A stretch of DNA of 35,608 nt from Deltaproteobacteria bacterium (GTDB taxonomy: Bacteria > Desulfobacterota > DSM-4660 > Desulfatiglandales > HGW-15), in the NCBI GenBank assembly GCA_016930835.1, contig JAFGGA010000186.1:1-35608 (forward strand), in the 5' to 3' direction. The position numbers and the translations under genes were made by a program. Positions 1 through 35,608 of the stretch are shown piece after piece; within the stretch, counting starts at the first letter, position 1; each line of letters begins with the position of its first letter. Under the pieces are notes generated by a model. The model searched no databases, was not told where the DNA came from, and saw only the letters and a list, made by a program, of their open reading frames with translations.

Positions 1-124
1 AAAAAGTCGTCACCCCGGCGAAGGCCGGGGTCCAGAGTCCATGTAACTATCTGAAAAGACTGGATTCCGGCCTTCGCCGGAATGACAGAAATGCATATTT
101 TCCGACTTTTTACGAGACCATCAA
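1..124. repeat. Palindromic element family A, partial copy
   Basis: This is an intergenic, imperfectly palindromic element cut by the window edge. It begins inside its left terminal arm (AAAAAGTCG) and ends with the matching right arm CGACTTTTTACG plus GAGACCATCAA. The interior contains two GC-rich hairpins of the kind CCGGCGAAGGCCGG and CCGGCCTTCGCCGG. The same terminal arms occur in copies at 1864-2023 and 9061-9250. No coding capacity is seen, so it is probably a non-autonomous MITE-like or REP-like unit. Confidence 0.8.
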
Positions 125-312
125 ATTTGAGCGCGGGTAGTCCGATTCAAGGGGCCAAGTTCATTGGAGTCATACTCCCGTTGGCTGGAACTCGGATATA
201 AGAAAATCTTTAATGACCTGAATTTGAAAGGGAAAGGGGGTGAGCGGCGTCATTCATACCAGTGTCATCAGAGATGAAACATTCATGGGTTATTCCAAAA
301 TAGGAGGAAAAG

Positions 313-1653
313 ATGAAAAAAATAGTAAGTCTGTTATTCGTTGTTCTTTTTATGATGGTATGCTCTGGCTCAGCTTTTGCTTATGAAGCCGTAGTCGGTC
401 CGTCAGGTGTTCTCAAATATGATAAGGAGAAATCCTATGGTGGATATACACTGTTTGCACCCTTGCCAAGTAAAATTACATATCTCATAGATATGGAAGG
501 TAATGTGGTCCATACCTGGAAAGCGGACTACACACCCGGATATTTTGCAATGCTTCTGCCGAACGGTAACCTCCTGCGAGGCGCCAATTATGGTAAATCA
601 CCCGTAAGTGTCGGAGGATCCGCAGGGGGTGTCCAGGAGTTCGATTGGAATGGGAACCTTGTGTGGGAATACAAGATGCTTACAAAAACGGAGATACAAC
701 ATCATTGCTTTGACCGGATGCCCAACGGGAACACCCTGATCCTGGGTTGGGAAATGAAAACGATCGACGAAGCCATAGCCAGGGGCCGCGATCCCAAGTC
801 GATTCCCCCGTCCATTTATGAGAGAGGGAATAATCATACCGGGTTCTGGGTGGATTTTGTCCGAGAGGTTGATAAAGCGGGAAACACGGTATGGGAATGG
901 CACGTCTGGGATCACATTGGGACAGGCCCTCACCAATTTGATATTAACTATTACCTGCCAAAAGCGGTGGGGAAACTCTATGGCGATTTTGACTGGACAC
1001 ATTTTAATACCAGTGAATATATCCCTGAGTCCGACCATGTTCTTCTGAACTCCAGGAATTTTAGTGAGTTTTATCTGATTAATCACAAGACCGGTCAGAT
1101 GGAATATCGTTGGGGCAATCCCAGTGCCTATGGCCAGGGGAGAAAGCCTTCGTGGTTTGATAACGGTGATCAGAAGGTCTTTGGATCACACAATGCCTCA
1201 TACCTTGGAAAGGGTCGATTCCTGGTCTTTGATAACGGATCGGAACGTCCCGAAGGGAACCGATCGGCAGTAGTGGAAGTGGACATGACGACGAATGAAA
1301 TCGTTTGGCAATATAAGACCAACATGCCCAACAGCTTTTACGCATATCGTCAGGGTTCTTGTCAGCGGCTGCCTAACGGTAATACCCTTATTACGTCGAC
1401 CCAAAGCGGGCACGTCTTTGAGGTGACAAAGGATAAAAAGTTGGTATGGGATTTTGTGAGCCCCATTGTTGGCACGGATAAAACGGTATGCTACTTTGAA
1501 GACAGCCCCAGACCTATGGGTATGCCGAATACGATCCACAGGTCTTATCGCTATGGACCTGATTATCCGGGCCTGAAGGATAAGGATCTCAGCAAGAAGG
1601 TCCCGCTAGCCGATTGTCCCAAGTTCCATGAAATCTACAACACAGCGAAATAA
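313..1653 (+). CDS. Secreted arylsulfotransferase-family (ASST) protein
   Basis: This 446-aa protein has a Sec-type signal peptide (residues 1-23, ending SGSAFA). It is followed by a beta-propeller of repeated blades with the signature PNGN (residues 83-86, 137-140, 354-357) and W-x-Y/W ends (LVWEY, TVWEW, IVWQY, LVWDF). This pattern fits periplasmic aryl-sulfate sulfotransferases, which move a sulfuryl group from one phenolic ester to another phenol without PAPS. Conserved-looking His residues are at 130/131, 230, 293 (GSHNA, followed by VFDNG), 367 and 409 (HRSYRYGPDYPG); which one is the catalytic His was not established. An AGGAGG Shine-Dalgarno at 302-307 fixes the start. No DsbA/DsbI partner, which accompanies some enterobacterial AssT genes, is nearby. 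A strong hairpin follows the stop codon. The substrate is unknown, and a related non-sulfotransferase propeller is the main alternative. Confidence 0.8.
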   Translation: MKKIVSLLFVVLFMMVCSGSAFAYEAVVGPSGVLKYDKEKSYGGYTLFAPLPSKITYLIDMEGNVVHTWKADYTPGYFAMLLPNGNLLRGANYGKSPVSVGGSAGGVQEFDWNGNLVWEYKMLTKTEIQHHCFDRMPNGNTLILGWEMKTIDEAIARGRDPKSIPPSIYERGNNHTGFWVDFVREVDKAGNTVWEWHVWDHIGTGPHQFDINYYLPKAVGKLYGDFDWTHFNTSEYIPESDHVLLNSRNFSEFYLINHKTGQMEYRWGNPSAYGQGRKPSWFDNGDQKVFGSHNASYLGKGRFLVFDNGSERPEGNRSAVVEVDMTTNEIVWQYKTNMPNSFYAYRQGSCQRLPNGNTLITSTQSGHVFEVTKDKKLVWDFVSPIVGTDKTVCYFEDSPRPMGMPNTIHRSYRYGPDYPGLKDKDLSKKVPLADCPKFHEIYNTAK

Positions 1654-1663
1654 ATCTTCGATA

Positions 1664-1695
1664 GGCCCTAACCATATCCGGATATGGTTGGGGCC
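1664..1695 (+). terminator. Hairpin after the arylsulfotransferase gene
   Basis: A 16-nt arm GGCCCTAACCATATCC is directly followed by its complement with one G-T wobble, starting 10 nt after the stop codon. The position suggests transcription termination or mRNA 3'-end protection. There is no clear U-run after it, so classical rho-independent termination is not certain. Confidence 0.6.
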
Positions 1696-1720
1696 TTCGT
1701 AGAGTCATGCGCGCCCATAT

Positions 1721-1750
1721 AGCCTATGTGATGGATGATAACTGTGGGGA
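1721..1750 (+). pseudogene. Tiny relic of a pyridoxamine-phosphate-oxidase-fold gene
   Basis: These 30 bases match 5149-5178, inside the intact flavoprotein gene downstream, at 26 of 30 positions, and all four differences are transitions. Read in the same frame (from 1716) they encode AYVMDDNCGD, against AYVTDDDCGE in the intact protein. No homologous reading frame continues on either side and there is no start or ribosome-binding site. It is best explained as the last recognisable piece of a decayed paralogue; chance similarity is possible because it is so short. Confidence 0.45.
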
Positions 1751-1863
1751 TAAAACCTCACCTAGTTGTTTCTCCATGACCAAATCTTTATAAGTCCCTA
1801 TAATGTCCATTATAAGAACTATTAACTTGACTTATTCAAGCCACGGTGTAAGTAATTTCAATA

Positions 1864-2023
1864 TTGATGGTTTCGTAAAAAGTCGAAAAACACCTATTTT
1901 GATCATTCCAGTGAAGACCGGAATCTAGTCTTTTCAAATAGTTACATAGGCTCTGGACCCCGGCCGCAGTCTATCCCGTACTTGATACAGGACCGGGGTG
2001 ACGACTTTTTACGAGACTGTCAA
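1864..2023. repeat. Palindromic element family A, full copy
   Basis: The element is about 160 bp. The left arm CGTAAAAAGTCG (1874-1885) is exactly complementary to the right arm CGACTTTTTACG (2002-2013), and weaker pairing extends outward to TTGATGG and TGTCAA. The interior carries the sequence ATAGTTACATAGGCTCTGGA, shared almost base for base with the copy at 9061-9250, and a GGACCCCGG/CCGGGGT hairpin. It lies in a gap that also contains gene relics. Confidence 0.8.
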
Positions 2024-2460
2024 CATTAGCTCCTGAAAGTCTTAGCACACACCGGCTCCAGCCACCAAAAGCTGCCCGGTTCGACCATATAACCTTGAAT
2101 AGACAGGATAACGAACCTTTTCCCTGTGGCATCAAGATTTTTACTGCTTGTTGTTTTCATCCGGTCTCAATGACCATTACAAGAGTTCTTCACCATCAAC
2201 ATTACTGACACGTTTTCACCAAATCAGCACACCCGGCGGCTATTTGGCTTGATTATCATTCTATCTACGCATGGCATCCCGGAAAAGATTACTTGTGATC
2301 ACATGGAACGTGCTCGTGCGGCGTATTCTGAAAATCCGGGAAACATCGACCGGCCAAAAGAGGGATCCTTCCAGTATAGCAACTCCGATTCAACTGGTTC
2401 CGATATGCCTTCAAAGCCAAGAATCGAAGGATGATCAATCTTTAAAGTCGCCGCTAAAGA
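2024..2460. other. Gap with no recognisable gene
   Basis: The stretch between the palindromic element and the relic at 2461 has only short open frames, for example 61 aa at 2249-2434 and 84 aa from 2271. They lack ribosome-binding sites, have no recognisable motifs and overlap each other in different frames. In the frame of the downstream relic, stops interrupt at several places. It looks like decayed coding or spacer DNA. I see no RNA gene or regulatory structure in it. Confidence 0.5.
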
Positions 2461-2601
2461 ATATTGAACCCTTTTTTACAAACGAGGCCCTATTTTTTCT
2501 TTTCAGGCGCACCGAGATTTTATGATGAGACATCTAAAGATATGGCGGAATTAGGCATTCCCATATCTGATTTTATGGCAACACAGAAAGAAGGGAGGTG
2601 A
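2461..2601 (+). pseudogene. Possible C-terminal relic of an oxidoreductase-like gene
   Basis: The frame from 2461 to the TGA at 2599-2601 reads as a plausible protein tail: YFFFSGAPRFYDETSKDMAE followed by LGIPISDFMATQKEGR. The pattern (aromatic strand, S/CG-x-P, helix, ELGIP, D-F) resembles the NAD-binding C-terminus of ferredoxin-NAD(P) reductase-like flavoproteins. The same frame is stopped upstream at 2443 and again near 2455, and no start or ribosome-binding site is present. It would be a truncated gene end. The family assignment rests on my reading of the pattern only. Confidence 0.3.
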
Positions 2602-2611
2602 AAAACCGGTA

Positions 2612-2704
2612 ATGAAGGCAGGCGCAGTACACCACTCGTGTACCAGGGAAGTTCACATGTTTTTAAAAACTCACCAATACATCGAAAAGGAGTGTATCCC
2701 ATGA
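2612..2704 (+). CDS. Possible 30-aa leader ORF coupled to the beta-helix gene
   Basis: This small frame starts with ATG 11 nt after a strong GGAGGTG (2594-2600) and ends TGA at 2702-2704, so its stop overlaps the ATG of the next gene in an ATGA. The start, Shine-Dalgarno and overlap geometry look like a translated leader coupled to the downstream secreted protein. The peptide has His and Cys residues (VHHSC, KECIP) but no recognisable motif. The downstream gene also has its own AAGGAG site, so coupling is not required. No function is proposed. Confidence 0.3.
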   Translation: MKAGAVHHSCTREVHMFLKTHQYIEKECIP

Positions 2705-4755
2705 AAGAAAAAAAACAATTTGGTCTAATAATTGGTCTTGTATCCCTGTTGTTTTTCGTGCTGTTCGTCTTTTTTACAAACCCATCATTTGCAAAGGAAG
2801 ATAAATGGGAAAATCATCAAGATGGATGGAATGCGGTCAAGCCGGAGAAGTTTGTGGTGGAGCATCCAACACTCATTTGCCTTGGCTTTGAATGGTATAT
2901 CCAGGGAGATGAAAACCACAACGCTACAGTGAATGTATGGTACCGGGAAAAGGGAGATGCTCGGTGGAAAGAAGCGATGCCCCTTTTACGCATTCAAAAT
3001 GAAGAATGTATCAATTCATTTTCCGTCAATTGGATCGACTATATAACACCCAATCTATTTGCCGGCAGTATCATGGACCTGGAGCCGGACACGGAATATA
3101 TCTGTAAATTTGTCATGTCGGATCCGGATGGTATCCAGGGGAAGGCCAAGAAAATGGTTGCAGTACGAACCCGGCCTGAGCCGCAACCATACGAAGGCGG
3201 AAATGTTTACCATGTATACCCATGGGATTATGACGGCCCCAAGGAAGAACCCAATTTCGTCAACCTCATGCTGGCCTATTACGCAGGGGGCGGATGTACT
3301 GCGGACTGGTGGAATCTGGCGCCACCCCGCGTGCAGCCGGGAGATACCATTCTGGTCCATGCGGGTGAATATAAAGAAGATTGGACCTTTTATGGCGCGG
3401 ACCTCTGGGGACATGGTCAGGGCGCAAAATTCTCGGGGACCTATTTCCTGACGCAGAGCGGAACCGCTGATAAACCCATCGTGATAAAGGCTGCTGGAGA
3501 TGGGGAGGTTATTTTTGACGGAAACGGCAACTTCAATCTCTTCAATCTCATGGCGGCCGATTATCATTATTTTGAAGGCTTGACCGTCCGAAACACCGAT
3601 GTCGCATTTTGGGTTGGCCAAAAAAGGATTATCGGCTCCAATGGACTGACGGTCAAGAATTGCCGTATCGAGAACGTTGACAAGGGGGTTCACTGTGAAT
3701 GGTCGGGCTCTAAGGATTTCTACATCGCTGATAATATATTCATCGGTCGACATGACCAGAATCAGATCCACGGTTGGACAAATCCTTACGGAGGCGGTTT
3801 CTACCCTTATGAAAAATGCCTCTCCGAATATGCCATCAAATTAGCCGGAGAAGGCCATGTGATCTGCCACAATTATGTGGCGCATTTTCATAATGGGATA
3901 TGTCATGCCACCTATGGTGTGCCGGAGGGCTATCCCGCCTATGGGCACCCGGATATCTATCCGGTGAAGGAAGTGCTAGTGCAGGACAGCATGTTCAGGG
4001 CCAATGATATGTATAACAACTTCATTCAAAATATTCACGACAACGCCATTGAAGCAGACGGCACCATGTATAACATCCGGGTGTTGCGCAATTTCTGCAT
4101 GGATGGAGCCGCACAGGCCCTGAGTTCCCAAACGCTTTACGGCGGTCCGGCCTATTTCATCCGGAATATTATCTATCATGGTCCCTCAGGAGGTTTCGTG
4201 AAGCATCAAAGCAACCCCTCGGGTTCGCTCTATTTTCACAATACCGCCACGGCAAGGGTAAGTGCAGGCTCAGGTTCGAACTACCATTTTCGAAACAACC
4301 TTATTCTGGATTGGATACCTGACCAAACCATTTTTTCCGTGGACACCTTTACCAACTATACCACCTCGGATTACAACGGCTTCTTTGCGGATCCGGATGC
4401 GGCCTATTCATTTGGCTGGAACTCTCCTCCATTTGATATCTTGAAGGACTATGCCAATCCAAGAGAGGTTCGCCGTTATGCCACTCTTGAGGAATATAGT
4501 GAGGCCACGGGTCAGGATGAGCACAGCATACTCATCGATTATGGTATTTTTGGGGATGTGACCCCACCCGATCCGAATGACCGCTCCAAAATCTATGATG
4601 CCGACCTCCTGAATTTTGAGCTTAAACCGGAGTCGGCGGCGGTTGATGCGGGGTGCATTCTTCCCAATATCAACGATGATTTCACGGGGGAAGCCCCGGA
4701 TCTGGGTGCCTTAGAGGTTGGTAAGCCCTTGCCTATCTACGGACCCCGCTATTAA
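2701..4755 (+). CDS. Secreted fibronectin-III / right-handed beta-helix protein
   Basis: A 684-aa exported protein. The start at 2701 is chosen because AAGGAG precedes it by 8 nt and the product then opens with a signal peptide (KEKK, hydrophobic residues 8-26, NPSFA). A longer frame from a GTG at 2638 would bury this signal. Residues about 35-165 look like a fibronectin-III/purple-phosphatase-N-type sandwich (LEPDTEYICKF). Residues about 205-235 carry the entry motif PGDTILVHAGEY. After that come beta-helix rungs with many N and G turns (about 265-540). The C-terminal AVDAG...APDLGALE motif is common in pectate-lyase-fold proteins. It may bind or cleave a polysaccharide outside the cell, but no catalytic residues can be assigned. 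It lies downstream of the arylsulfotransferase on the same strand, about 1 kb away. Confidence 0.8.
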   Translation: MKEKKQFGLIIGLVSLLFFVLFVFFTNPSFAKEDKWENHQDGWNAVKPEKFVVEHPTLICLGFEWYIQGDENHNATVNVWYREKGDARWKEAMPLLRIQNEECINSFSVNWIDYITPNLFAGSIMDLEPDTEYICKFVMSDPDGIQGKAKKMVAVRTRPEPQPYEGGNVYHVYPWDYDGPKEEPNFVNLMLAYYAGGGCTADWWNLAPPRVQPGDTILVHAGEYKEDWTFYGADLWGHGQGAKFSGTYFLTQSGTADKPIVIKAAGDGEVIFDGNGNFNLFNLMAADYHYFEGLTVRNTDVAFWVGQKRIIGSNGLTVKNCRIENVDKGVHCEWSGSKDFYIADNIFIGRHDQNQIHGWTNPYGGGFYPYEKCLSEYAIKLAGEGHVICHNYVAHFHNGICHATYGVPEGYPAYGHPDIYPVKEVLVQDSMFRANDMYNNFIQNIHDNAIEADGTMYNIRVLRNFCMDGAAQALSSQTLYGGPAYFIRNIIYHGPSGGFVKHQSNPSGSLYFHNTATARVSAGSGSNYHFRNNLILDWIPDQTIFSVDTFTNYTTSDYNGFFADPDAAYSFGWNSPPFDILKDYANPREVRRYATLEEYSEATGQDEHSILIDYGIFGDVTPPDPNDRSKIYDADLLNFELKPESAAVDAGCILPNINDDFTGEAPDLGALEVGKPLPIYGPRY

Positions 4756-4770
4756 TCCAAACACCTTTTG

Positions 4771-4806
4771 CTGACTTTTGCGTCGATATATCGGCGCAAA
4801 AGTCAG
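4771..4806 (+). terminator. Hairpin after the beta-helix gene
   Basis: CTGACTTTTGCG (4771-4782) pairs perfectly with CGCAAAAGTCAG (4795-4806). The 12-nt loop is itself nearly palindromic (CGATATATCG). It starts 15 nt after the stop codon. No U-run follows, so it may end transcription inefficiently or protect the transcript. Confidence 0.65.
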
Positions 4807-4959
4807 AGTGATATCAATGCCTTGAAAAACATAATGGAAATCAAAGCAGTCCCGCCCTTGTAACAGCAAACAAATTCATTTCCACAATGTAAATAAGTAT
4901 GTTATTTTTCGGCCAGTTCACTTGAGAATCCCATATTTTTTGATGACGGAAATCAATCA

Positions 4960-4989
4960 CCCTGCCCCTCTCCCTCATGGAGAGGGAAC
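4960..4989. repeat. C-rich hairpin repeat (family B), single copy
   Basis: CCCTGCCCCTCTCCCTCATGG continues into AGAGGGAAC: a pyrimidine-rich arm and its purine-rich complement around a short loop. It belongs to the same family as the hairpins at 12551-12690, 14706-14920 and 30454-30540. It is intergenic and lies just upstream of the flavoprotein gene at 5060. Confidence 0.6.
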
Positions 4990-5059
4990 TTGCTGAAACC
5001 CCATCGCGAGCAATGGGTATTAAGAAATCATGATAAAACCACCTATGAGGAGACTTCCC

Positions 5060-5494
5060 ATGATCGAAAAGATGAAAGGCCTGATAAAACAAAAAGATAT
5101 GTGTGTTCTGGCGACGGCCTTCGATAACAGACCCCATTGCTCGCTCATGGCCTATGTGACGGATGATGATTGTGGGGAGTTTTATATGGCAACTGGCCGG
5201 GAGACCACCAAATATAAAAACCTAACGGCAAATCCCCAGGTCAGCCTGTTGATCGATACCCGGGAAGAACATGCCGGTGATCTGAGACCGGAGACCCGGG
5301 CACTAACAGTTTCAGGTGTATTTGAACCGATCGCGGATGAGGATCGGAGGCGGGGCATCCAAACAAGACTGCTTGGGAGGCATCCCCACCTCCGGGGCTT
5401 GATGGAGAAACCCGATGCCGAAATCCTCTGCGTTAGGGTCCTGTCCTTTTTGCTTTTGGATGGGGTATCCGATGCACATTATTTAGAAATTTAG
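5060..5494 (+). CDS. Pyridoxamine 5'-phosphate oxidase-fold flavoprotein
   Basis: A 144-aa protein of the split-barrel FMN-binding family (PNPOx-like). The opening MIEKMKGLIKQKDMCVLATA followed by RPHCSLMAYV, then FYMATGRETTKYKNL and NPQVSLLID, is the usual pattern of the small single-domain members. Such proteins bind FMN, heme or F420 and carry out varied redox reactions, so the substrate cannot be named. The ATG at 5060 is preferred over an in-frame ATG at 5030 because GAGGAGA (5047-5053) sits 6 nt before it. The gene converges on the FAD oxidoreductase gene and the two stop codons overlap by 4 nt. A 30-bp relic of a similar gene is found at 1721-1750. Confidence 0.8.
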   Translation: MIEKMKGLIKQKDMCVLATAFDNRPHCSLMAYVTDDDCGEFYMATGRETTKYKNLTANPQVSLLIDTREEHAGDLRPETRALTVSGVFEPIADEDRRRGIQTRLLGRHPHLRGLMEKPDAEILCVRVLSFLLLDGVSDAHYLEI

Positions 5495-7008
5495 CGCTTA
5501 AAACCCTCGGATGTCATAACGCCGACGAAGTCGCCGGGCACAACCACATGCTCACCCTTTAACCCTCTTAAATAGGCCCAATAACCGTCCGGCTTTTTAT
5601 CAAGAGGCACGCCTTGCCCGATCATGGCCCTTCTGACAAGTGTTCCATCAAGATTCCTTGGCACAATGTTATCCTTCAGGCAAAATGCAGCCGCGACTCC
5701 GGCAGCCTGACCGGTGGTCATGGAAGGCGCGATCACGCGCACCGCTGCTACCGCGTTAAACTCCGCAGATACGCACCTACCGGCCACCAAAAGGTTGTCG
5801 ATACCCAGGGGAACCAATGACCGGTATGGTATTTCACAATATTCTCCGGGATTTTTTCGGGCCTCATATCCCCCGGGCCTGCCGAATGGGTGCATCTCTT
5901 CCGAGCATTGCGCGGGCCTGCAGACCGCGGCCCCCTTGGGTTCCTTTAAATGGATATGCCGCATGAATCCCAGCCTCGGGCTGGTTGGATGATGGGTGTC
6001 ATAAAATTCAGGGAACCTGGCGATCCCATCTTCGAATTTGGTGCCGCATGCAATATCCTCATCCTTCAGGATGTACTCCCCGATGATACGACGTGAATCC
6101 CGAACCCCGTGTTGAGACGCCAACCCTGACACCCTGGATCTTTCAAATCCCGCAAGATATTTTCTGAAGAACTTTTCGATCCAGGTGATCTGTCGGCGTT
6201 GTTCAATCACCTGTCTGGTCAGATCTTCCACATCCAGATTACGGGTATGGAAACTATGGGTGGTAATCACGGTAACATCTGCATCATCATGGGGTGTTCC
6301 CGGCACCTTATAGATCAAGGCCGTCGGAAATATAAAAAAAGGCAGGTCTCCATTTTCCAGGGCCTTTTCCGCGAGTTCTTCGATCAAGGACATTTTTGAC
6401 GGTATCGTGTTATCTGCCGTTTCCTTGGCCATCCATGCCTTGACGGCCTCGTCATATTGGGTCATGTTCACGTTGGCCATTCTGAAAGCCAGCGTTGTGG
6501 ACATGTTCAGCCCGGCAAATTCCGGGCTCCCCACTTCATAGGGTACGCCGGCAAAGGCGGACACATCCGCATCTCCGGTGGTATCGATAACGATCCTTGC
6601 GGCTATCGCCATCCTACCGGATTTAGAGTGGCAAATGACCTCTTTGATGTTGTTATTTTCAACCATGGTGTCTATGGCATAGGTGCCATAGAGTATCTTT
6701 ACACCGGCCTCTAAGAGCATGTGCTCAAGGATGAGTTTGGCCCTCTCAGGATCAAAGGTGGGGAGGTGAGGGCGATCAAATAGATACCCTTCAGCATCAA
6801 TTCTTTCCAACCATTCTTTACAGTTTCCCTCGACCATGCCCGCCACTCCCGATATATAACCGTTTGTCGCAAGACCGCCAAGCGAGATGTGGCTTTCCAG
6901 CAGCAACGTCCTGACACCCGCGCGCGCAGCCGTCAAGGCGGCCGACACGCCCGCCACGCCGCCGCCGACCACAAGAACATCCGTGTTATACTTTTTAGAA
7001 ATGATCAT
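5491..7008 (-). CDS. FAD-dependent oxidoreductase (FAD_oxidored family)
   Basis: A 505-aa flavoprotein. The N-terminus carries the dinucleotide-binding fold VLVVGGGVAGVSAALTAARA with an acidic end (LLLE), followed by GGLATNGYISG. The C-terminus has the second FAD-contact region NLLVAGRCVSAEFNAVAAVR and GQAAGVAAAF. The fold resembles PF12831 proteins and fumarate-reductase-like oxidoreductases, often encoded with catabolic or hydrolase genes. No heme or Fe-S motif is visible and the substrate is unknown. The start was set at 7008: on the - strand GGTGGAGG lies 9 nt before this ATG, whereas the ATG three codons earlier abuts the same site. No signal peptide, so the product is cytoplasmic. Confidence 0.8.
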   Translation of the reverse strand: MIISKKYNTDVLVVGGGVAGVSAALTAARAGVRTLLLESHISLGGLATNGYISGVAGMVEGNCKEWLERIDAEGYLFDRPHLPTFDPERAKLILEHMLLEAGVKILYGTYAIDTMVENNNIKEVICHSKSGRMAIAARIVIDTTGDADVSAFAGVPYEVGSPEFAGLNMSTTLAFRMANVNMTQYDEAVKAWMAKETADNTIPSKMSLIEELAEKALENGDLPFFIFPTALIYKVPGTPHDDADVTVITTHSFHTRNLDVEDLTRQVIEQRRQITWIEKFFRKYLAGFERSRVSGLASQHGVRDSRRIIGEYILKDEDIACGTKFEDGIARFPEFYDTHHPTSPRLGFMRHIHLKEPKGAAVCRPAQCSEEMHPFGRPGGYEARKNPGEYCEIPYRSLVPLGIDNLLVAGRCVSAEFNAVAAVRVIAPSMTTGQAAGVAAAFCLKDNIVPRNLDGTLVRRAMIGQGVPLDKKPDGYWAYLRGLKGEHVVVPGDFVGVMTSEGFKR

Positions 7009-7515
7009 AACCAACATCCTCCACCAAAATATCATACCACTCGTGTGAATATCCCCGGCCAGAGGACGGGGCCTTGACTTAATCCCCTCTATAAGGGGTA
7101 ACACCAATTCATCTTAACCCTCATTCCGACGAAAGAACATGTGCCGGAATGTCATTCCGAGGGGGCAGCCGAAAAATCTCGTCTCGCAAGCCTCTTATGT
7201 TTAAAGATTACTCCCGGAGTTTACCCCGCGCTGGATGCGGGGGCCGAAATGATATCTCAAGTCCAGGGGTCATTAGAACAAAGGATCCAAGGCCGGAATC
7301 CAGTGGCTCTTCAGCACGACGAACCGTGAATATCACCCATATCATGAAAAGGTTGAAATGGTCTAATGTTTAATTTATAAGGTTCTTTTCCCAACCAGTT
7401 GGGATAAAGTGATCAAAGTGTCCAGGGTTCGAAGATCCTGATCATCGATCAATCTGTTTGAGGGTGATCTCAAGATTTTTTAACCGGCTATAGCTATTTT
7501 ATATGATGGTAATCC
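7009..7515. repeat. Gap with decayed palindromic repeats
   Basis: This divergent gap upstream of both the oxidoreductase and the photolyase holds pieces of the dispersed repeats: GTCATTCCGAGGGGGCAGCC at 7151, TTTACCCCGCGCTGGATGCG near 7220 and AAGGCCGGAATCCAGTGG near 7289. A short CCCAAC-CA-GTTGGG hairpin lies near 7392. Promoters for both genes should be here, but I cannot point to a convincing -35/-10 pair. Open frames of 62-74 aa in it are composed of repeat sequence. Confidence 0.5.
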
Positions 7516-8991
7516 ATGAATTCATCATTCAAATCCATCCCGGACATTCGTATCCGAAGGGCCAATAGCGCCCCCATCAATCCAGGGGGCAATTTTGTCC
7601 TCTACTGGATGATCGCCAACCGGCGACCCGGATGGAACTATTCCCTGGACCGGGCCGTGGACTGGGCCAGGGACCTGGACAAACCCCTGGTCATCCTGGA
7701 TGCCTTGCGCTTAGACTATCCCTGGGCCAGTGAACGCATGCATAGCTTCATCCTGGACGGCATGGCGGACCATGTTAAGCATTTTAAAAACCGGCCTGTG
7801 ACCTATTATCCTTATGTGGAAAAGGCATCAGGGGCAGGAAGGGGCCTGCTCGCCACCCTTGCAAAAGAGGCCTGTGTCGTGGTCACGGATGATTTTCCGG
7901 CCTTTTTTTTGCCACGCATGAGGGCTGCTGCAGCGAAAAAGATCCCTATCTTGATGGAGCAAATCGATTCAAACGGTCTTCTGCCCATGGGTGTCGCGGA
8001 TCAGGCTTTTCCCACGGCCTATGCCTTTAGACGCTTTTTGCAAAGACACCTCCCCGATCACCTGGCCGAAAGACCCAAACCGGATCCCTTGAGACGCGTC
8101 CCATTGAAAACCCTTCGCGCCCTGCCCGCGGAAGTCATGAACCACTGGCCCATTGCCGCTGAGAAACAGCTGGACCGTAAACATACATTTCTTGGTTCCC
8201 TGCCCTTTGATCACCAGGTAGGAGTTGCGCCTATCGCGGGTGGTCCAGAGGAGGCGAAAAGGAACCTGAAACGCTTTCTTAAAGAACGGCTCCAACGCTA
8301 TATCGATGACCGCAACCAACCTCAAGAAGAGGCTACGAGCGGGCTGTCGCCCTACCTTCATTTCGGACACATCTCCACCCATGAGATATTTCACCAACTC
8401 ATCGTCTCTTGCGGTTGGTCTTTGGAGCACCTTTCGGACAAGGCCAATGGCGGCCGAAACGGTTGGTGGGGCATGGATGCCACGGCCGAGGCGTTTTTGG
8501 ATCAGATTGTCACCTGGCGGGAACTGGGTTTTAACATGTGCCAGTCGAGGTCGGATTATGACCAGTATGAATCCCTGCCCCAGTGGGCCCGGGCGACACT
8601 AGCCAAGCATGAGACGGACAAACGCCCCTACCTTTATGCGATGGATCCATTGGAAAAGGCCCGGACCCATGATCCCCTCTGGAACGCCGCTCAAACACAG
8701 CTTATCCAGGAAGGCCGCATCCCAAACTACCTGCGAATGCTCTGGGGAAAAAAGATACTCCACTGGTCCACGAGCCCCCGGGAGGCCCTGGACACCATGA
8801 TCGAACTCAACAACAAATATGCACTGGACGGCAGGGATCCCAATTCATACAGCGGCATCTTCTGGACCTTGGGTCGCTATGACCGAGCCTGGGGCCCAGA
8901 ACGGGCGGTCTTTGGAAAGGTGCGCTACATGGGTTCAGCCAACACGCTACGAAAACTTCACTTGAAAGAATATCTCAAAAAGTGGTCTTAA
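7516..8991 (+). CDS. Class II deoxyribodipyrimidine (CPD) photolyase
   Basis: A 491-aa protein, the usual length for class II photolyases, which use FADH- and light to split cyclobutane pyrimidine dimers in DNA. The N-terminal alpha/beta domain reads FVLYWMIANRRPGWNYSLDR and KPLVILDALR. The FAD-binding helical domain includes LSPYLHFGHIS, the Arg/Trp-rich ITWREL-type segment (VTWRELGFN), and MLWGKKILHWS. The C-terminus GRDPNSYSGIFWTLGRYDRA, then WGPERAVFGKVRYM, is the class II hallmark that contacts flavin. The ATG at 7516 has only a weak upstream ribosome-binding site. It is a single-gene unit on the + strand, followed by a repeat. A light-dependent repair enzyme implies at least occasional exposure to light. 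Confidence 0.93.
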   Translation: MNSSFKSIPDIRIRRANSAPINPGGNFVLYWMIANRRPGWNYSLDRAVDWARDLDKPLVILDALRLDYPWASERMHSFILDGMADHVKHFKNRPVTYYPYVEKASGAGRGLLATLAKEACVVVTDDFPAFFLPRMRAAAAKKIPILMEQIDSNGLLPMGVADQAFPTAYAFRRFLQRHLPDHLAERPKPDPLRRVPLKTLRALPAEVMNHWPIAAEKQLDRKHTFLGSLPFDHQVGVAPIAGGPEEAKRNLKRFLKERLQRYIDDRNQPQEEATSGLSPYLHFGHISTHEIFHQLIVSCGWSLEHLSDKANGGRNGWWGMDATAEAFLDQIVTWRELGFNMCQSRSDYDQYESLPQWARATLAKHETDKRPYLYAMDPLEKARTHDPLWNAAQTQLIQEGRIPNYLRMLWGKKILHWSTSPREALDTMIELNNKYALDGRDPNSYSGIFWTLGRYDRAWGPERAVFGKVRYMGSANTLRKLHLKEYLKKWS

Positions 8992-9060
8992 AAGGCGGTC
9001 GGAAATCAGTTCTCGTCTGACTGCTGAATACTGGTAGCTGATCGCCCAAATCCATAAACA

Positions 9061-9250
9061 TTGATGATCTCGTAAAAAGTCGGAAAACACCTGTTTTTAT
9101 CATTCCGGCCTGCCTGTGCGTGCCCGCACGCAGACAGGTGAAGACCGGAATCCAGTCTTTTCAAATAGTTACATGGACTCTGGACCCCGGCTGCAGTCTA
9201 TCCTGTACTTGATACAGGACCGGGGTGACGGCTTTTTACGAGTTCGTCAA
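9061..9250. repeat. Palindromic element family A, longest copy
   Basis: The element is about 190 bp. The ends TTGATGATCTCGTAAAAAGT and GGCTTTTTACGAGTTCGTCAA are complementary with few mismatches. The inner left half contains a nested hairpin, CCTGCCTGTGCGTGCCCGC against GCACGCAGACAGG. The right half carries ATAGTTACATGGACTCTGGA and CCCCGG/CCGGGG, shared with the copies at 1-124 and 1864-2023. Its left half also appears inverted at 16671-16749. It lies between the photolyase and EFR1 genes, which converge on it, and may act as a bidirectional terminator. Confidence 0.85.
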
Positions 9251-9270
9251 CATTGGTTTATGGATGGACA

Positions 9271-10071
9271 CTAAATAAATGTTTCAGGCTGCTTAGGAAC
9301 GCTGTAATTCTCACTCAGCCATTTTACAATCTTGTCTATCCTGGATGATTCCATAACGCGAGCCTGGGTGGGGCAGCTTTTCACGCAGGCGCAGCATCGG
9401 ATACAGAGGGTTGAGTCCGTTTCCACCCGTTCATTGATCATAATGGCCGCCGTGGGGCAGATAGCCGCACAGGTACCGCAGGCAATACAAATATCTTCCA
9501 AGGTGCTGGCGCTCTCGTTTGATGAAGGCTTATGGTCCTTGTATGGGAAATGCCCGGGAACATCTATGGGATCTTGGCTCTTAATGTCTTTTATGGCATC
9601 CATTTTCCGCCGAATCGCTTTGCCAAAGCCCATTGCCTTTTCAAGGTCCTGGGAATGGGGCCGGCCGGCCGATAGAGGGAATTCCGGCTTGGTATATGAG
9701 TGCTCACCGATAAAGGCGCCGCCGGCAACGGGAACAAAACCCAATTTTATGGCCAGGTCCTTTAGCTCCAAAAGGGCATCCTCGTATTCCCTGTTCCCGT
9801 ATAACACCACCACAACAGCAGGTGTATAATGTCCTTTTAGCATCGAGATCCGCTTGACGGCCTCGCCGGCCAGGCGTCCACCATATACCGGCGCCCCGAT
9901 GATCACCAAATCCTGGTTAAAATCTTCAAAGGTCCTTGTTCTGGAATCTGGCGGCGTTAAATCAATGTGCCCGACATCATTGTACTCCACCCCCTGTGCA
10001 ATAGCCTCCAATATTTTTTGTGTGGTTTTTGTAGGGGAAAAATAGGCCAATTTTACTGATGAAATATTCAT
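9271..10071 (-). CDS. EFR1-type flavodoxin/ferredoxin fusion
   Basis: A 266-aa cytoplasmic electron carrier. Residues 1-150 form a flavodoxin-like FMN domain with the phosphate loop YFSPTKTTQKI (10-20) and the flavin-side motif IIGAPVYGGRL (57-67). Residues 195-233 hold two [4Fe-4S] sites: C195-x2-C198-x2-C201-x3-C205P and C223-x2-C226-x2-C229-x3-C233P. The combination matches the EFR1 family found in anaerobes. It probably exchanges electrons between low-potential donors and an unknown partner. AAGGAG lies 6 nt before the ATG. It is transcribed away from a palindromic element and no obvious partner gene is adjacent. Confidence 0.88.
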   Translation of the reverse strand: MNISSVKLAYFSPTKTTQKILEAIAQGVEYNDVGHIDLTPPDSRTRTFEDFNQDLVIIGAPVYGGRLAGEAVKRISMLKGHYTPAVVVVLYGNREYEDALLELKDLAIKLGFVPVAGGAFIGEHSYTKPEFPLSAGRPHSQDLEKAMGFGKAIRRKMDAIKDIKSQDPIDVPGHFPYKDHKPSSNESASTLEDICIACGTCAAICPTAAIMINERVETDSTLCIRCCACVKSCPTQARVMESSRIDKIVKWLSENYSVPKQPETFI

Positions 10072-10083
10072 TCCGGCTCCTTT

Positions 10084-10269
10084 TTAATACCTGAATCTTG
10101 CACCAATTATCGTAGCGAGGCCCCGAAGGCCTGACTATAAAGCGAATTTGGAGTGATTTTGACCCGCAGGCATATTATCTATATGGTGAGGATCAAAATC
10201 ACGAAACAAGCTTTATAGTCAAGGCACTTCAAGCCGCAGCAGATGATTGGTGTAAGATTCAGGTATTAA
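10084..10269. repeat. 186-bp near-perfect palindromic element (family D)
   Basis: The 24-nt arms at 10084-10107 and 10246-10269 are complementary except for one base (core ACCTGAATCTTG / AGATTCAGGT). Inside, GACTATAAAGC pairs with GCTTTATAGTC and GTGATTTTGA with TCAAAATCAC. A small hairpin, AGGCCCCGAAGGCCT, lies in the left arm. The whole unit can fold into one long cruciform or RNA stem. It starts 12 nt upstream of the EFR1 start codon and ends 58 nt before the transposase unit, so it could also sit in the EFR1 leader. Confidence 0.85.
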
Positions 10270-10327
10270 CTCAACAAATTTTTAAATCCCTCGGATGGGC
10301 ATGTTTATGTAAGGCGATTGCCGAAGG

Positions 10328-10358
10328 TCTAGGGGGGATGTCGATGAAATAATAACTT
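10328..10358 (-). repeat. Downstream inverted flank of the transposase gene
   Basis: It directly abuts, and by one base overlaps, the transposase stop codon. On the - strand it reads AAGTTATTATTTCATCGACA, then TCCCCCCTAGA. It mirrors 11400-11429 with two substitutions and one extra C. Confidence 0.8.
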
Positions 10359-11365
10359 CAGCTTTCCGGCAATGTAAGGTTCATATTTTTTACAATCCTT
10401 TCACCTCTTGACACGGACTTACTGACACCGGATTGGGTGAGACCTAATCGTTTTGCCAGTGAGGTCGCCGTTTCATCCAGTTCGCGCACGGACCAGTAAC
10501 AAAACACACTCCTTGGTTTAATAAGCCGTTTGTATTTACCTTGCGAATATATTTCCCCCGGCTCCATGCCGAATATCTCTTCAACACGTTTAGCCAAAGT
10601 ATCCAGATTATACCCTTTTGATCTTAGCTCAAATTTTCTCTCAAACCGCTCTCCCGACTCTTTAAGGGTATCCAGAACAAACTGGGTATCCCCAAGGATC
10701 CGCTCATCCCCTTTAAGCCGTCTTTCATCTTTCCTCAATTTTCTTGCTTCCGCCCATCCTCCCAGGCTCCTGATAAGACCACCCCCCACAAGATCAGGCC
10801 GTCGTCCTTTTTCAATCCCTTCCAAAACATATTCCTCATATCTCTTTTGAGCAATCTTCTTTTTCCTGCTGAAAAACGCGAGCACATATTTCACATCCTG
10901 CCAGTCGTTTTTTTTGTTCCCAAGAATCACACCATGACCACAATATTTATGTTTACCCAGGTTGGAATAACTTTCAACCACTTTTGCCCTTAATGGATTT
11001 AAATGAATATACCGGACCAATTCAAGAAAATATGGATCTTCCTGACAAAGAATGGATTTGTATCGATTTTGAAAAAGCTGGCCATGACGTTTGTAACGCC
11101 GGTTAAAGGTAACGGCATATCCTGTTAAAAGTCGTCGCATAACCGCTGCGATTGGATAATCTCCGGTTCTTAGGAGAAGATGAACGTGATTTGGCAGTAG
11201 AGACCAGGCATAACAGGACGTGGATGTATGTTTAAGGATATCACCCAGACGATCGACAAAATGATCTTTATCTTTATAGTCTCTAAATATCTTTCGGCGT
11301 TCTATCCCCCTCACCATGATATGATGCAGGGCGCCTGGCGTGTCTATACGGGCTTGTCGAGGCAT
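10358..11365 (-). CDS. REP-associated tyrosine transposase (Y1/HUH family)
   Basis: A 335-aa protein. The N-terminal Y1_Tnp domain starts MPRQARIDTPGALHHIMVRG. It contains the HUH metal-binding motif H60-V-H62 (LLPNHVHLLL). The segment TGYAVTFNRRYKRHGQLFQN followed by RYKS supplies the candidate catalytic Tyr (Y83 or Y91), and VRYIHLNPLRAKVV follows. Such enzymes cut and join single-stranded DNA at REP palindromes. The C-terminal third is an added region ending in a helix-turn-helix-like segment, LAKRLGLTQSGVSKSVSRGE (about 305-325), absent from short RAYTs. All core residues are present and the frame is intact, so it may be active. The ribosome-binding site is weak. Confidence 0.9.
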   Translation of the reverse strand: MPRQARIDTPGALHHIMVRGIERRKIFRDYKDKDHFVDRLGDILKHTSTSCYAWSLLPNHVHLLLRTGDYPIAAVMRRLLTGYAVTFNRRYKRHGQLFQNRYKSILCQEDPYFLELVRYIHLNPLRAKVVESYSNLGKHKYCGHGVILGNKKNDWQDVKYVLAFFSRKKKIAQKRYEEYVLEGIEKGRRPDLVGGGLIRSLGGWAEARKLRKDERRLKGDERILGDTQFVLDTLKESGERFERKFELRSKGYNLDTLAKRVEEIFGMEPGEIYSQGKYKRLIKPRSVFCYWSVRELDETATSLAKRLGLTQSGVSKSVSRGERIVKNMNLTLPES

Positions 11366-11399
11366 GTGGAAATGTTATAAAAGAAGGGGTTTCTTTGTC

Positions 11400-11439
11400 A
11401 AGTTATTATTTCATGGACGTCCCCCTAGACGTCCCCCTA
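11400..11439 (+). repeat. Upstream flank of the transposase gene with tandem 12-bp unit
   Basis: AAGTTATTATTTCATGGACG, then TCCCCCTAGA, is the inverted partner of 10328-10358. It contains the palindromic octamer GGACGTCC. The unit GACGTCCCCCTA occurs twice in tandem at 11416-11427 and 11428-11439. It starts 35 nt upstream of the transposase start codon, so it may double as a regulatory site. Confidence 0.75.
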
Positions 11440-11441
11440 GA

Positions 11442-12434
11442 TCAAAACTCAATATTCGGGCGGATCATGATCTGGAAGTTATCCACTTCATCTTCCCTGA
11501 GGGAGCCTTTGTATTTTTTATTGGATTCCCATATGAGGCCCAGGACCACGGTTAAGGCTACTTTTTTTTCTTTAAAAGGCCATTTTTTGTCCACCTGAAA
11601 TGAATGTTTCACAAATTCAAAGGTTTCAGAATCCACGTCCATCTTGTACTCAATCCCGCTGTTTTTGAGAATGGATGTGGCAGAGGCCTCATAATCCAAT
11701 CGGCTCCTCCGGATACCCATATAATAGACATCCGTGATATCGGGATTGTCGTGGAATTTGCCGCCGAGTCGAAAACTCCAGTTCAGTTTTTGATCTTCAT
11801 ATTCTCGATCCCCTTTGATCTTCCACTCCACCTCCAGCCAATCGTCCCGAATCAGCTCGTTATCCTTGATATGGTAGTTACCGACACTGGCCAGATAACC
11901 CAGGAAGCCATAGTTGCCTTCTTTTCTCTTTTTCTCACCGGGCTTGGTGAATGTGATCACATCCCCAAGCACCAAGGAAAAGGCCCATGGTTCTTCAAAC
12001 CCGGCGGTAATCGCCTTAAGCAGATTAACATCACCGGAGAAAGCCGCGTCTTCATAAAACTCTTGGGTATTCTTTTTTAAAACCACACCCAGGCAGGGCA
12101 GGGGATAAACACTTGCCTCCAGGATAAAAAAGCGGGGCCAATAGGAGCTTAAAAAGAGGTCACGATAGATCTCAAGCTCGGATTGTTCACCCGCATCAGG
12201 GATGGGTTGATCCGTAAGGCTTCCGATAAGATCGACATAGGTGTAGTAGGGATCAAGTTCAAATTCCCACTCAAAACCAATTTTCTTTTTTCCCTCTTCT
12301 TCGCTTTCCGCTTCAGTGATCATCGTTTCGGGTTCATCTTTCGAGTCGGTTTCAGCCTGCAAGAAGGTTCCCGAGAAAGGTGCGAACATCAAAGTCAGGA
12401 ATGATGTGATCAGTAATTTTTTAATGGTTTTCAT
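11442..12434 (-). CDS. Exported protein of unknown function, probable outer-membrane beta-barrel
   Basis: A 330-aa protein that I do not recognise. It has a signal peptide (MKTIKKLLITSFLTLMFAPF, then SGTFLQA), an acidic stretch (residues about 28-50, rich in E/D), then strands with alternating hydrophobic and polar residues and many aromatics. It ends in Phe after IMIRPNIEF, the kind of C-terminus used for beta-barrel insertion. Recognisable segments such as WSFRLGGKFHD and VALTVVLGLIWESNKKYKG fit barrel strands. The start lacks a good Shine-Dalgarno. The transposase unit lies immediately downstream of its stop codon. Outer-membrane location is inference; a periplasmic lipid-binding or solute protein is an alternative. 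Confidence 0.65.
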   Translation of the reverse strand: MKTIKKLLITSFLTLMFAPFSGTFLQAETDSKDEPETMITEAESEEEGKKKIGFEWEFELDPYYTYVDLIGSLTDQPIPDAGEQSELEIYRDLFLSSYWPRFFILEASVYPLPCLGVVLKKNTQEFYEDAAFSGDVNLLKAITAGFEEPWAFSLVLGDVITFTKPGEKKRKEGNYGFLGYLASVGNYHIKDNELIRDDWLEVEWKIKGDREYEDQKLNWSFRLGGKFHDNPDITDVYYMGIRRSRLDYEASATSILKNSGIEYKMDVDSETFEFVKHSFQVDKKWPFKEKKVALTVVLGLIWESNKKYKGSLREDEVDNFQIMIRPNIEF

Positions 12435-12550
12435 TTTTTACATAAGGAATGTAATTTTCAAAAATATCGAGCACTGAACAAAGAATGATGGGGTTGAACT
12501 TTTCCACCGCCACCCCGGTATCAAGTATGGGGCAGACTCTGATCTTCTCT

Positions 12551-12690
12551 TTACCCCCTCCCCTTACCCCTCCCGCAAGGGGAGGGGAATATCTTGGATT
12601 GTCGTCCCCGCAAGAGGAGAGGGGTATTTTAAGCGTCCTCTCCGGCAAGAGGAAGGGAATATTTTAGAGCGTCTTCCCGCAAGAGACTGT
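12551..12690. repeat. Cluster of C-rich hairpin repeats (family B)
   Basis: Four degenerate units stand in near-tandem, each a pyrimidine-rich arm, a GCAAG loop and a purine-rich arm: CCTCCCGCAAGGGGAGGGG near 12569, CCCCGCAAGAGGAGAGGGG near 12606, CCTCTCCGGCAAGAGGAAGG near 12637 and CTTCCCGCAAGAGA near 12672. They are separated by AT-rich linkers such as ATATCTTGGATTGTCG. Any transcript through here would form a run of hairpins. Confidence 0.7.
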
Positions 12691-12700
12691 GTCACAATTC

Positions 12701-12821
12701 GTCATTCCGGCCAAGCCCTGTGAAACACATGGCGCGAGCGGGAATCCAGAACTTTTTGAAACTGCTACGCATTTCTGGATTCCGGATCTCGCTTCGCCAC
12801 GATCCACTCGTCCGGAATGAC
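12701..12821. repeat. 121-bp palindromic element with GTCATTCCGG ends
   Basis: It begins GTCATTCCGG and ends with the exact complement CCGGAATGAC. A second, inner inverted pair is GCGAGCGGGAATCCAGAA against TTCTGGATTCCGGATCTCGC. It is related in its core (ATTCCGG...GGAATCCAG) to the family A elements but lacks the CGTAAAAAGTCG ends. It lies downstream of the beta-CASP RNase gene. Confidence 0.75.
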
Positions 12822-12885
12822 ATGTTTTATGTATCAAAACACAACCTCCAAGATTCAGGTATCAATAAACGGATATCTAATGATC

Positions 12886-14484
12886 TTAACCATTGGACAC
12901 CATGGATTGAAGTTCTTCCTGGATATACCTGATCCGGTCCACATCGGTTTCTTGGATGTCGCCGGACCGTACCCTCTTTTTGAGTAAATCCATCTCGTTT
13001 TCAAGCTCGGCGATGGCTGTGAGCATGTCTTGCTGAAAGGTCGGCGCGGCCTCGACTTCAATAGGGGGCTCGATGGTCAGTTCCCGTGGTTTGAGAATAA
13101 GCCGTTCCTTCCATACCGGTATATGCACATCGAGATGATATTTTTCCTGGATTTTTTGAGCAAACTCCTTGCTGGCGCTCGATTCGCCATGAACCACAAA
13201 GACCTTGGGCTTGCTCTCAAAATGGCCCAGCCATTCAAGAAGGTCTTTCTGATCCGCATGAGCGGAAAATCCGCCGATGGTAAAGACCTTTGCCCTGACC
13301 GCCACGTCTTCCCGGAAGATCTTGACATGTTCGGCGCCATCCACAATCTTTCTCCCAGTGGTCCCTTGGGCCTGAAACCCCACGATGACGAGGCTCGCCC
13401 CCGGGCGCCAGAGATTATGCTTGAGATGGTGCTTGATGCGACCCGCAGTGCACATACCATTACCTGCAATCACGATGGCCGGTCCCGATTTTTCATTGAT
13501 TTGAATGGATGCCCGTGTGCTTTCCGTAAATTGAAGGTTGGGCATGTTAAAGGGGTCATAGCCTTGTTGCACAATGGCTTGGGCCTCTTCATCGTAATAT
13601 TTTTTGTTTTCCCTGAAGATCTCCGTGGCCTTGATGGCCAAGGGGCTGTCCAGGTAAATGGGGATATCGGGCAGCAAGCCGTCCCGTTTAAATTCACCGA
13701 GGATATAAAGGATCTCCTGGGTCCTTTCTACGGCAAACGCCGGGATAATGGTCTTTTCGCCGTGAGATTCAGCATATAGGATAGCCTCGAGAAGTTCCTT
13801 CTTGCTGTCCTCAAAGGTCCGATGGATCCGGTTTCCGTAAGTGGATTCGATAAACAGGTAATCCGCGTCAAAAATCTCATGGGGGTCACGGACTATCAAC
13901 TGGTTCTTTTTGCCTAAATCCCCGGAAAAGACCACCTTGATGACATCATCTTTTTCGTCCACCCATAATTCCAGGATAGAAGAGCCCAGGATATGCCCGG
14001 CATTCCGGAGACGCGCCTTTACCCCCGGTTCCACCTCGATGATATGATCTCTTTCGATGGGTTCGAACAATTTAAGACTCACCTCCGCGTCCTCTGTCGT
14101 GTAAAGGGGCATGATCTCGGCGTTGGCCTGACGTTTATTCTTGCGGGTCTGCCACTCGGCATCCATCTCCTGGATATGCGCCGAATCCAGGAGCATGATC
14201 TTACACAATTCGGCTGTAGGCGGAGAGGTAATGATCTTCCCACGAAAACCATCCTTTGCCAATTTGGGAATCCTTCCACTATGGTCAATATGGGCGTGGG
14301 TCAAAAAGAGGGTGTCTAATTGTCTGGGGTCAAACCCCCAATCCGCCCAGTTTCGAGTTTCCATTGCCCTTCCCCCCTGAAAAAGCCCGCAATCAACCAG
14401 AATCTTCTTGCCGCTTGTGCTTTCAAGAAGATAGCTTGAACCCGTGACCGAGCCCGCACCGCCTAAACATGTTATTCGAATCAT
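12886..14484 (-). CDS. Beta-CASP metallo-beta-lactamase RNase (KH-less, YSH1/COG1236 type)
   Basis: A 532-aa protein. The metallo-beta-lactamase core has H63-A-H65-I-D67-H68 and LVDCGLFQGG. It also has the zinc-ligand segment NAGHILGSSILEL, then FSGDLGKKN and YLFIESTYGNR. The beta-CASP insertion follows with GNGMCTAGRIKHHL. The last motif is GFSAHADQKDLLEWL and VVHGES. Members are endo/exonucleases that process RNA with two Zn ions. The start at 14484 is preferred over 14541 because the fold begins at MIRITCLGGAGSVTG and GGGACAAGG precedes it. The C-terminal 60 residues form a predicted coiled coil (ELENEMDLLKKRV). It stands alone between repeat-filled gaps. Confidence 0.92.
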   Translation of the reverse strand: MIRITCLGGAGSVTGSSYLLESTSGKKILVDCGLFQGGRAMETRNWADWGFDPRQLDTLFLTHAHIDHSGRIPKLAKDGFRGKIITSPPTAELCKIMLLDSAHIQEMDAEWQTRKNKRQANAEIMPLYTTEDAEVSLKLFEPIERDHIIEVEPGVKARLRNAGHILGSSILELWVDEKDDVIKVVFSGDLGKKNQLIVRDPHEIFDADYLFIESTYGNRIHRTFEDSKKELLEAILYAESHGEKTIIPAFAVERTQEILYILGEFKRDGLLPDIPIYLDSPLAIKATEIFRENKKYYDEEAQAIVQQGYDPFNMPNLQFTESTRASIQINEKSGPAIVIAGNGMCTAGRIKHHLKHNLWRPGASLVIVGFQAQGTTGRKIVDGAEHVKIFREDVAVRAKVFTIGGFSAHADQKDLLEWLGHFESKPKVFVVHGESSASKEFAQKIQEKYHLDVHIPVWKERLILKPRELTIEPPIEVEAAPTFQQDMLTAIAELENEMDLLKKRVRSGDIQETDVDRIRYIQEELQSMVSNG

Positions 14485-14964
14485 TCCTTGTCCCTTTCCA
14501 TTGAAGTGTTTTGATGAACCCTGGATCACATGAAATTCCAATTGAGTATCTGATAAAAATATTGTCCAAACCCGAGACAGGATGACAAGACAATAGATGG
14601 AGCCGTCTACAAAATTCGTGGCCTATGCGAATCGATATCGGATGCTGGATAAAACATAAACCATGATTTTTTATTTCAATTTCTATTCAGAAACACCCCA
14701 AATCCCTTCTCCCTTGACAGGGAAGGGCTAGGGTATGGGAATATTTGTAATGCCAAAGAATTTCATGTTGTTACCCCCTCCCCTAACCCCTCCCGCAAGG
14801 AGAGGGGAATTTATATAGATGGCGGAACTCCCACGAAGGGAAGGAAGTATCATTGACAACGCCTAACCCGCGAGTGGGGGTATTGATAGTTAGTGCCCCT
14901 TCCGTGCGGGAAAAGGGAAAAATTGAATGGACACCATTTAGTATCCAGTATCAAATATCCAGTA
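14485..14964. repeat. Gap carrying several C-rich hairpins (family B) and a GGATACTGGAT-type end
   Basis: No gene is seen. Family B units are at 14706-14741 (TCTCCCTTGACAGGGAAGGG), 14771-14810 (CCCTCCCGCAAGGAGAGGGG), about 14827-14850 (degenerate) and 14895-14920 (CCCCTTCCGTGCGGGAAAAG). Near 14940 two direct copies of ATCCAGTATCA abut the stop codon of the DHH gene. The promoter of the beta-CASP gene should be near 14485-14600 but is not evident. Confidence 0.6.
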
Positions 14965-15939
14965 TCACGACTTAACCTTTTGTCCAATCCATCGTTGAAT
15001 CGCCTTATCATCTTTGATGTCAACCAAATCTTTTATCTTCTCTAAAGGGATCTCTGCCCGTGCAATACTCTTATGCCCGCCGGCCGTACCCCATTGACCG
15101 AAAACCCTTTTGGCCAATTTCCCCGCATCTTTTTTAAACCCGGTATGTCGAAAGATGATGATGAGTTTCTTATCATAGATTCCAGAGACAATGCTCCACG
15201 AAATGGTGTCTATACGAATAAAAAAATCCGCAATTAAAACACATACATCCGGATTGATGACACTCCCTAAATGGGCGATCAGTTGTTCCTTCTGTACCCG
15301 GCGGTTATGGAAAGCCTGATCAAAGTATTTCAAAAAATCATAGCGGATATCCCCTTGCTCCATACGTTGAGCAAGATGCCTGTTTGCGAAACGGTATAGG
15401 TATTGAAATGCCTGGATATCTTCAATGGTGGTTTTTCGGATGAAATCATCCGTATCATTTTTAATGGCGTGGAATAATGCCGTGGCCAATCGGATGGAGG
15501 GTTTGATCCTCGCCGCTCTCAGGTATTCGGTCAGGATGGTGGCTGTTGCACCATAATGGGTCCGGATATCGATAAAAGGTGCTGAAGCCCCTGTTTCGGG
15601 GTGGTGATCAATGATTACATCTATTTGAAATCGGCCAAAGATCTCATGGTGGTTTGGTTGTGAATCCACTATCACAAACCGATTGAATGCCTGTTTATCA
15701 ATCTGTTCGATGTAAATACTATCGATCTGCAGAAGACGGATCATGGTGAGATTGTCCGGCCTTGAGATGACATTGATGTGGGATATGGTAACCCCGGCGA
15801 CCTTGCGCCATAAAAGCCTCTTCACGGCCAACGCGCTTGCCAGGGCATCCGGATCAGCATTAATAAGGATCAAAACATGATCATCATGCTTAAAGCTTTG
15901 AAAAAAACGGCGTAATCGTTCGGTGGCGTAAATGGTCAT
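14965..15939 (-). CDS. DHH/DHHA1-family phosphoesterase (NrnA-like)
   Basis: A 324-aa protein with the two-domain architecture of bacterial DHH phosphoesterases. Motif I is NADPDALASALAVKRL (residues 27-42), motif II VIVDSQPNHHE (88-98), and motif III is the DHH itself, IIDHHPE (108-114). The C-terminal DHHA1 domain ends with WGTAGGHKSIARAEIP. Relatives are nanoRNases/pAp phosphatases or cyclic-dinucleotide phosphodiesterases that use Mn2+. The first position of motif I is Asn rather than the usual His, so metal binding may differ. No transmembrane or CBS region is present. The start at 15939 has no good Shine-Dalgarno. Confidence 0.82.
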   Translation of the reverse strand: MTIYATERLRRFFQSFKHDDHVLILINADPDALASALAVKRLLWRKVAGVTISHINVISRPDNLTMIRLLQIDSIYIEQIDKQAFNRFVIVDSQPNHHEIFGRFQIDVIIDHHPETGASAPFIDIRTHYGATATILTEYLRAARIKPSIRLATALFHAIKNDTDDFIRKTTIEDIQAFQYLYRFANRHLAQRMEQGDIRYDFLKYFDQAFHNRRVQKEQLIAHLGSVINPDVCVLIADFFIRIDTISWSIVSGIYDKKLIIIFRHTGFKKDAGKLAKRVFGQWGTAGGHKSIARAEIPLEKIKDLVDIKDDKAIQRWIGQKVKS

Positions 15940-16232
15940 TATTTATCATTAATATATTGGAGGTTTTTTTTCAACTTTTCTATAACCCTGGTCAAAATCC
16001 GAAGAGTATTCAGTCTTTTCAAAAGACTTATTGATACTATTCAATAAATAGATGGGAATAGTTACCAGGATCGAAAATGGATATACAGGGCTTATTTCCT
16101 TAGGATCCAACTTGGGTGTATCCGCATTATTATTTAGACTCGCCTAAAAATCTTTGGCTATCATACCGTGGAGATGAATTCATCCCTTATTCCTTTTAAA
16201 CAGCTTGGATATACTGGAAATAGAGTGGATTG

Positions 16233-16604
16233 ATGGAAGATAATCAAATCCCGAAAATCGGAGTTATCGTAGCCGGCGCATGGGGCACGGTCCTGGGTAA
16301 TTTGCTGGCTGATAAAGAATATATGGTGGATCTATGGGTCCGGGAAAAAGAGGTTTATGACCAGATAATGGTCAAGCGAATGAATGAAACCTTTTTGCCG
16401 GGGATTGTTCTGGATCATCGATTAAATCCAGTCAAGACCTACGAAGAGGCCTCGGTTGATAAGGACATCGCCTTTATCGTTGTGCCTTCATATGTCTTTA
16501 GAAACGTGCTGATCGATATGAGACCTTATCTCCCCAAAGAGGTTTCCTTGATCACGGCAACCAAGTGAATCGAGAACCAATCCTTGAAGATCATGTCACG
16601 GGTT
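16233..16604 (+). pseudogene. gpsA: Broken gpsA (glycerol-3-phosphate dehydrogenase) remnant
   Basis: Only the N-terminal third of NAD(P)+-dependent glycerol-3-phosphate dehydrogenase remains. It reads GVIVAGAWGTVLGNLLA, VDLWVRE, NETFLPGIVLDHRL, IAFIVVPSYVFRNVL and LITATK. An in-frame TGA then sits at 16566-16568 exactly where the family has Gly in the ATKG motif, a single-base change from GGA. Homology continues beyond the stop as IENQSLKIMSRV to about 16604 and is then lost. The nucleotide-binding motif is also damaged, V replacing the first G of GxGxxG. A normal GpsA is about 330 aa. A half-copy of a family A repeat begins about 65 bp further on. The 112-aa open frame is unlikely to be functional. 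Confidence 0.82.
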
Positions 16605-16670
16605 AGAACATCTTGCCCGGGCGCTCAAGAGCGAACTTGAGCCCCATTTTGGCTGCCTTTATTAATGCCT

Positions 16671-16749
16671 TCACCTGTCTGCGTGTGGACACGCACAGGC
16701 AATCCGGAATGACAAAAACAGGTGTTTTCGTCTTTTTCCGAAACCATCA
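16671..16749. repeat. Inverted half-copy of family A element
   Basis: Read on the - strand it matches the left half of the copy at 9061-9250: the end TGATGG...TCG, AAAACACCTGTTTTTGTCAT, TCCGG, then the nested CCTGTGCGTG...CACGCAGACAGGTGAA hairpin. The end sequence is degenerate (CGGAAAAAGAC instead of CGTAAAAAGTC). It lies just beyond the gpsA relic. Confidence 0.75.
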
Positions 16750-16814
16750 TTTCTCGGGTTCTAGAATACCGCAACATCAAGGTTGAAATGAGTGTGATAA
16801 AATAATGCCTAAAA

Positions 16815-17324
16815 TTACCTCCTAATATCAGTGAGTTTCTTGGCCAGCAATCTGATGTGCCTCATCTCTTCCCTGATAATATCTTCAATCTTTTCCTTTC
16901 CCAGGTTTTCAGGAACAAGATCTTTCATCCCCACATAAAAAGCGATAGATTCCTTTTCAATTCCAATGGCCGTACGAAAGATATATTCGATCTTTTCATC
17001 GTCGGACAATGTTTCGGAATCCATGAAATCCTCGCGGACCTCTACATCAAAAACACGGAGATCCGCTAACGCCCGCAGGTAAAGAGATGACTCACCATCA
17101 GGATCAAAGACGGTCGGTTCCTTGTCCTTTACGGATAATCCTGCTCTCATGGATACAAAGATTTTTTCATGCTGATCTTCCATTTCAGCAAGATGTAAAA
17201 ATTGATTACGAATGTCTTTATCCAAGACCTGTTCCGCCATATTCCGATAAAATCGCGCACCATTTCTTTCGATCTCTTCCGCGATTTCAAATACTTCATC
17301 TATGTTAAAATCAAATACCATCAT
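16815..17324 (-). CDS. Rubrerythrin-like ferritin-fold di-iron protein
   Basis: A 169-aa four-helix-bundle protein with the paired di-iron motifs of the rubrerythrin/ferritin family: EEIERNGARFY (helix 1), AEMEDQHEKIF (helix 2, ExxH), GIEKESIAFY (helix 3) and IIREEMRHIRLL (helix 4, ExxH). It lacks the rubredoxin-type C-x2-C domain of full rubrerythrins, so it must receive electrons from another protein or act as an iron-binding or peroxidase variant. AAGGAG lies 5 nt before the ATG; a second in-frame ATG follows at once. It is the last gene of the long - strand run, 140 bp after trxC. A peroxide-detoxifying role is inferred from the family. Confidence 0.85.
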   Translation of the reverse strand: MMVFDFNIDEVFEIAEEIERNGARFYRNMAEQVLDKDIRNQFLHLAEMEDQHEKIFVSMRAGLSVKDKEPTVFDPDGESSLYLRALADLRVFDVEVREDFMDSETLSDDEKIEYIFRTAIGIEKESIAFYVGMKDLVPENLGKEKIEDIIREEMRHIRLLAKKLTDIRR

Positions 17325-17464
17325 TCATACTCCTTTTTTAGATTCATTGCTGACTTTTTAAAATCACTGAATATCGAATATCCAACAAGGGACCGCGGAA
17401 TCATGAAATATTCACATCGAAATTCAATATCATATTATTTTGGAACCATTCTACTGTTTAGCCA

Positions 17465-17914
17465 TTACAATATGGCTCTGATCTGCTTCTCTATCTCAGG
17501 TTTCGGGTGTGCCCCGATGAGCTTATTCACCTGTTTCCCATTCTTAAAAAACAACATCGTCGGTATGCTCTGTATGCCGAATTGTGAGGCCGTAACAGGG
17601 TTATCATCCACATTCAGTTTGGCGATCTTGAGCCGTCCGGCGTATTCTGATGCCAATTGATCGAGCACCGGGGCCACCATACGACAAGGTCCACACCATG
17701 GGGCCCAACAATCCATCAAGACAGTTCCGGAAAAGGAAAGCACCTCCTTTTGGAATGTTTTGTCCGTGATATCCAGGGGTTTGGTTGAATAGCCACCCAT
17801 ATCCAAGCGTGCCCTGCACTTCCCGCATACAGGATTGTCTTTTATTCGATTTTTCGGTATCCGATTCTTGGTCCCGCATTGATTACATCGTACAACAATA
17901 TCCTCCTGGCTCAT
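17465..17914 (-). CDS. trxC: Thioredoxin 2 (zinc-ribbon thioredoxin)
   Basis: A 149-aa protein. The N-terminus carries two C-x2-C pairs (VRCNQCGTKN and NPVCGKCRARL), the zinc ribbon typical of TrxC. The thioredoxin fold follows with active site WAPWCGPCRMVAPVLDQLA, the cis-Pro segment IQSIPTMLFFKNGK and the usual LIGAHPK end. It reduces protein disulfides in the cytoplasm. Its ATG overlaps the FtsH stop (ATGA on the - strand), so the two are translationally coupled. Possible reductants encoded nearby are the ferredoxin:thioredoxin reductase and the thioredoxin reductase fusion. Confidence 0.93.
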   Translation of the reverse strand: MSQEDIVVRCNQCGTKNRIPKNRIKDNPVCGKCRARLDMGGYSTKPLDITDKTFQKEVLSFSGTVLMDCWAPWCGPCRMVAPVLDQLASEYAGRLKIAKLNVDDNPVTASQFGIQSIPTMLFFKNGKQVNKLIGAHPKPEIEKQIRAIL

Positions 17915-19740
17915 GACTGCCCTGCCTCCTTCCCCTTGACGGATTCTTCCATAAGGGCCTTCAGATCCTCACCATCGATCTTTTCTTTTTCCAGAAGTAT
18001 CTTGGCGGCTTTATCCAGAAGACCTCTTTTCTCTTTCAGTATCGTTTTGGCCTTGGCATACTGCACGTTAATGATCTCCTTGACCTCCTGATCAATCAAT
18101 TCAGCAATGGCCTCACTATAATCCCCACCCGTATTCATGTATGTATCCAAAAAGGGCGAGCGTTTTTCACGGGCAAAATAGACATGACCGATCTTGTCGC
18201 TCATGCCGTATTCCTTGACCATACTCCTTGCAATATCCGTGGCCTTGGCCAGATCATTGTGTGCGCCGGTTGAAATATCTTCAAAAACGATCTCCTCTGC
18301 CGCACGCCCTCCCAAAAGCGTTGCGATCTTGTTGAGCAATTCTGTCTTGCTCATCAGGAAACGGTCTTCTGTCGGCACCTGCATGGTGTAACCCAGCGCC
18401 GCAATACCACGGGGGATGATGGATATCTTTTGGACCGGATCGGTTCCGGGCAGGGAGAGCGCCACCGTGGCATGACCCAATTCATGGTAAGCCACGATCT
18501 CCTTTTCCCTTGGGTTAATGAGCCGGTTCTTTTTTTCAAGACCTGCCATGACCCGCTCCACAGCCTCTTCAAATTCCGACATGCCCACGGTTTTCTTTTT
18601 TCGCCTGACAGCCAACAGGGCTGCCTCGTTCACCAAATTGGCCAGGTCCGCCCCCACCATACCCGGGGTCATGCCGGCCAAAGTCGCTAAATCTAAATTT
18701 TTGGAAGCCTTGATTTTCTTTAGATGAACCTTTAGGATTTCTTCTCTTCCCTTTTTATCCGGTCGGTCCACGAGGATGTTTCGATCAAACCTTCCCGGTC
18801 TGAGCAAGGCGGGATCCAGGATCTCTGGTCTGTTGGTGGCGGCCATCAAAATAACACCCACCTGAGGATCAAATCCATCCATCTCCACAAGGAGTTGATT
18901 CAAGGTCTGTTCTCGCTCATCGTGTCCACCTATACCGCTCATGCCCCGGGCCTTACCCAAGGCATCCAGTTCATCAATAAATATGATACATGGCGCTTTT
19001 TGCTTGGCCTGTACAAAAAGATCCCTTACGCGGGCGGCACCAAGCCCTACAAACATCTCGACAAACTCAGACCCACTCATACTAAAAAAGGGCACATGAC
19101 TCTCACCGGCTACTGCCTTTGCCAACAATGTCTTCCCGGTCCCTGGAGCTCCAACCAAAAGTATGCCTCGCGGCATCTTACCACCCAGCTCCGTAAATTT
19201 TGCCGGTTCTTTCAGGAATTCGATCACCTCCATGAGTTCCTGCTTGGCCTCATCTACACCAGCAGCGTCTTCGAATCGAACATTCAGATCATCCTCCACA
19301 TAGATCTTGGCTCGATTCTTTCCCAAAGTCATGAATCCCGGTTGCTGACCGGTCATTCGTTTCATCAGGAAATACCAAACTCCGAAAAAAAGAAGCAATG
19401 GGAAGACCCAAGAAAAAAGACTTCGCAGAAAGGTGGATTCAATCTCCCCTTTGAATATAATATCATGTTGATCCAATAGGGCGGATATTTCAGGGTCCAC
19501 TCGAACGGTCTTAAACGCTTCGCCCTTTTCCTGACTCGAAGTCCCTGTCACCATTCTGCCCTGGATCTGGTTTTCCGAAATGGCCACCTCGGTAACCTTA
19601 TTTTCCTTCACCAGATTCAGGAATTCACTATAAGGAATGGTGTGAATAGCCAAAACCGAAACCAAATAATTGTGAATCAACAAGACCACCCATATGCCTA
19701 AGACAACATACCAGATGGAAAATTTATGATGTTTTTCCAT
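17911..19740 (-). CDS. ftsH: ATP-dependent zinc metalloprotease FtsH
   Basis: A 609-aa membrane protease, near the usual length. It has two membrane helices (about 9-30 and 107-126) around a small periplasmic domain. The AAA+ module has Walker A GAPGTGKT (197-204), pore motif MFVG, Walker [11 protein letters not shown] and the second region of homology [20 protein letters not shown]. The peptidase site is H419-ELG-H423, with the third zinc ligand expected in [15 protein letters not shown]. It degrades misfolded and short-lived membrane and cytosolic proteins. GGAGG lies 6 nt before the ATG. It is encoded directly after two small proteins and overlaps trxC. Many genomes carry a second, housekeeping FtsH; this one may be a stress paralogue given its neighbours. 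Confidence 0.95.
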
Positions 19741-19780
19741 TACGCCTCCTTCATTGGCAATATCACTCGTATCACATCTT

Positions 19781-19936
19781 TTAGGGCGAAGTCAGATCAC
19801 CACTCCGGCCATCATCACACGGCTCGTCATCATCACCCACCCTTTCATGTTCTGCGCTAGGTGCAGTGGTACAAAAGGGAAGTTTTTCTTCTTCCTCTTT
19901 TTTCTTTGCCTTTACTTTCCCCTCTTTTTCTTCCAT
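19781..19936 (-). CDS. Small acidic/basic Cys-containing protein, unknown
   Basis: A 51-aa frame that starts one nucleotide after the stop of the 82-aa gene (TAA-A-ATG) and ends 40 bp before ftsH. GAAGGGG lies 7 nt before the ATG, overlapping the upstream gene's end. The product has a charged N-terminal half (KVKAKKKEEEEK) and an acidic C-terminal half with C22 and C40 (DDDEPCDDGRSGD). No family is recognised. Its position between coupled genes argues for translation, but the low-complexity composition makes this uncertain. Confidence 0.45.
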   Translation of the reverse strand: MEEKEGKVKAKKKEEEEKLPFCTTAPSAEHERVGDDDEPCDDGRSGDLTSP

Positions 19937-19937
19937 T

Positions 19938-20186
19938 TTAAACCCCTTCAATATTTGCCTTAAGCTGTGCGATCTGAAGGCCAAGGGAAACACATTGATT
20001 CCCTTCCATGCACCCGTCAGCATCTTCCGGTTCCAAGTGGGTCGTCAATTCATGCTCATCCTTTTTCAAATCCACTACCCAGGCCTTTTTCTCTTCAATC
20101 CAGTCCACATCGACATTGATCCCGCACTCACCAATCTCCGGATAGAGCGATCTAATCTTATCACACAATTCCTTTTTGTCGTGCAT
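19938..20186 (-). CDS. Conserved-looking 82-aa protein of unknown function
   Basis: The frame has a strong AAAGGAGG Shine-Dalgarno 8 nt before its ATG and balanced composition, so it is very likely a gene. The product is small and soluble, with four Cys (C8, C21, C59, C65) and a strand-rich centre (CGINVDVDWIEEKKAWVVDL) followed by EDADGCMEGNQC. The paired Cys suggest metal or disulfide chemistry, in keeping with DsbD, FtsH and thioredoxin next to it. I do not recognise a family. About 107 bp separate it from dsbD. Confidence 0.7.
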   Translation of the reverse strand: MHDKKELCDKIRSLYPEIGECGINVDVDWIEEKKAWVVDLKKDEHELTTHLEPEDADGCMEGNQCVSLGLQIAQLKANIEGV

Positions 20187-20293
20187 CTTTCATCCCTCCT
20201 TTATAAATGTTTATTAATAGATAAAAATAAGCTCGAAACCCGGCAACGTCAAGTGTTGCATCCCAACAGGGTTTTCCGCCAAGGCTTTTGTGG

Positions 20294-22123
20294 TTATGTC
20301 GCAGGTTCTTTATTCCTTAATGCCTCCATTTTGCTTAAAAATTCATGAGAACTCACGATTGACTCAACCCTCAGATCCCTTTTTTCAATCCCATCACGGT
20401 TGAAGAAAAGGACCGTTGGAACGCCTCTTACTTGATATCGGTTTAATATCTCATCTTGTTGTGGATGACGGTCTGTGAGATCCAGCCGCAGCATCTCGAA
20501 ATGCTTGCTCATGGTAACAACGCGTTCATCTTGAAAAACCCGTACATCCAGTTCCTTACAAGGCAAACACCAATCCGCGAAAAAATCCAGGATAACCGGT
20601 CTCCTTTCTTTCAGCGCTTCGGAAAGCATCTCCGGATCGTACTGCCGCCAAATGATTCCTTCTTTGGGCTGAAAAGAAAAAATCAGATAAGCCACCCCAA
20701 AAGCAGCGACAAGCGTACCTGAAATCCGTTTGAAATATGAAAACCTCATAAATCCTTTTCCTGTTTTATCCAGCCAACCGAGTTGGATGCCCGCGGCAAT
20801 AAACACTATTGGAGGAAGAAAGATTTTTATAATAGAATAAGGTATTAGAGGAAATATGATATAAATGGCCACTCCTATCAATACCCAGCCCATTATCCGT
20901 TTGACCCAAACCATCCAATCCCCGGATCTGGGCAGACGATCTAGACTTCCTGAGAAGACGGCCAAAATACACAATGGAAGCCCCATACCAATGCTAAGAA
21001 TGAAAAAATAAATAAAACCCAAAAAAGGGTCTCCCATTTTCCCCACATAAGTAAGCAGCCATAATATCCCCGGTCCGATACACGGCGCGGCCACGATTCC
21101 AAGGGTTAGGCCTATAAAAAAAGTCCCGAAATATCCACCATAATTTCTAGAGGCGATCTGACTTAAAAACGCCGGGATCCGGATCTCCCAAAAGCCGAAA
21201 AAACTAAAGGCCAGAGCGATCATGATACCCGATACAATGATCAGCACTTCCGGATTCTGGAGGGCGGAACCGAGCATTCCGCCTGAAAGCGCCGCGGTAA
21301 TGCCCAATATCGAATTGGTGGTCGCCAGGCCACATAAATAGAGGACGCCATGGGTAACGGCATGGCTTTTTATCTTTTCGCTTCTTCCTCCAAAGTAAGA
21401 AACTGTGATGGGAATAAGGGGATAAATACAGGGGGTCAGATTTAAGGCAAGCCCTCCTAAAAAAATCAATAGGAGGGTCCACCAAAATTCAGCACCTAAC
21501 CGGTGAATAGGGAATCCCGGTTCGATAGCCTTTCCTGATGGATAAAGATTAAATTGCGTCTGGTTAATGGCCTTTACGGGGGTGCCTTGCGGGACGACCA
21601 TTACTGTAATGTTAACGGGAACGGTCTCGGGCGGCAGGCACACATCGAAAGAGCAGGCCTGATAGGATAAAGTGCCGGTTATAACATGTTCGCCTACTCC
21701 AGCTTTCTTGCTGATTCGTATGCTGGCCTCTACAAGGATATCATTTGCGTAGACCTCAATGGCCTCGGATGTATAATCGAATTTCTTTTTTTCTGGATCC
21801 GGAAATCTGATTTTCTCCAATCTTATATTTTTCAAATCACTAAACGATAGTTTTGTGGGGATAAGACCTTGTCCTTCGTCTTCGGGACCATGAATATACC
21901 AGGAATCCAAGATTGAAAACCGGAAAAGGATTGGATGGGAACCATCCGGGTGGTACCTGTCTTGAGAGTGAATAATGTCGGTCTTTACGGTTGAGGCATA
22001 TATAGCGAGTGGGAAAAAAAGGCCTATCGTAATGAAAACGATCAATATTATTTTATTATATTTCAGCGAAGATTGAAGATTATTTTTTGACCTTTGTTTT
22101 TCTTCCACCCTTTTCCCCTTCAT
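20294..22123 (-). CDS. dsbD: Thiol:disulfide interchange protein DsbD
   Basis: A protein of about 609 aa with all three DsbD modules. The periplasmic alpha domain has the Cys pair YQACSFDVCLPP. The membrane domain has its two Cys in NLTPCIYPLIP and GIVAAPCIGPG, with about eight hydrophobic helices. The C-terminal thioredoxin domain carries FFADWCLPCKELDV. It carries electrons from cytoplasmic thioredoxin across the inner membrane to periplasmic disulfides, including cytochrome c maturation partners. The start is uncertain: the ATG at 22123 is used here; a GTG at 22141 or a later start are possible, and each of these overlaps the end of the Lon-like gene (44 nt for the chosen start). The nearby trxC is a plausible electron donor. 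Confidence 0.92.
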   Translation of the reverse strand: MKGKRVEEKQRSKNNLQSSLKYNKIILIVFITIGLFFPLAIYASTVKTDIIHSQDRYHPDGSHPILFRFSILDSWYIHGPEDEGQGLIPTKLSFSDLKNIRLEKIRFPDPEKKKFDYTSEAIEVYANDILVEASIRISKKAGVGEHVITGTLSYQACSFDVCLPPETVPVNITVMVVPQGTPVKAINQTQFNLYPSGKAIEPGFPIHRLGAEFWWTLLLIFLGGLALNLTPCIYPLIPITVSYFGGRSEKIKSHAVTHGVLYLCGLATTNSILGITAALSGGMLGSALQNPEVLIIVSGIMIALAFSFFGFWEIRIPAFLSQIASRNYGGYFGTFFIGLTLGIVAAPCIGPGILWLLTYVGKMGDPFLGFIYFFILSIGMGLPLCILAVFSGSLDRLPRSGDWMVWVKRIMGWVLIGVAIYIIFPLIPYSIIKIFLPPIVFIAAGIQLGWLDKTGKGFMRFSYFKRISGTLVAAFGVAYLIFSFQPKEGIIWRQYDPEMLSEALKERRPVILDFFADWCLPCKELDVRVFQDERVVTMSKHFEMLRLDLTDRHPQQDEILNRYQVRGVPTVLFFNRDGIEKRDLRVESIVSSHEFLSKMEALRNKEPAT

Positions 22124-24563
22124 TTTTCCTGTTTTCTCCACCGAATTTCTTTAGCCCTTCAGCCAACGATTTTAATTTTCCATTAACCAGGGCGTTGATG
22201 CTATCTTTAGGATAAGCCCCATCCTTATTGAGTTCACCGGCCCTCTTGCCGGTTAGGATCTCGATGCCTTGATCCACGTTCTTGATGGAATAGATGTGGA
22301 ATTGTCCTTTTTTGACGGCCTCCACTACGTCTTTTCTTAACATAAGATCCTTGATATTGCTTTCAGGAATCATGACCCCTTGTTTTCCCGTCAAACCGAT
22401 TTTTATGCAACAGTCGTAGAATCCCTCGATCTTTTGATTCACGCCGCCGATAGCCTGGACCTCGCCGTTTTGATTCACCGACCCGGTGACAGCAATATAT
22501 TGTTTAATGGGCACGCCGGACAGGCTGGATAAAAGGGCATAAATTTCAGTCGAGGAGGCGCTATCCCCATCCACTCCACCGTAGGATTGCTCAAAAGCAA
22601 TACTGGCGCTCATGGTGAGTGGTTTATCCTGGGCATACTTTTTCCGTAAATAACCGCTTAGGATCAAAACCCCTTTATTATGGGTGTTTCCTGAGAGATC
22701 CGCCTCCCTTTCAATATTGATGATTCCCGCACGTCCCATGGACGTGGATGCTGTTATTCGTGAAGGTTTTCCAAACATATGATCACCCAGACTGTAAACA
22801 GCAAGGCCGTTAACCTGACCCACCGCTTCCCCTTCCACGTCAATCATCAAGGTTCCGCGATTGATCATTTCCTGAATATGCTCTTCAACCATATTGGATC
22901 GATTGATCCGGGAATCAATGGCCTGATCGATATGCTTGTCCGTAATGATGTTCTTCCTATCCCGACCGGCCCAATAATCGGCCTCTCGAAGAAGATCTTT
23001 GATAATGGGGAAGCTGATGGATATCTTTTCTTGCCTTCCGGCCATGCGAATGGCTTGCTCCACAAGCCCGGCCACGGCTGTTCGATCAAAGGGTTTTAAT
23101 CCTTCCTCCTCCGCTTCCCGTTTGACAAATCCGGCAAATTGAAGGATGGATTCCTCATTCTTATCCATGGCATCATCAAAGTCCGCCCTGACCTTAAAAA
23201 TTTTTGGGGCATCTTCATCATAGGCCATGATCAAATGATAGAGGCGCGGATTGGCCACCACTACCACCTTGGCATCCATGTCGATGGGTTCCGGTTTGAG
23301 ACCGGTTGTCGTAAAGAGATAGAATGGATCGTATGTCTGGATCTCCATTTTTTCCGTTTTAAGCGCCCTTTTTAAGGCGGGCCAAACACCCGGCTCCATG
23401 GCGGCATCCAAAAGATTCAGCACCAGATACCCTCCATTGGCCCTGACCAGGGAGCCGGCCCTGATCTTACTGAAATCGGTCCGCCAGAATCCACTCCGAT
23501 CCACCACCCGTTCAATACTGCCGAATAGATTGCGATAGGTGGGATAAGATTCAATGATGACCGGCGGGCCTTTCAGTTCTTCATTGTCCACAAGCTGATT
23601 GACCTGATACGGCTGAAATGAGTCCCCTTGCGGGCCCATTATAAACGGCAAACCCGCGATGGCCTGTTGGGATTGGCTGGTAAAGATCTGAAGGTTTTCT
23701 CCCATCTCCTCCACCATATCGTCTAAATAGCTATCGATCTTTTCGTTTTTATACTTGGCCTTTAACGGATCAACCAAATCCGTCGCCATCTTAATGAACA
23801 TCAAACGGTCCATCTCTTCGGCATGTTGCTGGATCTCTTTTTGCAAGTCTCTCAATTCAAGTAATATATTGTCTATCTGCTCTCTTAACTTGGCTTGCTT
23901 TTCTTTCAACCCTGCAAATTCATCCTTTGGAAACCGGCCTTTTTCAACCATCTCTTCCAATTGTTCCATAGAGGTGGGATTGCCGTCAACCAGGGGGAGC
24001 ACCTCAGGTCGTTTGATTTGCCCCATCTGAATATCCACCAAGGCAAATCCGTCTTCCCGGACCTTCTTATCCAGATCCTTGAAGAAACCTTTCCCCTTTT
24101 TCTCATATTCCTCCATGATCCCTTTTTTCTTGGCCAGATATTCTTGGCTCTCAAAGAGTTGGGGGACTTCTTTCTTCAACGCTTCCACCAACACATGAAT
24201 ATCTTTTTTAAACGACTTGCCCATCCCCGCCTTGAGTTTGATCAAGATGGGAGCTTCGATATTTTTAAAATTATTGACATAACACAGATCGTCAGGCACT
24301 TGGCCGTTTTCGCGGGACATCTCTTTGAGCAATCGTCCCACAGTGGACATGCGACCGGAACCGGATATGCCTGTCACAAAAATATTATAACCATTTTTAT
24401 GGATACCCGTCCCGAACCGAAATGCATCTATGCCTCTTTTTTGACCGATGATCTCCTTTAGCGGTTTTAAATCATCGGTTGTTTTAAACTTCAATGTGGC
24501 CGGGTTAAGCCGCCATCTCAATTTTTCCACCGGCACTTCGTTGTTTAATTTTTTCTTTGGCAT
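22080..24563 (-). CDS. LonB-like ATP-dependent Ser-Lys protease
   Basis: An 827-aa AAA+ protease of the Lon-related type lacking the N-terminal LON domain (COG1067). The ATP site is GISGSGRMST (65-74), with Arg in place of the Walker Lys, as is common in this family. A coiled-coil insertion follows at about 150-270 (KKGIMEEYEKKGKGFFKDL and KEIQQHAEEMDRL). The C-terminal peptidase has S668 in GDSAS and K711 in GGVNQK, the 43-residue spacing of Lon dyads. It has no membrane segment, unlike archaeal LonB. It degrades damaged proteins. GGAGG precedes the ATG by 8 nt. The highly basic tail (KGGRKTKVKK) overlaps the dsbD start. Confidence 0.92.
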   Translation of the reverse strand: MPKKKLNNEVPVEKLRWRLNPATLKFKTTDDLKPLKEIIGQKRGIDAFRFGTGIHKNGYNIFVTGISGSGRMSTVGRLLKEMSRENGQVPDDLCYVNNFKNIEAPILIKLKAGMGKSFKKDIHVLVEALKKEVPQLFESQEYLAKKKGIMEEYEKKGKGFFKDLDKKVREDGFALVDIQMGQIKRPEVLPLVDGNPTSMEQLEEMVEKGRFPKDEFAGLKEKQAKLREQIDNILLELRDLQKEIQQHAEEMDRLMFIKMATDLVDPLKAKYKNEKIDSYLDDMVEEMGENLQIFTSQSQQAIAGLPFIMGPQGDSFQPYQVNQLVDNEELKGPPVIIESYPTYRNLFGSIERVVDRSGFWRTDFSKIRAGSLVRANGGYLVLNLLDAAMEPGVWPALKRALKTEKMEIQTYDPFYLFTTTGLKPEPIDMDAKVVVVANPRLYHLIMAYDEDAPKIFKVRADFDDAMDKNEESILQFAGFVKREAEEEGLKPFDRTAVAGLVEQAIRMAGRQEKISISFPIIKDLLREADYWAGRDRKNIITDKHIDQAIDSRINRSNMVEEHIQEMINRGTLMIDVEGEAVGQVNGLAVYSLGDHMFGKPSRITASTSMGRAGIINIEREADLSGNTHNKGVLILSGYLRKKYAQDKPLTMSASIAFEQSYGGVDGDSASSTEIYALLSSLSGVPIKQYIAVTGSVNQNGEVQAIGGVNQKIEGFYDCCIKIGLTGKQGVMIPESNIKDLMLRKDVVEAVKKGQFHIYSIKNVDQGIEILTGKRAGELNKDGAYPKDSINALVNGKLKSLAEGLKKFGGENRKNEGEKGGRKTKVKK

Positions 24564-24810
24564 TTATGACCTCCGCATTAAATATTCAAAATCAATAGGT
24601 TTGCCACAGCAATGGAGTAATAGGATATTGTTCTTCTTTCGGCTTTTCGGGGAGAAGGGGGTAAGGATTCAAGAGTTCGAAGATTTGAGGAGCTTTTTGT
24701 TGAAAATATATTTTGAAAATCCCATATCATTCAATAAGTGTTCGGCATAGATGAGATCATCTTTAACAAATCTTCATTTTGAATCCTGGACCTCTCGAAT
24801 ACTGCCATTT
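24564..24810. other. Gap between hsp20 and the Lon-like gene
   Basis: These 247 bp hold no recognised gene. A 9-bp inverted pair AGGATTCAA / TTGAATCCT is spaced about 110 bp apart, and a short AGATGA-GA-TCATCT hairpin lies near 24749. A promoter for the protease-dsbD-ftsH group could lie here, but I cannot identify one with confidence. Confidence 0.4.
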
Positions 24811-25257
24811 TTACTTCACGGCTACCTTCAGTTTTCGCATTTTTTCCGGCTTACACTTGGGCATCACGACCTCTAATAAGCCATCGCTATAGGTCGCCGT
24901 GACGTTATCTACCCTCACCCGGCAAGGAAGCTGAAAAGTGCGTGAAAATGAGCCGAATTTTTGTTCGATCCTGTGAAAGACATGGTTTTTATCCACGATC
25001 TTTTGGCTTGTCTCACCTTTAATCACCAAGGTATTTTCAGTCACTGAAATATCCAGATCCTTTGGGTCAATACCCGGGATCTCCGCTTTGATAATCAAAT
25101 GGGTCGCCGTCTCCATCCGATCCACCAGGGGCATGGCCTTAATTTGCTTTGGCGAAGAAGAGCGCCCGAACTCGCCCCAAACACGGTCGAAGATACGATC
25201 CATATCTTCTTTTAAACGATTAATATGTTGCTTTTTCCACACCTCTAACTCCGGCAT
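24811..25257 (-). CDS. Small heat-shock protein, Hsp20/alpha-crystallin family
   Basis: A 148-aa ATP-independent chaperone that holds unfolding proteins. The alpha-crystallin domain runs from about residue 45 (VDRMETATHLIIKAEIPGID) through LVIKGE and FGSFSRTFQLPCRV to the family signature YSDGLLEVVMPK. The N-terminal arm has the amphipathic DMDRIFDRVWGEFG segment. The C-terminus lacks a clear I-x-I motif (it ends KLKVAVK), which may alter oligomer assembly. AAGGAGG precedes the ATG by 8 nt, and only 2 nt separate it from the thioredoxin reductase fusion upstream, so the two are surely co-transcribed. Confidence 0.93.
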   Translation of the reverse strand: MPELEVWKKQHINRLKEDMDRIFDRVWGEFGRSSSPKQIKAMPLVDRMETATHLIIKAEIPGIDPKDLDISVTENTLVIKGETSQKIVDKNHVFHRIEQKFGSFSRTFQLPCRVRVDNVTATYSDGLLEVVMPKCKPEKMRKLKVAVK

Positions 25258-25259
25258 GA

Positions 25260-26885
25260 TTAACCCTCCTTTTTCCAGTACGGATTCACCAAATCCTCGA
25301 AAATGGCCAGGGCCGCTTCCGAGCCCTGTCCCGCGGCCGTGACGATCTGCTTGTAGCCGCCTTCCACATCGCCGGCCGAATAAACCCCTTTGATATTGGT
25401 TCGATGCCGCGAATCGTGTTGAATATATCCATCAGGTGTGAGCTCGGCCCCGATCTTTTGGGCCAATTCAACGGCAGGCGTATATCCAACGGAAATGAAG
25501 ACACCATCCACCTTCATGGTTTGGGTTCTTTGGGTTTGATTGTTATACAGTGTCACTCCTTGGACCCGATCTCTCCCTTCAATTTCCTGAACTTCCGTGT
25601 TAAAGATCACGGGGATGTGATTGGTTTCAAGGTTACGGGTCAAATGCTCTTGGGCCCTCAGGGTGTCCCGTCGATGCACGATGGTTACATCCACACCAAT
25701 ATTTTTAAGATGTAAGGCCTCGGTCACAGCGCTGTCGCCCCCGCCCACCATAATCACCTTTTTCCCTTTAAACAAAGGGCCATCGCAAGTACTGCAATAG
25801 GTCACGCCATGCCCTGACAGACGGGACTCGCCCGGTACCCGCAGGGTTCGGTGCCGGGCGCCGGTGGCCAGTAAAACTGTCCTGGTCTTGAATCGCCTGC
25901 GAGAGGTCTGGACTAAGATAGGATCACCCAACCGTATATCCATCACCGCTTCCCCGGGGAATATGGTGGTGTATTGTAAGGCATGCGACACCATCAAATC
26001 CACCAGTGCCTTACCGCCCACATGGGTTAGGCCTGGATAATTTTCCACTATGGGTGTGTTTGCGACTTGTCCGCCTAATGCCTCCCGTTCGATGATTGCC
26101 GTTCGAAGACCGCTTCGCGTGGCATAAATGCCCGCGGTCAATCCGGCAGGGCCGCCGCCCACAATCACGAGATCGGTTTCCACCTCTTCGGCATCGCTTT
26201 CCGGGATAAAGATGTTCTGCTGTTCCATTTTTTCAAGGGAAAGCATAAAAAGCTCTTCTTCCTGAGCGCCCATGGCGATCTGTTTTTCATTGGCATACAT
26301 CTGGGGGACACTTTGGGCCGAATATTTCTCCGCGATATCCGGATTGGCCTGGATATCAATAATTTCCAAGGAAATGATATCGGGTCTTTCAATCGCCGCT
26401 TTGAAGGCATTCACGGCCTGTTGGGGGCAATAAGGGCAGGTGGGGCTGACGAAAACTTTTAAGTCCCTTGATGAATCGATTTTCTTTAATATTTTGACGG
26501 AATCTTCGCTCAGGTTGGTCCTCCCGTAGCCCATCATGATCAAGGCCTCCACAAAGGTCCGTCCTTCTTCTCCCAACGGCGCCCCATACCAACGAATATG
26601 GTATTTATCCGGGTCGAAAATCATGGTGGGAGAATATCGCACCTTCCATTGCTTAGCCTTCTTGTGCTTCAGGTCCAGCACCTCCACCCTGATCTTGGAG
26701 GTCCATTCACTTACAGCTTCAATCACCTGCTTGGCCCCCTGGCTGAAGGGGTCTTTTTTATCCTGGGCAATAAAAAGCAGTAAAGGGATGGTGTTGGGCA
26801 TCTTTTCAAACAGCATTTTTAGCTCGGCCCGGGCTTCTATCTCCGCGGCCTGATCTGAATGATTATGATCGTGATGATCTTTCAC
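25260..26885 (-). CDS. Thioredoxin reductase fused to a double thioredoxin-fold domain (AhpF-like)
   Basis: A 541-aa flavoprotein. Residues 20-125 form a first thioredoxin fold without Cys (LLLFIAQDKKDPFS). Residues 140-225 form a second one with the redox pair C150-P-Y-C153 and cis-Pro SVPQMY. Residues 237-541 are thioredoxin reductase: GGGPAGL (FAD), Y-C364-S-T-C367-D (active disulfide), GGGDSAVTEALHL (NAD(P)H) and GVYSAGDVEGG. The layout is that of AhpF, so electrons probably flow NAD(P)H, FAD, C364/C367, C150/C153, partner. No ahpC is in the window. The start is a GTG, supported by AGGAGG 10 nt upstream; the N-terminus is His-rich (KDHHDHNHSD), a possible metal site. It lies 14 nt after the FTR gene. 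Confidence 0.92.
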   Translation of the reverse strand: MKDHHDHNHSDQAAEIEARAELKMLFEKMPNTIPLLLFIAQDKKDPFSQGAKQVIEAVSEWTSKIRVEVLDLKHKKAKQWKVRYSPTMIFDPDKYHIRWYGAPLGEEGRTFVEALIMMGYGRTNLSEDSVKILKKIDSSRDLKVFVSPTCPYCPQQAVNAFKAAIERPDIISLEIIDIQANPDIAEKYSAQSVPQMYANEKQIAMGAQEEELFMLSLEKMEQQNIFIPESDAEEVETDLVIVGGGPAGLTAGIYATRSGLRTAIIEREALGGQVANTPIVENYPGLTHVGGKALVDLMVSHALQYTTIFPGEAVMDIRLGDPILVQTSRRRFKTRTVLLATGARHRTLRVPGESRLSGHGVTYCSTCDGPLFKGKKVIMVGGGDSAVTEALHLKNIGVDVTIVHRRDTLRAQEHLTRNLETNHIPVIFNTEVQEIEGRDRVQGVTLYNNQTQRTQTMKVDGVFISVGYTPAVELAQKIGAELTPDGYIQHDSRHRTNIKGVYSAGDVEGGYKQIVTAAGQGSEAALAIFEDLVNPYWKKEG

Positions 26886-26899
26886 GGTGGTATTACCTC

Positions 26900-27232
26900 C
26901 TAAAACCCCATCTTTTCCAATGGCCGTCTTTCCGGCACATATTCGTGTGGAATCTTATTCTCATTCCAATCTCTGGAGACATAGAGATTGCAAAAGCAGC
27001 TGCCGTATTCCTTAACATCCGGCTCTCTGTATACACAAGGGCAGATGATATCCTGATCATTTTTACGATCTCCCGAGGCCAACCTGCAAGGGCAACTCAT
27101 ATATCCATATCGTTCTTTATTTGCCAAGAGGGCTTCAAGGAGTTCCATCACACGATCCTTGTCGCTGTTGAAATAATAACCCTTGGGTTCCTGGGCCTTT
27201 TTAAGCATCTCGAATAATTCTTCTTTATTCAT
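26900..27232 (-). CDS. Ferredoxin:thioredoxin reductase, catalytic (beta) chain
   Basis: A 110-aa protein with the three C-x-C motifs that bind the [4Fe-4S] cluster and active disulfide of FTR: C47-P-C49, C64-P-C66 and C79-F-C81. The spacings are 14 and 12 residues. The plant/cyanobacterial enzyme has CHC in the third motif; here it is CFC and the spacings differ, as in divergent anaerobe versions. It would pass electrons from reduced ferredoxin to a thioredoxin or glutaredoxin. There is no variable (alpha) chain in the window. Its ATG overlaps the glutaredoxin stop by 4 nt, and the thioredoxin reductase fusion follows 14 nt downstream, so the three form one unit. Confidence 0.9.
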   Translation of the reverse strand: MNKEELFEMLKKAQEPKGYYFNSDKDRVMELLEALLANKERYGYMSCPCRLASGDRKNDQDIICPCVYREPDVKEYGSCFCNLYVSRDWNENKIPHEYVPERRPLEKMGF

Positions 27233-27480
27233 AATCCAAGCGCCTCCTTTATTTCTGTTTCTTTATTCCCGACGATAATCTTATCCCCGATGACGATGGT
27301 CGGAAATGAAACTTGCGGGTTATATTGTCTTACCTCATTGATGGCCGCCTTACGATCTTCTCCGGTTAATAAATCCACATCCGTGAAATCATAATCCACG
27401 CCCAGCTCATTGAATAATCGTTTTGCGGCCTTGCAATGACTACAGGTGCTGAGGGTGTAAATCTTTATTGAACTTGCCAT
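27229..27480 (-). CDS. Glutaredoxin-like protein (CSHC active site)
   Basis: An 83-aa single-domain glutaredoxin/NrdH-type fold. It has the active site TLSTCSHCKAAKRLF (C13-x2-C16), the cis-Pro strand VSFPTIVIGDKIIVG and a short C-terminal helix. AAAGGAG lies 7 nt before the ATG. It is the first gene of the glutaredoxin-FTR-thioredoxin reductase-hsp20 unit. Because the FTR chain is translationally coupled to it, it is a likely direct substrate of FTR. Glutathione dependence cannot be judged; many anaerobes of this kind lack glutathione. Confidence 0.9.
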   Translation of the reverse strand: MASSIKIYTLSTCSHCKAAKRLFNELGVDYDFTDVDLLTGEDRKAAINEVRQYNPQVSFPTIVIGDKIIVGNKETEIKEALGL

Positions 27481-27553
27481 GGGATTTCTCCTTTCTTCAA
27501 GGTACTGGTGTTCTTTGTGAACGAATATTTCATTATTTAGTCAAGTTTAACAT

Positions 27554-27579
27554 CATAACGGCTGAACGTGGTCGTTATG
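27554..27579. promoter_or_regulatory. Inverted repeat upstream of the glutaredoxin operon
   Basis: CATAACG and CGTTATG are separated by 12 nt, about 75-100 bp upstream of the glutaredoxin start. The position suits an operator for the redox operon. The arms are short and the same gap contains dispersed repeats, so this is tentative. Confidence 0.25.
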
Positions 27580-27584
27580 TGAGG

Positions 27585-27653
27585 CTGGATGCTGGTTTCT
27601 GGATACTGGATGTAGAAGGTATTCCTTTTTAATTTATCCAGCATCCAGTATCT
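27585..27653. repeat. GGATACTGGAT-type inverted repeat (family C)
   Basis: CTGGATGCTGG and GGATACTGGATG on the left side face ATCCAGCATCCAGTATC on the right (27636-27652). Related copies occur at 14940-14967 and 29251-29338. It lies between the octaheme cytochrome stop and the glutaredoxin gene and may act as a terminator for the former. Confidence 0.65.
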
Positions 27654-27685
27654 ATCTGATAAAACCAGAGAATAAATGAACGCCT

Positions 27686-29206
27686 TTATTGATCTGTTAT
27701 AGGCAACACTCCATTGCTTTTAAACTCCAACCAATCCAACATCTCCCTGATATTTTTGGACATGTACCAACGGCCATTGGCAAAAACCCCGTAATCCGCC
27801 CCTGCCATGGCCGATGCAAACCGGGTGGAATTTGCATAAAACAGCCATTGTTCAACCCATTTTTTTTCAATAAACTCATTAAAGATGTCATCTTTTTGTG
27901 CCGGACCTTTTGCAGCGCCTAGTCCCCATGCACGAACTAAGATATCAGTCGCTGTTCGGGTCATTACATTGGTGGTCTCAATGCCTTTTTTGAATCGGGT
28001 AAAATGACCTTTCACCCATCCCAGGCTATGGCAGGACAAACAGATCTTTTCCAGTTTGGATTGTCTTTTTTCCTGCTCTTTTTGATCAATGAGAAAATCG
28101 TTAACCGGTTCACCAGTCAATTCCGTGGGAAGTGGCAATCCTTCCCTATTTTTGATACTGGCGGTATCCGGAGATTTCGGGTGTGCATGGGCATAGATCA
28201 AGCCGAATATCCGCCAAGGTAGTCGGTCATTCATCTGGTGTGTTCGTTGCGTGATCACGTCCCCCTCCGTTGAAACGATCAGGCTGATGTGACAGGCGGC
28301 ACAGGTAGGTGCCGTGAAATCCCTCCCCAAGGTCCATGGAACGGCTTTAAGGTCCCAATCCTTACCCAGGGATTGATGGATATTTCCATGCTTGCTAACC
28401 TTATAGACATTATAAGCAGGTACGTCCGGTCCGTTATGGCATTCCGCGCATGTGTAGGGATCTCGGGCCATTGCGATGGAAAATTGATGCCGTGTATGAC
28501 AGACCGAGCACGAGCCTTTGGTACCGTCAGGATTTATTCGGCCCACGCCCTGATTGGGCCACCCGGATAAAATGGGGAAGGTCATGTCACCATGGTCGGT
28601 TTCACGCGATTGCATGCTGGTGACCTGAATCATTGTACCATGGCAATAAAGACAGGAATCGGCATCCGTCTCTGGATCTGATGCTTTCTGGTGGATCTGA
28701 TTATCTTTATAGGATTGTACACCATTAACAGCGTTCACAAGCGATCGGTACAGATGATTATTCTGGAGGTTCCCATATGCGTGAGACATGAGGTTGTTTT
28801 GAAATTGATTCACTTCGGATTGATGGCATAAGGCACAATCATCCGGCGTTACAATAGGATGAATCTCATATCCACTATGTTCCACATTGTCCGCATGCTT
28901 TTCAGGATTCATGGTGTGGCATTCTGCACAACCGACCACATTTTCCATTAACGCCTCAGGTATTTTTTTACCGGATAATATGCTATCGATCCCGCTCTTT
29001 TTTAGGGCCTGAGCAGGTGTGATCAAGGCATGCCGGCTTTTCTTCCAATCAGAAACGATCCCTGGATTTATGGTTGCGTGGCATTCAAGACATAATTCAG
29101 TATCCTCGCTTATGGTGGGATCATCCGCCAATGCGATATGTGAGACGAAAAATAAGATGAGAATAGAGAATAGGATGTTTTCGATCATTCGGTCCAGCTT
29201 AATCAT
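27686..29206 (-). CDS. Octaheme c-type cytochrome (hydroxylamine-oxidoreductase-like family)
   Basis: A 506-aa exported protein with a signal anchor/peptide (MIENILFSILILFFVSHIAL). It has exactly eight C-x2-C-H heme sites, at C39, C93, C124, C185, C233, C253, C302 and C389, plus further His residues for bis-His ligation (for example SRHAL, EIHPI, MSHAY, SKHGNIHQ). Count and length resemble octaheme cytochromes of the HAO / tetrathionate reductase superfamily. Whether it reduces nitrogen or sulfur compounds or only carries electrons cannot be told. The start at 29206 is chosen because GGGGGG-AAA precedes it and the signal begins there; the open frame extends 45 codons further through repeat sequence. 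It probably receives electrons at the periplasmic face of the membrane. Confidence 0.87.
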   Translation of the reverse strand: MIKLDRMIENILFSILILFFVSHIALADDPTISEDTELCLECHATINPGIVSDWKKSRHALITPAQALKKSGIDSILSGKKIPEALMENVVGCAECHTMNPEKHADNVEHSGYEIHPIVTPDDCALCHQSEVNQFQNNLMSHAYGNLQNNHLYRSLVNAVNGVQSYKDNQIHQKASDPETDADSCLYCHGTMIQVTSMQSRETDHGDMTFPILSGWPNQGVGRINPDGTKGSCSVCHTRHQFSIAMARDPYTCAECHNGPDVPAYNVYKVSKHGNIHQSLGKDWDLKAVPWTLGRDFTAPTCAACHISLIVSTEGDVITQRTHQMNDRLPWRIFGLIYAHAHPKSPDTASIKNREGLPLPTELTGEPVNDFLIDQKEQEKRQSKLEKICLSCHSLGWVKGHFTRFKKGIETTNVMTRTATDILVRAWGLGAAKGPAQKDDIFNEFIEKKWVEQWLFYANSTRFASAMAGADYGVFANGRWYMSKNIREMLDWLEFKSNGVLPITDQ

Positions 29207-29250
29207 GCTTTCCCCCCTCATGAAGGTAAATGATACCAGGCCTTGAAAAA

Positions 29251-29338
29251 CTGGATACCGGATGCCGGATACTTGATCTTTATAACCCCATTTTCTTTCC
29301 CTGCATCGAACATCCGGAACACAGAATCCAGCATCTAG
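29251..29338. repeat. Family C repeat upstream of the cytochrome gene
   Basis: CTGGATACCGGATGCCGGAT on the left faces ATCCAGCATCTAG on the right, with CATCCGGA between. It overlaps the stop codon of the HEAT-repeat gene (TAG of CTAGATGCTGG on the - strand). It could partly insulate the cytochrome gene from the upstream genes. Confidence 0.55.
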
Positions 29339-30072
29339 CATTGAACATCCCGTGTCTTTATTTTTTCAATCGCTTCCTTCGCTAAATCCTTAATTTGTCT
29401 CGTAATCAATTCCCGATCCATATAGATCGCTATCTCAAAATCATCCTGCAATAACGCTTTCAGCTTTGGTTCCGCTTCCTTCATTCCAACCAAACCCATT
29501 ATCCATACTGTTAAGCCGCGAAATGCGCCATTGGAAGAGTTAAGATAAGCAACAAGATGGGATATGACGTTTTTTACAAGATGCGGTCTAAGCTGAGAAA
29601 GACGACCGATTCCCCACAATACCCCTTCTTGAATGCGTTCATTTTCTTGAAAATTTCCGTCTTCACGGGAGTACGATATAAGTATTCGATAGTATTCATG
29701 GGCGAGTGTTTCATGGTTCGCTAATATCTCTCCCATGGCTTCCGGCGCTCCCCAACCGATACCACCGGATTCATCATTCAGACTCCACATCAGGCGACGG
29801 ACAATAACCCGAGCCGCCTCCATGTCCTTATTGGCCAAGATAGCCGTAAGGGCACCCATCGCTGTTACAGCATTCCATTTGATTCGAGGTTCAACATGAT
29901 AAAGGAACGAAAAAAGCAAATTGATCATTTGACGCGATGGAAGCCTGCATAATTCATTTAAAACATTCTGGTTGTTTGCGTGTTTTAGTAATTCAAGGAC
30001 CTGATGTTTAACGATCTTTCTTGAGTTCTGCTTTGTGGACACTTTTTCTCTGTTTAAGTGATCTCCTGCCAT
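29335..30072 (-). CDS. HEAT-repeat protein, DVU0298-like
   Basis: A 245-aa all-helical protein with HEAT/armadillo-type repeats: HVEPRIKWNAVTAMGALTAI, WSLNDESGGIGWGAPEAMGE, IQEGVLWGIGRLSQLRP and NGAFRGLTVWIMGLVG. The GGIGWGAPEAMGEIL motif recalls the DVU0298 family known from sulfate reducers, which has a determined structure but, to my knowledge, no assigned role. Such scaffolds bind other proteins. The ATG at 30072 overlaps the ferredoxin stop by 19 nt and lacks a good Shine-Dalgarno; a more upstream start at 30093 is possible. Gene order suggests a partner of the ferredoxin or cytochrome. Confidence 0.75.
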   Translation of the reverse strand: MAGDHLNREKVSTKQNSRKIVKHQVLELLKHANNQNVLNELCRLPSRQMINLLFSFLYHVEPRIKWNAVTAMGALTAILANKDMEAARVIVRRLMWSLNDESGGIGWGAPEAMGEILANHETLAHEYYRILISYSREDGNFQENERIQEGVLWGIGRLSQLRPHLVKNVISHLVAYLNSSNGAFRGLTVWIMGLVGMKEAEPKLKALLQDDFEIAIYMDRELITRQIKDLAKEAIEKIKTRDVQC

Positions 30073-30254
30073 GAAATGCAATCCGCTGGGCACATGTTAA
30101 TGGCCTCTTGAACCTCATTTTCCGGGTATACATAAAGATCCATGATCTCTATCAAACCGGTTTCATTGTTTCTTTTAAAAACGATGGGGCAAATTTCCAG
30201 GCATGACTCGCAATCCGTACACCCACTTAAATCTATGGCGGGAACCTGTCGCAT
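30054..30254 (-). CDS. Monocluster [4Fe-4S] ferredoxin
   Basis: A 66-aa protein with one classical cluster set, C12-x2-C15-x2-C18 and the remote C55-P. Extra Cys are C22 and C59, which could form a disulfide or ligate part of a second cluster. The layout (acidic, 60-70 aa, EICPIVF and NMCPADCI) is like Desulfovibrio ferredoxin I/III-type carriers. It overlaps the Cys-rich mini-gene upstream by 22 nt and the HEAT gene downstream, so it is embedded in an operon. It could supply electrons to FTR or the cytochrome, or accept them from CO dehydrogenase; these pairings are inferences from proximity. Confidence 0.88.
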   Translation of the reverse strand: MRQVPAIDLSGCTDCESCLEICPIVFKRNNETGLIEIMDLYVYPENEVQEAINMCPADCISWQEIT

Positions 30255-30439
30255 GTTATTCTGTTATTCTTCCACTGCAAATACTGCCCATAGGTAAAAG
30301 CTGAACCCAACAGGGACGGGGCTTTTTCAAGCGATCCCTGCCGACATACTCGACATCTTGTTTTATTGCAACCCTGGCAATAATGACAATCCGGGCATTT
30401 GGATTTTTCGTAAGTATGTAATGATTGTTTAAGTTCCAT
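30233..30439 (-). CDS. Cys-rich 68-aa protein, unknown
   Basis: The product has a compact Cys cluster, C15-x2-C18-x2-C21-x2-C24-x4-C29-x2-C32 (KCPDCHYCQGCNKTRCRVCR), and a lone C63. It should bind zinc or an Fe-S cluster. The rest is short and unstructured. I do not recognise the family. The start (ATG at 30439) has only an abutting AGGA, but an extension upstream would run into family B repeats. Its end overlaps the ferredoxin gene by 22 nt in another frame, which argues that it belongs to the same operon. A chance open frame is unlikely given the regular Cys spacing. Confidence 0.6.
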   Translation of the reverse strand: MELKQSLHTYEKSKCPDCHYCQGCNKTRCRVCRQGSLEKAPSLLGSAFTYGQYLQWKNNRITCDRFPP

Positions 30440-30453
30440 TCCTATAAAACGGA

Positions 30454-30540
30454 TATTCCCCTCCCTTGACGGGAAAGGGGCCAGGGGAGGGTGAAAAAAC
30501 AGTTCCAGCATGCCTCTCTCCCTCCCGCTAGGGGAGACGA
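30454..30540. repeat. Two C-rich hairpins (family B)
   Basis: CCCCTCCCTTGACGGGAAAGG with GGCCAGGGGAGGG (about 30458-30491), and CTCTCCCTCCCGCTAGGGGA (about 30516-30535), are copies of the pyrimidine/purine hairpin repeat. They lie between the flavodiiron gene and the Cys-rich gene and could attenuate transcription between these two parts of the run. Confidence 0.6.
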
Positions 30541-30615
30541 ATGAGAAGAGGATGATCATTCCTCAAAGAATCGATATCGCTAAAAACGCCAAAACGACTT
30601 CTATCTAAACAAAGG

Positions 30616-31806
30616 TTAAGAGAAAGTCGGCAACCTCTCCGCGATCTTTTTCCCCAGCGCTTTGCATGCCTCCAGGCTCGCTTGATCCGGCACAAATTCA
30701 ACCTTCAAACCTGGATCAATGATCTCAAAATTCATGTCTTCCAATTCTTTGTTGATCAGTTTAACCGCTTCACCACTCCACCCATAAGAACCGAATGCAG
30801 CGGCAATCTTGTTTTTGGGTTTTAGACCCTTCATGTAGGTTAGAAAATCACTCACCGTGGGAAATAGTCCGTTATTCAGGGTTGGAGATCCTATCACCAA
30901 TGCACCCGCATCCAGAACCTCCGTAATGATGTCGCTACGATGCGAATTCCTAAGATTAATGGGTTTGGCATCTACCCCTTCTTGGCCGAGGGTATCCACA
31001 ATGGCATGAGCCATCATCTCCGTGCTGTGCCACATGGTATCATAGATGATCAATGCTTTTCTTTTCGGTGTTTGTTGACTCCATTCCAGATAGGCCTGGA
31101 TAATCCTGGATGGGTCTTTCCGCCACATGATCCCATGATCTGGGCAAACCATCTTGAATTCCAGGCCCATTTCCGTAACTTTGTTGACCAGCTTGAGAAT
31201 AAGAGGCGCATAAAGGAGCAGGATATTGGCAAAATACTTTCGTGCATGGGGCATAATGGCATCTCCAATCTGATCATCAAATCTTTCCGGCCCGGCATAG
31301 TGCTGACCAAAGGCATCACTGGAGAAAAGTATCTTGTCTTCCTTGGCATACGTGAACATGCTATCCGGCCAATGAAGCATCCTTGTTTCCAGGAATGCCA
31401 GCGTCCTTTTGCCCAAGGATAACTCACTGCCGTTTTCAACGGGTTGATAGTTCCATTTCTGAGGAAAGTGACTGGACAAATTTTTATGACCCATCTTTGA
31501 ACAATAGAGAGGTTTGTCTTCACCCACCTTGTGCATGATCCTGGGTAAACCGCCGGTATGATCCATTTCCGTATGGTTACTGATCACGTAATCAATTTTT
31601 TTCGGGTCAATGATCTGACTGATCCTATCAAGCATATCATCCGCGAATTCTTTTTTGACGGTGTCGATCAAGGTAATCTTATCATCCAGGATCAGAAAAG
31701 CATTATAGGTTGACCCTTCCTTTGTGGAATAGCCATGAAAATCGCGTACGTTCCAATCAATAGCGCCCACTTCGTATATGTCTTCTGCTATTTCAATCGG
31801 TTTCAT
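30616..31806 (-). CDS. fprA: Flavodiiron protein (rubredoxin:oxygen oxidoreductase type)
   Basis: A 396-aa cytoplasmic enzyme that reduces O2 to water, and in some members NO to N2O, using electrons from rubredoxin. The N-terminal beta-lactamase-like domain has the di-iron ligands H78-x-E80-x-D82-H83 (NHTEMDH), then LHWPDSMFTY, FSSDAFGQHY and CPDHGIMWR. The C-terminal flavodoxin domain begins about 252 (KALIIYDTMWHSTEMMAHAI) with SPTLNNGLFPTVSDFL and AAFGSYGWSGEAVK. No extra C-terminal rubredoxin or flavin reductase domain is present, so it is a class A protein. AAGGAG stands 7 nt before the ATG and the gene overlaps the kinase gene end by 14 nt. The rubredoxin encoded upstream is its obvious donor. 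Confidence 0.95.
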   Translation of the reverse strand: MKPIEIAEDIYEVGAIDWNVRDFHGYSTKEGSTYNAFLILDDKITLIDTVKKEFADDMLDRISQIIDPKKIDYVISNHTEMDHTGGLPRIMHKVGEDKPLYCSKMGHKNLSSHFPQKWNYQPVENGSELSLGKRTLAFLETRMLHWPDSMFTYAKEDKILFSSDAFGQHYAGPERFDDQIGDAIMPHARKYFANILLLYAPLILKLVNKVTEMGLEFKMVCPDHGIMWRKDPSRIIQAYLEWSQQTPKRKALIIYDTMWHSTEMMAHAIVDTLGQEGVDAKPINLRNSHRSDIITEVLDAGALVIGSPTLNNGLFPTVSDFLTYMKGLKPKNKIAAAFGSYGWSGEAVKLINKELEDMNFEIIDPGLKVEFVPDQASLEACKALGKKIAERLPTFS

Positions 31807-32905
31807 ATGTTACTCCTTGCTTGTATTGGGAATTTTGATATACAGGCATGCGTATCTTGAAAATGGTTCCTTTGCCCTCCTCACTTTCAAGTGTAAAAGT
31901 GCTTCCAGGGTGGTCTTCAATAATGTTTTTCGAGATACTTAGTCCCAGCCCGGTGCCACTGCTCTTGGTCGTAAAAAAGGGTGAAAAAATCTTTTTTTGG
32001 TCCTCTTTGGAGATACCGCACCCATTATCTTTTATGACTATTTCGATCTCCTGATCTTCCTGGCGGGCTTGTATGGCAAGGTTTCCACCATCCTCCATAG
32101 CCTCAATGGAATTCTGGATCAAATTCAATAAGACTTGTTTAAGCTTATCCCGATCTCCTTCGATGACCAATGGATCAGAACCAATAATTATTTCTGCGTT
32201 TATCTTTTTGGCCTTACAGTCTTCCTTCTTCTGGGAATGGATCTCGCTGAGTAAGGAGTTAAGGTTTATGACTTCTATTTTTAGGGTCTTTGGCAGATAA
32301 AAATCCCTTAATTCTTTCAAAAGATTCTCCAGCCGATCGACCTCCTTTACGATGACATTTAATTTATCAAGACGTTTTTCGTTTTTTTCTTGCTGGGTCA
32401 GCTGTCGTGCAAAGCCCCCTATCATCATTAGAGGATTCTTGATTTCATGGTTGATCTCTGCGACTACTTGACCAAGAGCGGCCAATCTTTCCGATCGTTT
32501 CATCCGTTCTTGAATAACCTTGGTCTCCGTGAGGTCTCTGACGATTCCTGTAAAAAAAAGCCGCCCGCCCGACTCTGAAACGGAAAAGGAGATATCCGCT
32601 GGAAACATCCCGCCATCTTTACGCCTGGCCATCATCTCGGTGGTGTGTCCGATACGACGAGGAACCCTTGTCCGGATATAATGCTCTACCGCTCGTTTGT
32701 GGTCATGGCTGCAACCGGGAGCCATGATGGTATTGAGATCCTGTCCGATTACCTCATCCCGATTGTAACCAAATATTCGTTCCGCCGCCTTGTTGAACAA
32801 TAAAACCTTATGATGTTCATCAATGGTAATAAAGGCTTCGTTGGTATTATCAATGGACCCTTTCAGAACGGACAGCTCCATACCTGATGATAAAGGAGCC
32901 GACAT
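31793..32905 (-). CDS. PAS-domain sensor histidine kinase, cytoplasmic
   Basis: A 370-aa kinase. The PAS domain covers residues 12-135 (AFITIDEHHKVLLFNKAAER, IFGYNRDEVIG, DGGMFPADIS). The HisKA dimerisation helix has the phospho-acceptor H153 in EINHEIKNPL. The ATPase has the N box NLIQNSIEAM, G1 DNGCGI, F box FSPFFTTK and G2 GTGLGLSIS. There is no membrane segment, so it senses an internal signal; the PAS contains one Cys and clustered His (APGCSHDH) that might bind a cofactor. The start at 32905 is chosen because TGAGGA, containing the rubredoxin stop, lies 4 nt before it; longer starts overlap rubredoxin. No response regulator gene is in the window. Confidence 0.92.
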   Translation of the reverse strand: MSAPLSSGMELSVLKGSIDNTNEAFITIDEHHKVLLFNKAAERIFGYNRDEVIGQDLNTIMAPGCSHDHKRAVEHYIRTRVPRRIGHTTEMMARRKDGGMFPADISFSVSESGGRLFFTGIVRDLTETKVIQERMKRSERLAALGQVVAEINHEIKNPLMMIGGFARQLTQQEKNEKRLDKLNVIVKEVDRLENLLKELRDFYLPKTLKIEVINLNSLLSEIHSQKKEDCKAKKINAEIIIGSDPLVIEGDRDKLKQVLLNLIQNSIEAMEDGGNLAIQARQEDQEIEIVIKDNGCGISKEDQKKIFSPFFTTKSSGTGLGLSISKNIIEDHPGSTFTLESEEGKGTIFKIRMPVYQNSQYKQGVTYETD

Positions 32906-32912
32906 GGAGTCC

Positions 32913-33074
32913 TCAAGCCACTTTTTCGAATTGATCCTTTGACGCACCGCAGACGGGGCAGACCCAATCGTCCGGGAGGTCCTCAAATGCCGTTCCGGGC
33001 TCTATACCGTTATCCGGATCACCATCCACTGGATCATACACATAACCGCACACCGAACACTCATACTTATCCAT
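32913..33074 (-). CDS. Rubredoxin
   Basis: A complete 53-aa rubredoxin, [20 protein letters not shown] and onward. C6-x2-C9-G and C39-x2-C42-G bind the single Fe; the conserved aromatic and acidic core is present ([23 protein letters not shown]). It is a one-electron cytoplasmic carrier. AAAGGAGG lies 9 nt before the ATG. It begins the unit rubredoxin-kinase-flavodiiron protein, with only 7 nt before the kinase start. Its proximity to the flavodiiron protein suggests that it feeds that enzyme; the rubrerythrin-like protein encoded elsewhere in the window may be another acceptor. Confidence 0.95.
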
Positions 33075-33544
33075 ATCTTCTTCCTCCTTTTGCAGGTGTT
33101 ATCTAATGCCTTTGGTTCAAAATACTAAACGAAAGATTATCGCGAATGATTAACGGTTTTGTAACAATTTAGGTTTTCTAAATCCATGGATTCGCGCCAG
33201 GTTTTTCAAAAAACTACAATGATACACAGTTTTATCGTTGAATAGATATCATATGTTCTGGATCCCGGCTTTCGCCGGGGTGACGGATAAAGGAAAAAGT
33301 GCCATGCCATTCCGGACTTGATCCGAAACCCAGGGATTTAATGTGTATTCTATTTTGAGACCCTTAATGTATCATCGATATTAAGGACAAATCCAGGGTA
33401 CAAGATATATTCCATAAGGTAAAGTATTATTCCTATCTTCAATATCATCCAGGCGTTACCTCTCTGAAAAACGACCATTCATGAGATGTATCGCTTTTGA
33501 TCATTTCCTTTGTGCCATGCACCCGGTCCCTTGCTCCTTATTAT
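33075..33544. other. Gap upstream of rubredoxin with repeat fragments
   Basis: No gene is seen in 470 bp. A degenerate piece of a family A repeat lies near 33256-33300 (CTGGATCCCGGCTTTCGCCG then GGGTGACGG), followed by CATTCCGGACTTGATCCG. The AT-rich stretch 33105-33180 directly before rubredoxin, with GTTACAAAACCGTTAATCAT on the - strand, is the likely promoter zone, but I cannot place -35 and -10 boxes with confidence. Confidence 0.45.
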
Positions 33545-35518
33545 TTATGCCGCTTCCAGTTTCTGCCGATCCGCCATATCCATCAAAACCCGCTCTCTGG
33601 CCTTATCGATTCCAAGGGCTCTTCGCTTTTTATCAATGTGGGCAATCATCATACGGGCCATTTCATAGGGGTCAACAGCAAATCCCCATTTCCCGAAGCC
33701 TATGTCTTCAAGGCCTTCAAATAGCAACTGATGGAACTTGGTCTCCTCAATAATGGGGAAGGTGACTCCGAAAACCGTAAACACACCCGATGCTACGAAA
33801 TAGTGCCCGATGGAAATGGCCTTTTCGCTCATCCATTCAGGTGCGGCGCCCGCAACAGGAAGGTCTGCTATACTTTCTCCTAAACCCCCAATACGAACCA
33901 TTTCAGAACACGCAATGAGAATCCGACTGTTATCGACGCAGGAACCGAGTCCCAAGACAGGGGGCATACCAACCGTTTCACAGACTTCTCTGAGACCAGG
34001 GCCCGCCAGATGAGCCGCTTCAGGAGTATATAGGCCGGCTTTCGCGAGTGATATCTGTGAGCATCCTGTTTGAACAACAAGAATATCGTTTTTGATTAAC
34101 TCCTTTACAAGCTCAACATGGACCCAATCATGTCTTACCCTGGGATTGGTGCACCCAACCACACCCGCGACACCGCGGATCCTGCCATTGATGATATTAT
34201 CATTGAGGGGTGTGTACGAAGACCTGAATGTCCCACCTAGCATATAATTGACATATTCGTGTGAAAAACCATGAATGCCGGCGTTTTTGATCTTTGGTAT
34301 TTCTATGGGCAAGCTACGGTTTTTAAACCGAACAATCGCGTTCTCCACAATACTGTCCGTACATTCTCTCGGGGAGTGTTCATGAAATTCGATGTGTTCA
34401 ACACCTTCAATGTGACATCGCGGGTTGGTGGTAAAAAGTTTTGTCCCGTAACACTCGGCCACCCTGGCCAATCCCTGTTTGATACATTGCACATCCACAC
34501 CCATGGCATCCACTGCACCAGTTATGAGAACGGCCTCCGTTGACATAAAATTTCCGGCATGGGGTATTCCATGTCGCGAAAGCATTTCAGCGCCGGAACA
34601 ACACATCCCTACCAAATTAATACCTTCAGCCCCTGCATCTTTGGCGGCCTGTATCAAGCTAGAGTCATTTACAGAATCCAGCATGGACTCAAAAAGGTTG
34701 GGTTCATGCCCGTGTATGATGATATTGACTTCATTTTCCTTTAGACAACCCATATTGACATCGGCCTTTACCGGGGTAGGCGTGCCAAAAAGGATATCCG
34801 AGATTTCCGTTGCCACCATGGAGCCACCCCATCCATCCGCTAAAGCCGTACGGCTACATTGTTTGGTGATGTTTTGATAGTCCTGATCCACACCCATATG
34901 GGTTCGGTGCATCAGTTCCATGATCTCCCTCATGGCCCCCCGGGGTACGACGCCGTGTTTTCGCCAGGTTTCCAAGGTTTTCGCCGGAACCCGCTTGGCA
35001 AAGGGGATCTCCCCATTAACTTGAATATATGTACGCTCCAGCTCTTTATAAAGATCCATGGCAATATCTTTTATCTCTCTACCTTCAACTTCAATCCCTA
35101 TCTCTTTGGCCACGGCCTCCAATTTGATGGGGTCTTTTATGGAATAATCCGCAATCTCTCCATTCACCACATCACGAAACAAATCCAGCATACTCATTCC
35201 ATGATCAGTGTGAGCGGCCGCACCACTCGAAACCATACGGGCAAAATTTCTTGCTTGAATGGTATCAATGGTCGCCCCGCATACTCCAACCTTTCCATAT
35301 GGATCTTTTGAGACAAGCCTGCAGGGTCCCATTGAACAGTTCTTGCAACAAGCTGAATCAGCCCCTATGGGGCAAGCCTTCATGGAAGCGGCACGGTGGA
35401 AAGCGGTCTCAACACCGTCTCTTTCCGCCTTTTCAAGCATCTGTGCCGTTGCAGCGCAGATGGTTACATCCTTTTTATTAAGAATGATCAATTCTTTTTT
35501 TTTGGTTTCGTTATCCAT
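33545..35518 (-). CDS. cooS: Anaerobic carbon monoxide dehydrogenase catalytic subunit CooS
   Basis: A 657-aa Ni-Fe enzyme, near the usual 630-680, that interconverts CO and CO2 with low-potential electrons. N-terminal cluster ligands are C49, C57, C58, C61, C66 and C80 (ACPIGADSACCKNCSMGPCR). C-cluster signatures are VGMCCSGAEMLSRHGIPHAG, the region around TNPRCHIEGVEHIEF, GCTNPRVRHDWVHVE, VVQTGCSQISLAKAG and GLGSCVDNSRILIACSEM. The start at 35518 is chosen for AGGAGA 7 nt upstream; the open frame extends 28 codons further without support. No acetyl-CoA synthase, CooF ferredoxin or hydrogenase gene is seen downstream; genes upstream are outside the window. Confidence 0.96.
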   Translation of the reverse strand: MDNETKKKELIILNKKDVTICAATAQMLEKAERDGVETAFHRAASMKACPIGADSACCKNCSMGPCRLVSKDPYGKVGVCGATIDTIQARNFARMVSSGAAAHTDHGMSMLDLFRDVVNGEIADYSIKDPIKLEAVAKEIGIEVEGREIKDIAMDLYKELERTYIQVNGEIPFAKRVPAKTLETWRKHGVVPRGAMREIMELMHRTHMGVDQDYQNITKQCSRTALADGWGGSMVATEISDILFGTPTPVKADVNMGCLKENEVNIIIHGHEPNLFESMLDSVNDSSLIQAAKDAGAEGINLVGMCCSGAEMLSRHGIPHAGNFMSTEAVLITGAVDAMGVDVQCIKQGLARVAECYGTKLFTTNPRCHIEGVEHIEFHEHSPRECTDSIVENAIVRFKNRSLPIEIPKIKNAGIHGFSHEYVNYMLGGTFRSSYTPLNDNIINGRIRGVAGVVGCTNPRVRHDWVHVELVKELIKNDILVVQTGCSQISLAKAGLYTPEAAHLAGPGLREVCETVGMPPVLGLGSCVDNSRILIACSEMVRIGGLGESIADLPVAGAAPEWMSEKAISIGHYFVASGVFTVFGVTFPIIEETKFHQLLFEGLEDIGFGKWGFAVDPYEMARMMIAHIDKKRRALGIDKARERVLMDMADRQKLEAA

Positions 35519-35608
35519 TTGTTTTCTCCTATGATGTTTGTCTACTCCAGAAAAAGTGTTAATTTGATCTAAGTTATCAATCTTCCAAACAATTCGCCGC
35601 AAATTTCC

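Follow-up and report, generated by a model that had tools for sequence, protein, structure and literature searches.

A probable TIRtron in a Desulfobacterota genome and the predicted reading of its terminal repeats by a DnaA-like domain

Described relatives and the transposase gene

RAYT-like genes enclosed by long terminal inverted repeats (TIRs) with a GGGG motif have been described as TIRYTs or TIRtrons (Di Nocera et al. 2013, PMC3733652) and their TIRs are moderately repeated and found as dimers and clusters, much like those of the family presented here. In the classification of Quentin et al. 2018 (PMC6006769), these transposases correspond to TnpA_REP subclass 2.1(.2), equivalent to RAYT group 1 of Bertels et al. 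2017, and the subclass occurs in 14.9% of strains. Its features shared with the present element are a Y---NP motif, a long protein, a C-terminal Bac_DnaA_C or other helix-turn-helix (HTH) domain and the lack of REPs. The TIRYT class and its DnaA-like C-terminal domain are already described. Regarding the function of this domain, Quentin et al. noted that the TIR consensus is unlike the DnaA box, and considered two possibilities: that the HTH does not recognize the TIR, or that it has acquired a new target.

The window analysed here (35,608 nt) is the whole of contig C23 in a host genome of 4.7 Mb and 224 contigs. It encodes, on the reverse strand (10358–11365), a Y1/HUH transposase of 335 aa, which was assigned to the TIRYT type by profile searches, family alignment and alignment to DnaA. 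The protein comprises a catalytic domain (residues ~1–150), a conserved middle domain (~150–250) and a DnaA-domain-IV-like HTH (~253–325). The original prediction of an intact transposase with all HUH residues was confirmed by the ORF and the family alignment, in which the HUH motif (NHVH, residues 59–62; H60-V-H62 codons at 11180–11188, reverse strand) and the catalytic Tyr119 (within YIHLNP; codon at 11009–11011, reverse strand) are invariant or nearly so among 106 aligned members. Matches were obtained to PF01797 (Y1_Tnp; E=3.4e-11) and to PF08299 (E=2.4e-4; 21.5 bits, below the Pfam cut-off of 31.5), and the DnaA profile was matched at E≤0.01 by 79 of the 106 family members. The extra C-terminal HTH-like domain, also noticed from the sequence, proved to be DnaA-domain-IV-like when the family profile was compared with DnaA structures.

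Combining a Y1_Tnp domain with HUH and Y---NP motifs, a C-terminal DnaA_C/HTH domain and GGGG-type TIRs, the element is most likely a TIRYT, or TIRtron (TnpA_REP subclass 2.1, RAYT group 1). A DDE-type insertion sequence with TIRs was also considered and rejected, since neither target-site duplication nor DDE transposase was found.

Terminal repeats of the element and its family

An inverted-repeat search and end comparison located the downstream (right) TIR, GGGGGATGTCGATGAAATAATAACTT, at 10333–10358 on the forward strand, and the upstream (left) TIR, GGGGGACGTCCATGAAATAATAACTT, at 11400–11425 on the reverse strand. These 26-nt arms are 92% complementary and 1,041 nt apart, and the match lengthens to GTCTAGGGGG(G)AYGTCSATGAAATAATAACTT if one indel is allowed. 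The inverted flanks first noticed are, therefore, real, and the downstream arm does adjoin the stop codon, but the upstream arm ends ~34 nt before the ATG rather than at the start. Outside the left end, the tandem 12-bp unit that had been reported is also exact, with GACGTCCCCCTA present at 11416–11427 and again at 11428–11439 (forward strand). It is an 'echo' that duplicates the TIR edge together with its flank, one of many such duplications in the family, and its interpretation as a recognition code was rejected. The palindrome GGACGTCC, proposed as a candidate recognition sequence, is found in only 50 of 179 family elements and is one of many variants, so it was discarded as a recognition core.

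Throughout the 4.7-Mb genome, the inner 15-mer AAGTTATTATTTCAT occurs only at the two window ends. With up to 3 mismatches, TTATTTCATGGACGTCCCC gave 10 genome matches, compared with 0 for the reversed control; these include a second element on contig C169 (82% identical, with TGA at codon 3), ends beside remnants (C42 and C143), stand-alone ends and a 60-bp copy on C118 that consists of two facing ends and nothing else. On C42 (L017, G000), the end remnant adjoins the end of a different element type. Single TIR arms do not fold better than shuffled sequences (−1.10 vs −1.21 kcal/mol), while the paired arms of the C118 copy do fold (−22.7 kcal/mol). Recognition of a single arm as a REP-like hairpin is, therefore, unlikely and, given that GTAG-type REP hairpins are also absent from the flanks, the term RAYT in its REP-associated sense had to be abandoned in favour of the TIR-associated sister class.

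Of 99 near relatives, 82 carry homologues of the transposase, as do 241 of the 395 genomes sampled from the host phylum as a whole; the named relatives are mostly Desulfobacterales/Deltaproteobacteria MAGs. From 237 full-length elements, we retained 179 with recognizable ends on both sides, a minimum left–right match being part of the selection, and these support the original view that the repeats delimit a unit. From end to end, the unit measures ~1,089 nt (5–95%: 1,063–1,116), its left end lying ~58 nt upstream of the ATG and its right end reaching or containing the stop codon in most elements (within 30 nt in 134 of 179). The window gene is preceded by a promoter-like TTGACA-16-TATAAC (11374–11401, reverse strand), with the −35 box at the inner edge of the left repeat, and a consensus promoter scan returned TTGACA-18-TAACAT; a promoter-like pair with its −35 box at the same edge was found in 107 of the 179 elements using a lax pattern. 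Because TTGACA directly adjoins the upstream repeat, autoregulation of the gene by an end-bound HTH, suggested as a possibility from the sequence, is plausible.

The ends share the layout G(3-5)ACG-N4-T-N13. Numbering the first base of GGGACG as 0, the constant block 0–5 served as the anchor; positions 6–9 are variable, position 10 is T in 177 of 179 elements, and positions 11–23 are variable but A/T-rich, position 15 being A or T in 99%. The variable bases are alike at both ends of one element and unlike between elements, with a left–right identity of 91%, against 59% when permuted, in a set for which a minimum left–right match was part of the selection. Among 100 elements, left–right agreement was 92% at position 9 (32% permuted) and 94% at position 11 (31% permuted).

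A non-coding element of 186 bp (10084–10269), bounded by 28-nt inverted repeats (TTAATACCTGAATCTTGCACCAATTATC), lies beside the transposase. Allowing ≤1 mismatch, its terminal 14-mer is found 56 times in the genome, in many cases close to the end of a contig, and the element thus resembles a high-copy MITE at which the assembly is interrupted. Rfam searches returned no match for this element or for the window.

Covariation between the HTH domain and the inner repeat

The family profile matches DnaA structures and, in the alignment to 1J1V, numbered here after the known E. coli DnaA residues, K277 corresponds to R399, T301 to P423 and residues 310–316 to 432–439, with one residue missing. DnaA contacts bases through residues 399, 423, 432–435 and 438–439 (PMC5043019); its helix occupies the major groove over TnCACA, and Arg399 reaches into the minor groove over TTA (PMC5742627).

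Similarity of the inner TIR tracks similarity of the HTH: among pairs at least 50% identical, and controlling for the rest of the protein, the partial rank correlation was 0.41, while it was 0.03 for the Y1 domain and 0.10 for the middle domain. The top mutual-information pairs (residue–TIR position) were Q311-9, K218-7, S312-11, Q96-7, Q311-17 and K316-11. The best single residue–base pair did not exceed the maximum of tree simulations, in which TIRs were evolved on the protein tree; significance rests on predefined sets and windows. The residues equivalent to the DnaA contacts R399, P423, 432, 434, 435, 438 and 439, a set drawn up from published DnaA work, though only once the results of a first covariation scan were known, covaried with TIR bases to a degree reached in 0 of 1,000 simulations (p=0.001) and also beat entropy-matched columns (p=0.0003). 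For the recognition helix (residues 309–318, LTQSGVSKSV; codons at 10412–10441, reverse strand), located by covariation and the DnaA alignment, the score against TIR 9–13 was 5.57, compared with a simulated mean of 1.83 and a maximum of 5.24 in 1,000 runs (p=0.001); no significance was reached against TIR 6–8 (p=0.79) or 14–23 (p=0.21). A scan of the whole protein in 10-residue windows against TIR 9–13, which is independent of the chosen contact set, peaked at residues 311–320 (4.00; simulation maximum 3.84 of 150). Among 89 independent pairs, the helix effect was modest (r=0.25, p about 0.04). Because the codons of the helix lie outside the repeats, the covariation is not a coding constraint.

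At the level of single positions, Gln311 goes with A9 (51/56), Val, Leu or Ile311 with T9 (23/24), Asn311 with G9 (6/6), Pro312 with A11 (43/59), Lys316 with A12 (29/29), Arg316 with C12 (36/56), Arg277 with A15 (98/115) and Lys277 with T15 (47/61). Both the window protein (Q311, S312, G313, K316, K277), with its ends (A9, G11, A12, T15), and the C169 copy fit this code. Contacts of glutamine with adenine and of hydrophobic residues with thymine are familiar from other DNA-binding proteins, and the Gln–A and Val/Leu/Ile–T pairs are chemically sensible. Searches for fresh elements at the order and class levels led back to the same 85 genomes, so the 42 held-out elements are mostly ones left out of the training set. 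For these, one or two residues predicted the base in 80% of cases at position 9 (majority baseline 55%), 72% at position 11 (20%) and 79% at position 15 (42%). The residues gave no advantage over prediction from the relative most similar in the remainder of the protein (75%, 80% and 76%).

These covariation data indicate that, as originally suggested, the HTH most likely binds the repeats. The predicted site, TTATTTCAT (TIR positions 17 to 9), lies at 11406–11414 on the forward strand in the left end and at 10344–10352 on the reverse strand in the right end. It appears to be laid out like the DnaA box TTATNCACA, with K277 at the AT-rich half and the recognition helix at the other. A reading of TIR 6–8 by the middle domain was also tried and set aside (partial r 0.20, not significant in the tree simulation). 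At position 7, Gln96 goes with C in 64 of 72 cases and Lys218 in 83 of 99, neither being significant in the tree simulation; residues 96, 216 and 218 possibly form a second reading surface for TIR 6–8 across the catalytic and middle domains.

The correlation could have arisen simply because gene and ends travel together, in which case any protein column would correlate with the TIR. The elements are indeed vertically related, and single pairs score as high in the tree simulations, but the Y1 domain, which shares the same tree and ends, has almost no partial correlation, the recognition helix is unrelated to positions 6–8, and the DnaA-contact set exceeds both the simulations and the entropy-matched columns. 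We, therefore, regard shared ancestry as an improbable explanation. Somewhat less improbable, although still doubtful, is that the two ends match because they base-pair on single-stranded DNA in one stem, as in REPINs, the protein recognizing stem and edge. The folding of paired but not single arms is in keeping with this, and HUH enzymes act on single strands. The HTH would then have another job, such as replication-fork targeting, which Quentin et al. (PMC6006769) proposed for this domain. Covariation of the variable bases with DnaA-contact residues is not, however, expected from pairing alone and, since a paired stem is duplex DNA too, the stem is compatible with reading by the HTH.

Very unlikely, finally, is a domesticated single-copy RAYT with flanking REPs (a REPtron), immobile as a unit. 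Distant homology is evident in a match to NF047646 (REP_Tyr_transpos; 68.9 bits), but this lies below the model cut-off of 80, the flanks have no GTAG-type hairpin repeats, and the element is multi-copy, with transposase-family matches numbering 10 in the host genome and 83 in genome G203, including near-identical copies at unrelated sites.

Mobility, proposed mechanism and comparison with known systems

The window copy, first described as possibly active, has an intact gene, but most other copies in the host genome are broken or partial. In G203, two element types are each represented by near-identical copies in which the similarity ends at the G run and the flanking DNA is unrelated, indicating that the family moves. 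These many copies (L218–L266) make G203 a good system for studying movement. Target-site duplications did not occur above chance (8 direct repeats observed vs 7.2 expected). Tandem flank-plus-end echoes were detected at 29 of 351 ends and at 0 of 2,296 control positions; Di Nocera et al. (PMC3733652) described REP clusters reiterated together with flanking DNA, so the echoes are probably the same phenomenon. Slippage at the ends and nicking with rejoining by the enzyme are candidate origins.

Joined flanks fold at −3.14, not clearly better than permuted ones (−3.00 ± 0.13), and insertion into hairpins as a general rule was discarded, although an inverted match of the outer 5 nt was seen in 7 of 98 elements (0.9 expected). 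Comparison with relatives yielded no fully clean empty sites, only diverged cases: at L318 the alignment to G313 crosses the junction at 71%, at L340 the insertion is accompanied by a local deletion of ~125–205 bp and seems to have taken out both edges of the gene, and at L295 the relative has a terminator-like hairpin at that site. Spread on phages or plasmids was likewise rejected, with 2 viral contigs and no close plasmid relative. By eye, the flanks of L301, L294 and L334 (G292, G372, G443) contain repeats resembling integron attC near a RelE-like gene, and on contig C79 of G103 two family members (L324 and L409) lie in opposite orientation ~0.5 kb apart.

We consider it probable, at roughly 0.7, that the element is a TIRtron with bipartite ends, in which the DnaA-like HTH reads the inner TIR code and the nuclease domain the G-rich edge. 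The IS-like unit of ~1.09 kb would comprise a single HUH transposase gene between its two inverted ends. Its outer constant block, G(3-5)ACG, would probably be recognized and cut by the Y1/HUH catalytic domain, and the inner block (positions 9–17) would have evolved into a DnaA-box-like site that the HTH binds in double-stranded form, with helix 309–318 reading positions 9–13 and the basic residue 277 the A/T-rich part, as suggested by the observed covariation. With the HTH bound at both ends, the nuclease would be positioned at the two G-rich edges; the unit would then be excised and rejoined at another site, leaving the target unduplicated. At the left end, beside the −35 box, the HTH would also repress the transposase gene. 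Short ends-only copies, such as the 60-bp hairpin on C118, were probably moved in trans.

Whether end recognition is modular throughout this HUH class we judge to be an even bet. The nuclease would read a fixed G-rich edge and the DnaA-like HTH a fast-evolving inner code as duplex, so that four or five substitutions could create a new specificity and the many elements sharing one host could avoid cross-mobilizing each other. If true, mobile elements would have retuned a DNA grip of the replication-initiator type.

Compared with known systems, the ends resemble those of Di Nocera et al., whose motif is GGGGWSAS (PMC3733652), against GGGGACG plus N4-T here; the accessible part of that paper describes no element-specific code common to both ends, no HTH link and no analysis of target-site duplications. 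Nor did the literature searched contain a published link between the DnaA-like domain and an element-specific part of the ends. The element shares with IS200/IS605 TnpA and REPINs HUH/Y1 catalysis, the lack of target-site duplication and short non-autonomous copies, but differs from IS200/IS605 in that its ends are inverted repeats without subterminal hairpins, the single arms being unstructured. With DnaA domain IV (PDB 1J1V), it has in common the HTH homology and the polarity on the site, although the family HTH is one residue shorter before the helix and the family site differs from the DnaA box and varies between elements. What the HTH does in this large subclass had been left open; the covariation gives explicit, testable residue-to-base predictions and favours, of the two options in PMC6006769, the second, a newly evolved HTH target.
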